From Malus domestica (taxonomy: Eukaryota > Streptophyta > Magnoliopsida > Rosales > Rosaceae), in contig NC_091664.1 of the NCBI RefSeq assembly GCF_042453785.1, forward strand, positions 30,490,501 through 30,554,500: a DNA stretch of 64,000 bases. Reading direction: 5' to 3'. Below, one piece after another: positions 1 to 64,000 of this stretch (position 1 is the first letter of the stretch; each line of letters begins with the position of its first letter). The notes under the pieces are model-generated. The model saw only the letters and a list, made by a program, of their open reading frames with translations, did no database searches and was not told the origin of the DNA. A program made the position numbers and the translations under genes.

Positions 1-1951
1 AGTCTTTCAATTTTGCAATTTATGTATCTCAATATAATTATGTATTTTTTTTAAGTATAAATAAATATTTAATTATATGTTATATAATAATTTAATTAAA
101 ATTAAAAAAACCAACCTAGACCCTCAACTAGACAACTAAGTACTAAACATTTGTCTGCCGTCCAACTAGAGCTTTTTAGAACCTTGATTATAACAATTAT
201 ATTGCATGTCATAAGTAGTTGATACATCTGTACACGCGAGTGCCTTCTTAGAGATTCTGTTTCGGTATTCATGTAGTGGGACAAATAATGTTCTTATATT
301 GTTTGTTCACTTTGTGTAGCAAAAAAAAAAATTGAATACTTTGAATATTAAATAAGAAATCTTAACGAAATATTTATGGTATTATTCATTTATATTTTTA
401 TTTTGTATATTTTTATTTATTAAAAACTAAAAAATTTAATAATTTTTCGTTAGTTTTTCTTATTAAATTGTCCGTGGCCACGAAACTGTCAATATGAGAT
501 CGTAAATTATTGCATCCCGTTTCATGACCAGTGAAATGAAAACCTTGCATGAAACTGGTACTATAAAAATACCAACAGGGATACCATGTTATCTGTGGCA
601 TTCGAAGACCCACATTTCGTGGTATTCGACGTACAAGGTGCATCAAGACAACAACATTTTTGTGAATATTTCGTTTTCTGAAAACAACATATTGGTCACG
701 AGTTACGAAAGGGTTATGTCTAGTCGTTGTCACAGTGATGGATACTTTTAGATAAATAATTATTTATTTATGCTTGGTAAGGTTCAATTTTGGTGGCTAT
801 GGTCCACTAAATTAATTGTTCGATTTAATAAGGAAGTTTGAGAGGACAGCACTTACCATACACTATACAAGTCCCACTAATCAAATAAATTGCTTTTCAT
901 ACAAAAGAAAAACGAATGATGATAGTTTGAAAATTTTGAGTTTTAATTATAAAGATAAAAAAAATGGTATAATAAATAGTATCTTGAGTGATTTTTTAGT
1001 GTAAAAATATGATTTTTCATTAAAATGAACAGTACCGAAAGATTTTTATTAAAGTTCCCTTCAAAATAATCTATAAGATTCATATAACTATTCATTTTAA
1101 TTTTTGAGATTTAAGATCAATAAAAATTGTTCATAAGATTATCCATCGTTAATTATTTTGGTCATTTAGTAAAAATATTTCGCTTAATTGAAAAACATCA
1201 ATTTGAATAGATAGTTTCATTTTAGAAGAGAATTTCATTTTAAAAGAGTTATTTTAATATTTCTCGAACTAAGAACATATTTCAAGAGTAAAATAGGCAC
1301 AACATCAACGTCTCCAACCTAATAGGACAATAAACTACTAACACATCAAAATGAACATACCTTGTGAAGGATACCAAAGGAGGATGACTCTGAACTGTAA
1401 ACCAATGGTTTTATATTTTATGTGAGATAAATTAGGGTTTTTTGTGAAAGATATAGAGGAAGAGAGATGGGTGGGTTTTTAAATGTTTGGTTTTTGTGAA
1501 AGATATAGGTCAGCCACCACCGCAAGGCTATAAGGATCGTTTTCTTTGCTAGACTAAGGTTTAGGTTCGAGTTTTGTTGTCAGTAATTCTTCTTGGTCAG
1601 TTATCTGTAGTAAAATCCAAAAAATGGCTAAAACCCCCGGTAAGTCCTCAAACAAATTTGTTTTATACTCTGACCCTAGGATGGTGTAGCCTCCCCTCCC
1701 CTAAACTTTTGATCACCAGAAAAATATATATTTCAACCCTAACAAATGATTGTTTTCCCAACACATACAAAATTTCTCTAGATGGAGAGGAGAAAGAGGA
1801 TCCAATATTGGGCTGGGTCACTATCATTTTAGTAGATTCTCATCCCACCCAAACCAACTTCCATTAAAAGAAGCCCAAAGACAGAATCTCAACGGGCATA
1901 TTTTCAAGCTTTCAGATTCTTCGTCTTCGAACCCTCTTGACCGTTGTGTCT

Positions 1952-1956
<5 letters not shown>
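1..1956. other. AT-rich intergenic region with no recognised gene
   Basis: Very AT-rich DNA with homopolymer runs. A 106-codon open frame lies on the minus strand at 413-733, but I recognise no family in it and it has no splice context. No tRNA, repeat ends or promoter could be identified with confidence. It holds the upstream sequence of the JASON-like gene. Confidence 0.6.
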
Positions 1957-1983
<27 letters not shown>

Positions 1984-1985
1984 TC
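1957..1985. repeat. (TC)n microsatellite in the JASON-like 5' leader
   Basis: A run of about thirteen TC dinucleotides lies roughly 50 bp upstream of the JASON-like start codon. CT-rich tracts are common in plant 5' untranslated regions and are usually length-polymorphic. Confidence 0.85.
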
Positions 1986-2036
1986 CAAAGTAAAAGTCAT
2001 CCGAAAGAAGTCAGCTGTAAAAGTCCACCATCATTC

Positions 2037-3429
2037 ATGGGGTGCTTTCCAAAGTGCTTCTCTACTTGTAAGCGCCGAAAGCTCAAAAGTTCAGTCACTG
2101 TAACTCCCTTTAAGCACCATGTAAGCCCACAAAGTTTTATTTTTCCTGTGATTTTTTACTGCCATTTCCATTTTGGTACTTTAGATTTTTACCCGTCTGA
2201 GAGTAATTTGTCACAGAGCATTGAAGTTGCTGAAGAAGCTCTTCAAATCCAACCTGCTGAAGCTGAACCCACAAAGCTAGAAGAACTTATAAAAGCCATT
2301 AAGCACAGCAGAGAATCAGAGTAAGAAATCCATTGTCAAAGCTGGGATCCTGATTTTGTTTCGTTTTTCGGAGAATCCGCTTCGATGGATCTACGGAATT
2401 TGTGTTGTTTATAATCTATGTTTGTTCATTGATGTGTGTGATTAGAGAGAAGAGTGAAGAACAATCAAAGAATGGTGATATAAAGAAAGTCGCATTTGAT
2501 TTGAATGTGGAGGCAAATGATGAAGAAACACACACCAAGGAAGAACTCTCCAATGTATTGGTGGAATGTGATGAGAAGGAGAATGAAGGGGAAACAAGAA
2601 AAGGGATCGAACCGAATTCGATTGTATCAAGTGTGGTATCACCATCATCTCATCCGTTGAATCAGAATCACCGTTATGAAAAGTGCAAAAATAGTGAGGT
2701 TGAAGATGATGATTGTGCTAATGCTGATGAGTTTGAGAGTAGTAAGCAAATCTTTGTTGAAGAAGAGTCTTCCGAGTCCTTGTTTTCGCTATCGATTGAT
2801 TCTCGAAAACAAGAAGTTTGTGATGATTCTGGAACAGAAGGGAAGGAGGTAAACAGTCCAATGCCAAAGCAGCAAAATGGAAGAAGAGATTGCAGAAGGC
2901 AGAGTTTTCAGGCAGTGTTGACCCCCGTGGAAAATCTTGGTCAATGGAAGGAGGAGGTCAAAGAAAAGTCAACTCCAGCAGAAGTTCCAAAGCAGCAGCA
3001 CAAAGAGAAGGAGAACATAAACATGGAGGTGGAGGAGGAGCAAGATTTGAAATTACCCTTCAGTCCGGAGCCTGCTTTGAAGCAGTCGAAACTCAGCGCA
3101 AGGCCGAGGACAAAGTCGTCTTCTTGCGTCGACACGAGCCTCTCGAGCTGGCTGGTTGAGTCTGAGACCACACCAATGTCAAAAGCTAGTAGCAATAATT
3201 CTGTGGGGAACAAGTTTAAAGCACCCGGAAGCCGGGAAGATAGGCCAATCCTGGGAGCTTGGACAGCTGAGAAGCTTAAGCAGCTGTCGGCTTCTTCTAC
3301 TCCGAAAAGGTCACGAAGCCCGAGTCCGGAGGAAATGCCGATCATGGGAACTGTTGGGAGCTACTGGAATCGGACTGGGCAGGCTCTTCTTGCAGAGGAA
3401 TGGCCGAACCAATATGGGAAAACAAACAG
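2037..3429 (+). CDS. JASON-like protein (meiosis II spindle organisation family)
   Basis: Exons read as 2037-2120, 2217-2320 and 2446-3429, giving at least 390 residues with phases that join cleanly at GT-AG borders. The start opens with MGCFPKCF, like the Cys-rich N-terminus of plant JASON proteins. Exon 3 opens with a KKVAFDLNVE stretch. Near the C-terminus are the family blocks RPILGAWTAEKLKQLSAS and MPIMGTVGSYWN. Between them is a low-complexity Glu/Ser-rich region. In Arabidopsis, JASON keeps the two meiosis II spindles apart in male meiocytes; loss gives unreduced pollen. The function here is inferred from that family. Exon 3 ends at an AG|GTAAGA donor at 3429. The terminal exon should encode a K-V-S-W-x-S-T-P block, which can be read at 3531-3563, but I found no acceptor in the matching phase. 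The 3' end is therefore unresolved, and could reflect a damaged last exon. The gene converges on PEX12. Confidence 0.78.
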
Positions 3430-3774
3430 GTAAGAGATTGAAGTGATCTTTCAGTTTATTCAAGCGATAAATTTCTAATCTGTTCTAAACTACGAGAAGG
3501 AGATCTCAACTTTGACGAGAAGGGGAATCAAACTACGAGAAAGTGTCATGGAAGTCCACTCCATCTGTTGTATTATTATCGTACGTATAGTATTCAACAA
3601 CAAATAATCAAATACAACATTCTTCATTTCCTTTCCCTGATTACTATGAAACCCCCACAGGACGATACAGCATTGATTTGTTTCGAGTATTTCTCACTGC
3701 GCAAGCTTATCCAGCATCTCTGCTTCGAAATGGGAAATGAATTATTTCTCCTTTGACGTATCCAGCTGGTTTTT

Positions 3775-6700
3775 CTACACGTCGTGAAAGAGTCTCCTTA
3801 TCTGGTCGACGGTAGTAGGCATCAATGTGATCGGACATCTCTTATACTGTGCCAACAACGAGACATAAAAAGATAATCGGTTACATAAGATGCAAAATAT
3901 TCACAAGACAGTTTTTTCTTCCCCTGATTGGGATATATGCAGACATGTTGATGTACTCGACAGTATGCAAGATGCCGAGATCAACCTATATGCTTAGCTC
4001 CAAAGGAGATTTGATCTCTTCTTTTTTGCCATTAACCGTAATCAATTAAAAGTGGGAAGTCCGAGGATAGGCACGTAATAGACTTGCCAACGGATATGGG
4101 ATGTGTGTTTATCTATTTATAAAGCTAACAGCACCTGGAGAGCCTCACCTGAGAAACATACTTGAAGATGCAGGCATAGCAGAAGACAAACCCAGAAACT
4201 GTAATTACAGATGGATTCGCACGCCTCTGTGAGCAGAGAGGACAAAGAGCTCTATCTGGTGGCAGTGGAATCCCCTCTTTGGCAACCTGTTTATAATGAT
4301 AGGTTAGACTTGATTATTTAAGCAACATGCCAAGACCTTGATCGATTGGAAGTGCCATTACAGTCTAAGAACATGATTACATCTGATTTCTTTGAACTTT
4401 ACCTGCGGAGGTGGAGGTGGAGGAGGTGGAGGGTATATGGTTGGAGCTGACATTCTCTCTTCAGCAGATTGGTACCACCATTCCATCATCTATAAGTATA
4501 ATTCAATCCAATTTAAGTTATGATGGCAATCCATGCTAGGGGAAAAAGAAAATGACAAAAAGGATAAAAATGAAAGGTCAAACGTCTGATTCAGCTCGAA
4601 ATAAAAGCGTAAAAATGGTTTTGAGGTATCGATACTTGTTGACACTAAAAGCAGGATCTTCAAAACTCATATATTCTTTATCCTGTTGTCACTTTGTTCA
4701 TCTACATTCACGTTTAAAGTGTCCACCTCAATCTCCTTTCTCTTTTTATCCATTTCTCCTCCAGGACATATCCCATTTCTATTCAACCTCCGACTTTCTT
4801 ACGGTTCTTAGCTATGGTTAGACTAGCCGTCTAGCACTAAAAATATGTGATTATAAAAGATTACGGAAAGAAGTCATACTCAAATTCAAGATTATTTATG
4901 CTTTCTCCAGAAACATAAATAACATTGTAGAAGCTAGTAAGGTTAGCCACACTTACTTTAAAAAAGAAAACCGCAGCAATTAACCCAGTCTGTGCATAAT
5001 CAAGCACAGTGTATGTACCGCTGAGCAACGCTCCTTGTAATGCCTGTAGGTAAATTGTCAGACAAAGAGAACCAGCTCAAGTCAATACAAATATAACTCC
5101 TTCCTCATAATTTTTAAATAGTTTTATATAGATTCCTTTTTTCCTCGTGGAGTATCACTAATCAAACCAAATTATATAGCAGACTACTTGCATATGCAAG
5201 GCAAATTACTATCTTATGTTTCAAATCAACATGACTAAGAATCAAACTAAACAGATGAAGTTATACCTTCAACCATGGAGGGCCACGAAGTCTCTCACGT
5301 TCACGGGTTCTTGTTTTTGAAATTCTAGAAGAAGTATCCATCTACCTTGACACCAAAAAACTGTATTTCAACTACTGAATTATATGTACAGAAAAAAGAT
5401 GCCATGACTCATGACCAGGTCTACTATCAAAAGTCCTTTTGTCACTCACATAAATATAACATTCACCTGATAAAAGTATAAAGAAACACAAAACCCCCGA
5501 CTAAATGCACTAAAATAATAAAAAAGATAAATACAAGGGATCCAAAAGAAAACTTTGCCACACTATACCAGTTCTTGCCCTGTAGCACGACAGACATGAA
5601 TCCCAAGCACATGTAATCCTAAGGAATAGAATCCAGTTGCATCCAACAAGTATAACATCTGGTAAGCGAACGAAAATCCTGCATCATCAATTCTTGGTTA
5701 AAATGTATTATCTAACCAGAGGTACGGTGACAGTTAACACAGATAAAGGAGTTACAGTACTTCTCAACAGACATCACCATATAGATTCACCAAGAAGATG
5801 TAACATCGCACATTGGAAACACTACACAGAACACTATACATCATGGGGACTGTAGATAAATATCTTCCATTACATTAAAGATTAACGATCACGTCAACAT
5901 GACCTTTTGTATAAGAAAAAGTATGCAAGTAGTAATCTTCTGAATAAGTATTTATATAATTACACAAATTAAGTTACTTGCTTCAGTTTCTACTATTGTT
6001 TTATGCATGGCATGTGTATCCTCACAAATATACGCGAGAAAAGAAAAAATCAGATCTAGAAAAGTTAAATGGTCATTCTTTGCAAATATAGCCCAAGCTA
6101 GAAAGATGCACATACCTTCACTACTAGCATGCAGCAATGGGTAGCAAGCACCTATAAATTCCTGGATCTTTGTGGTCAAACGCGTCCTAACTGATACGAC
6201 CATATCTGAAGTTCCCCGTGAAACAACAACATCTTCTCCTCTATCAATTATGTCAGCATCATCAAAATTTTCATCAACGTGTCCCCATAAACTCGCTTGA
6301 AGTCTGGCTTCCCTTTCTCTATTGTAGATTGAATGCAGTTTTGACTTAAAGTAAGGCAACACAACCTGATACATATTGGTTCACAAATCATCACTCCTTC
6401 ATATAGCTAGAGCTAAAAGAGAAGAAACCGTCATAGCACTAAGTTGAAAAAAATTGGATGATTTCGGATTGATGAAGTTCGAAACGGAAACTTTTAAAAT
6501 AATCTCACATGTTCCACCATCCTAAAACATTTCCTTCCTTTTGAGCGGTCTATCTATTGCCTCTCAGAAAGAGTATCAGTGCTACAAACGATAAGCAACC
6601 TACATGTCTAAAAGTTATAACTTTTTACACCCAGCAATCACCAATCACTCCAGTAAGAATAAATATGTTCCTAAAACTATTTCATCAACCAATGGCGCGA

Positions 6701-7387
6701 CCAAAAACGAAACTTTTCAATCAAATTGATAAACAGAATGAACAAGGAGCAGAGGAGAGACGGTACCAAAAACACAACCGAAAGAAGTCTCTGGCGCTTC
6801 TCTAAGCCAGAATGCCGAATTTCATCACCTGGGTTCAGTCGAGGATCATCATTCCTCATAGCTTTTATCTTCACGGCCCTCCTTCTCAACCCGTACAACG
6901 ATTCCGAAAACGAAGCATCTGCAGCAGAAAACAAACAGGATCCAGAAAACAAAACCAAATTATTAAACAAATTAAGTAACAACAAAACAGAAACAGCCAT
7001 TGATGGATTCATGAAGATTCTGAATTCCGAAAACGTGCCTGTAGTTCGTAAGCTGTGAGTTTCGAGGACGAGCATGAGCAAGGAGAAGAACTCGTCCTCG
7101 TAGTCCAGAACCCTGTGGAGGAAGGGTCTTCGTAAAGCTAATACCTGTGGTTTTATTGAATTAATTCGACATTAATTTAGTTTACAGAAGATAAAAAGAT
7201 CAAATTTTTTAAGGCTCCCAAAAAACCCCCAGGGAGGAAGAATCAATCGAATTTCAGAGAAAGGAAGAAATGAACTTACGCCGATGGAATAGGTGAGGGC
7301 GGCGCGGAGACTGGCAGGGAGCTGCTGAGCCGCCGCCATCTCGAAGAAGGTGGGGCGAGTCCCTTGGCCTCCCACCTGAAACAACAT
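3775..7387 (-). CDS. PEX12: Peroxisome biogenesis protein 12 (peroxin-12, RING-type E3 ligase)
   Basis: Ten exons on the minus strand: 7280-7387, 7039-7144, 6767-6918, 6116-6365, 5569-5678, 5267-5341, 4957-5043, 4403-4489, 4149-4286 and 3775-3846. They sum to 1185 bp, 394 residues, about the length I recall for Arabidopsis PEX12. The N-terminus MLFQVGGQGTRPTFFEMAAA is nearly the conserved plant sequence, followed by the Pex2/Pex12 membrane domain, a polyproline linker near residues 315-325 and a C-terminal RING-like finger with Cys340, Cys343, Cys361, Cys364 and Cys375. Family knowledge: PEX12 acts with PEX2 and PEX10 in the peroxisomal membrane to ubiquitinate the import receptor PEX5 for recycling. 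The oddity is intron 2, which begins GC rather than GT (AACTACAG|GCACGT); the acceptor and peptide continuity support it. The gene looks intact, and its 3' end faces the JASON-like gene. Confidence 0.95.
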
Positions 7388-7612
7388 CTTCTTCCTTCTC
7401 TCTCTCCTTGGTGTTTTCTGAGCTTTGATTTGCTGGGATGTTGCTGCAGAGGAGGAGGAGGAACTGAGTAAAACACTTTGCTTTCGCTTTGGAAACTTGA
7501 CGGTTTGGAAGGTACGAATTTCACCACCACATCCAACCACAAAAGCATGCCAATGCCATTCAATTATCAGTTTATGCTTTTTTCTATTCTTTTTTCTTTG
7601 TGGGAAAAATTG
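7388..7612. promoter_or_regulatory. PEX12 upstream region
   Basis: The bases directly upstream of the PEX12 start codon hold pyrimidine/purine-rich leader sequence on the minus strand. I see no clear TATA element. A MITE begins immediately beyond at 7613. Confidence 0.4.
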
Positions 7613-7810
7613 GGAAAGGGATCAACTCCGGATCCCTTCCACCAAATTCATCCCATCAATCAATTCGGACATTTGAAATTTAATCTAACGGTTAAAAACA
7701 ATGACCTCTTTAAAATTTATAATAACTTTAACCGTTAGGTCAAATTTCAAAGGTCCGTATTGATTGATATTATGTATTTGGTGGAAGAGATCCGAAGATA
7801 ATCCCTTTCC
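7613..7810. mobile_element. Foldback MITE upstream of PEX12
   Basis: Two arms of about 85 bp face each other. The left arm opens GGAAAGGGATCAACTCCGG, and the reverse complement of the right arm opens GGAAAGGGATTATCTTCGG; both continue through CTCTTCCACC/CCTTCCACC and end in AACGGTTAAA. A short AT-rich loop contains a TTATAATAACTTTAACCG block. A related element sits at 59453-59640. There is no coding capacity. It could fold into a long hairpin. Confidence 0.8.
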
Positions 7811-7843
7811 AAAAAGCAAAAGAAAAATCTTGGTAATGTAGGC

Positions 7844-8070
7844 TTCGTTTGGATGTGCTTTTAAAATGGCTGAAAGCACTTTTAGAGAAAATATTTTTAG
7901 GTTCCAAAAGCACTTTTAAATGTTTTCTACAAGAAGCATCAGTTATGTATTTCTTCCAGTAAGCAATTTAAGTGATTTTTCAGGATTTACTTGCATTTTT
8001 ACTAAGGATTGGTTCCAAAAACATTTTCATCAAAAGGACTTTCAGTCATTTTAAAACCACATCCAAACAA
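7844..8070. mobile_element. MITE with GTTTGGATGTG termini
   Basis: Terminal inverted repeats of about 25 bp: the left opens CGTTTGGATGTGCTTTTAAA and the right, read in reverse complement, TTGTTTGGATGTGGTTTTAAA-like. The arms continue through TGAAAGCACTTTT/TGAAAGTCCTTTT. The body is AT-rich and non-coding. The superfamily was not assigned; the GTTTGGAT ends are common in plant hAT-like MITEs. Confidence 0.7.
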
Positions 8071-8335
8071 ATTCGTATTGCATTCCGATTTCAAAATACG
8101 GTAAAAATCGATATGTGACAGTTAAAAGTAGCGCTACATGATACATCAACGAAGACACATACACAATATACGTCAAATACGAAAACAAAATTAAAATAAA
8201 AGTAAGCTAACCCTACTCTCGACTACATTGCACACATCAGCTACATCGCTTGGAATCCTCCTTTATAACCACTACAATCTACATGCATTTATATGTATGC
8301 ATATGCATCAATCAGTGAGGAAGACGAAACCCTAC

Positions 8336-8472
8336 ACTTGGGATCTACGTTTTTCGAGGGGCCAGACTGGTCGATATCCATCCGGTGGCCGTCCAGCGGT
8401 TTCAACTTATTCTCTTGCTGTTGCTGCTCGCAGCAGACACCGTCTGCGTTATTCGTCGTCGGTAGCTTGCAC
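8336..8472 (-). pseudogene. Fragment copy of the KRR1-like gene 5' end
   Basis: The reverse complement matches the leader and first exon of the KRR1-like gene at about 22389-22548. It shares GTGCAAGCTAC, the GTCTGCTGYGAGCARCAACAG block, a CGGCCACCGRATGGAYATCGAC block and a GTAGATCCCAAGT/ATAGATCCCAAGT block, with many substitutions between (roughly three quarters identical by eye). Only the leader and most of exon 1 are present; no downstream exons follow. It reads as a decayed partial duplicate. It lies between two MITEs and about 0.4 kb from a Mutator-like element. Confidence 0.7.
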
Positions 8473-8510
8473 TTGTTCCATTATCATCATCAATGGCTCA
8501 CACAATAACA

Positions 8511-8679
8511 AATTTTTCATTGTGATCGGGACACGGATAGTATACCACGTGTTTTAATATAAGTGGTGAAATTTTTTATTTTTTAAGTATTAACTTTTTA
8601 ATACACATATCTCACAATTTGTGTAATAACATGTAGACATGTGGTATGCTATCTCGTGTTCCGATCATATTGAAAAATC
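8511..8679. mobile_element. MITE family B, copy 1 (carries a G-box)
   Basis: The left end AATTTTTCATTGTGATCGGGA matches the reverse complement of the right end, GATTTTTCAATATGATCGGA. The inner arms also pair (ACACGGATAGTATACCACGTG against ACACGAGATAGCATACCACATG). A CACGTG motif lies at 8546-8551. A second copy with the same layout is at 44542-44712. Confidence 0.75.
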
Positions 8680-9249
8680 TCTCTCACTCCTTCCCGTCCT
8701 TCATCATTTGAGTGGCTGTGATCTGCATGCAAAAATATAGCACATCTTTCATTTTTTAAGCCTTTGCTCTATTGAAATAAATGTGGATAAAAATGGCCAT
8801 TGGATATGTTTTCGGCTGTGATCAAAACGCTGAGATTAGAAGTAAAAGGAATAGTGCTGAACTTCGTCCTTTCTCAAAGGGAAATTTTATTTGAACATAT
8901 GTAACTTCTTTCTACACTCAACTTAAATTTTGAATTGTTAATTGTCTATTTTACCCTATTGCATAATTACTATTAAGTACAAAATGAAATTAATAATAAA
9001 ACTCAAATTTATCAATAAACCCACACACTATAATTAAATTCTACCATCACTTCTTGTTTATCCTACATTTATACCGATTAAAACCCTAATAGCTCTTGTA
9101 GAGAAAAACAAGTTTTTTTTTATTGATGGATGGTGATTGAAGTTTTGAATCCTCCAACTAAGGTATGACTCAATTTATGAATATTTTGTTTGTTTGATTT
9201 CAATTTTTTAAAAGTTTAAAAGATGAGTATTTGGGTTTCAATTTTTTTT

Positions 9250-9500
9250 CATCAATCCTGCATTGTTTGTTAAACTTTCTGCAAACTTTGGATTCCGGTG
9301 TTTGTCTGCACCCTAAAACACCAAAACGACTTGAACTGTTTGTGTTTGCCCCAAAACTTTCTGCAACACTTTGGGTTCTGGTGTCTATTTGCACCCCAAA
9401 ACAGTTTGGATTCCGGTGTCTGACAAGGAACTCCTTTTTATTGTTTTTCTCTGCCGATGTCTATCTACACCCCAAAACACCATTTGGCATCAATGTAACT
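9250..9500. repeat. Degenerate tandem repeats inside the MULE left end
   Basis: Imperfect units of about 35-75 bp contain variants of TTTGGATTCCGGTGTCTG and TGCACCCCAAAACACC three to four times. Such subterminal repeats are seen in other Mutator-like elements. There is no open coding sequence of note. Confidence 0.6.
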
Positions 9501-9899
9501 ATTTCCTATTGTGCCACCTATCACTTTGTTTACAAGTAATATGCCTTTTAGTACAGACTTGTAGACTTGCAGAATTGCAGAATTGCAAGGACCTTAACAC
9601 ATTAACACTTCATATTTTTAATCGACTTAAATCTTACATGTGGTGAGATCAGGCCCCTACTATAAATTATATTCTTCTAGTAAAAAAATGAAAAATATAC
9701 AAAAATTCTAGTTGAGAGCTTGTTTCAACATGTTACTTCTATTGATGAAATTTTATATTTTTCGAGTAAATATATGAAAACTCCATCCTCACCGTGATTA
9801 GATAATTCAAGCTTAGAGCTTATATGTTTAAAAACTTTATTAACTTTGTCCTTCATGGCCACTTATTAATACGGTTTTGACATTTATTTTTTTAGCAAC

Positions 9900-12190
9900 A
9901 AGAATTCGATGATGCCTCTGATCGAGGCAAAGAGGTTGGACAAGAGTGTGTAGTGGATTATACTGATCAATTTACAAATCATGAGATAATCATTTATTTT
10001 CAGTGTTGTTGACGTGTTAGTTAATTTTAGAATTTTACTTCTAAATAGATAGGTGTTATATGCAGATATTCAAAGGAAAAGATGCGTTGATTAGGTGGGT
10101 TCATGAACAAGGAAAGCTGAATAATATGGTAATTGTTATTTAAGGGTGTGATTTAGGAGGTGAAGGTAAGCTTGTGAGTCACCCTCGACTAACACTTGCT
10201 TGTGAAAGAAACGGTACATATCCGCCATACAAGTGTGTTGTAGCATATGGTCAAAGGTCAGATGAGATTGGTCACACAAAAAAAACAATCTAGGAGTTCT
10301 GGTACGAAAAAATGTGATGTCCATTATTGTTGAAAGGTGTGAATATTGATGATGAGGACGATTGGACATTGAAAATAGTATGTGGAGTGCATAATCATCT
10401 TGCTTCAGTGTATCTTGAAGGACATTCTTTTGCGAGGTGACTTTCTAAAGAGAAGAACGAATTGTTGGTGGATATATCTAAGAGTTTGGTGAGGCCCAAA
10501 GATATCTTGGTCTCTATCAAAGACAGAGATGCACAAAAATGTATCAACTATAAGAACAATATATAATGCTAGGTACCGAAGTAGGATGAAAGAATTTTCC
10601 GGGAGAACACAGATGCAACAATTGCTTTATAAGTTGTCAGAGCACAAGTATGTTGAGTGGCACAGGAGTTGTGTGATTGACCTTTTATGGGCTCACCCTA
10701 TTAATGTTGAGATATTATGAGCATTCTCACATGTACTTATCATGGATTGCACATATAAGACTAACAGGTACCGTTTTTCACTTTTACAAATTGTGGGTGT
10801 GACATTCACTAATATGACATTCTCAGTTGCTTTTGTGTATATGGAGGCTGATAAAGAAGACAATTACACTTGGGGTTTGACTAGATTAAAGACATTGCTT
10901 CATGACTATTGTTTTCCTGGGGTTATTGCCACCGATCAAGATTTAGCACTTTTGAATTTCATCAAGTCTATATTTCCTAGTGCGCAACATTTATTGTGTA
11001 TATGACATATTAACAAAAAAGTGATGTCAAAGTGCAAGAAAATGTTTGAGTCAAATAAGCAATGGAATAAATTTAATAGAGATTGGAACTGCCTTGTGAG
11101 TTCGGAAACAGAATGAGTGTCAGCGTTCTTTGCAAGAAATGAAATCTAAGTTCAGTAATTATAATGATGCTCTTGAGTACATACGAAACAATTGGTTAAT
11201 TCCATATAAGGATAAATTCGTAGGCAGTTGGACAGATAATTGTATGCATCTTGGTACTACAACCTCCAACGGGTATATTTCTCCTTACTTTTAAAATTCT
11301 ATATATGGTTTATGATTACTCACATATTGTTGTAAACATGGCAGAAAGTGCACATGCAAAGTTGAAGCGACAACTTCGCTCTAGTCAACTTAACTTTGAG
11401 ACATTGTGGGTACATATACACTCCTTATTGGAGTTGTATCATACAGAGGTTAAAGCATCTTTTGAAAAAAGTCGATGTTTTGTTCAACTCAAATTCAAGA
11501 AACCTGAGTTGCAACGACTAGTAGGTTTTGTTTCTATCCATGCCTTGAACTTAATTGTCTGTGAGTCCAAAAGGTAGTTTGGGTTTGCCTTGCATTTACG
11601 AAATGATTATTTAGCCTTTTAAACTATATTGTATTTCAAGGTGACTTAAATTATATTGTATTCCTTTTTAATAACAGGTTGGAAAAATAAAGGGTGATTG
11701 TTGTATCTTGTGGTTGCACCATTTGCCAAACTCATCAGTTGCCGTGTGCACATGAGATTGCATAATATAGAAGGTTTGGTAAGTCGATCCCACTTGACGC
11801 TCTTTATCCACATTGGAGAAAATTAGATTTTATCAATATGCCAAATGGTAGTGAACAACTAATTCCTCCGGAAAAGTCACGGGTGGAAAGATTTAATAGG
11901 TGGTATGAAGAAAAAGATGATGATAAGAAACGAGAGCTCGAGATAAAAATTGAAGAGCTAATGAACCCAGGTATGACTTCACTTAATGCTCCAAAAGAAA
12001 AGATTAAGATAAAAAGACGACCATGCAAAGTTGACAGTTCTACCATGTGGCACAAAAAGAGTCAAATGAGCAGTGATATTAGAGTGAACAACTTGTACTC
12101 AAAATACCAGGGGTGTGTTGATCAAATTAAGCAACTTTGAGGGTTAGAGAATGTAGCCACTAATGATGTTCTGGCTCTTGAAGATGATTA
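9900..12190 (+). pseudogene. MULE transposase, inactivated
   Basis: Traces of a transposase run left to right. A FAR1/MuDR-like N-terminal zone (10090-10480) has WTLKIVCGVHNHLAS. The MULE catalytic domain at 10742-11100 has MDCTYKTNRYRF, the acidic stretch GVIATDQDLALLNF and HLLCI. A segment at about 11320-11570 has AESAHAKLKRQLRSS. A SWIM-type zinc finger at about 11700-11770 has the CGCTICQTHQLPCAHEIA pattern. A C-terminal tail ends at 12138. The frame is broken by several in-frame stops (after HLLCI, and within the N-terminal zone) and by at least two frame changes, so no full-length protein is possible. The family supplies cut-and-paste transposase; FAR1-like light-signalling factors are domesticated relatives, but the flanking inverted repeats and decay argue that this is a transposon. 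Confidence 0.8.
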
Positions 12191-12820
12191 AAAATGTTTT
12201 GATAGATATGTTGAAATTTCCTTTTCTTTAGTTTATTTTCTATCATGTTTTAAGTTTAGAACTCACAGTGGAAAAATTCGTAATGTAAAAATATGAACTA
12301 GTTACAACAATCTTCCTGTAATTCTTTGAATCAAGACAAGCAAGTTTAACTACTTACTGTTGGAAAAGTTGATAATTGGTTTCTTTTAATTGCAAGGTCT
12401 TAGGTTTTTTAAATCTCAGTGTTTTCCATGTTGTCAAATATCTATGCCTCGTAATTGGAAAAATTTCAAGGATAATTGTTTGATTTGTTGCTTATGCGCA
12501 TCAGCAGAAAGAAAAAAAAGGCAAATGTGTGGGTTTGGTACAGAAAGATAAAAAGTAGCCATGAAAATGCTAGTGGGAAGAAGGGGGTGGGGCAAGGACG
12601 CCATTTTGAACAGGAAAAAAAAAAACAATTAGATATGTTATTTATAAAGGGAATGAGTTTAAAGATAATTTATCATTTTGAATTGGGTTTGAGATGATAG
12701 TTTAGGTAATAAATTTGGGTTTAAAGAGATATTAGTTCTTTAATAAAAAACAATATGGGTGAAAATAGTAAGTTGAGTGTAGAAAGAGGTTACATGGGTT
12801 GAAATAAAATTTTCTTTTCC

Positions 12821-13403
12821 TTTATTGATTTTTAATAGCCTTTTGATTTGGCCGAAGGTTTAAGGTTGTATGATTAGGACTTTGGCACACCAATAGTGGG
12901 GCCATCACTGATATATAAAGTAATGCTAGTTGAGAAATGCTCTGGGCTCTCAAAAGTAAAACTTTCTAGAACTTCGTAACTTAATGTCAATTTTTTTACT
13001 AATATTATAAAAAATTATGTCAAAAATATAAGGTTGCAGAAAGTCTTACTTTTAGCTAAGAGAATCTCCTAAGTATTTCTCATGCTAGTTTAATTGGAGT
13101 CTGCTGCTATAGTGCATATTCTCATGACAACAAGAGTTTCGTAATTCAGATTCTGTATTGTGTTCTTTCGATGTTAAATAGGAAAATAGAATGCAATGCA
13201 ATTATTTGAAGTCCAGGACTCCAGGAAATGGGAAAAACTTGTTTGGGGCTCGGTTTGCTACTGGACTTTGCTTAGTGTCAGTGCAAGTCCACAAATGAAG
13301 TTCTTTCCTTTCCAACTGGTTTCCTAATTGTTCTTATTTCACGACAATACATTTCTATCGAAAACAGAAGAAAAGATTGCTTTGATCTGCCGCATCAAAT
13401 TAC
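12821..13403. other. Intergenic spacer holding one MITE
   Basis: The spacer lies between the MULE right end and the 3' end of the MATE gene. Apart from the MITE at 12923-13091, I see only the likely 3' untranslated region of the MATE gene (roughly 13150-13403). No other gene is evident. Confidence 0.5.
12923..13091. mobile_element. MITE with GCTAGTTGAGAAAT termini
   Basis: Imperfect inverted arms of about 55 bp: the left has GCTAGTTGAGAAATGCTC and AAAAGTAAAACTTTCT, and the right in reverse complement has ACTAGCATGAGAAATACTTA and AAAAGTAAGACTTTCT. The short loop is AT-rich. It is non-coding, and no target duplication was determined. Confidence 0.7.
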
Positions 13404-13689
13404 CTAGGTCGTACCGTCGATGACTGAGGTGGTATTCTGAACACGATTGGCAGCCTTCGTTGCCTGAAATGAGGAACTGTATTAAACATGGACAAAATGC
13501 TATTAGCAAGGTGAAACGAAGGACATGTCCTGAACTTACCTCTTTATTCCAATCAGTGCGTAAATTTACCACCACAAGTGCTGTTAGTTGAACAACAAGT
13601 CCACAAATGATTCCCATCCAAAGCCCCTATACACACAAATTTAAACTTCAATGGCTGATACATACATACATATATATATACACACACAA

Positions 13690-13695
<6 letters not shown>

Positions 13696-13728
<33 letters not shown>
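13696..13728. repeat. (GA)n microsatellite in a MATE intron
   Basis: About fourteen GA units follow an ACACAC/ATAT-rich tract in the intron between the sixth and seventh coding exons. It is a likely length-variable marker. Confidence 0.85.
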
Positions 13729-15265
13729 CACCATACCTCCAATATGGAGGACGAAGGCGAAAACCACAGCAGTAGGAATTCCCACAGCATAATAAGCAAT
13801 AAAATTTATGGCTACACAAAGATTCTGCCATCCACAGCCTCTGGCAGCCCCTGCATACCCAATTATTAATTCTTTTTAGCTGCGAAATGAGAATTTTGAA
13901 AAGAAATAAAGCACTTAAAATATGTTAAGTTTCAAACTTCATGAAGCCATTGGATTCAGTAATTGCTAGAACCTGAAAGCACACATTGGAATCCATCCAA
14001 GAAGTCGGAAACTGCAAGCAGTAGCATCATTTTAGCAACATATTTGATCACTTGATGCTCATTGCTGTAGAGCTTTCCCCAAACATGGCGTATCAAAACC
14101 GTTGCTATTGCGATTGCAGCACCCTGTAATAAAGCCATCACAGTCATGACTCGTAGAGCTAATTTTGCGCCTTGTGGTCGTCCAGCACCCAATTCATTTG
14201 ACACTCTTGTGCTGTTACGATAACAGGAAAATATTATTCTCAATTTCTCAGATTAGAAGATAAATACAAGTACAAGATTGAATGTTGATATGCTGTTAGA
14301 AATCACATGAATCACCGACCTTATTGCGCTGCCAAGGCCAACTGATATCGTATAAACCATCCAACATGTGTTTAGGCTGCAAAGACAACAACAAAATCAG
14401 AAACTATTCAAATTTACTTACGAGTGAACGAATAATAGTTCTCTATAGTTTTCTACATTCTGTACCTTATTGATAACACAGATGTTTCTAGTTTTGGGTT
14501 CGGGAGAAGACCGGATAAGAGAACAACCATTTCGAAACACCAATATTCGAGGCTGCAATTCGAAAGCGTGTATATAGTCAGTGATTCAAATAGAAAAAAA
14601 AAAAAGATCCAACATTTCTGGTACACATGACAATTTTGATGTTTTGTACTATCTGTTAAGCAGAAAATGAAACGTACCATAGCATTACAGCTGAAGAAAT
14701 GGCAAGTTTGACAAAGCTGAAAATGTCATGCAATGCCTGTTTCGAAAATCCAGTCCAAGTTTTCTTGCAGGCGGGCGAGAACAGCACATAACTTGCCACT
14801 AACACCACGTTAAGCCAATGCGAAATGCTAATTGCCAACGCGGCACCTTTGTTTCGCAGTCCAGATTTAAAAATAAGTCCCCAACAAACCGCAATGTGGA
14901 GAAAAGCTGTGACTCCAGAGGTGATCATCATTGGAAACACATTGTTTTGCGTCTGTAAAAATCTGTTGAGGCATTGGAGGAGGCTGAAGGCGAACAGACT
15001 CGGAATCATCCAGCGGTTGAAGGTTCCTGCCTCGGCAGATATCTCGTGGTCTTGGTGAAGAGCCATGAGAATGTCGCTTGTGTAGAACCAGATGAGTGAC
15101 AAGGGAATGCTTACTGCTAATAATATTAGCATTGCTTTTTGCATGTGGACTCCAAGCATGCGGTACTGTTTGGCTCCGTAGGCTTGCCCACATAGTGTTT
15201 CCAATGCACTTCCCATTCCCAACTGCGAGACATGTTTGATAATTTTTTACTGGCCTCTAATAAAA

Positions 15266-15369
15266 TGCTTACTGCAAAAGCACCCGTGTATGACCGAAAG
15301 TGTTTCCTAAAAAACATGCTTACTGCAAAAGCACCCGTATATGACCAAAAGTGTTTCCTAAAAAACATT
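15266..15369. repeat. Tandem duplication of about 52 bp in MATE intron 1
   Basis: Two adjacent units share TGCTTACTGCAAAAGCACCC and AAAGTGTTTCCTAAAAAACA with two or three differences. Both lie in the intron between exons 1 and 2. It is a local duplication with no coding consequence. Confidence 0.85.
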
Positions 15370-15724
15370 TCTAAATGAGCCCCTAAAGAATTAAATCATA
15401 TTCATGTTTTTATTCTAATGAGAGTCGAATACAGTAACAGTCCAATGCAATAACAAATAGATCAAACTAGACTTGGACAATACAATACTTTTTATTATCC
15501 ATCGTAACCAACATGAGGACTTTCATGCAACGGGAACGTCACATTGGCGCCGTGACAAATGGAGAAAAGCTTAAACACCGCCACTTACCAAAAGAAAATT
15601 TGAACAAAATGTTGAAGAGAAAGTCACTTACCAAGACACTGAATCCAGTGACATTAGCAAAGGAAGAGGCCATGGAAGCACTAGAAAGTTCCAACTCTCC
15701 GAGATGGCCGACAAACATGACTGC

Positions 15725-15729
15725 TGTGA
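15725..15729. repeat. Target-site duplication, left (TGTGA)
   Basis: TGTGA directly precedes the 5' LTR and is repeated at 20854-20858 directly after the 3' LTR. A 5-bp duplication is what a Copia integrase produces. Confidence 0.95.
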
Positions 15730-16192
15730 TGTTGGAAGCTAACCAGCTCCTAGAGTCGGGGAGTCGAAGGCAGCAAGATACTCCCGAGCAAAAGGATGTC
15801 ATCTGCATCGAAGAAGAAGAAAGAAAATGAAGGGTTCTAGTCTCCAACGGCTAGTTTTGTTTTTAAATGTTTGTGTAAGTGTGTGAGTGACAAGTGTACA
15901 CTCCAGATTAAATCATTTAACCCCAAAATGAAGGGTTAGGATGTAATCTGGAGTAGTAAGGCTTAATGGTTGTTAAAGCCTCTTGTCAATCACCTTTTGT
16001 AGAAGTATGGGTGATGGAAATGCACCATACTCTTGTGTAAAAATCACTCTACTTATTCAATTAAGTCTGCTGCATTATTTGCATAGCAGAAACCAATCTC
16101 CAAGTTCCTTTCTTTTTCAATTTCTCTACTATCCTACCCAAGAAACCGATTCAAACACTCAATCAAAAACATAAAACAAACAAACTTTATCA
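15730..16192 (+). repeat. 5' LTR of the Copia element
   Basis: 463 bp, beginning TGTTGG and ending ATCA, nearly identical to the copy at 20391-20853. It is followed directly by the primer-binding site. Confidence 0.95.
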
Positions 16193-16311
16193 TGGCCTCA
16201 GAGCTTTGTTATTGATCTTACAACTTTCGGGGCGTAATCTGTGCAAGATAAGATCTTTGGGAGCACCAACGTAGTGTCTTCTATAACAATAATCAACAAA
16301 CAATTCTGGAA

Positions 16312-19300
16312 ATGAAAGGATCCAGCAGTAGCAGTGAGCTAAAAGCTCCAGTCTTTGATGGGGAGAATTATGATTTTTGGAGAATAAGAATGACAACCAT
16401 TTTCAAATCCTATGATCTATGGGATATGGTTCAACATGGGTATGAACTACCTGAGATGGAGATCGATGCTCTAGAGGAGGATCTCACAGAAACACAACTC
16501 AAAACACTGAAGCAGAATCGGATGGAGGATGCTAGAGCACTTGGAATCATTCAAGGTGCTGTCTCAGACACCATTTTTCCGAGGATAGCAAATGAAGAGA
16601 CTGCAAAGGGAGCTTGGGAAGTTTTACAGCAAGAATACAGAGGAGACACCAAAGTTAGAAAGGTAAAACTTCAGTCCCTTAGAAGAGATTTTGAGTATAC
16701 AAGAATGAGGGAAAATGAGCTGTTAAAAGACTACTTCACTAGGCTGTTTGATGTTGTAAACAAGATGAAAACATATGGTGAGGAACTGCCTAATGAAAGA
16801 ATTGTCCAAAAACTGTTGATTAGTTTGACTAAACCCTATGATTCAATAGTGAGTGTTATAGAAGAAACCAAAGACACTGAAACTCTCAGTGTACAAGAGG
16901 TGATGGCATCCTTAAGAGCTTTTGATCAAAGGCTCGAGAGGCATGCTGACTCTGCACCTGAGAAAGCCTTTCAAACACTCAATGTTGGATCTAGTAGTCA
17001 AGCCAGTGCAAGCAATCAGAAACCACAGTGGAAGGGCAAAAGCAAGAAATGGGAAGGAAAAGGGTATCACAACTCAAGACCTAACCAAGGCAGCAACACC
17101 AATGTAGGTCCAAGAACCAAGCAGCAATGTAAGCACTGTGATAAATTCCACCTTGGAGAGTGTTGGTTCAAGGACAAGCCTAGATGCCACAAATGCAACA
17201 GGTTTGGGCACATTATGAAGGACTGCAGATCAAAGAATGTGCAACAAGTAAACTGTGCAAATCAAGTGGAAGAAGAAGCAAATGTGTTCTGTGCTTTCAA
17301 TGCAAAAATGGAGAGAAACAATGAAGTGTGGTACATTGACAGTGGCTGCAGCAACCACATGACTGCACATGAGTCTTTACTTATTGACATCGACACAAAC
17401 TTCACTGGAAAAGTGAAAATGGGTGATGGAAACATTGTCAAAGCCACTGGAAGAGGAACTCTGGTTATCAACACCAAGAAAGGAAGAAGATGTATAAGGG
17501 AGGTGATGCTAGTGCCTGGATTGGATGAGAATCTACTTAGTGTGGGTCAAATGATGGAGCATGGCTATTTCCTACTCTTTGGGGGAACTGTGGTTGAGAT
17601 CTATGATGACAGATCCCTATCAAACTTGGTGACCAAAGTGGAAGTGAAAAACAGAAGCTTTCCACTTGTACTGAAGTACTTAGAAGAAATGGCAAAGAAA
17701 GCAAGTGTGACAAGTTCTATGAAACTATGGCACAAGAGACTTGGTCATTTAAACATGACAAGCTTACAAAATCTGCAAAAGGATGAAATGGTGCAAGGTA
17801 TACCAAAAATGGATCAATGCAATGAAATCTGTGAAGGGTGTGTGTTTGGCAAGCATCACAGAGATTCATTTGAAGCTGGAAAGGCTTGGAGGGCAACAAA
17901 GCCACTCGAATTGATTCACTCAGATGTGTGTGGACCAATGAGAACAACAACAATCAGTGGAAACAGGTATTTCCTAACCTTCATTGATGATTATTCACGG
18001 ATGTGTTGGGTGTATTTCATGAGGTTCAAGTCTGAGGTATTCACAATATTCAAGAAGTTTAAGGCAATGGTGGAATTGCAAAGTGGATACCAAATCAAAA
18101 GACTAAGAAGTGATAGGGGTGGTGAGTACACCTCACATGAGTTCAATGTATTCTGTGAAGATGTAGGGTTGGAGAAGCAACTCACTGTGGCATATTCACC
18201 ACAACAGAATGGGATTGCAGAAAGGAAGAATAGGACAATAGTCGAAATGGCTAAGTCTATGATGCATGAGAAGAACATGCCTTATAAATTTTGGGGTGAA
18301 GCTGTGAACACCTCAGTGTATCTATTGAATAGGTGTCCTACTAAGGCATTGGAGAAGAAGACTCCATTTGAAGTGTTCAGTGGAAGGAAGCCTTCTGTGA
18401 AGCATCTGAGAGTGTTTGGCTCAGTATGCTACAATCTCATCCCTCATCAACTAAGGCACAAGTTGGAGAAATCAAGTAACAAGGGTGTTTTTGTAGGCTA
18501 TGGTACCAGTGAGAAAGGATACAGAGTTTATAATGTATTGACTCAAAAGATAATCCTATCAAGGGATGTTATCTTTGATGAAGACTCAATGTGGAACTGG
18601 GATACAATGGTAGAGGAAAAGGACAGTGTCTCTCTACAAATTGACCTAAACAAAAGGCAAACAAGGGAGCCTATAGAGACCTCAGTTCAAGAAGAAGTCA
18701 CAGATAATGGTGACATACAAGGGACCCCACAGCAAGCTACTATGAGTCCACAATCAAGTCAATCACAGACAACAACTCCTAGTTCAACTCCAGTAAGATT
18801 GAGAAATCTGGATGAGATTTATGCTACATGTAATTACTGTGTAGTAGAACCAGAAACGTATGAAGAAGCTGAGAAAGACATAGCTTGGAAGAAAGCAATG
18901 AAGGAAGAGCTTGAAATGATAGAAAAGAATGACACTTGGGAACTTGTAAATCGACCAAGTGAGAAGCCTGTGATTGGTGTAAAATGGGTGTACAAAGTGA
19001 AGCTAAATCTAGATGGTTCTGTGCAAAAGAACAAGGCCAGGTTAGTGGCCAAAGGTTACTCACAGAAACCTGGTGTAGACTTCAATGAAACCTTTGCTCC
19101 AGTAGCAAGGTTAGACACCATAAGGACCTTGATAGCACTAGCAGCCAAGAAGGGTTGGAAGCTGCATCAATTGGATGTTAAATCTGCATTTCTAAATGGA
19201 GTGCTAGAGGAGGAAGTGTTTGTGGAACAACCTCAAGGGTTCACAAATCAAGAGTTTCCAGAAAAAGTGTACAAGTTAAGGAAGGCTCTTTATGGCCTAA

Positions 19301-20403
19301 AACAAGCTCCAAGAGCTTGGTACAGTGAGATTGATTCATATTTCATTGAGAAAGGATTTCAGAAAAGTCCTAGTGAAGCTACACTCTACACCAAGACAGA
19401 AAGCAACAACAAGACACTCATTGTCTCAATCTATGTGGATGATGTTGTCTACACTGGAAATGATGCTGCAATGATGGAAGAGTTCAAGGAAGAAATGATG
19501 AAGAGGTACGAGATGACTGACCTAGGCCTCTTGCATCATTTTCTTGGCATTGGGGTAATTCAAAAAGCAAGTAGCATCTTTATTCATCAAAAGAAGTATG
19601 CTGAAACTTTGCTTGAAAAGTTTGGTTTGAAGGGTTGCAAACCAGTTTCTACACCCTTAATTGCAAATGAGAAGCTCAAGAAGGAGGATGGAAGTGAACC
19701 TGCAGATGCTAGTCTCTATAAAAGCATTGTTGGCAGTCTATTGTATCTAACTGCAACAAGGCCAGATCTGATGTTCTCAGCAAGCCTACTTTCTAGGTTT
19801 ATGCAGAATCCTAGCAAGATACATATGGGCACAGCTAAGAGAGTACTAAGATATGTACAAGGAACTCTTGATTATGGGATCAAATATGAGATGGGAAAGT
19901 CATCTATTCTAATTGGATTCTGTGATAGTGACTGGGGTGGCAGTGAGGATGATAGTAGAAGCACATCGGGCTATGCTTTCACTTTCGGATCAGGGGTTTT
20001 TTCATGGGCCTCTGTGAAGCAACAAAGTGTTGCACTGTCCACAGCCGAGGCAGAGTATGTGAGTGCATCAGAAGCTACATCTCAAGCTATTTGGCTAAGG
20101 TTCATACTTAAAGATTTTGGCGAATTGCAAGTTGAAGCCACACCACTTCTGTGTGACAACACCTCTGCAATTGCCATGACTAAAAACCCAGTATTTCATC
20201 AGAGAACAAAACACATCAAGAGAAGATATCATTTCATCAGAGAAGCATTGCAAGACAACACAATCAAGCTAATCTATTGCAGCACAGAAGATCAGATCGC
20301 AGACATATTCACAAAAGCACTACCGAAGGAGAGATTCAATTACCTGAGGGGTTTGCTCGGATTGACTCCCAGAAGCAGTTTAGAAGGGAGTGTTGGAAGC
20401 TAA
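16312..20403 (+). CDS. Copia gag-pol polyprotein
   Basis: One 1363-residue open frame in the Copia domain order. Gag is N-terminal; a CCHC knuckle (CHKCNRFGHIMKDC) lies near residue 300. The protease motif IDSGCSNHMT is near 345. Next come the GAG-pre-integrase block (LWHKRLGHLN) near 475, the integrase core (LELIHSDVCGPM and a later SDRGGEYTS) over about 530-690, a reverse transcriptase with YVDD near 1045, and RNase H with CDSDWGG near 1205. The stop lies a few bases inside the 3' LTR. Copia elements usually make Gag and Pol from one frame. It looks whole, in line with the near-identical LTRs. Confidence 0.95.
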   Translation: MKGSSSSSELKAPVFDGENYDFWRIRMTTIFKSYDLWDMVQHGYELPEMEIDALEEDLTETQLKTLKQNRMEDARALGIIQGAVSDTIFPRIANEETAKGAWEVLQQEYRGDTKVRKVKLQSLRRDFEYTRMRENELLKDYFTRLFDVVNKMKTYGEELPNERIVQKLLISLTKPYDSIVSVIEETKDTETLSVQEVMASLRAFDQRLERHADSAPEKAFQTLNVGSSSQASASNQKPQWKGKSKKWEGKGYHNSRPNQGSNTNVGPRTKQQCKHCDKFHLGECWFKDKPRCHKCNRFGHIMKDCRSKNVQQVNCANQVEEEANVFCAFNAKMERNNEVWYIDSGCSNHMTAHESLLIDIDTNFTGKVKMGDGNIVKATGRGTLVINTKKGRRCIREVMLVPGLDENLLSVGQMMEHGYFLLFGGTVVEIYDDRSLSNLVTKVEVKNRSFPLVLKYLEEMAKKASVTSSMKLWHKRLGHLNMTSLQNLQKDEMVQGIPKMDQCNEICEGCVFGKHHRDSFEAGKAWRATKPLELIHSDVCGPMRTTTISGNRYFLTFIDDYSRMCWVYFMRFKSEVFTIFKKFKAMVELQSGYQIKRLRSDRGGEYTSHEFNVFCEDVGLEKQLTVAYSPQQNGIAERKNRTIVEMAKSMMHEKNMPYKFWGEAVNTSVYLLNRCPTKALEKKTPFEVFSGRKPSVKHLRVFGSVCYNLIPHQLRHKLEKSSNKGVFVGYGTSEKGYRVYNVLTQKIILSRDVIFDEDSMWNWDTMVEEKDSVSLQIDLNKRQTREPIETSVQEEVTDNGDIQGTPQQATMSPQSSQSQTTTPSSTPVRLRNLDEIYATCNYCVVEPETYEEAEKDIAWKKAMKEELEMIEKNDTWELVNRPSEKPVIGVKWVYKVKLNLDGSVQKNKARLVAKGYSQKPGVDFNETFAPVARLDTIRTLIALAAKKGWKLHQLDVKSAFLNGVLEEEVFVEQPQGFTNQEFPEKVYKLRKALYGLKQAPRAWYSEIDSYFIEKGFQKSPSEATLYTKTESNNKTLIVSIYVDDVVYTGNDAAMMEEFKEEMMKRYEMTDLGLLHHFLGIGVIQKASSIFIHQKKYAETLLEKFGLKGCKPVSTPLIANEKLKKEDGSEPADASLYKSIVGSLLYLTATRPDLMFSASLLSRFMQNPSKIHMGTAKRVLRYVQGTLDYGIKYEMGKSSILIGFCDSDWGGSEDDSRSTSGYAFTFGSGVFSWASVKQQSVALSTAEAEYVSASEATSQAIWLRFILKDFGELQVEATPLLCDNTSAIAMTKNPVFHQRTKHIKRRYHFIREALQDNTIKLIYCSTEDQIADIFTKALPKERFNYLRGLLGLTPRSSLEGSVGS

Positions 20404-20853
20404 CCAGCTCCTGGAGTCGGGGAGTCGAAGGCAGCAAGATACTCCCGAGCAAAAGGATGTCATCTGCATCGAAGAAGAAGAAAGAAAATGAAGGGTTCTA
20501 GTCTCCAACGGCTAGTTTTGTTTTTAAATGTTTGTGTAAGTGTGTGAGTGACAAGTGTACACTCCAGATTAAATCATTTAACCCCAAAATGAAGGGTTAG
20601 GATGTAATCTGGAGTAGTAAGGCTTAATGGTTGTTAAAGCCTCTTGTCAATCACCTTTTGTAGAAGTATGGGTGATGGAAATGCACCATACTCTTGTGTA
20701 AAAATCACTCTACTTATTCAATTAAGTCTGCTGCATTATTTGCATAGCAGAAACCAATCTCCAAGTTCCTTTCTTTTTCAATTTCTCTACTATCCTACCC
20801 AAGAAACCGATTCAAACACTCAATCAAAAACATAAAACAAACAAACTTTATCA
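20391..20853 (+). repeat. 3' LTR of the Copia element
   Basis: 463 bp, nearly identical to the 5' LTR and followed by the second TGTGA copy at 20854-20858. Confidence 0.95.
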
Positions 20854-21183
20854 TGTGACCTGTAAGCTGTACTGCAACAAGCTCACTGCAATCAGAGGAC
20901 CCGCCAGCCACAGTTGCAACTTCGCTTCTTGAATTACAAGCCATCTTTTAGAAACCGGCACGTTCGGCGATATATCGGAATTTTGAGGCGTTGGCATTGG
21001 AAAAAGGGGTGACTATTTCTTCAGATGTATCGGTCGCCAAAAGAGAGTTAAATTTCGGAAATTCTGGAAAAAAATTTTACCTAGCGTCGGAATGAGTCTG
21101 GGTTGCAGAGCCTCGCGAAGAACGACGTGAAAATTGAAACCCTTCTGTTGCGTTTTTCCTTCTCTTTTGACACGTGGCATAAT

Positions 21184-21280
21184 CTACACCCTCCACTACA
21201 ATCCTATTATAATTTGTATTCTTCTATTATAATTTACACCCTCCACTACAATCCTATTATAATTTGTATTCTTCTATGTA
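21184..21280. repeat. Two-copy 50-bp tandem repeat
   Basis: Two adjacent units share ACACCCTCCACTACAATCCT and ATTATAATTTGTATTCTTCT at a spacing of 50 bp, nearly identical. They lie upstream of the MATE start codon, so they could be promoter-proximal. Confidence 0.85.
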
Positions 21281-21319
21281 TATTATGGCACAAGATGAAA
21301 GCACTGCAGTAAAGATTCT

Positions 21320-21590
21320 TGAACAAGTCCCCTGGGCTGTCATGAAGCGGAATTTCTGTCAAGAGATGGCCGCCTGAGCTTGCACTTGAGGAGATCCAGA
21401 TGGAGCTGGTCCCCTTCTGGGTATAAATATGGGGTGTTCCGCTATACCTGAGTACGGATACAATGTTCGACGCCTGGCTAAGGAGATTGTTGAGTTCGTT
21501 GAGCTAGAAGACACCTCCAAGGCGCGTGGGTTCTTACGAGTGACAGTCACTGTTAATACCCAAAACCCATTGACGACGGGATGCTGGTGA
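21320..21590 (+). mobile_element. DUF4283-like fragment, probably from an L1-type LINE ORF1
   Basis: Broken frames on the plus strand spell PWAVMKR, then NVRRLAKEI, VELEDTSKARGFLRV and NTQNPLTTG, a pattern I know from plant DUF4283 proteins carried by L1-like LINEs. The piece is truncated at both ends and frame-disrupted, with no poly(A) tail or reverse transcriptase nearby. The family assignment is tentative. Confidence 0.5.
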
Positions 21591-22019
21591 TAGAGATTTT
21601 ACCACTAGCAAACATTTAAAAATACTAATAAGATAATTGTAGTGTAACAGTTTAAGTAAGGTCGTTCTTCATAGGGATTGAATGAATAATTTATGTAAAA
21701 ACCAAATCTTAATTAATTTTTTGAAACAAGATTTTGGAAAAGATTGTTTTTATGACCTAAAATATTAAAAAAGAAATTTAATTAAAAACAATTAAAAATT
21801 GGAAAAGTAAAGAAAATAAAAGAAAATAGTTTTGAAAATAATTTTAAGCACTAGGATTCTGCCGTCATCATTAACAATCCTATGTAATTTTACCAATTAC
21901 TTCTAAATTTCTACATACATGCTTTGAAGGTTAGGTTTTCTTAATACATATTTTCCTCGTGATGTTTAAGCGAAAACGTATATCTAACATGCAACTCTGA
22001 TGTGATGTTCATATCAAAT
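21591..22019. other. Intergenic spacer, nothing recognised
   Basis: AT-rich non-coding DNA between the LINE-like fragment and the MULE terminal fragment. No open frame, repeat end or promoter was identified. Confidence 0.5.
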
Positions 22020-22157
22020 ATGGGTTTGAGATGATAGTTTAGGTAATAAATTTGGGTTTAAAGAGAGATAGTTCTTTAATAAAAAACAATATGGATGAAA
22101 AAAGTAAGTTGGGTGTAAAAAGATGTTACATGGTCTCAAATAAAATTTTTCTTTCCC
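22020..22157. mobile_element. Right-terminal fragment of the MULE family at 8879-12820
   Basis: The 138 bp aligns almost end to end with 12684-12820: it shares GGGTTTGAGATGATAGTTTA, GGTAATAAATTTGGGTTTAA and TTCTTTAATAAAAAACAATA, and ends in AAATTTTTCTTTCCC. It is either a remnant of a second copy or an internally deleted derivative. It ends about 115 bp upstream of the TATA box of the KRR1-like gene. Confidence 0.85.
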
Positions 22158-22273
22158 AAAATGACCCATGACACGTCAACCGTCAGATTAGGACCTCAAA
22201 TTGAATCCATCCGTTGAACCAATCAACGGTTTTTCTTTCTTTTTTATGGAAATCATTACAAGTTTACGAAAGC

Positions 22274-22280
22274 TATAAAA
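22274..22280 (+). promoter_or_regulatory. TATA box of the KRR1-like gene
   Basis: TATAAAA lies 135 bp upstream of the start codon in a sensible context (AGCTATAAAAGCAGGCGC), which would place transcription start near 22305. It is close to the MULE fragment. Confidence 0.6.
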
Positions 22281-22408
22281 GCAGGCGCAACCTCTTCCTT
22301 TTTCCTTCCCTCTGCAGTCTGCACTATCCAATTCTGCGGTATCCTTCTCCTCTGAAATTCTGATCTCATCATCTGGATATTACGGTGCGTGCAAGCTACA
22401 TACCGACG

Positions 22409-24611
22409 ATGAACGTTGACGTGAACGGCGTCTGCTGTGAGCAACAACAGCAAGACAATAAGATGAAGCCGCGGGAAGAGGTTCCAAACGGCCACCGAAT
22501 GGACATCGACAAGTACTCTCGCCCTTCAGAGGACATAGATCCCAAGTATCAAGCCAAATCATTCTCTAGGAATTTTCATAAATCCATAGGTACGTGCCTC
22601 TCCCATCGATCTCTAGTTATTATTATTATTTTTTTAATTTCGTTTTTCTTTGTGTTAATTAATTAGGCTGCTCGTAAATTTTAATTTACTGAAAGGAAAA
22701 TTTCGATTTTGTTTTGATTTTTTGTTGAGAAATTGGGTGAAAGAAGCAGGTAGTTAAACATATTTTCTTTGATTTGAAAGAATCGTCTAATATTTATTTG
22801 ATATTTTTGGTCATATTTTTGTTTACTTCTAACAATAGAACAACTTACAATATTGCCACGATAATTATTTAGATACGCAAATGATTTCTGACGTATGAGG
22901 CTTGGCATTATCTTGTGCAGAAAAAGATTTGCAAGAAGCTTGGCCCATGATTAAATCTGCTTTAGACCAGTATAATATTTTATGCTCATTGGATCTGGTA
23001 TGCAGTAATAATTATTCGTGAAATGTGATGAATTTTGAAACATGAATTATAATTATTCATACATTACTAAATTGTTTACTTTTGATCATGTTTAGGCCAG
23101 GGGTTACATGATAATCGTAGTGATCATGAATACAGACCCATATATTATTATCAGGGCAAGAAATCTTCTTCACCTTCTCTCAATTGGAGTTCCTGCATCT
23201 CAGGTAACAATTGACAGATCCTTAATTTGTTATTATTCCTTAGCTATATAGAGCCAATAAGCTATTCTCTGAGTTCAGGTAATTCTTGTATATAAACCTA
23301 TTATATATTTCGTTTCAGGCATTAGAAGTTCTGAATGGAAAGATATGCGATATCATCGACGTAGGGTTTAAAAGGAATGGACTTTGCTCAAAATTTGGTA
23401 TCCAAAAGGTGTCTGTTCTTAATAAATTTCCTTGCATTAGTTGTTCTTGCAGTTGTTTGTCATTTTTCTTGGAACAAATGTCAGGTTACAAAAATCTTGT
23501 CGTTTATGTTCTCGGATGCATTCGCTATAGCTGTGATGTAGAGCCTTTTTATTTCAGCAATATTTTGACATTGTTAATGGAATATGTGGGCACGGAATGT
23601 TGGACGGTGAAGCATCAACACGTACATAAAATGAGTGTAGCGGAGATGAGATTGCTTCATTGGATATTTGGGCACACAAGAAAGGATAAGATTAGGAATG
23701 ATGATATCCGAGGTAAAGTAGGAGTAGCTGAAATTGAAGAAAAGATGAGAGAAAATTGGTTACGGTGGTTTGGACATGTGAAACAAAGGCCTACTGACGC
23801 TCTGGTTAAAAGGTGTGATTACGAGATAGAGGTTCAAGGCCGAAGGGATAGATGAAGACCTAGAAAGACTTTGGAAGATACTCTAAGAAAAGACTTGGAG
23901 TACTTAGATCTAACTGAAGATGTGGCACAGAACTGAGTGCAATGGCGTTCTAGGATTCATACAACTAAATCTCACTTAGTGGAAAAATGTTTTATTGTTG
24001 TTGTTGTTGGATCTTTAATTTGTTTGATATTAGAAAGAATTATAGTTAGTTAGGGTTTAGTGAACAGTAATTTATGTGAGGAAGAATAAGGAATACGGGG
24101 CTTTGTTGTCATATGCTACCTGCTATATGATGAGTACCGTTTCTAATCTCTAGTTATTGTGCAGGATCAATATGTTGAACGACGACATCTTCTCTGCGGC
24201 TCCTTGCAGGTGCAGGATCATTATCTTCTACGTTTCTTTAGTCATCTCTGAAAACTTCATTAGTTTCTTCCCGTTTGTCATTCTCTAATTTTTTCTTTTT
24301 CTTCTTAAAATATAATTGAAATGTAGGCAATGGCAGATCTAACAGCCACTCAGATTTTCTTGCTTGTAAGTGTTAAGTGTTATTTTTTATTTTTATGTGA
24401 AGAAAGGATGATTAATTTACTAATTTTTAACTTGTCTGCAAATGAATAGGGTGAAGTCGTTGCTGCTATAGGGGGTTCATCTCTTGGATTAAACATATTC
24501 AGGAAGATTGTGGAAGACTGTATAGTCCATAAAGTGCCTCCTGCATACCATATCAAGAATTTTAAGATGAGAAAACAAGTGATGAAGGATCTCGAGGCTA
24601 TGCGTTTATAA
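22409..24611 (+). CDS. KRR1-like KH-domain protein (small-subunit processome family), short and divergent
   Basis: Seven exons, 22409-22589, 22921-22997, 23096-23203, 23319-23408, 24165-24209, 24327-24365 and 24450-24611, sum to 702 bp (233 residues) with correct phases throughout. Matches to plant KRR1 are EKDLQEAWPMIKSAL, DPYIIIRARNLLHLL, ALEVLNGKICDIIDVG, YVERRHLLCGSLQ, VVAAIGGSSLGLNIFRKIVEDC and AYHIKNFKMRKQVMKDLEA. Family knowledge: KRR1 binds pre-rRNA in the nucleolus for 18S processing and 40S assembly. This copy is well short of the roughly 300-400 residues usual for the family. It lacks the basic C-terminal tail, has a different Gln-rich N-terminus, and the segment that follows GSLQ has lost the usual TLKALEILTGCYILVQG pattern. 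It may be a paralogue with altered function or a gene decaying without stops. Intron 4 holds a LINE fragment. Confidence 0.72.
23577..24012 (+). mobile_element. 5'-truncated RTE-type LINE in KRR1-like intron 4
   Basis: The 3' end of the reverse transcriptase ORF is readable: GTECWTVKHQHVHKMSVAEM, then GHTRKDKIRNDDIRGKVGVA, RENWLRWFGHVKQRPTDAL and RKDLEYLDLTED. It has at least two in-frame stops (after the QGRRDR and AQN blocks). The element ends in a TTG-rich tail (TTATTGTTGTTGTTGTTGG), usual for plant RTE elements. The 5' boundary is approximate. It is in the same orientation as the host gene and entirely intronic. Confidence 0.85.
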
Positions 24612-26488
24612 TCTACATAGAGAGCTTATAATCCACAGCTTATCATTATGAGTAGAATTCTAGCTTGTCGGTCATTTCAACAAAAGGAATAATCAAAGAT
24701 CCATTGAAGCTGAGGTGACGTCCAAGTTTACTGGCATGACCGTTGACGTGCAAGTGAAACCAACCGAAGATGTAAGGAAGCTAAGGGAGTCGCTGCCGAG
24801 CTTTGGAGATTATTTGTTCCCTCTCCCAGCAGAAGCGTATGCCTTCCGTGTACAAGGAGCAATATATCATGGACGAAGGGAAGCCCTTTTTCTGGCATCA
24901 CGTAGTTGGCGATGATGATACCATATATATTGATGCCTCTCCTCTGTGAGTGAGCCTACAGCAAACCAACATGCAGATGCAGTAGCCTTAATTTATAGGG
25001 GATACTGTAACCTAGCACGAACATGCAGATGCAGAAGCGTATGTCTCCTCATCTCCTACCTCCCTCTTTCGCCATCGAGAAGCCCTTCCAGATTTCAGAA
25101 TCTCTAGTGGGAACAGCCCATTCAACCGCAAACAACCATGTAGAACCGACGAGTTTACTTTGCTCTAATATTGCTATCATAAAATGTTGTTGCGGACTGA
25201 TGCATTGTGCTTTTTTCTTTGCTTCCCATCAAGATCCACAATCCCCCTTAAACCCAGAATTTATGGATTACCTATGGAAAAATTCTATAGCATTAGGGAT
25301 GGGAATTTATACCCATGGGTTAAAGAATTTTTCAGTAGGTTTTCAGCAGGTTAGGGGGGAAGATTTGGAAAAAGACTTTAAGAAAAGATATGCGAAGATT
25401 TGGCACAAAAATGAGAACAGTGACTTTTTAGAATTCATGCAACCAACTTTAAATACTTAGTTGAATAAGAGTTTGTTGTTGTTTATGTTTGAAGTCGATC
25501 GGAAACGGTACCCATAGAGAAATAATACGATCAGGTAAAATAAAGGGTGGATTTGTCAAAGAAGTGTTCTTGTTTGAAATAATCTGAGAGAGGAAGTGAA
25601 GAAAGAGAGAAATAGAATTAGAAAGGGGGGAATGGAGAAGCTAAACACGAACGGAAATAATGTGTCCAACTCCTCGAAATTGGTTTTGCTTCGTTCTTCC
25701 TCACCTTTAGGGTAATGTTAGACCAAAATTTTAAACCAAATATGCAAACCAAATGATATGTCACCTATAGAAAATACATATATTAATCAATATTTAAATA
25801 ATAATTCAATCATTAATAACCCCATTATTTAGTTTGTAAATTTAGTCTCCCTCACTAGCATTATCCTCACCCCAATACACTTTCAAAATTTCACTTTTTG
25901 CAAATAACTTATTAACTTCGCCGCATGCATCGTATGTGTCATTTTCAAAATGTAGTATGACAAATACGGTAAAAATAACATTTCTCATTTATAAGTAAGT
26001 TTATTTTCAACGGTCATCTATATTTTTCATCAAACCCCACTTTACCCCTTACATTCTATACTGTCTAGCTTTACCGTATATCACTTTACCCAATCATGTC
26101 AAACAAGTTATAGAATTCGTGAATTGTACCAATGTATTATGGACAATGGTAATTGAACAATATTGAGTTAAGAAAAACATGATTAACTTGAACAATATTG
26201 AATTTGACAATAAGAATCGCAGTCAAAGGCATAAAAAGTAAATTCATCATCCAAGGTGGTGACATTTCTCAATGCAGAATACATCCCTTGTCAGAGAATG
26301 CTAATCAAGAAACTCATAGACTACAGTTTTATTCGCCCATGAAAACTAAAGTTTAAACGACCAAAACTAGAACCTTCAAACTCTGGAACATTTCCTGATT
26401 CCGGTCAGCTTGGTTCGTCCTACAATAATATACCACATGCTCCTTATCAAAGCTTACTTCGAGACAAATCCTAAGAATACTGTCATTT
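24612..26488. other. Intergenic region with unplaced coding-like remnants
   Basis: Contains the likely 3' untranslated region of the KRR1-like gene and two unrecognised plus-strand open frames. The first, 24715-24915 (66 codons), overlaps a second frame reading YKEQYIMDEGKPFFWHHVVG that ends at 24951. The second, 25023-25460 (145 codons), has no family resemblance I can name. A gene broken by a frameshift is possible, as is chance. The part from 25470 on is AT-rich and featureless, apart from the probable PHR1-type 3' untranslated region near 26250-26488. Confidence 0.4.
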
Positions 26489-29314
26489 TTATCCATTCCT
26501 GGCTCGTTTTGTGGGCTGAGCACCAAACTCGACACCATCTGGATCCTCAGGACATTCAGGTTCGTGTGCCTCCCTGCTTGCATCTTGTGAACCATCTTCT
26601 AAGGGGATGCTGATCGCTGTTTTATCATGCTGATGATTAGAGGTTTCTGGTTTATCCTCTCCAGGGTGAGGACATACAATGTTTGATAGCGGAGTAGGGT
26701 GGTCATCCACAGTGGATGATCCGGACGTGACCCTGTTGTCTTCGATTTTTCTTTGTTGCTCAAACATCTTCTCAAGGTACTTCCCTTGTTCTTCAATTTT
26801 CAACTGCAGCTTTCTTTGGTTCTGCAAAATTTAACCATAACATCAGAACATGTGAAAACCCAATATCAACTCTTGTGTTTATGTTTCTGTGTCCACATTT
26901 CAACAGTAGTAGAGTCACTTGAGTACCATACCCAGTTACCGACAAGCAAAGTTTGTTACAAATTCTAAACAGAAGGTACAGAAGGCAATTCAAGTCTTCC
27001 AACTGCATACCTCAAGTTGTTCATGAAGCCGCTTCTGGAGTTCCACCTGCAACCGCAATGCTTCAGTAATACCCATGCTCCTGCAAGAGGTACACAAAAA
27101 CTTTCAGCCTGATTTCAACTTAATGGCTCACAAGTAGATCATAGATAGATAGGTGAGTTACCATTTTAGCTCCAACAATGAGATTAAAAATGCATAAAAT
27201 AAAGTTGGAAAGTTCCTCTAAGGACCATTAACGAAAAATGGCAAACTGTAACAACTAACAAGTAACTAGAACTGAATTTGGTCCTACAAGCAAACAGATC
27301 GCCTCATAACCATTTAATATTCAAAGTTCAATTGCTTAATGTATGAAACTTTTTCTGGGGATGCAAAAAATACATGAAACCTGATAACAAAGCATATCAA
27401 ACTAGGGAAGATGAAAGAGGAAGAAAACAAAAGAGAGATGTATATTCTTCAATATTTTGGGTGAACGAAAAGTACGTACCCTTTCACATCTAGAGGATTT
27501 GTTTCTTCCACTGGAGTTGAAACTTTCTCGCATGGTCCTGACATAAAAATAAAATAGAATAATTCACTTATAATTCAAATGCTAAATTCTTTTAGAAATG
27601 GATGTCTACATACATAACACACACACATAGTGCATTTCTTTTTCCAAAAAGAGAGAATTATAAAGAAATAAGACGTATATTTCATACCATACCACAAAGA
27701 CATAGGATATGAGGGGAAGAGAAATATATATTTGAAAGCGGTTTAACATTGCTAAGAGTTTGAAGTTAAACATGTAGCAGCACAGTTGTTATCAATCAGG
27801 AAGAAAACATTTTTATATATGAAATCTGGCAAACAATAGGTCTCAAAGATGTTTTCAAGCCAATCATCAGAGAAAAAATAAAAGAGAAGGTAATGTTTAC
27901 CTTCTGATGACTCCGGTTTGTATCTTGCTGTTCTATATTTCTGAAATTAGAAGAAGAAAAAAAGAAAAAAAAAGTCCATCGAAATGAATAAAACTAACCA
28001 CACTTCGTTATAAGGAACCAATCGAGGATAGAAATATATTCATATACCTGTAAATGGCTTTTTACATGATAGATTGTCAATCCTTCAACTTTCATGAGGT
28101 TTACGATACCCTTAGGAGTGGCTCCTGTTTGTTAAAGGTATTAGTCAATGAGAAAAGAAGTCATTTCTCAACATGTGGAAACAAAGAGCTACAACAGTAT
28201 GGCCAGAGAAAAAATACGAAAGCATGTGTTACCCACGTTCATTACCACCAAGATGGTTAACAGCTTCCACAAAGGCCTCATGAAGTTCTTGAGTCCAACG
28301 CATTCTGGATTTGGTTGGAGGAACACTGGACAATGGTTCAGGACTAGGACGAAATTCTACAGCTTGTACCGACTGATGCTGTTGAATCTGGGGCTGATGT
28401 TGTTGAATCTGGGGATGATGTTGTTGAATCTGGGGATGATGTTGCTGAATCTGGAGCTGATATTGTTGTATCTGGGGAGGATGTTGTTGAACCTGGGGCC
28501 GCTGCACTTGGATATCAGAATATGGTTAATACATGTCATATTAAGGTCACAAAAACTGTTGACTGGACAAAAAATTATTCTCAATGGAGTCTCGAAAAAT
28601 AGAATATAATATCACGTATTATTCGCCTAAGAATACAAGAGCCATGATATTATAAAACTTGGCTCTATTGGGAATATTGACTGTAATTATCCAACAGAAA
28701 CTTCAAAAGTATTAAAGACACACCGTCAGTTTAGGATCCATTGTATCAACATCAACCGGAAGCTCCCAATTTGGGTCCAGAGCGTCATCAAATGAAATTA
28801 ATCTATCCCAATCAGACCAATTGGTCTTTCCAGCATGTTCCTCAGATGTTATGACACCGGCACTACTATCCACTAGGCCATTCTGGTCAGGGACACTTTC
28901 AGAGAAGTGAAGAAAATCCGGAAGTGAATCTGGGCACCAAGAAATATCTTTATTTTCTTCAGGGTAATTAATCAAAGCTGTCGGTTGCACTTCTAAATGG
29001 GGAGAATGGGAAGAATGGGAAGAACGGTGCAGTGACAATGACTTTCCGTCAACTGGTGATTTAAAAATGAAAGGAGAGTTTTGGGAACTCTGTTCACAAG
29101 GGGGAACTGAAGAAATATGAATATCATTGGGCCTAGAAGCTGATGGAAATAAGTTCCCAGGGGAAGAAGCCTGCAGTTGCATAGAGTATATACTCTTCTC
29201 CCGTTGTGATGAAACCTGAAAAGAATCCGGCAAATTGGTATACTTGTCGTCTAGGGGGCCATGGAGACGCGGAAATGATGAAGACATAGCTTTGGAAGCC
29301 CCAAATTCACTCAT
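26489..29314 (-). CDS. PHR1-type MYB-CC transcription factor (phosphate starvation response)
   Basis: Seven coding exons on the minus strand: 28724-29314, 28237-28501, 28048-28124, 27901-27940, 27480-27537, 27011-27080 and 26489-26821, total 1434 bp, 477 residues. Residues 262-318 form the single GARP/MYB domain, with [40 protein letters not shown] and [12 protein letters not shown]. The MYB-CC coiled coil ([20 protein letters not shown]) follows from about residue 350. Upstream is a Gln-rich stretch of tandem QIQQH(H/Q)P units. Family knowledge: PHR1/PHL proteins bind P1BS (GNATATNC) as dimers, activate phosphate-starvation genes and are held back by SPX proteins when phosphate is ample; the coiled coil carries the SPX contact. 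The length is near that of other Rosaceae PHR1-like proteins as I remember them. The exact PHR/PHL orthologue is not resolved. The leader carries two upstream ORFs. Confidence 0.93.
28378..28497 (-). repeat. Coding 21-bp tandem repeat (Gln-rich) in the PHR1-type gene
   Basis: About five to six units of 21 bp (plus-strand motif GATGTTGTTGAATCTGGG) encode QIQQH(H/Q)P-type heptads just ahead of the MYB domain. Units differ at a few bases. Such tracts change length by whole units and keep the frame. Confidence 0.85.
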
Positions 29315-29520
29315 CTGGTTCGCATCTGACTTTTAAATAAATAGAGCAGGGTGCATGCTCGTTATATTAAGTGTGCCAACTAGTGTCTTCTTAGCCACTC
29401 CCGCAACTTTAATCTTCATTGCCAACATTATAGGAACATCATGTGCACATAAGGAGAACTTTGAGCCCATTCAGCTTAATGTTCACATTCACTATCATTC
29501 GATGAACTGACTGCCGGTAT
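29315..29520 (-). promoter_or_regulatory. PHR1-type 5' leader exon with two upstream ORFs
   Basis: A splice acceptor (TTCTTACAG) at 29521-29529 marks a leader exon running into the start codon at 29314. It contains an upstream ORF of 19 codons (29498-29439, beginning MIVNVNIKLNG) and one of 28 codons (29419-29333, beginning MKIKVAGVAKK and ending ALFI). The second stops 18 nt before the main start. Both are seen directly; use of this leader and translational control are inferred. Confidence 0.55.
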
Positions 29521-31235
29521 CTGTAAGAATAAAATAACAAAAAGAAGGATTCTGGTTAAAGTACACAACATATCTGAAAAAACCATCTTGCATAAACTTC
29601 ATGCCTAAAACTATAACACATAAACTACTTATTTAAGTATTCGCCATTGCAAGAACATTAAACTTTCTAGTGTTTATCAATGCATTTCTATTTATAAAGC
29701 TAGAAAAATGGTCAGGTTATTATTCAAGTTTCATACAAAAGACAAACATTAGACGGGAAGAAAAATAAAGCACATCTCAGAATTTCAGGGTTTAATCCAG
29801 AGCAAGATGAAAAAAAAAACCCAACTGAGATTAGGAAAAAGGAGGAAATTGGTTACATCCGTAGAAAAGAAAAACTAGGAACTTGCAACAAAGAGTAAAG
29901 GATAACTATCAACGAGGAATTACGAGTACACTCATGGAGCATCCAGAACACATATAGATTGTCAATAACCATTCTGAAATCTTCTACCTTGGCTTTCTTT
30001 TCTTATCTATTAAGTATTAACGACTCTTATAATTTTTTTTTTCAATTAATCTGATAAGCCTAACACAATTTCTCAAATAAACAAAATCCACCTAGCTACA
30101 GATTTCAATAACTTCATGAACTTTGCGGTCATTACAAAAACTGCTTATTATAATGTCTCGAACAAAAAACCAAAAGTTCTTGAAGGGAGAAGGCTGTAAT
30201 TGAAGTACTAGTGTCCGGATACTAGGAACATCAGTACATCTTTTAACCAGATGAATTGGCACTGAGGGTCAACTCATAGCGATACAACAATGAGTGTCAT
30301 ATGTCACCACAGATGGAGCGTTGACACATTAACAACACAAATTCCAGCACAATAACACACATTAACAGCACTCGTTTCTCTGTGCATGACGGTGAATATT
30401 CTAGGGAACTAAATGAACTCGACAATGCGAACACCACTGCAATTTTTTTACATAAGAAGCGTATTGAAAATTATAGGAAGCACAAAGTTAATTCGCCCGC
30501 CCGCCCGCCTATATAACCGTCCTTATGCAGACACCATGTGTGAGTATTTTCTTGTATCAAACTGATGGGGGGGAAGATGCCTAGCCAAAAGTGGTGTAAA
30601 CAAAAGTCAAGCCACAAAGGTTGAGCATCTGTAACAACTTAAGCCCCATATTTCCTATTTAATTACATATCAAATCATTAAAAGCACAGCTAAGATTTTG
30701 CATGAGAGTTTGAAAAGCAAGCTGAAATTAACTTTTCCAGAAAGCTTTTGATATATCCAACCATCCAATCCAAATTCCAAACAATAAACTCCCACTTAGC
30801 ATCGTAAACACATCACTAATCACAAATTAAATTATCAAATACGTGATCAAAATTACTGACAACCCAGCAGATTATACAACAAACCGAAGATTAGCAGCAC
30901 ACTAAGTTCAGATTATTTCAAAGAATATGAACACTGGAATGGAGATATCAAACTATACAGAAAATACCATCTATAAATTTAATTTGCATGTTTTTTTTTT
31001 TAAAAAAGAAGGGAACTTCAAAGGGGATTTACCAATCTTACCCAAGAGTGAGAGAAACTGAGAACTGAACCCCAAAGGCTGGAACTTCGAATCAAAAGCC
31101 CAAAGCTTTGAGGTTTCCGCTCCAGAAAAAAGCACTAAGAAAAAAGCACTTCTGTGAAAGATTCTGGTGGACACAAAGATGGCTGTGTTCTCTCCCTCTT
31201 GACTTGGTCTCTCACAAGTCACAACACAAGTAGAA

Positions 31236-31282
<47 letters not shown>

Positions 31283-31300
31283 CCTCCCTCCCTCCCTCCT
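29521..31300 (-). other. Probable leader intron and distal leader/promoter of the PHR1-type gene
   Basis: No coding sequence is found here. A plausible donor (CTTGG|GTAAGATTGG) lies on the minus strand near 31040, so a long 5' untranslated intron from about 31040 to 29521 is likely. Upstream is a (CT)n tract. The interior is AT-rich with no element ends I could identify. Confidence 0.45.
31237..31299. repeat. (CT)n and (CCCT)n microsatellite
   Basis: About twenty CT units pass into five TCCC units. On the minus strand this is a GA/GGGA tract close to the presumed transcription start of the PHR1-type gene. Confidence 0.9.
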
Positions 31301-31670
31301 CACAAGAAAGAGAGAAGTGTTCGTCGTTGTTTTGTCTCTCTTCTTTCTTTTTGTGATGACTCGGAAAATTGATAAGCTGCCACCAGAGAATATTGATCAT
31401 AGATTCTGGCCGTTGGATTTGGGTTTAATAATTATTAATTTGATGATTAATCAACAGTTGTGATTTGAGAAGAAGAATATATATATTGGTGGGGATCTAC
31501 ATGGCTGCCGCCTGCCATGCACACAAGGAGGGTGGGAACCATTTAAAAGTGGTCCCTCTTTGTCTTTTGACGTTATTTCCCATTTATTCTTGGGTCTACT
31601 TGCAAAATTTTTATTTTCTTTTGGAAAGTAAATTTTTAAACAAACGATATTATTTATACTAAAAATAAAA

Positions 31671-31797
31671 AATGGTAAAACCTCACAATGAGCTGGTAAT
31701 AATGGTTCAAATTCACTTTTGACGAGAATCGAACCTAAGATATTTTACTTACAAATGAAGAGGAATATCTCTAAACCGTAGTACTAAATGACGAAAA
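31671..31797 (-). mobile_element. tRNA-derived SINE, family S1
   Basis: On the minus strand it reads AGTACTACGGTTTAGAGATA, then CTCTTCATTTGTAAGTAAAA, a pol III B-box (GGTTCGATTCTC), and ends in CTCATTGTGAGGTTTTACC. Other pieces of the family are at 38364-38450 and 57222-57275. Non-coding. Confidence 0.7.
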
Positions 31798-32230
31798 GTA
31801 ATTTTCTTAGTAAACGAAAGAAAAAGTAATTTTGCAAAATTAAAATGTGAGCTTTTTTTAATAAATTTATGGTTTATAGCAAAAAGGTAAAAAGATACCA
31901 CCGTTGTAATTAGTGTGCATATTCAAGAATGTAACGGTGTAAACCTAAAATAGAATTTCGAGAAGATTTAGAGATCAATTCTCATAAGCTTTGTATTATT
32001 TATAAAGCAAAAAAGACCACCATAATTGATATAAATAAAGTTACAAGGTTTGGAAACGCAATTCACATGCACTTGAGCCGTTCGCTCTCTTTTTGGCCGT
32101 CTGTCTCTCACCCACTCAGAAAGTTAGTCTTAGGGTTTATCTAAATTTGGTCAATTACTTATTGCTCCTTGATCACATGAATTGAGCTTTCTTTCCCCAT
32201 AATATGGATCATTTTTCATGTTCATGTGAC

Positions 32231-32367
32231 TTTTTTTTAACTAATCGAGGTTGATAAATATTTTTCTGTTGATAAACGATAAGATTATACTACAAAAAGG
32301 AGGATTTGAACATTGAATTTCGGGTGCATGAGCAAAGATTCTTAACCAACTGAGTTACAAGTCACTT
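32231..32367 (-). mobile_element. tRNA-derived SINE, family S2
   Basis: The minus strand opens with a tRNA-like head: an A-box region (TGTAACTCAGTTGGTTAAGA) and a B-box (TGTTCAAATCCTCC), then a unique body. It finishes in an A-rich tail (GATTAGTTAAAAAAAAG). The head is too diverged to be a functional tRNA. Confidence 0.75.
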
Positions 32368-33333
32368 GCAGAATGTTCGTGTGACTCGCTTTGAAACCTT
32401 TTTTTTTTAATTATTTTATTGAGGGGAGAGTACAAACTACTACAATAACTTAGAAGAATAAGAGTTTCAAAGTCGGGACGCATATGTGCAAAATTAGGAG
32501 TTACGGTGGAAAATTAAAAAAATTAAGGGAGTATGTTAGTGAGTTTAAATTGAAATTATCTATATATCTTTAGTTTTGAGAACAATCATTGAATCATCAC
32601 TGAAATCAGGGCAATCAAGATTTAGCCAATTTACTCATTCATGATCTTATGGACAGCTAGTCAAACATGTTTTGATGAAGTAAGATTTAAATTGACAGAT
32701 CAACAGTTCACTACTAATCACATTAATATTGTTTTTCACTTGCATTCTACGGCCTACTAACACAATAGACATGAGGTTTTATCACAAAATATTATGATGT
32801 CATTATACATGCAAGATGAATCGGAGTTACAAAAATAATTATTGTGATAGTAAAGCGTTCTTAAGTACAACGAGTGAAAACATTCGTTATACATTGTAAC
32901 TTAATCTGTTAAATTTCCAATGTATGATTCTTGTTATCTTCAATGTAAAGGCCGGCCAACATGGCAAATAAATTCTCATCATGCATTCACTCCAGCTACT
33001 TATACTTTTTTACACGAGTGCATGATGATTATTAATATTATATTATAACGTTGATATCATACTATATTCATATATAATATCGCATATAAAGTAGTAACAA
33101 CATATGATAGTGTTGAAAAGTAAAAAATACAAGCGATAACCACTGCGAGTCACTTGGAGTTTGTTGTGCTTAATTTTCATTTTCTTAATTATCTCTTTTC
33201 AAAATGATTTGTTCTATATTAATTAATATTTAGAGTAATTAATTACAATCACAGAGAAAATTAAGTTCCTTGTGAACATAATTATTAGCTGAAGTGCTGA
33301 AAGAGAGAGAGGGAGAGGGAGAGGGAGAGAGAG

Positions 33334-34935
33334 ATGGCAGCAGATCAGGGCCAGCAGCAGGCATCCAGTGAGTCCATGGCAACGGTGGCTGAGAAGGCTC
33401 CGATCACCGCGGAGAGGAAGGTCCGCAATGATTTGGAAACCAAGCTCCCCAAACCATGTATGTGTATATTATGGTCGTACAGTTTGCGTTTTACAATGAT
33501 ATTGATAGATTATTGATGATATATTCACAGTATATGTTCCTTAATATAAAAAAATATACGTTCGTTCCATGGCCGAACTAGTGGTTTAAGTTTTACCTTT
33601 ATGTTCTAGAAAAATTAGCGATAGTTTCACATGATCACATGCATAATAATGCATGAATCAACTGCTCATTTTTTATTTATTTTTAATTAAATTTTGTTAA
33701 TTTAAGACATGCCTAGGGCTACGATTGCACCTGATATGGAGAACATCAATGGCACATCGGGCCATAAGCATTCCAACATGTCTGTGCTTCAACAGCATGC
33801 AGCTTTCTTCGACCAAGACAACGATGGCATAATCTACCCTTCTGAAACATTCAGAGGTAAATCAATTTTGAAGTTTTAGGGTTTTCGATTGTCATGTACA
33901 AAAATGGATCGTCTTACTTGAATCTGTTCTTGCAGGATTTCGTGCCCTCGGGTTTAATCCGGTTGCTTCATTCCTTTTCATGGTTCTTGTCCATGCAGCT
34001 ATGAGTTATGCTACCCTTCCTGTAAGTTTTGCAATCTTTAAACGGACAAAGCGAGATATTCTAATCTAGTCTAATTTGTGGGAAGCGATTCAAACTTGAG
34101 TACAAGGGTGCAAGCACACTATCCTGACGCACATTCGCGGCAATAGTTAACTTTTTACAGCCAACTATCTGCATTGTCTGATTCATTTGTCATTAGAACT
34201 GCTTAATTTTTGTCTTCATTACTTCTTATGCAGACATGGATACCGTCGCCTTTCTTCGCAATTCACATAAAGAACATACATATGGCAAAGCATGGAAGTG
34301 ACTCAGGGACCTATGACACAGAGGGAAGGTGAGAACACCTGCCCATAAACCCAAAGAAGAGTCTCTCAGATGTGATTGTTCGATTCGAAACGTGTGTTAT
34401 AGGTTATTTGAAGAATTATTTGTTCATGAGATTTGATGTCATTATCTCCTCCAATAAAATGGGGAAACTACGTGTCACTAAACCGGATGATCATTACTGT
34501 CGGAGTTCTACTATAACTACTTCAAACTTAATATATCTTTGATTTGCATGTATACTGCAGGTACATTCCTGCAAATCTGGAGAACATGTTCAGTAAGTAT
34601 GCCCGCACCGTGCCTGATAAGCTTTCATTCAAGGAGCTTTGGCACATGACTCAGGCTAACCGTGACGCCTTTGATTTCTTTGGCTGGTCGGTCCCTCTCT
34701 CTCTTTCTCTCGAGCACACACAAATACACGCGAAAACATAACACGGAAGTGCAGTTCATTAATTTCCGTTACTGTTTGCAGGATTGCAAGTAAACTGGAA
34801 TGGGGAGTTCTGTATGTTCTTGCAAAAGATGAAAACGGCTACTTGGCAAAGGAAGCCGTGAGACGCTGTTTCGATGGAAGCTTGTTCGAGTACTGTTCAA
34901 AGTTGCAGAAGGGCGCTGTTGGTAAGATGGGATGA
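33334..34935 (+). CDS. Caleosin / peroxygenase
   Basis: Six exons, 33334-33457, 33707-33856, 33936-34021, 34234-34328, 34561-34686 and 34782-34935, give 735 bp and 244 residues, standard for caleosins. A single EF-hand loop spans residues 77-88 ([12 protein letters not shown], with D1, D3, D5, G6 and E12 as expected). A hydrophobic segment ([20 protein letters not shown]) and a Pro-containing turn (PTWIPSPFF) form the lipid-droplet anchor, followed by a His-rich stretch ([11 protein letters not shown]). Family knowledge: caleosins are calcium-dependent haem peroxygenases on lipid droplets or membranes, acting in oxylipin metabolism and stress responses; conserved histidines bind the haem. A GA-rich leader sits directly before the ATG. 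All splice sites are GT-AG and the gene looks intact. Which caleosin paralogue this is cannot be told here. Confidence 0.95.
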
Positions 34936-35719
34936 TGCGGAGCAAAGTAGAGGATCGAACGTTCGTTAATGAGCTGCAGATTGTGTTTCGTATTAGTTTT
35001 TGAGAGCTTTCTTTTGGTCTGAGTTTTGATAGACTGATAAGCGATGATAGAAAGAGGCTTAAATAATGTGACTTTAAGGAGTTGAGTTGGATGAACAACT
35101 CCTAGACTTCTCAATTGTTCCAATTTCCAACTCAGTAAAAGCCTCTGATTTTTCCTACGCTTAAAACTGTTAACGTTAAAATTCTTTAGTCACAGCTAAA
35201 CAAGAAGATTCTACTACACAACCCTTAGGATTTCCGGTCTCCTCTCTCATCTGCAGACCAGGTCACATTCACGGGATAAGAGAGATGTCACTATACCACT
35301 TCAACCGTAGGACATCTCTCACAAGGACTTACATGGCACTGGTTCACCGCCAAGATGGCATCCGTGCCAATGAAATGAGGGACGTGGAAGTTTTTTGTGT
35401 GTAGGGTTTAGGGTTGAGATAAAGCATAACCACAATCAACTCAAACCAGTCTATTACACCTTAATGCACTAGTTCGATTTGGCAATGCAATCACGCAAAA
35501 ATCGCGCAACCGAAACTGATCTATGACAGATCAAAAAGGGTCGGGAAGAAAATGGAGAAAGAAATGGACTCAGACACGATAGTGAAAATTTAATATCCCG
35601 AAAACCGGCAGACATTTAAACGAAAGAGGATCCATTTCATAATCATAGAGTCTACATGGTAGTGAATTTAATATCCAGAAAACCAGCAAATACATCCTAA
35701 AGACAGGAAAGTGAAGTAC
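34936..35719. other. Convergent spacer between the caleosin and RPL23 genes
   Basis: Holds both 3' untranslated regions. Between 35230 and 35400 is a short imperfect inverted pair (AGAGATGTCACTATACC against GGACATCTCTCACAAGG). No gene or element was recognised. Confidence 0.5.
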
Positions 35720-37331
<1,612 letters not shown>

Positions 37332-38977
37332 AGCTGCACCAGAGAGGCTTCAGATCTCAAGAGTGAGAAGTGTGACAGTGGTTTTGGGCGCCGGAGGCTA
37401 AATATTAGTGAGGTTCTAGGGTTTTTCGTCTACACAACTTTTTTGCTATTATAATATTTTTTTAAAAAATTAAGAGGAAAAATATAGTATAATTATTGAA
37501 AATATTAAAATGTATTTTGATAAATCAATAGTTTTTATTTTTATTTTTTATGTGAAAGTATTAAAAAGAAGTTGGTAAAATCAAATAATTAGAAATATTC
37601 AAGTCTGCATACTAATTTATTCTGGTTCAATTTATAAAAAGAAACATCAGTTGCTAGTTGGAGATATAGTTTATATCTCGTGATCTTGTAATATTCTTTT
37701 TTTTTTCTTTTTCTTTCGGTCTTATGCCCATTGTCAACCAAAAAAAAAAATGAGTGAACAAGTATGGGCACGCAAGTTGACATTTTACATTACACATTAT
37801 ACCAACATTCTTTTTAATGTTTATTCACAATCGTTATTTTCCGAAATAACTAATTTTATACTTGGATTTATATATAGATGCAATTTTTGCATAATTTTTT
37901 TTATCTTTTTATACATCCATGTTTAATTTTGACCGTTGATTTCATTTGATTTATTTAATTTGATGGTCATAAATAAATAGGGATGTGTAATAAGCTAAAA
38001 ATAACATATAAAAATCATTTTCCTATATATATATATATACATATATATATTACGGGGTGATTGATACATTAGTTAGGCACTTGTCATTTACGGAATTTTA
38101 ACCTATGACCTCTCATAATTTTTCAATCAATAAGTTGATATTTTTGACAAAAAAAAAGGTTGATATTTAAACTTATGAATGATAATTAGTTCCTCTAATT
38201 ACATTGACCTACAAATCCTTATAGGGCATCAATGTCCCTTCATTTAGGACAGGGGAGAACACAACACCATTGTATAAAGACTTTCTCTTACCAAAACTGA
38301 AAAACATGAGGTCATTCTCAACGTTAAATGAGAGCAAATAAGAGAAACAGAAACGTAAAAGTAAGTCAGTTGGTACTACGGTTTAGTGGTATTCCTCTTT
38401 ACTTATAAGTAAGAGATTCTTAATATAGATAATATCGTTTGTTCAAAAAAGTAAAACGAAAAAACCTAAATAATATCATCCGGTGTTTAAAACACTGCTT
38501 CAACTACAGCTTCTACAAAAGTTCGTCTCCAACGTTCTGCTTACATTTTCCTCCTCCAACACAAAATTCCCCAGTTTCGGAGCTCGGAAGGAAACACTGC
38601 CATACTCGAATGATCAGCTGCTGGTTCTCGGTACCAATCTTTTCCCTGCACATTAAAACAGCGATAATCACCAGCAACGAAGAGGGTTTGAAGTAGATAA
38701 ACTTAAAGTTTTCGTGACTGGAGGGCGGAACATAATCTGCATTGACCCTTTTCGTTTCACATTCAAATTCATTCATCTTCTGTACTTCTTATAGGGCATC
38801 CCAATCTTGGTTTCAGTTCATAGTCTATTGAAAATATTGTAATGTGCGAGCAGTGCCATGGAAAAACCGTAAACAAAGTGAAATATCGCTCATCCCTTGT
38901 AGAACATGACATCTACAAACCAAGCACCCTACTTAAAACTATATCGGATATATAGCTGGATTTCCGCGAAATCTATT
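37332..38977. other. Intergenic region between RPL23 and the SUVR-type gene
   Basis: Promoter sequence for RPL23 lies at the left. The rest is AT-rich, with a short (TA)n tract near 38025-38050 and a SINE at 38364-38450. The right part, about 38500-38977, is probably 3' untranslated sequence of the SUVR-type gene. No other gene was recognised. Confidence 0.5.
38364..38450 (+). mobile_element. SINE family S1, partial copy
   Basis: The plus strand reads CAGTTGGTACTACGGTTTAG, then GGTATTCCTCTTTACTTATA and AGTAAGAGATTCTTAATA, then jumps to the family tail TAGATAATATCGTTTGTTCA with A-rich end. Compared with the copy at 31671-31797, the B-box half is missing, so it is internally deleted. Confidence 0.7.
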
Positions 38978-41900
38978 TCAGTAGAGCATTTGATGTTTGT
39001 GGCGCGCGGAAATAAGCTTTGAATGCCTTTCTAAGATGTGTAGCATTAGTTTACCTCTGCGTTCTTTCCGTCCATTCTGTTTCTTTCCCCGGCAAGCTAC
39101 ACTACCACAATTACACGAAAATGCCTTTATAGGGTGTCCATGATCATCAAAGTCAATACCATAATCCTGTAAAAGGATTTTCCTTATCATTTTGTGAACA
39201 CAAACATATTAATATATGGAAACAGAAACATCGACCATAGAAGATAAATTATAGCAAACATATAACAGTAGGCAAGCGTTCACTCACCCACGACAGCTCT
39301 TCAAATGCATTCACTTTCCTGGTAGTAAAAAAGGCAAGCTGCAGACGCACAAAGAAGGTACTCAGAGAAGCTCTTTCGCACGGTGTATAATTACAGTGTG
39401 TGTATGTGTGTGTGAGCATTGACATAGAAAGCAATCCAACCCATACGTGATAGTAGTGACGGTCAGGAGTCTCCACTTGAACTGGGATATCAATCAAGTT
39501 TGCATCAGAGCATCTGGAATCACGAGAATATTCAAACAAACACAAGTTCAATACAGGCAGACGATTCGCAAGCATAGCTATTGATTAAAAACTTCAGATT
39601 TAGATGATCTTTGTTGAGATCAATGAATATGACAATTGTTCTTAATAGTTTATAAGATGCAAGAAGTTCCACTAGTTTTTTTTAACTCGGTAGGAATTAG
39701 TGGTGAACTTTCTGACAACTTATGCTAAGATTCGTCAACTCTAAGTCGTAGCACCGAAATGGCAAGCGTACTAAGGGTTAAAAATGCAGGTACATGTACA
39801 ATTTATAAAGACGTGCAAATGGCAAAGGTGACCTGCTTAGCGTAAGACAAAGATAAAGAAATGAACAGCCACCAAAATATACATAAACCAAAATGCACAC
39901 GGATTGAAGTATTACCTATGATTGATAAATCTGGCAACATTACCATGAGATGTTGCATCAAGACAAAGGGCATCATCATCCTTCAAAATTTGCTCTGAGC
40001 CCCAATCTCCGTCTAGCAATACGGGGTAGGTATGTCTCTTAGCTCCACTGCTTTGGTTATTTCTCTCGTATAATTCGGTGTTGGTCAGTATCTCCCCAAC
40101 ATATTCACAGACAAATGTTCCCTTCTGCAAGACCTCTAATGTCCTAACACCCCAGCCCTTCCCTTCAGGAGTCACGAATACCTGAAGCATATCAGAACAA
40201 GAAATGCTCACTGACTACTTGCGAATTAACGATCTTCAAATGGCATATTTGTAAAGATGAAATTTGGGAGAGCTACTAGTGCTCATTGTTCCATGGATGC
40301 TTCAAGAAGAAACTACAAGATTAAAATAGCACAAAAATAAAGAAACAAAAATTATGTTGAAACATTATGCAGCTTCTATTAGTAAATTCCTTTAGAATAT
40401 ACAGACAGTAATAGTTTCGACACCTAACAGCCAAAAAGCATCTCTTTACTATACTTCTTCGAACTTAGATGCAATGTGAAGGTAATGAAACTCATATTAG
40501 TTTTGGTATGACAGTTCAAAGTCCAAAAAGGAAGTTCCTAATGGAAGATACAAAGTGAAACTAACCTGTAACTTGTAAGAAATGCCCCTTTGCACTACCC
40601 GATTTCCACACGACAAGTCACATCCACATTTTCTCCAGCATTCTTTTATAAACTTCCTGATGTGGTGACCTTTGCATTTTTCAGGGTAGTACTCGTTCTT
40701 GGACCTCTCATTTGGACAGTCTTGACAATAAACAAAGTTGTGCTCTTCCGGTTCCTTGACACAAGCTGCTAAAAAATCTTCTTTTAGGAGGCCTTGTGGT
40801 GTGTAAACAAACTCCCCACCAGTTTCACGAGCACATGCACATGGTATTGCCGCTGAAAGACAATCTCCAGAGCAGTCAGTGCAGCAATCTTCATCTGAAA
40901 TCCGAGCTAGTGAGATATTCACATTTGCATTTTGGTAGATAATATTGTTTGGTATATAATTGAACTTTGGCAGGCACTCATTTCCAGTTTCATCTACCAA
41001 TGATATTTTCACTTTCTCCATAGATTTCGTAATGTCATGGAAAAAATTGACTGGCTTCCTGCCCTCATGAGTGATGGGACAGCTTGAATCCACACCATTT
41101 AAATCAGCTTGTGAATGTTCTGTTCCACATTGCCGATTCTTCGGTCTTGAAACATGGTCACCCCCACAAGTGAGGTCACAAGCACTTCTACCCACATCAG
41201 TAGAGGATGATCCAGAGTTACCCCCAGTTGAACCTCGAGACAAATCTGGAAGAGCTAGACAACATAATTATAGGTAGTCAGGATAAGAAAGTAATCATAT
41301 TTATGGAGGCCCCGTTAACTGACTAGAACCTTTGGATTCTGTTGTCAAGGTATCTAGGATTGGAATGAGTTGGATAAATCTTGGATAACCCTCAATGTAT
41401 GTTGAAGGAAAACGTATATGCCAACTTCCAAAATTTGTAAGGTCGAAGATGAATTAGTCATGAATGAAATTATCGCTCTCAATCCTACTATTTTGGGGGG
41501 ATTGGGAAGAGAATCATGATAAGTTTCCATAATACCTGATTCAACTCCTATGATTAACATTGACAATTTGGAAGTAAGCATTTATTTCTTCATTCAACAT
41601 ACGTTGAATCTAGTGAGTTTTCCAATACAATCCTTGACACGAAATGAGGCCTAAAGGAACGGATTCTGACCATCTTGTAACAGATAACAATAATATCATG
41701 CAGTGGGAAGAAAAGAAGTACCTGGACGTCTCGCCGGTACTGCACATTCGAAAGAAGATGAAATGCTATCTGTGCCTTCCTCTGTTTTTGGAATCACCAA
41801 GTCTTTCTTGTGATTACCAATTGAAATTTTTCTATCTCCAGAGACCAGATGAGGTGCAATTGGTTTCTTTCCTCTGTCATTGGGCTGTTTGAGGGGGTGT

Positions 41901-42704
41901 TGAGAACTACATCCAGCTCTGCCATTGGTTAAACACTGTTTGGATGACTCCATGGTTCTGCTTCCATGATCTTGGTCCACAGCAGCTCTGCCATTGGCCA
42001 AATGCAGCCTTTTTCCTGGTCTTTCATACCCATCAAGCTCTGTAGCAGCTTCTCTTTTCTCTTCTTTTCCCTATTCCAAAGCAGAAAAGATTAAAGGCAA
42101 GAACTAGTACAAACTCATCTCCAATGCACCTGAAAATTGGACTCAAATGTTTTAGTTCGGTCCAAATGTAACATTTGTCCTCCCCAAAACACCGGAATGT
42201 TAAAACTCATATATAGCTATTGAGTCAAATCAAACGTTATATTTCGGTTTAAATGTAACTCTCGGGCAAGAAGAATAAGATTTGAATTGTAACGTCAACC
42301 ATCTCCATTACACATACCAAAATTGTTTAAACTCAAATTTGAGTTTCGACTCCAATGTTTTTCCTTTCACGCACGTAGCAAAGTATTAAAACCCAAACCC
42401 ACCACCACTTTTGACCCTAAATGTAAATACATAGGTTAAGCGTTTTGAGTCCATTTGTTCCCAATTTAAACTGTCACAAGTGTGTGTGTGAATAACTACA
42501 ACAACAAATAATAGGTACTACCTTGTTTTCCTTAGACTCAAAGTATGCATCTATAAGAGTCCTGTAGTTGTCTTCTTCTATAAGCTCCCACTTTTTATCA
42601 TACATTCGCAGCAAACCCTTCAGGACCGGTTTGATCTCTGCATCAGGAATCCCCAAGGCCCTCGTCACACGAAACGCGTTTACAACTTTCGGGTTACCAG
42701 ACAT
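38978..42704 (-). CDS. SUVR-type histone-lysine methyltransferase (SUVR1/SUVR4-like)
   Basis: Seven coding exons on the minus strand: 42522-42704, 41722-42070, 40566-41245, 39916-40181, 39447-39513, 39288-39338 and 38978-39166, total 1785 bp, 594 residues. Residues 1-61 are a WIYLD domain (VVNAFRVTRALGIPDAEIKP). The middle of the protein is low-complexity. A Cys-rich pre-SET domain (DCCTDCSGDCLSAAIPCACA, later CWRKCGCDLSCGNRVVQRG) leads into the SET domain from about residue 405 (GKGWGVRTLEVLQKGTFVCE, FINHRCSDANLI, ELSWDYG). A post-SET triad sits at Cys550, Cys552 and Cys557. Family knowledge: nuclear SUVR proteins methylate H3K9; in SUVR4 the WIYLD domain binds ubiquitin and steers it to transposons. 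A possible donor (GCAGAG|GTAAAC) in the last exon means an alternative tail is possible. A leader exon ends at an acceptor near 42794. Which SUVR paralogue is uncertain. Confidence 0.93.
41295..41665. mobile_element. Foldback MITE-like element in SUVR-type intron 2
   Basis: Imperfect inverted arms: GAACCTTTGGATTCTGTTGT.. and TGTATGTTGAAGGAAAACG.. on the left match, in reverse complement, GTTCCTTTAGGCCTCATTTC.. and CGTATGTTGAATGAAG.. on the right. The middle is non-coding. Boundaries are approximate, and the superfamily is unknown. Confidence 0.5.
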
Positions 42705-44541
42705 GGCCAATGCAGAAGTTTGATGAACAAGCAATCTCCCAAATCAGAGCCCTCTTGCTCTTTAGGTGCTAGTTCCACAGAACCAAAGTGCCACTGCAAT
42801 ACAGAAGTTTTTACCAAGCAATCAGTTTAATTTGGCAAATCATCTTCATCAAATCACTAACAAAAACGACTCATAAATTAAAGATTAAGAAATAACACAG
42901 AAGGCTTCAAAAAGAAGAGAAATTAATCACTTTCTATACAATATAATTCGAGTTAAACAAGTTTATCATGTTAAAATTAGGTTGTTCACATTCTAAATGT
43001 TAACTTGACTATTTTTTAAGCGCATTAACGAATCATATCATATTCGTGTTTGTATTAAGCAATGTTGGACACCTATAGTAACGAGTCATATCATATTCGT
43101 GCTTCCATCAAGCAACATACAGCGTGAACCCGCTAACTCCATATCGGATTCAACACATGCAAAAACAAGCGGTTGACCAAAAAATTGCAAATTACAAGTG
43201 AAACCCCACATACCCCACAAAAATAACATGACCCACAAATACTGGATAGTTTAGTCCCCTACTAACCTGCAATCCCATTAATCCATAAACCACTCGTACC
43301 GAAAAAAATCAATTCTAATATAATATAATGTAATACTGCACGGATTTCAATATCTTTTTTGCTTTTCGGCATCAGTGGTTCTGTTTGGCTGCCGAGAAAA
43401 TGCGAGAATTCCCAAAGCTTCCTCCTTTTTTTCTCCCACTTACCAAATAGCGATCACAGGCAGCTCAAAATCAAAACCCACTAAACGAAAAATAAAAAAG
43501 ATCTGTTTGGATGCCGAGAAAATGTAGGAGTAAATAGAAAAACCGAAGCTTTTCCTCTTCCTCCTCAGCCACAAACTTTCCACCATCCAAACAACAAGTA
43601 GAAGCAGGAAAAAAAAAAATCTGATTACTATAACGCATTGTACGGAATAAACCATCAAATTTCCAGATATAAAATAAAAAAATAATAAAAAGCTGAAAAT
43701 TCATAGTTTTAGGGTGTGACAGCAAACAAATTTCAGAGAAGGGCTCCACCTGCCGTCATTGTGCAGAGCAAAGCAGGACGGAAGAAAATAATCGAGTCCG
43801 GGGGTCTCCGTCCAGTCCACTCCAGTAGAGCCCCGTCGGAGTATCTCCTGAGCCGGCGTTCAGGGCTATGATTTAGACCGGTCCTTCTGTTGAAGACGGC
43901 TTGAGGGAATATTTTTGCTCACCATTCTCAAGTTGTTGCTCAACATCTCATTTATCACCGTTAGATAAAGTTAAATTTCGAGATCTGTACAGTAGACAAA
44001 TCTCAAAATTTTAAAAGAAAATAACGAAAAGTCTAAAAAAACTTTAGTTTTAATAAAAAATGACAAATAATGAATATAAATTCAAAAAATAAAAATGTAA
44101 TTTTTTGTTAAAAGTGAGCAGAAACAAAAGTATTTTGTTACAACTTCCGAATTTTAAATATCCAATATTTTTATTTATGGGCATTACAATAACTTAATGT
44201 AATGAGCAAAAAATGCACTCCGGCAAGATGTGTGCTATTGCTTGATTAAGGCCCCACCACAACATACAGATGTTACTTAGCACTATCCTCTATTACATTC
44301 TTCTAATTTTTTAACTGAAAGATTTTAGATTTACTTTTTATAAATAACGAATTCGATATTAAATTAATAATTTTCGTCCAAGCTGTTAAAATTTTTTTGA
44401 TAAATTTGATCAATTGAATCCAAAAAAGTGTGCAAATAGAAGTAAAAATTAGAGATAAAGAACAAAGTAACGAATCTCGACAAGCTGAATAAATAGAAAA
44501 TATTGAATTTAGGTTTAGGAAGAATTTGGAAGATTAACGGA
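42705..44541. other. SUVR-type leader/promoter and intergenic DNA
   Basis: The leader exon (42705-42793) is followed upstream by a probable leader intron; further purine-rich leader-like sequence lies near 43740-43800. A 22-bp block TCTGTTTGGATGCCGAGAAAAT at about 43501 is repeated with one change near 43380. No other gene was recognised; 43930-44540 is AT-rich. Confidence 0.45.
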
Positions 44542-44712
44542 AATATTTTTTAGTGTGATCGGCACATGAGGTGGTACACCACGTGTTACTATACAAATGA
44601 TGAGATATATGTGTTAAAAAATTAATAACTTCAAAAATAAAATTTCTTATCACTTACATAAAAACACGTGACATATTATTCGTATTCTTGTCACAATAAA
44701 AAAAATTTCGAT
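44542..44712. mobile_element. MITE family B, copy 2 (two G-boxes)
   Basis: Same layout as 8511-8679: the left end AATATTTTTTAGTGTGATCG pairs with AATCGAAATTTTTTTTATTG at the right in reverse complement. Inside are CACGTG at 44580-44585 and again at 44666-44671. Non-coding. Confidence 0.75.
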
Positions 44713-45044
44713 TAACGAAGTATTTGTGTGGCCCTAACCCCTAAGCAAGTGTAGTGCTTTTTTCGAGAGTCTTGAGCAATTATTGGAAAGATAATTTACT
44801 TAATCAAGTAGCACGATGCGCGGGTTGCAATCAAATCTAACATGAAAATTACGTTGGTTGTTTTTTTTTTTTTGTGGTAAAAAAATTACTTTGGTTGTTT
44901 AACCAAGATTTTAAGCAAGTTTAACCGAAAATCGAATCTGGCCTGTAGAAGAACAAGTGTAGTGCACTTTAAGAGGTCTTCCAATAAGTATCCATAATAA
45001 CCACAAGCTAGTGGTCTAGTTGCTGGTGTGGATGCCAAACTTGT

Positions 45045-45310
45045 TGTCACATCCCAAACCAACTCCGTCGTAGCACAATATTGTCCGTTTTGGATCTCGG
45101 CCACGCCCTCACGGTTTTGTTTTTTGTAACTCACACGAAAACTTCTTAGTAGGTCACTCATCCTGAAAATGCTCTCGCTCGAACTCACTTAACTTCGAAA
45201 TTCCAATGAAACCCAAAGCTAGTGAGTTCCCAAAAGACCTTGTGCTATAGGCAGGGGAGCACATATAAGGCACATCACTCCCTCTCCGTTGGTCGATGTT
45301 GGATCTTACA
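45045..45310 (-). mobile_element. Cassandra TRIM solo LTR with 5S rRNA-derived sequence
   Basis: A 266-bp unit opens TGTCACATCCCAAACC and closes GATCTTACA, flanked by perfect CTTGT duplications at 45040-45044 and 45311-45315. Its middle (about 45128-45225) aligns with the reverse complement of plant 5S rRNA: blocks AGGTCACTCATCCTG, GCTCTCGCTCGAA and CACTTAACTTCGAAATTC correspond to AGGTCACCCATCCTA, ACTCTCGCCCAAG and CGCTTAACTTCGGAGTTC. A 5S segment inside an LTR is the mark of Cassandra, a non-coding terminal-repeat retrotransposon in miniature. No second LTR or interior is present, so it is a solo LTR. It is a well-diverged, old copy. Confidence 0.88.
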
Positions 45311-45315
45311 CTTGT

Positions 45316-45864
45316 GATCAGAGAAAGCTAAAACGTTTATGTAAGTCTTTCCATTCCTAAAAGCGATGGATAACCGTGACTTACCAGTTATTCTTTAAAA
45401 AAAAAAAAAAGTATCCATAATTAGCCAAAAAGCGAGATATATATGATTAAAGTAGTGTAACACTGCATTACAATCAAAATGACACGAAAACTACAATGAT
45501 TGGTTAACCCAGATAAGAGAATCTGGCCTTTAAAGTAACTGTAATGCACTTTTAGAGGGCCGCCAATAATTACCCATAAAGTAAGACCTACATGATCAAG
45601 TAATGTAACCTATTCGTTACAAATCAAAATGATATGAGGACTAGATCGATTGATTCTCCAAAATTTTATACAATTTCAGTTTCTTTCTTCTTCTTTTTTT
45701 TTTAATTTCGAGTACCCTAGAGTTTTGGATGGCAACGAGGTGGATCGGATTCAGATGTGTCATTCTCATACTTGAATCTAAAACTATAGAATCGTTCTAA
45801 CAAGTTTTTTTTGTGATCGAATCCGTCGAATAACGAATTTTCCAAGTAATAATGTTCCCCATTA
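45316..45864. other. Intergenic spacer, nothing recognised
   Basis: AT-rich non-coding DNA with an A14 run near 45400. A phrase ACGTTTATGTAAGTCTTTCC follows the solo LTR, but no gene or element end could be defined. Confidence 0.45.
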
Positions 45865-46240
45865 GAGCAAGTCCAGCCTTGGACAGTGTTCGGGGATAGG
45901 GGAGAGGAAAGGGCCCAAGGCCTGGTGGACAACCCTCCAGCCTTGGAGAGCCCGAGAGAGGGTGGGAGCCCGAGCATAAGGGGGTGGGGAATTGACAGGC
46001 CTGCAACCCGAGGGCCAGACATTTTTTTTATTTTTTTTTGTGTCAGCCCGAGGGCCTACAGCCCCATTTCCATGTTTTTTTTATTTTGTATTGTCAGGGG
46101 GGAGGGCTCCAAGGGTGGAGATGTAAAAGGTAATTACTGTTCATTAATGACAGTTACTATTCATTAAAGGCAGTTACTGTTCAATATGGTGAATTCAATA
46201 GTGGATTGTCAGGGGGAGGGCTCCAAGGATAGAGTTGCTC
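45865..46240. mobile_element. PIF/Harbinger (Tourist-like) MITE
   Basis: 376 bp flanked by TTA on both sides (45862-45864 and 46241-46243), the target preference of PIF/Harbinger. The ends are inverted: GAGCAAGTCCAGCCTTGG at the left, GAGCAACTCTATCCTTGG at the right in reverse complement. The interior has repeated GTTACTGTTCATTAA-like segments and GGGGGAGGGCTCCAAGG twice. Non-coding. Confidence 0.85.
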
Positions 46241-46949
46241 TTATGATATATTTATTTATATTATTAATTAAATAGTGAATTTTAGATAAAAATAAAATTA
46301 AATAGACTGCTGATACAATGCATATAATTAACATAATAAATAATATTAAATAGTGCATTATTAATACAAATGATGCAATGTATATAATAAATAATATTAA
46401 AAACGAAATTATTAATATTCAAATAATGCATTATTAATACAACTGAATGAGAATCCCGGGGATCCTTACATTATGTCCGTCCATTGTACATCGTACTGTT
46501 AGTTTTTGTCAGGTACTGTTTATATTTAATTTTACATAGTAAAAATTTAAAATGATTTATGACCACACGATGTACGATAAATAAATACAATGTGAGGATC
46601 TCTGGGATCCTCATAAAGAGGATCCGAAGCATTCAATACAACTCATACAAATGCACGTACATATAATAAATGATTATTGATAGTTTGTTTCTCCATATAA
46701 TAAATGTTTATATTTTTGTTTATTAAAAATGAAAATGGTTCGGTCTCGGGGAGGGGTTCGGGGTAAATACCCCAATAACCGTAACCGAAGTTGAAATAAA
46801 AAACTTTACCCCACATTTCCTATAACCCTAAAGTACTCGAAATTTAATTCCCACCATCGAACCATTCGAATCAACTACTTGTAGGATTATATTTGACGAG
46901 TTATATTGTCATCCCTAATTGGAGTAAAATCCCAGAGCTTAAGCATGAC
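46241..46949. other. AT-rich spacer with a weak inverted repeat
   Basis: Around 46452-46612 a loosely paired unit (GAATCCCGGGGATCCTTACA at the left; GAGGATCCCAGAGATCCTCACA at the right in reverse complement) may be another decayed MITE. Otherwise nothing was recognised up to the Gypsy element. Confidence 0.4.
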
Positions 46950-46982
46950 ATTGGTAATGTCAAGCCAATTAACTAGGATAAG

Positions 46983-47499
46983 TGTTGTTTGTACCATACT
47001 TGACCAATCCCGAAACTACCGAACACCGGCCAACGCTATACTGTCAAGGACCCAGAAGAGTTCCCCTCCGACCAGGAGGCCAATCACTACTCGACACGTG
47101 TCAAGATTAGAAGCCAATCAGAGCGCAGCACGTGTAAACATCAAGAACCAATCATAACATGACACATGTCAATGTGACAAAGCTACAAGTTTTTCTATAA
47201 ATAGGGGTCATTCCCCCACAATATTGCAAAAATGCCATTTTGTGTTAAATCATTCACAAGAACTCACTAAATTGAGAGCTTGATCCTTTGTACTTGTGTA
47301 AGCCCTTCACTACTAATAAGAACTCCTCTACTCCGTGGACGTAGCCAATCTGGGTGAACCACGTACATCCTGTGTTTGCTTCTCTGTCTCTATTCATTTA
47401 CGTACTTATCCTCACTAGTGACCGAAGCAACCAAGCGAAGGTCACAAAACCTGACACTTTCTGTTGTACCAAAGTCTTCGCTGATTTTGTGCATCAACA
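46983..47499 (+). repeat. LTR of the Tat-type Gypsy element
   Basis: 517 bp with TGTTG/CAACA ends, a TATAAATAGGGG promoter-like box near 47195 and the primer-binding site starting 2 bp after it. Only this copy is present in the window. Confidence 0.8.
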
Positions 47500-47606
47500 T
47501 TTGGCGCCGTCTGTGGGAAACGACACTTATTCCTACTCTCTTCAGCTGTGTCAAGCTGGTTTCTATCATTCGTACACTTTCTTTTGACCAGGCATCCCTC
47601 TCCAAC

Positions 47607-50600
47607 ATGGGAAGCGAAGGAAGCCACAACACACAGAATGACACCCCCTTTGCACATAGTGCGAAACAACGAAAGAAGGAAGGAAAACGAGTTCTTCTTC
47701 AAGCTAAAGTCGATGAGTTGGAAGCTCAGAACAACAAGATAGCAATAAGGAATGAGGTCCTCCAGGAGCAATATGAGAAGCTCTTCGAGACACTCCACGA
47801 AGCTAGGCAAGCTCAGACACGCGAGCTTGTTGCCCCCGTGGAAGTCAACCATCAACTGGGTGCCCTCCAACATGGAGGGTCACATGCATTCGACATAGAT
47901 ATCCCTGATAGGGAACAGATTACCCCTCGACTTGATAATCAACATGAGGCTTCTCTTAACCCAGTTGCTTCGACCCGAACCATGAGAAGTGGAGGGAGAC
48001 ACCTCTTTACTGAAGGGGCAGAAGGATCGAAAGCCGTCTTTCGCGATTGTCGGGATTTCCTGAAGCAACGTCGAGAGAATTCCATCCATATAAGCTCAAA
48101 GATTAATGACCCAAGGATTTCTGAGAGACTCGGTCCCCTGCCACGGCCCAAGCCGGCCACCAATTTGGGGAAGGGGCAACAAGTCCCAGAGAGACATGAG
48201 GGTACAGGGGACTCAGAGGTGTTCCGACAGACATACCCTGGAAGCCAGTACAGCGAGTCCAGGGAAAAATCACATGCCCTTGATCAAACCTTCCTAATTC
48301 CAAGAGGAGATGGAGATTTACGAAAGAAAGCTCCAGTGACACATAACTCCGCTCAGGACCCCCTTGTCCTACAACTTCTTGAGGAAGTAAACAAGTTGAA
48401 GGCTGAACGTCAGGCTGAAATACCTGACTGGAACCAACCCAGGCCTGGCCCTCTTACAAGGAGGATCCTCAACACCCCCCTTCAAGCAAAGACAAAGCAA
48501 AAGCTTGGCTTGCAACTTTATACTGGAAAAGAGGACCCGATTGAGCACCTTAACCTCTTTGAGTCCACCATGGCATACCGGATGCACACCGACGAAGAGC
48601 GATGTCTTCTCTTCCCCTCCACCCTCTCTGGTGGAGCTCTAAATTGGTATTGTCGTCTTACACCTGAGACGGTAGACTCATTTGAGGAATTGAGGAAACT
48701 ATTTGTTTCCCAACACATTTTCCAAACCGATCGCTTGCACTCTGCAGATGACTTGTACACTATCCGCCAGAAGCCAGACGAGTCATTACGTATGTATGCT
48801 GGCCGCTTCAGCCATGAATACTCCCGGTGTGCCGAGGCAGATGACAAGACTGCCCTCAAAGCCTTCACGGCAGGCCTACGTGATTGTTTCTTTAAATACA
48901 TGATCAATGCCAATACTTGGAAGACTTACTCTGAGGTGATGGCGCAGGCTTATAACCATGCCTCCGCCGAGGCAAAGACATATCAGGGGAAACCCCCTAC
49001 AACCATCCTTTATCAACAAGTGGGAGGTGGAAGCCAGACTCACCTAAATGAGAAGACCTCGACTTCCCAAACAGCAGTGGCACCTCCCCATGCCTTGCAT
49101 AATGCTTCACCGAATCAACAGACATATCAATTTCAAGGCAAGAGGAAGGATTTCCATCCTCACCACTCTCCTTTCAGTAAAAAGAGTAAGGGACACTATC
49201 CCGATAACCAAGGGTATCGCCACAATAACGCTCGCCCCCAGGCAGTCAATGTAGTGGGTCAAACCCGCGTCAAGATACCCCCTACCCCAAGGTATGAGAC
49301 ATACACGCCCTTGAATGCCACATGCGCGGCCATTTACCCCAGCATAGCTCACCTGATACCAAAACCAAAGCCGAGGCACCCAGATTACACGCCCCCGAAT
49401 AACGCGGGCACGTTTTGTTGCTACCATGAGCATAACGGCCATGATAGCGAGAAATGTATCATCCTCCGTGATCGTATTGAAGCTTTGGCACGAGAAGGAA
49501 AAATTGATCAATTCCTTCTTCACCCTCAAAGGGATAACTGTAACCAACGCCAGGTGAATGTCATATATTCCATAAGCGGCGGCACACCCATATCTGAATC
49601 TTCCAATAGGGCCATGAAAAACAGTGAACGAAGTCTGAGGACTGGTCACCAAGTGTTTCACGTGGAAGACATCAGGGGAGGGAAGTATCAAAAACCTAAC
49701 TGGGATCCGATATGTTTCTACCCTGAGGAAGAAAGAGGCATCATCTACCCTCATAACGACCCATTGATCGTGGAGGCTCACATAGCCAACTTTGATGTTC
49801 GACGAATCCTCGTAGACACAGGGGCTTCGGTCAATATCATGTTTGCCGAAGCTTTCAGGGCGCTCAGTGTAGCTGAACACTTGCTCGATCGCTCGATTTC
49901 TCCTCTGATAAGCTTCTCCGGTGATATCGTGCAACCCTTAGGGAGCATACATTTACCCTTTACTATTGGTACAGGCCCTTACACGGCTACCATTACCACT
50001 AACTTCCTAGTGGTTGACTGCCCAACGGCATACAATGTCATCTTTGGGCGCACAGGCATCAATGATCTCAAGGCTATGGTATCCACGCATATGCTGTTGA
50101 TGAAATTTCCAACCCCCCATGGCAACGGCTACATCAAAGGAGATCAGCTTAGTGCACGATCATGTTACAACACTTCAGTTAAGCAACAACACTTGCCCGG
50201 ACCCAAGGAAACCCTGTCTGTACATGACCAAGTCACAAAGACCAGCCTAGATGAAGCGAACTTGGATCTTCCTGATAGCAACAATCAACCCGATGATCCT
50301 CGAGATGACTCTTTCACCCAGCAAGCCCAACCTGCTGAAGAGTTGGAGAAGGTACCTATCTCAAGAGATTATCCAGATCGCATGGTGAAGATTGGCACCA
50401 CATTGTCACCACCCCTTCGGTTAGCATTGATATCTTTTTTGAAAGAGAACACTGAAGTATTCGCCTGGTCATACGAGGACATGCCAGGCATCTCTCCCGA
50501 TGTCATCTGTCATCGTTTGAGTATTGACCCCAAGATCAAGCCGGTGAGACAGAAGCGAAGATCTTATGACGCTGAACGATACGAGGCAATGAAAGCAGAA

Positions 50601-53600
50601 GTTGAAAAACTCAAAGGCATAGGCTTTATCCGCGAAGTCAATTACCCGACATGGGTAGCAAATGTGGTCCTTGTTAAGAAAAATCCGACCAAAGAAAGTC
50701 TTTTGCTTCAAAAGGTCTTGTGGAGAATGTGTGTTGACTACACCGACCTAAACAAAGGGTGTCCGAAAGATAGCTTCCCTCTTCCTCTTATTGACAGACT
50801 TATAGACTCTACGGCCGGGTGTGAACTCCTGAGCTTCATGGATGCTTACTCAGGATACAACCAAATCCTCATGAACCCTTCGGATCAAGAACACACAGCC
50901 TTCACTACCGACAGAGGACTATACTGCTATAAAGTCATGCCTTTCGGCCTAAAGAATGCAGGAGCGACTTATCAGAGACTAGTCAACTCAATGTTCGCCG
51001 AGCAGATTGGGAAGAGCATGGAAGTTTACGTTGATGATATGTTAGTCAAGAGCAAACATGCTGACCAACACATCACCAACCTATCTGAAACTTTCACCAT
51101 TTTGAAGAGGTATCGAATGAGGTTAAACCCCAACAAATGTGCCTTCGGCGTAGGCTCTGGCAAATTCTTAGGTTTCATGATTAGCCAACGAGGCATTGAA
51201 GCTAATCCCGAGAAGATCAAAGCAATCCTCGACATGAAGGAACCGGTAACTTCAAAAGACATCCAGAGCCTTACTGGCAAGGTGGCAGCCTTAACCAGGT
51301 TCATTTCTAAGGCCACAGACAAATGTGCTCCCTTTTTTAAAGCACTTAAGGGAAGTAGGAAGTACATTACATGGACTGATGAATGTGCCGAGGCATTCAA
51401 AAACCTCAAGGAGTACATGAGTAAAGCCCCTCTACTCTCCAAGCCCGAGGTAGGAGACATTCTCATTATCTACCTATCGGTATCAGCTTCAGCCGTAAGT
51501 TCCGTTCTCATTCGAAAGGATGGGAATATTGAGCGACCTGTCTACTACGCTAGCAAAGCCCTACAAGATGCGGAGACACGATACTCCAACATTGAGAAAT
51601 TAGCTCTAGCATTGGTCATGTCTGCTCGGAAACTTCGCCCTTATTTCCAAGCACACGCCATCATCGTGCTTACCAATCACCCTCTTCGACAGATACTCCA
51701 GAGTCCTGACACGTCTGGGCGAATGATCAAATGGGCGATAGCATTGGGTGAGTTTGACATCTCCTACCAACCAAAACCAGCCGAAAAAGGTCAAGCAGTA
51801 GCAGATTTCATTGCCGACTTCACATATCCGGTTGACATTGCTTCTACACCTGAAGCAGTGGCTTCATTACCCCCGGAAGCTCAGAAGGTAGAATCAACGA
51901 CCTCAGCTTGGAGTCTGTATGTTGATGGCTCATCCAACCAACAGGGCTGTGGAGCGGGACTAGTCTTGACTACGCCCGACAAGGTAGCAATGGAGTATGC
52001 TCTTCGTTTCAAATTCAAGGCATCAAACAATGAGGCCGAGTATGAAGCCCTTCTGGCAGGATTACGTTTGGCCAAACACCTCGGGGTTAAACAAATTGAT
52101 ATTTTCAGTGACTCCCAATTAGTGGTCAACCAGGTTACCAACAACTTTGATGCTAAGGACAGCTCCATGGCAGCATATCTTGCGCAAACACAACTTTTGC
52201 TCAAGCACTTCCACTACCATATCACCCAAGTTCCTCGAGCGGCAAACAGTCATGCAGACGCCCTGGCTCGCCTCGCCTCAGCTGTGGAAGACAAGATTGG
52301 AAGAAAAATTCATGTCGAACTGTTAGCAACACCAAGCACCATGGCCGCAGAAGTATGCAACTTACAACAGGGGGATAGTTGGATCACCCCGATCTATAAT
52401 TTCCTTGCTCATGGCACCCTCCCAAATGATAAAGTCCAGGCTAAGCAAATTCGATACAAGTCTACCCGCTACCTGATCATCAATGATCAACTCTATAAGC
52501 GAGGTTTTAGCCTGCCATACTTAAGGTGTCTTACGCCTGCCGAGGCGGAAATCGTCCTTCGGGAAATACATGAGGGAGTCTGTGGAGATCATGCTGGATC
52601 TCGGTCCCTAGCACACAAGACTTTTCGCCAAGGATATTACTGGCCAACACTCCACCAGGATGCCATCAAAGTATCCCGCTCATGTGACAAATGTCAACGA
52701 TATGCAACTATTCCTCATTCCCCTCCAGAGCCTCTTACTCCTATGATCAGCCCTTGGCCCTTCGCCCAGTGGGGACTTGATTTGATCGGCCCAATGCCGG
52801 CAGGGAAGGGCAAAGTCTGTTACGCAGTCGTTGCAGTGGACTACTTCACAAAGTGGGCCGAAGTAGAACCCTTGGCAACCATTACTGAGGCAAAGATAGA
52901 AGACTTTGTGTGGAAGAACATCCTTTGTAGATTCGGCATTCCCAATGCGATAGTCACTGACAATGGGCGACAGTTTGACAACAAGAAGTTCAGGTTGTTC
53001 TGCTCTAAGTTCAACATCAACTTATGCTTTGCCTCTCCAGCTCATCCCCAGTCTAATGGACAAGTTGAAGCCATCAACAAAATAATCAAGCGCACTTTGA
53101 AAACCAGCTTGGACAAAGCTAAAGGCTGTTGGCCAGAATTTGTACCCCAAGTTCTTTGGTCATATCGCACTTCATATCGGACTTCAACAGGAGAAACTCC
53201 ATTCTCACTTGCCTTTGGCACAGAGGCGGTTGTCCCTGTTGAGCTCGAGCAAGCAACATTCCGAGTCCAGAACTACATTCAAAGTGAAAATGACAAACAA
53301 CTCACCCTCAACTTGGATTTAGTCGAGGAACACAGAAACCAAGCTCACTTGAGGAATGTCGCCTACAAGCAGCGCATCTCTAACTATTATGACTCTAGGG
53401 TCAAGCTTCGTTCTTTCAAAATAGGAGACTGGGTCTTAAAGAAAAGATTACTCTGCGACAGAGTCCCGAGTGAAGGCACACTTAGTCCAAACTGGGATGG
53501 ACCGTATGAAGTCATTGGCATCAGTCGCCCTGGCTCTTACACACTTAGAAGCTCCGATGGCAAGACCCTTGGCCATCCATGGAACGCTGATCACTTGAAG

Positions 53601-53615
53601 TACTACTACAAATAG
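47607..53615 (+). CDS. Tat-type Gypsy gag-pol polyprotein
   Basis: One 2003-residue open frame starting MGSEGSHNTQND (the frame also runs upstream into the LTR). Order: coiled-coil and Gag core (LSGGALNWYCRL, LRMYAGRFSHEYSRCAE), an aspartic protease (ILVDTGASVNIMF), a reverse transcriptase (MCVDYTDLNKGCPKDSFPLP, VYVDDMLVKS), its own RNase H, a second archaeal-type RNase H (LYVDGSSNQQGCGAGLVL), an integrase H2C2 finger and catalytic core (WGLDLIGPMPAGKG, IVTDNGRQFD). The CVDYTDLNK phrase and double RNase H are Tat-lineage marks. The frame itself looks whole. Confidence 0.93.
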   Translation: MGSEGSHNTQNDTPFAHSAKQRKKEGKRVLLQAKVDELEAQNNKIAIRNEVLQEQYEKLFETLHEARQAQTRELVAPVEVNHQLGALQHGGSHAFDIDIPDREQITPRLDNQHEASLNPVASTRTMRSGGRHLFTEGAEGSKAVFRDCRDFLKQRRENSIHISSKINDPRISERLGPLPRPKPATNLGKGQQVPERHEGTGDSEVFRQTYPGSQYSESREKSHALDQTFLIPRGDGDLRKKAPVTHNSAQDPLVLQLLEEVNKLKAERQAEIPDWNQPRPGPLTRRILNTPLQAKTKQKLGLQLYTGKEDPIEHLNLFESTMAYRMHTDEERCLLFPSTLSGGALNWYCRLTPETVDSFEELRKLFVSQHIFQTDRLHSADDLYTIRQKPDESLRMYAGRFSHEYSRCAEADDKTALKAFTAGLRDCFFKYMINANTWKTYSEVMAQAYNHASAEAKTYQGKPPTTILYQQVGGGSQTHLNEKTSTSQTAVAPPHALHNASPNQQTYQFQGKRKDFHPHHSPFSKKSKGHYPDNQGYRHNNARPQAVNVVGQTRVKIPPTPRYETYTPLNATCAAIYPSIAHLIPKPKPRHPDYTPPNNAGTFCCYHEHNGHDSEKCIILRDRIEALAREGKIDQFLLHPQRDNCNQRQVNVIYSISGGTPISESSNRAMKNSERSLRTGHQVFHVEDIRGGKYQKPNWDPICFYPEEERGIIYPHNDPLIVEAHIANFDVRRILVDTGASVNIMFAEAFRALSVAEHLLDRSISPLISFSGDIVQPLGSIHLPFTIGTGPYTATITTNFLVVDCPTAYNVIFGRTGINDLKAMVSTHMLLMKFPTPHGNGYIKGDQLSARSCYNTSVKQQHLPGPKETLSVHDQVTKTSLDEANLDLPDSNNQPDDPRDDSFTQQAQPAEELEKVPISRDYPDRMVKIGTTLSPPLRLALISFLKENTEVFAWSYEDMPGISPDVICHRLSIDPKIKPVRQKRRSYDAERYEAMKAEVEKLKGIGFIREVNYPTWVANVVLVKKNPTKESLLLQKVLWRMCVDYTDLNKGCPKDSFPLPLIDRLIDSTAGCELLSFMDAYSGYNQILMNPSDQEHTAFTTDRGLYCYKVMPFGLKNAGATYQRLVNSMFAEQIGKSMEVYVDDMLVKSKHADQHITNLSETFTILKRYRMRLNPNKCAFGVGSGKFLGFMISQRGIEANPEKIKAILDMKEPVTSKDIQSLTGKVAALTRFISKATDKCAPFFKALKGSRKYITWTDECAEAFKNLKEYMSKAPLLSKPEVGDILIIYLSVSASAVSSVLIRKDGNIERPVYYASKALQDAETRYSNIEKLALALVMSARKLRPYFQAHAIIVLTNHPLRQILQSPDTSGRMIKWAIALGEFDISYQPKPAEKGQAVADFIADFTYPVDIASTPEAVASLPPEAQKVESTTSAWSLYVDGSSNQQGCGAGLVLTTPDKVAMEYALRFKFKASNNEAEYEALLAGLRLAKHLGVKQIDIFSDSQLVVNQVTNNFDAKDSSMAAYLAQTQLLLKHFHYHITQVPRAANSHADALARLASAVEDKIGRKIHVELLATPSTMAAEVCNLQQGDSWITPIYNFLAHGTLPNDKVQAKQIRYKSTRYLIINDQLYKRGFSLPYLRCLTPAEAEIVLREIHEGVCGDHAGSRSLAHKTFRQGYYWPTLHQDAIKVSRSCDKCQRYATIPHSPPEPLTPMISPWPFAQWGLDLIGPMPAGKGKVCYAVVAVDYFTKWAEVEPLATITEAKIEDFVWKNILCRFGIPNAIVTDNGRQFDNKKFRLFCSKFNINLCFASPAHPQSNGQVEAINKIIKRTLKTSLDKAKGCWPEFVPQVLWSYRTSYRTSTGETPFSLAFGTEAVVPVELEQATFRVQNYIQSENDKQLTLNLDLVEEHRNQAHLRNVAYKQRISNYYDSRVKLRSFKIGDWVLKKRLLCDRVPSEGTLSPNWDGPYEVIGISRPGSYTLRSSDGKTLGHPWNADHLKYYYK

Positions 53616-54016
53616 ACTCACGATGTACAAGTGTTGAGCTATAGCCGTTCGGCATCCTATGTAATGAAGGCCATTTGGCAATGAATTCAATAAAGAGGTA
53701 ATTTAGCCAACTCAGCCCTCACTCTTTTACATTCCTAGCAAGGGAACACTCAAGTGTTGAAACCTCAAAGCAGATATATCCAACACGAAACAAAATCTAA
53801 GTATGTGTCGACAAGACTATACAAAGAAAGGAACAACCAAACAATGGCTTATATCCAAACAATAGATCTATTCATACATAGCCAAACATGCATTAATAAT
53901 AGTGCAAACACTCATAAACACCTTAAATCCAAAACTCTCAAGCTTATAACATGGGCACATGTTATACACACATCAGACTACTACATCCAGAATACATGCA
54001 GATAGTAAAGACACTG
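53616..54016. other. Spacer between pol and the antisense block
   Basis: Non-coding DNA inside the Gypsy element. It carries AATAAA-like signals shortly after the pol stop. No open frame of note was seen. Confidence 0.5.
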
Positions 54017-55941
54017 CTATTCATTCTCATCTGAAGCCGAACCCCTGGCAGTATCATTCCGCGTCCTACCATCATCCTCTGCATCCCCAAGATCCTCTTC
54101 ACCATGCTGAGTCTGTGCATCAGCACTACCTTCATTATCAGACTCATCTTCGCTGCTAGGATCAACAGCAAGGACAAATGTCTCGCCCTTTCGATGATGC
54201 TCATCTATATCTTCGTGGTATTTTCGAAGAATGCTCCCATCATCATAACGATCAAGGACGGCCATCCATTTCCTTTTTTCAAAGCGAGCTTCTTGAGCAC
54301 AGTAGGGTTTAATAGCAAGATGAAAGGTCGAAGAACTTAAGTATTCTTGCACAGCAGCCTCCCTTTCAGTTGGAATGCTCTTCTCCAGTTCAGAAATCTC
54401 AACTAAGGCACCATCCAATTCTCCCTTAACCTTGGATACTTCCAAGGTAGCCACCTCCAACTGTTTTTTAGTTGCCTCAAACAATTTCTTAAGCCTTAGG
54501 TTCTCACCATTTCGCCTTTTCAAGCTCTCCATGGTTTCATCCTTCAGTTGGAGAGCCTGAGTCAAAAGTCCCTTATTCCTTCGGGCCTCGTCCACAAGCT
54601 GCTTATTCTCCTTCAGTTTTGCCTTGTACCGCTCAACCTCTTGCAGTCTGTCGTGATACTCGGCCATGACCTGCATGGCAAAACGATCATCACTACCTAA
54701 ATAATGATAATAAAGAGGAAAAAGTAAGGAAATGACAAAGTAACACTCACATATGAAGACAGCTTCAACATCCGGTCGCAATCCGATTCATCCTTAGCTA
54801 AGGGCTCTCCGAGCTCATCGAAGGCGAATCGACGCCCTGCCAAGCAATTGTTGATATCCCCAAAATCCTTTGGCCGCGTGGCAACCCTCAAGTCCTTCCA
54901 CGGGACACTGCCAGCTCTTTCCTTGCCTTTCCCCTCATGGCGGGAACCAGGATCACTTTCCTGGACAGTGTGCTCCATAGTAAGAGGATGAGGCAACAGT
55001 CGGCTCCCTTCTCCTACAACTACGGCAGTAGCATCATCAACGGTCTCGACTCCAGTCTTCCTAAAGGCAGGCCCCTTAAGGACCCCATCTTGGGACTTAG
55101 GTCTAACGGATGGTTCCCCTCGGAACTTATGAATTTTCTTATGCGGTAGGATGTCTTCCGAAGGAACTAACACTGGTGCTTTCCTTTTATGGGTGCTAGT
55201 CCCTGTTTTCTTGCTTACCTTCTCCACTGCATAAGGAAAATCAAAATAAGAAATACAACTTTCCAAATAAAGTAAGAAATTGAGCTAAGTTTACATGAAG
55301 GATACAACTTACTCGATCGTCCCTGGCTCTCGGAAACTAAGGGTTGAAAACCGTACCGACGAAATAAGGGTCGTAGCTTGCTTAAGTGTCTATCCTCTTT
55401 GGGCACCCTCAACACCTTCTCTATGTCAGATAGCTCCTGCCCAAACAGTTGGATGGTGCCCCGCGTCACTACATGAAGCAAAGTGTTAGAAGCAAGAAAA
55501 GACCACAACAAATAGCAAATAGTACGAACGGTTGATACGTTACAACCTACAGTCTGGAAGTGAGTAAGCACACGTCGCTCAGGCGTGACACCCTTATCAT
55601 ACTCCCAATCATTATACAGAAAGCACCAACGGTTTTTCCATGTGTAGTATGCCTTTTTCTTACCATACACAATACGCTCTCTCTCACTCCGACATGCACA
55701 CTCGGCATAACCAGTGCATGATTTTGCTGGGCGCATCTTGTAACAGTAACGCCACTGATGGAAGGAAGGCTCACACAACCCACACTCCATCCAAATGATA
55801 TAAAATCCAATCAAAGTATCCCAGAAACCAGGATTGAGTTGCCCAGGTGCATATCCGATCAAAGATAACATCTTTTGCAACCACAGATGTAAAGGTAGTG
55901 CTCCCCAAATTGGTGGCCGGCTTGGGCCGTGGCAGGGGACC
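54017..55941 (-). CDS. Antisense additional ORF block of the Tat element
   Basis: Minus-strand coding segments lie at about 55315-55910, 54740-55235 and 54017-54700, separated by apparent introns. The first contains WNPGFWDTLIG-like and RHLSKLRPLFRRYGF phrases typical of plant-transposon proteins of this class. The second is basic (THKRKAPVLVPSED). The last is a long coiled coil (ERYKAKLKENKQLVDEARRN) with an acidic tail. An antisense spliced ORF 3' of pol is known in Tat relatives; its role is unknown. Its upstream end runs into the rearranged right edge, so the block is probably incomplete. Confidence 0.65.
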
Positions 55942-56045
55942 ATCATAAACTCAGTATATTATCTGATTCAAACCAATTAACTAGGATAAGTGTCAGGGGA
56001 CCCCTATTGGTAATGTCAAGCCAATTAACTAGGATAAGTGTCATA
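55903..56045. repeat. Patchwork junction at the right edge of the Gypsy element
   Basis: Three kinds of copied sequence lie side by side. A 39-bp stretch at 55903-55941 is the exact reverse complement of 48132-48170 in gag. GGGACCATCATAAACTCA near 55937 recurs at about 56079. A 36-bp stretch at 56006-56041 repeats 46950-46985 at the left boundary of the element, and its CCAATTAACTAGGATAAGTG core appears again just before it. This looks like filler DNA. Confidence 0.8.
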
Positions 56046-56130
56046 GCCCATATTTCTAAAAGATGCAACTTTATGGGACCATCATAAACTCAATCTCAAA
56101 TATATATTGTCTCATTCAAAAAAACTTTAG

Positions 56131-56965
56131 GACTCGTTTGATGGGTTGTATGAGATTGGTTCTTAAGAATAAGATTTAATTGGCAACGATTAGTTAGGAA
56201 TGACTTGCAATATGTGTATATGAATAGGTTAGATAATCCACACATTCACTATATTATCTGATTTACCCGACCACCATAACGGATGTGTCTACCCCTTTAT
56301 ATAGGCATTTCCTTCTTGAGGTCTCCTAAACTGCCACTTGTACTAGCTTACTGACAACTTTCCACCTATTCGGACAGACCTTCATCGACGAAGATGTTTT
56401 AGCAATCAGATGGCGCGTCTTTTAAGGTTTAGGTGGTCCGATTGTCTTGCTCAAACCTCGGTTACTATGCATGTCGTCGTACAGTTGAGTAGTTATGTGC
56501 TTGGAGACTTATGCCATAAAGCTGTCAGCTCGTTCACATATTCACTTGGTTGGGTAGTTTTTCGTCTCAGTTGAACTAAGTACTCAGGTTGGTCCTCTTA
56601 TAACCCATTGGGCCTTGTGATTATTGGTCTTTCCTTGGGCTTATGTCGTTGCATAGACCTAATGGGCCTAGCGTTAGCAGGATTCATAACCATCATGTTT
56701 TGGTCATGTCTATCTCACATTTTGATACAACAAACAATGGACTGGACTCAAGTTTATTTTAAGGGAACTTTAACGAAAAGCACCTGGTACTGTTCGCTTT
56801 AACGAAAAACCACATTTTTACACTAAAAAGTCAATCCTGGTACTATTCACTTTATCCTTTATTTTGTCCTTATCATTAAAACTCAAAGTTTTCAAGCCAT
56901 TTTCATTAGTTTTCCTTTATTTTAATTGGTCACAACCTATCCCAACCAACCCACCAAATATGCTA
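56131..56965. mobile_element. Larger MITE-like element carrying a nested MITE
   Basis: The left end GGACTCGTTTGATGGGTTG pairs with TAATAGCATATTTGGTGGGTTG at the right in reverse complement. Internal phrases (TTGGCAACGATTAGTTAGGA, TCACATTTTGATACAACAAA) are shared with the smaller adjacent element, so the two are related. A different MITE sits inside at 56760-56920. No coding sequence was recognised in 56280-56650. Confidence 0.6.
56760..56920. mobile_element. hAT-like MITE (GGGAACTTTAACG family), nested
   Basis: The ends are AGGGAACTTTAACGAAAAGC at the left and AGGAAAACTAATGAAAATGG at the right in reverse complement. An 8-bp direct repeat TTATTTTA flanks it, as hAT elements leave. The interior reads CCTGGTACTATTCACTTTAT and GTTAAAACTCAAAG-like sequence, a very common Maleae repeat as I remember it. 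It is intact-looking and younger than its host element. Confidence 0.75.
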
Positions 56966-57167
56966 TTAGGGCCCGTTTGGTTTGCCTGATTGGATTAAAC
57001 TTTAGGGATAAGATTGAATTGGCAGGGATTGGTTATGCATGACTTGTAACCCATGTATACGAGTCTTGTCTACCTCACATTTTAGCACAACAAACAGCAA
57101 ATTGGATTAGAGTTCATTTTAAATGGTTACAACCTATCCTAACTGGCCTACCAAATAGGCCCTTATG
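56966..57167. mobile_element. MITE with AGGGCCCGTTTGGT termini
   Basis: The left end GGGCCCGTTTGGTTTGCCTG pairs with AAGGGCCTATTTGGTAGGCC at the right in reverse complement. The ends meet the neighbouring element directly. Non-coding; a hAT-like origin is likely from the terminal sequence. Confidence 0.75.
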
Positions 57168-57221
57168 ATTCACTCACCTACCGAATGAGCTCTAATAATT
57201 ATACTAGATAACATCATTTAG

Positions 57222-57275
57222 CTCACTCTCTCATCCTGTTAGTGTAAATAATATCGTTTGTTAAAAAAAAAAATA
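57222..57275 (+). mobile_element. SINE family S1, 3' tail fragment
   Basis: CTCTCTCATCCTGTTAGTGT followed by AATAATATCGTTTGTT and an A-run matches the tail of the copy at 38364-38450. Only the 3' end remains. Confidence 0.6.
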
Positions 57276-57709
57276 CTATACATATTGGTATATTTTATTT
57301 AATTTTTTAGAAGATACATGTATGTTGAAATTGAAAAAAAATAGTTACATTGTTGAAATCCATAAAAATAAACATTTACAATTCAGTAGTTGAAATTGAA
57401 AAGAATCCTATTCAATCTCCCCAATCACAAACGTAAAAGTTGAAGAAAAAAAAAAATTAAAAAGGAGGACGGTTGTTTGTTTGTTTTTCACATCACACCC
57501 TCTATTCCTCTCTAATTCTAAAACGCACCAACAATAATTTTCTCCATCCAAACGACCCAATGTTCTTCCAATTCATCAACTCCAAAATAACTACAAATCT
57601 TAATTTCATTTTAAAAGGGAGATCCAATAAAACCAGTGTCGTTTTTTACCTCATCAACCCCCCCAAGAAATTTGGAAAACGTGAAACGGTGGCGTTTTGT
57701 AACGTTGAC
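57276..57709. other. Spacer containing the C2-domain gene 3' region
   Basis: AT-rich DNA. The right half is likely 3' untranslated sequence of the minus-strand C2-domain gene. No other gene was recognised. Confidence 0.5.
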
Positions 57710-58918
57710 CTACCGTATGTACGAGTCGTCGTCGAAAGTTAAATCGGACGGGCTGAGGTGCACTTTCCCGCTCTTCTTGTTAATCTTCGGTTTGCTCCCG
57801 CAAGAGATCGAAATCTCGCAACCCAACGCGAAGCAGGAGAACAATCCTTTGCCACTGCTGCGGCTCCGCCGCGTCTTCTGACTGCTGGGACGGCGGTGGG
57901 ACGATTGGAGTGGCTTCTGAATATGGGAACTCTTTGCGTTGTTCTTGGCGCAGTCGTACACCGGCGGCAGCTCCGTCCGCCACCGTTCTATCTTGGTCTT
58001 TAACCCTTCCACGCTGTCCTGGTCCGCCCACTCGTCCAGCAACGAGCTCCCGGCATCATCGGGCGACGGCGCGCGGGCTCCTGTGTACGGCAACGGGTAG
58101 ATTCCCTTGGCGATTGCGGCCGCAACCACAGAGGGCGAAGGACCGACGTCAGAGCAGAGGGACCCGTTCACGTTACCTTTCTTTTGCCCTGTGCTGAGCT
58201 CAGATCCGTTCACGATCGAGCTATTGCAAAAGGAGGCTTGAGTTTTGGGCTTGTAGGCGGCGGCATTGCAGGTGGAGTTCGACGGCCTGATTTTTGTGAC
58301 GCCATCGCAGATGGAGGATGCGGGCCTGGATTTCGAGAATCCAGAATCGCTGCCGGTCCGATCGCTCTGAGATCGTTGGAAGATGACGAATTTGTCTTGA
58401 TCCTTGGAGTTGAGGCCGCTGCTCTTCTGGTTACCGGTTTTTCCCTCCATCAGATCCCAGTACCCGACGGCGGAGGAGCTGAGCTCGCTGTAGAGCGGCA
58501 TGCTCCGCATTGTGCTGTCTAGGAGGCCGAGCCCGATGTTCAGAATCCCCTGCGGGCGGCCGGATGGGCGGCGGAGCTGGATCGCCATGAACCGCATCTT
58601 GGACTTGTTCTGCAAATTGTTCACCACCACCGCGGCGGTTCCGATCAGGACGTCTCGGAGCCATGCGGAGGCGTAGATCTCGATCATGATCTTCGACGTG
58701 TCGTGGCGGAGGAAGTCGTCGTCAACTCGGAAGACGAACTTCTCGTTCCACGTCGGGTTGGTGTGGCCGGTCTGGTCGAAACGCGTCGTCAGCTTCCGCT
58801 TGGGGTTGACCCACGCGACGGCGAACGTCCGCATCGCCTTCGACGCCGGCGTCAGGTCCTGCGCCGAGATCAGGTTGATCTCCAGCAGCTGGAAGGAGGA
58901 GCCGAACGGCCGTGGCAT
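57710..58918 (-). CDS. C2-domain protein, intronless
   Basis: One open frame of 402 residues in a single exon, markedly GC-richer than its surroundings. An N-terminal C2 domain covers about residues 8-130, with LLEINLISAQDLTPASKAMR, AVAWVNPKRKLTTRF, TNPTWNEKFVFRVDDDF and IEIYASAWLRDVLIGTAAV. The rest is Ser-rich and probably disordered, with a basic, Cys-containing patch (GKGLFSCFALGCEIS) near the C-terminus. Plant small C2 proteins bind phospholipids, some with calcium, and work at the plasma membrane in stress or defence signalling; the role of this one is not known. The loop aspartates for calcium are only partly present by eye (VDDDF is clear), so calcium dependence is doubtful. Upstream (58919-59200) is the likely promoter and leader. 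Confidence 0.88.
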   Translation of the reverse strand: MPRPFGSSFQLLEINLISAQDLTPASKAMRTFAVAWVNPKRKLTTRFDQTGHTNPTWNEKFVFRVDDDFLRHDTSKIMIEIYASAWLRDVLIGTAAVVVNNLQNKSKMRFMAIQLRRPSGRPQGILNIGLGLLDSTMRSMPLYSELSSSAVGYWDLMEGKTGNQKSSGLNSKDQDKFVIFQRSQSDRTGSDSGFSKSRPASSICDGVTKIRPSNSTCNAAAYKPKTQASFCNSSIVNGSELSTGQKKGNVNGSLCSDVGPSPSVVAAAIAKGIYPLPYTGARAPSPDDAGSSLLDEWADQDSVEGLKTKIERWRTELPPVYDCAKNNAKSSHIQKPLQSSHRRPSSQKTRRSRSSGKGLFSCFALGCEISISCGSKPKINKKSGKVHLSPSDLTFDDDSYIR

Positions 58919-60845
58919 GATTTGTAATTAACTCGGAAAACTTAATTACTTAATTTCTTAAATTCTTAATTAATTAATTGCTGCAGCAATCACAGTAATT
59001 AAATAAAGTAATTGTTGCAGGCAGCTAATTAACAAAAAGAAAATAAGGCAAATTTGTGAATGGAATTGGTTTGGATTTACGTATTTGTCTCCTGGATTAA
59101 TTCATGTACGTACTCGTACGGACCGTAACGATAACCCGACTAACTAACCGACTGACGGTCGCTACGGCCGGCCGCCGGAGACGCGTAATCTACTAGGGAA
59201 GAGAAGGATGTGCTGCCGTGAGGAATGGTTTGTGGAGATTTGAGGGTTTTTATTGAAGGCTTTTTGCCAGGAAAGTTTGTTACACTTGAATGGTTTTTAC
59301 AACCGTAATTTTTCTTAACAAATCTAAAATTGTAAAAATATAGACACATCAAACGGGATAAAAACAAAGTAAATAGTGAAATAAACATAGTAATTATTTA
59401 TTTATTTTTGCTAAGAATAAAATGTGCATAGTTATATTTACTATTTATCGAAAGAGGATCCTCTCTTGAGTTTAGGATGGGGATCTTCCTTACCAGCCAA
59501 TATAAGCCGTTCAAATTTAATCAAACGGCTCCAAACAGGGAAACCTTCTAAAAGTTATAATAATTGTAACCGTTGAATTAAATTTAAACAGCCCAGATGG
59601 GCTGGTCAGAAGGATCCTCATCCTGGGATCCTCTTCCCTATTTATCTGTTATTTACCTTTTTACTTTTTACTTTGTCCGATGACGACGGGGCCAGCTTTC
59701 TCTTTGTTGACCACCTTCAAATTAAGAGGTAAATTAGAAGCTTCCTAATACCTCAACACCGAATAATTCTATTGACTTTGTTAATTTAGTTTACATATAT
59801 AAACATATAGTTACAAGTGCTTGAAAGTACATTACTATTTGGAAACTGATCAACCACTCTCAACCATGATGAATCAACGTCAGTTCGATCGCACTAATGT
59901 CATTAATTTATAATACGTGGATTTATTTTATTGTAATCCCACCATGTAATAACACAAATGTTGTCAATGATGGATGGAAATATTTTTTTACGAAATAGCA
60001 GGTAAATTGGCATTTTATTGAGCCTTGGTAGGCGTAATGTTATTTGCCCAAGTCATATTGTACACTTATTGACATATGTCAAGAGCTTCAGAGAGAGTAT
60101 GTCGACTGATGTCAATAGTTTTTGAGTGAGCACGCAAACATATGCTAACCTATGCTGTGAGCCTATTGACATACGCCCATAGCAATGCATACAAATGCAT
60201 GAAGCTAGTAGCTACCTAGCCAGTGTTCATAAAGGCAATTTGTTGAGCAGTTGAAGAGTAGCTTTTAAGGTCATCTCATATTTTCAAAGGGCAACACCTA
60301 AATCTTCCATAGAGAATTTATGAGCTTGATAGGGACAGCTGACCCATGTCACCTTGCTCAAGATGGATCCGCCCATGTACATAGCTTAGTAATGCCATAC
60401 AATTGATGGTATGACCGTTATCGGATGGTTCTTGCCTAAAGAACATTAATATTATATGAGAGCTTCATACTTCTTGTTTTACATTATATTATCCGATAAC
60501 TATTATTGACACTTTTAAAAAGTTATTCCGCCTTATTTGAACTTTTAAAGTGTAATTTCTCTTGTATACTTTGATCAAAGCAAATGATCTTTGTTCATGT
60601 AACTTACGCAAACTTTACATAATTAATTCTACAACAAGACACCTAACTATATATGTTTTTCTTTGCTGCTGATTTGAAAAACTTGTAACCTCTCTGGTGA
60701 AGAAATTCACAAGTCTTCACCAACGTTAGACAGAAGTGGGCAGGAAAAAAACGCTAAATCTCAACTTCCCATATCCCAAAACACAAAAAGAAAACCAAAA
60801 AATTGAAAAGTGCAATCTCATTGCACTGCTGATCTTAAAACCCTA
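58919..60845. other. Intergenic region between the divergent C2 and PDLP-type genes
   Basis: Promoters for both genes should lie here. A MITE is at 59453-59640. A phrase CTATTGACATACG near 60170 recurs loosely as TTATTGACATATG near 60068. No gene was recognised. Confidence 0.5.
59453..59640. mobile_element. Foldback MITE related to 7613-7810
   Basis: The arms begin AGAGGATCCTCTCTTGAG at the left and AAGAGGATCCCAGGATGAGG at the right in reverse complement, and meet around TTATAATAATTGTAACCG, the same loop type as 7613-7810 (TTATAATAACTTTAACCG). Non-coding. Confidence 0.7.
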
Positions 60846-62779
60846 ATGGATTCAACTTTTCTCCGTTTTGCATCGCTACTACTTCTACTTTCTCTCGCAT
60901 CATCTGCAAACCCTAATTCCGACTACAACAGTTTGGTATACAAGAAATGTGCAAATCAAACATTTACAACTCTCTCAACTAAATCGCAAGTCCAGCAACA
61001 AACCCTTTCATCTTTTTTTCAACAACTAGCATCACACTCCTCCCAATCAAAGTTCTATAAGCACGCCGAAGCCAGCGGAGACAATAACGAGGCGGGTATT
61101 TCCGGCCTCTTCCAGTGCCGGCAGGATATCAGCAACGAGGAGTGTCACACCTGCGTGAAAACTCTTCGTAACTTATCGAACGCCTTGTGTAAAGAGTCGG
61201 TTTCGGCTCGTGTTCAGCTGCATGGGTGCTACGTGCACTACGAGCTCGATGGAGTCGACTCAAAGCCTTCTAGCCATAGATTAATGCAGAAGACTTGTGG
61301 GAAGGATTTGGCAAATGGGGTGGCGGCAGGGTTTGAGAAAATGAGAGCTGAGGCGTTTGCTGCCTTGGAGAGCGGCGTTGCGGACGGTGGTGGGTTTTGC
61401 CAAACGAGTTATGAGGCGGTGCAAGTTATGGCTCAGTGTGTCGGGGGCTTGGGGGGTTGCGTGTGTGGAGAGTGTGTGAGTAGGGCGGTACAAACTGCTG
61501 AAGAGGAATGTGGTGGTGCTGTTTCTGGGCAGATTTATTTGGAGGAGTGCTTCTTGAGCTATAGTTATCATCCAGATGGGATACCTGCAGATGACCACCC
61601 ACATGATCGAGGTGAGTTTTTTTTTGGTCAAACGATGTATTTTGTTAGATTAAATGTTAGAATAGTCACCGACGAAGTTTGAACCTACACCGTTATGCAA
61701 GCGCTAAATACCTTTATACCATTGTGGTAAACGACCACTTGCATGATCCAAGTGATTGAATTTGAGAATTATTTTTCATATTTTAATAAGTTTTTAATTG
61801 GTTAGTATTTTTCATACTCTCCTAAACTTTTTCTTTTGTTAATGTTTTTTTATGATTTATATTCAGTCCAAAAACTAGAAAAAAAAAAAGGAGTAACGAC
61901 AAAAAAAAAAGTGCGGAAATCACAATTTTTTTTACACTATGTTTGGATAAGGGAAATAAATTTGAAATTTGGTTAAAAGTCATAATTTATAAATTCAATT
62001 TTACCAATTCTTTTGTTTGGATTAATAAACATAGAAATTTTTGAATTTCCGACGGTAAAAAAAAAACTTAGAATTTGGGATCTTCAATTTCCAAGTTTAA
62101 ATTCCATGTAAATAGGTATTGTTTCCTAATTTCTATGATTGAGATTTTAAAAATAATAAATTTCGTATTCAATTCCATTGTTCTTATAGGTTAACCAAAT
62201 AAGAAAATTCACAAATTATAAAAAATAAAATCTCATCATTTCAATTTCCGTCATTTTAAAATTTATTAGTAATCTTAAATTTCTTCATCCAAATATAGTG
62301 TTAAGTGATGGGAAATGTTTTATTTTTAAACATAATAATGCTATTTACACACTCATTTTTAACTTTCGCACACCTTTATTAATTTTTTGTCATTTATCTT
62401 ATTCAATTCATTCAATCCGACAACTCAAAATTAAGAAAGTGTGAGAAGTGGGTGTGTAGATAGCATCACCCTTTAGATAATTACGTAAATTGTCATGCAT
62501 TTCTACCTTTTTCACATGAAAATGCACGATTAACTTGAGATTACGTCACAACGAAACTCCTGATACATATATAATTATAAACTTAATTGTTAATTTAATG
62601 TTCCCAATTAATTGTTTTTATTTGCAGAAAACAAAGGCGGAGGAAATGGAGGAAATGGAGGAAATGGGGGAAATGGGAAAAAGGTGGCAATTGTTGTGGG
62701 AGGAGCAGCTGCTTTGGTTTTTGCCTTCATTTTTCTCTTGTTTGTCAGGTCTTGGTCAAAGAAAGAAGATGATGACTGA
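60846..62779 (+). CDS. Plasmodesmata-located protein-like DUF26 receptor-type protein
   Basis: Two exons, 60846-61611 and 62628-62779, total 918 bp, 305 residues. I chose the ATG at 60846 because it opens a clear signal peptide (residues 1-20, FASLLLLLSLASS). Two DUF26 (gnk2-like) domains follow with C-x8-C-x2-C motifs at Cys91/Cys100/Cys103 and Cys198/Cys207/Cys210. Then comes a Gly/Asn linker made of GGNGGNGGNG repeats, one transmembrane helix (VVGGAAALVFAFIFLLFV) and a short acidic tail. There is no kinase domain, which fits plasmodesmata-located proteins rather than cysteine-rich receptor kinases. Family knowledge: PDLPs sit in the plasmodesmal plasma membrane, promote callose deposition and limit cell-to-cell movement. 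The intron has collected a SINE and two MITEs. Confidence 0.92.
61617..61752 (-). mobile_element. tRNA-derived SINE in the PDLP-type intron
   Basis: The minus strand reads GTGGTCGTTTACCACAATGG, then GCGCTTGCATAACGG, a B-box-like GTAGGTTCAAACTTCG, and ends in CATCGTTTGACCAAAAAAAAA. It begins within about 6 bp of the splice donor. It is diverged, so probably old. Confidence 0.65.
61930..62306. mobile_element. MITE with ACACTATGTTTGGAT termini
   Basis: The left end ACACTATGTTTGGATAAGG pairs with AACACTATATTTGGATGAAG at the right in reverse complement. The interior is AT-rich, with several AAATTT(C/G)AA-like subrepeats. Non-coding, inside the PDLP-type intron. Confidence 0.7.
62329..62472. mobile_element. 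MITE with AATGCTATTTACACACTCA termini
   Basis: The left end AATGCTATTTACACACTCA pairs with GATGCTATCTACACACCCA at the right in reverse complement, with further pairing of CTTTCGCACACC and CTTCTCACAC. It lies directly beside the previous MITE in the same intron. Confidence 0.75.
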
Positions 62780-63845
62780 AGTAAAATTGGTCCAATTGGA
62801 TCGACCCGATTTTAGACATTTATGATTTGGGCCGGGTTGCTTAAATTGGTCCAATTGGATCTTCTTTTTCGACCCGATTTCGGACATTTACTATATTTAG
62901 GTTTTTTTAAGCTTTTGTTTTTTTGGTTTTTTTTTCAACAGAAAATATATTGCCATTATTTCACTTGGATGACGGACTCATTGTAAAAATACTGCAAACG
63001 CTTTTGGTTGGTCTACAAAATAGTGCATGTATGACTTGTATACAAATTTACGACCTCATTTATTATCGAAAAAAGAAATACTTGTAGATTAGAAGTTTGT
63101 TGGTATATGACGGCAATTTGAAAATAAAAGCAATGAAGAATTTATAGTTATTGAATCTTTTTGGATATTGAAACTACTAATCAATATCTTGGAGCATTTG
63201 AGAGTCATTTTATTAAAAAACAACATTTCGTTATAAAATGAAATTGTTTGCTCTAATCATTAAAACAATCAATAAGTACTTTGAATCTTAAACCATGAAA
63301 ACAATAAAATTCTTGCTCAATAAAATAAATGTTGACGTGGATCCTCAAGATATGATTTTATTTCAACGTAATTTTGTATTTAGAAAAAAATTGTGGCTAA
63401 TTATATTTTATAAGTTTCATAAATTCTTATTTTATCTTAAGTACGATAATAATGTGCTTTTTTTAGTTAAATATATAAAAATCTCAAGAGTAGTGACTTT
63501 TAATTTTTCAAAGTTACCAATACAATTACAAATTAACCAAATAATCCTCACTTTAAAAACATTTCCAATGGTTTTGTTTAGAGGGTGAACAGTGTCAAAA
63601 AATTTGCACGAATCAATGGTTGACATTAAACGCAAAATCGAAAACCCTAGATCTTGAAATTACACAAAATTTGGGGGACCAAAAGAGAAACAAATAGCCA
63701 CCTGCCTTCTTCCAATATTTTTTTTTTCCGTTTTTTTTTGGGAAAATCAACCATTTCTTTCCTCCCCGTTCAATTCGATTCAAACAGATTCAAACATCAG
63801 ACACAGTACTACAAAGTACACGGGGCATATTCTGCTCTGCACACA

Positions 63846-63848
<3 letters not shown>
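62780..63848. other. Spacer downstream of the PDLP-type gene
   Basis: The first 150 bp repeat the phrase TTAAATTGGTCCAATTGGAT/AAAATTGGTCCAATTGGATC and CCCGATTT(T/C)(A/G)GACATTTA in the 3' untranslated region, a short two-copy repeat of about 60 bp. Beyond is AT-rich DNA; a 97-codon frame at 63295-63588 looks accidental. Confidence 0.5.

Positions 63849-63895
<47 letters not shown>
63849..63895. repeat. (GA)n microsatellite
   Basis: About twenty-three uninterrupted GA units. Its position next to a splice-donor-like site suggests it is in a gene's 5' leader. Confidence 0.95.
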
Positions 63896-63897
<2 letters not shown>

Positions 63898-64000
63898 TGG
63901 GCTTTCTTCCCCTTCCGGTAAGTTGCTTAAGGTTCACTGCTTTTGCTTCATCTTCTTCTTGTTTTTGTTGGGTGCTGTCTGCTGTGAACGCAGAGGGGCT
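63896..64000 (+). other. Possible 5' leader and first intron of a gene running off the right edge
   Basis: After the GA tract comes a pyrimidine-rich stretch ending in a good donor, CTTCCG|GTAAGTTGC, with GT at 63918. No start codon with an extended frame is present before the edge. The gene identity is unknown. Confidence 0.35.

Follow-up and report, generated by a model that had tools for sequence, protein, structure and literature searches.

A complete Ty1/copia retrotransposon lies antisense within exon 1 of a minus-strand MATE gene on contig C4 of Malus domestica, in the 64,000-nucleotide stretch of DNA analysed here (the window), which spans C4:30490501–30554500. We consider it likely that this young, intact Copia element interrupts a chimeric, probably still active MATE/DTX paralogue and has made it a null allele. 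The event is ordinary in kind, a coding exon hit by a young Copia element. The host gene is less ordinary than an earlier note on this DNA had supposed.

Copia insertion in MATE exon 1

The element occupies window positions 15730–20853, exactly the coordinates given in the earlier note. Its 5' LTR (TGTTGG...TTATCA; 15730–16192, plus strand) and 3' LTR (20391–20853, plus strand) are both 463 bp long and differ at one of 463 positions, LTR position 23, where the 5' copy has A and the 3' copy G. A perfect target site duplication, TGTGA, is found directly outside the 5' LTR (15725–15729) and directly outside the 3' LTR (20854–20858), and the MATE frame is interrupted at this duplication, confirming the note's description of a recent Copia insertion that splits exon 1 between perfect TGTGA duplications. 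Two 463-bp repeats bounded by matching duplications within a conserved exon are not a product of chance. A putative primer binding site, TGGCCTCAGAGC (16193–16204, plus strand), abuts the 5' LTR and resembles the usual copia Met-tRNA primer site; its first ten letters are found again in 14 of the 16 other two-LTR members of the family. The purine-rich tract ahead of the 3' LTR (20377–20390, plus strand) is a putative polypurine tract, and each of the 16 other two-LTR members examined has TAGAAGGGAG just 5' of its 3' LTR.

A single gag-pol frame of 1363 codons (16312–20403, plus strand) ends 13 bases into the 3' LTR. The Pfam search of this frame was run in five pieces and recovered, in order, gag (PF14223), pol beta-barrel (PF22936), gag-pre-integrase (PF13976), integrase core (PF00665), SH3-like (PF25597) and RVT_2 (PF07727) domains. 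The integrase core scored 28.5 bits, under the cut-off of 32.6, with the domain split by the piece border at 18000/18001. The TG...CA LTR ends, the 5-bp target site duplication and the position of integrase before reverse transcriptase are those of Ty1/copia elements, as are the primer binding site and polypurine tract, both recognised by sequence and putative in function. The element could not be placed in any named Repbase family. It appears intact and open-framed, and is a candidate for transposition competence.

The MATE reading frame is split between ...SLLQYSLQVT and TAVMFVGHLGEL.... The 5' part of exon 1 (20854–20997, minus strand) opens with an in-frame ATG at 20997 and reaches the target site duplication after 48 codons, and relatives are homologous to it only over 20854–20938. 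The 3' part (exon 1b; 15632–15729, minus strand) has a splice donor only, its other end being the LTR. Coming from upstream, the MATE frame meets an in-frame TGA at the first LTR bases, right after the duplication. A farther-upstream ATG shares the frame of the 20997 start, with a stop intervening first, and the ATG at 20944 is out of the MATE frame. A complete first transmembrane segment, located by aligning the C16 relative with the structure 5y50, is absent from any one frame and is broken at SLQVT. In the proposed mechanism, a Ty1/copia retrotransposon would have integrated antisense into MATE exon 1 with a 5-bp stagger at TGTGA. Translation from the nearest in-frame start would then halt after 48 residues, inside transmembrane segment 1, and exons 1b–8 would be severed from the upstream start. 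Because of this early stop and the separation of exons 1b–8 from the nearest in-frame start, the allele is predicted to be null, and the insertion almost certainly turns off the C4 MATE copy.

Age and segregation of the insertion

The LTR divergence of the window element (K = 0.0022) dates the insertion to 83 ky (interval 2–463) at a rate of 1.3e-8, taken from PMC6445120, or to 270 ky (interval 7–1504) at a rate of 4e-9, taken from PMC11197308. From 135 first-look candidates, 40 LTR matches were scored, among which 16 other members with both LTRs were recovered. Six of the 40 matches had no scored partner and were excluded from dating; four of these have matching 5-bp flanks like solo LTRs and two have a one-sided primer site. 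Across the 16 other members K ranges from 0 to 0.020, and perfect 5-bp target site duplications are present in 15, the remaining one matching at 4 of 5 letters. Five of the 16 carry no LTR substitutions, and the Copia family is therefore young. Of 38 other LTRs, 37 have G at LTR position 23, so the 5' copy of the window element, with A, probably carries the derived state.

At roughly 0.08–0.27 My by LTR divergence, the insertion is recent yet probably older than the cultivars, and would be standing variation if it segregates at all. Whether it segregates among apple cultivars, with other haplotypes carrying an uninterrupted MATE gene, we regard as an even chance. The low LTR divergence, the recent ages at both published rates and the five members free of LTR substitutions are in favour, as is the report in PMC6445120 that 31.9% of one apple line's intact LTR elements are missing from another, which has a single target site there. 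Both age intervals, however, also allow fixation in the species, and the window covers one haplotype. Like the young intact apple LTR retrotransposons described in that source, the window element is intact, diverges little between its LTRs and is flanked by target duplications. It differs in lying inside a coding exon, whereas 12.05% of the line-specific insertions reported there are within genes. The rose KSN Copia allele (PMC7848002) is a parallel from another cultivated member of the Rosaceae, again with a Copia element within a gene; KSN differs in having a flowering phenotype. Should the allele segregate, plants with and without it would offer a natural loss-of-function comparison. The knockout of this dispersed transporter copy is structurally clean and can be dated, and could also be used as an insertion marker. 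Among the titles and abstract openings listed in literature searches, none described a retrotransposon that knocks out a MATE gene, whether in apple or in another organism.

The interrupted gene and its state before insertion

Apart from exon 1, the gene was judged healthy in the earlier note, and this holds: exon 1b and exons 2–8 are all open, with GT-AG borders. On the minus strand, these are exon 2 (14678–15222; PF01554), exon 3 (14466–14552), exon 4 (14320–14376), exon 5 (13973–14211; PF01554), exon 6 (13732–13850), exon 7 (13540–13626) and exon 8 (13404–13463), which ends in a TAG stop. They are followed by a 3' flank (13131–13403, minus strand) in which homology to the C13 copy persists (80% over 292 columns). 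Two MatE domains are present, in exon 2 (95.5 bits) and exon 5 (50.1 bits; Pfam cut-off 24.9). The best solved relative of exons 2–8 is AtDTX14 (PDB 5y50; E 1.1e-105), which is aligned over its residues 67–454; a short exon 1 peptide gave no match when searched against solved structures. The C4 copy is thus predicted to belong to the plant MATE/DTX transporters. It resembles AtDTX14 in its aligned exons 2–8 and its Pfam MatE domains, and differs in having a foreign 5' end where the native N-terminus would be, as well as a frame broken by the insertion. In PMC8406601, 66 MdMATE genes are catalogued.

Several relatives were identified on other contigs. Sequence continues across the site, with a single TCACA, in the relative at C16:2350853 (L035), in the C13 relative (L038) and in a C16 fragment (L036). 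A further fragment at C16:2368369 (L133) also has one TCACA, and its exon 1b match is 87%, against 86% for L035 (101 bases). In the C6 relative (L037), divergence at the insertion site is too great for its empty-site state to be read. These single-TCACA relatives are paralogues, and give the ancestral state of the exon and not an allele. The C13 relative and the C16 pieces L036 and L133 are broken or fragmentary. L035, with 83% identical residues over exon 2, is the closest open-frame relative found and may mask any effect of the C4 loss. Over exons 7–8 and the 3' flank, the C4 copy is closer to C13 (p 0.117) than to C16 (0.28); over exons 1b–2 and intron 1, where the intron alignments are poor, the distances are 0.31 to C13 and 0.29 to C16. 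The C4 copy is possibly a mosaic or a product of gene conversion, or else this pattern reflects poor intron alignment. Short exon 1 inserts, similar by eye, were also observed near the window's insertion place in L038 (about 2052–2257 on the gene strand) and in L133 (just upstream of exon 1b, 3969).

Homology between the C4 copy and its relatives breaks off at 20938, just ahead of EAKLQLW and close to codon 36 in the C16 protein. Four relatives retain sequence upstream of this break, and L036, L133 and L038 match L035 there. The native N-terminus in L035 is MAEVSSSVKTPLIPDHREFDG..., and a tblastn search with it within the window returned nothing beyond the part in exon 1. The segment that replaces the native MATE 5' end (20943–21193, minus strand) was found elsewhere, in one genome search, only at C11:8115867–8116174 (L057 4867–5174), with 81–95% identity and 13 of 234 aligned positions differing. 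By these comparisons, the C4 copy was, before the insertion, already missing its native start, some 35 codons at the N-terminus and the upstream region with its promoter. The gene at that time would have consisted of the conserved core (from about VIQEAKLQLW onward) fused to a foreign 5' segment that supplied an in-frame ATG. With the native N-terminus missing and a C11-type segment in its place, the C4 copy is best described as a dispersed duplicate whose 5' end has been exchanged. C12, the homeologue of chromosome 4, yielded no close copy (exon 2 matches of at most 40% over the full length, and up to 45% in short pieces), and the C4 copy therefore does not look like a whole-genome duplicate of C12. 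The alignment of the C16 protein with AtDTX14 begins at C16 residue 37. Since the lost N-terminus lies outside the part aligned to 5y50, a working chimera with a replaced N-terminus is possible.

Some repeats around the gene were also recorded. Capture of the MATE copy by a MULE was considered, with inverted arms at 8876–8925 and 12769–12818; these arms belong to a high-copy repeat and are uninformative on capture. The stretch between them looks transposase-like by eye. The repeat occurs at 8876–8931, 12684–12820 and 22021–22156, flanking the MATE gene on either side with copies in inverted and direct orientation, and a genome search with the 22021–22156 copy gave 828 first-look candidates. 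Within 22389–24500, a putative KRR1-like gene starts near 22410, and 8336–8472 is an inverted, 72% copy of 22389–22547.

According to the earlier note, the gene probably worked until the insertion. This view is partly sustained: the coding frame shows no indels and a dN/dS of about 0.24, but the native start had been lost and neutrality is not rejected by a codon model. The C4 copy can be compared with C16 over 1287 nt without indels or stops, and the pairwise estimates over 428 codons are dN 0.083, dS 0.339 and dN/dS 0.245 (bootstrap range 0.17–0.34 for the 409 codons ahead of exon 8). Because the coding frame was kept undamaged, the copy was probably still active, and it is fairly likely that it remained so right up to the insertion.

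The alternative is that the C4 copy was already a pseudogene by the time of insertion, a 5'-truncated, promoterless duplicate in which the insertion changed nothing. We consider this unlikely. In its favour, the native start, about 35 codons and the upstream region are missing, expression may never have been driven from the foreign 5' end, and the C13 relative and two of the C16 pieces are themselves broken or fragmentary. The branch codon model also does not reject omega = 1 for the C4 branch, either with L037 as outgroup (lnL -3264.27 free vs -3264.58 neutral) or with L014 (lnL -3128.25 free vs -3128.28 neutral); both outgroups are distant, with a fitted length of about 6 per codon. In exon 2, polarised changes number 12–13 nonsynonymous to 8–9 synonymous on the window branch and 3–10 nonsynonymous to 8–9 synonymous on the C16 branch, the ranges reflecting outgroup choice, with 22–31 changes unpolarised and the C16 exon taken from L035. 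These changes give a hint of relaxed constraint on the window branch.

Against an earlier loss of function, all exons are open, the splice borders are kept, and the long indel-free alignment has a low pairwise dN/dS. In simulations of neutral evolution, the probability of no stop was 0.059 at 77 substitutions, the branch length from the neutral fit of the codon model, and 0.45 at 20. For the indel rates tried, neutral decay over 77 substitutions produced no frameshift with a probability of at most 0.056. Simulated decay thus makes much more than about 20 neutral substitutions unlikely, and a final neutral spell of 10–20 substitutions before the insertion may be compatible with the lack of stops. 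The C4 knockout could also serve to test if a chimeric MATE duplicate was functional.

It is very improbable that the antisense LTR now initiates a shortened transporter running in phase into exon 1b: the in-frame stretch MQMTSFCSGVSCCLRLPDSRSWLASN does join ITAVMFVGHLGEL, with an ATG at 15808 in the 5' LTR (15794–15808, minus strand), but the product would be without the first half of transmembrane segment 1, and an open run of such length easily arises by chance.

Other insertions of the family

A second member of the family, at C8:27439008–27444119 (flanks L063 and L064), splits exon 2 of another MATE gene, also in antisense. It has the target site duplication AAACT and an LTR K of 0.020, and the transporter frame resumes on either side. 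This C8 MATE gene carries stop codons in the matched pieces on both sides of the element. Two of the 17 two-LTR members, those in the window and on C8, are thus antisense within MATE coding exons. It is highly doubtful that the family strikes MATE coding exons above chance and is a recurrent source of MATE null alleles. The apparent preference is a post hoc impression, and the C8 hit is perhaps a coincidence.

Open stretches at the insertion edges were also sought in the flanks of the remaining 15 members. Pfam was then run on six peptides from five of these 15 members, chosen by eye, and on one C8 MATE peptide. The peptides from two members and the C8 MATE peptide gave zero matches. The member at C2:1165266–1170387 has long open frames in both flanks, with weak ubiquitin-like matches of 18.4 and 20.1 bits (below the cut-off of 25.4), and beta-amylase and dehydroquinate synthase matches were found beside two further members. 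From the C8 MATE hit and these flank matches, the family appears to insert in and near genes, at least sometimes, and the window provides one case of a low-divergence Copia family doing so.
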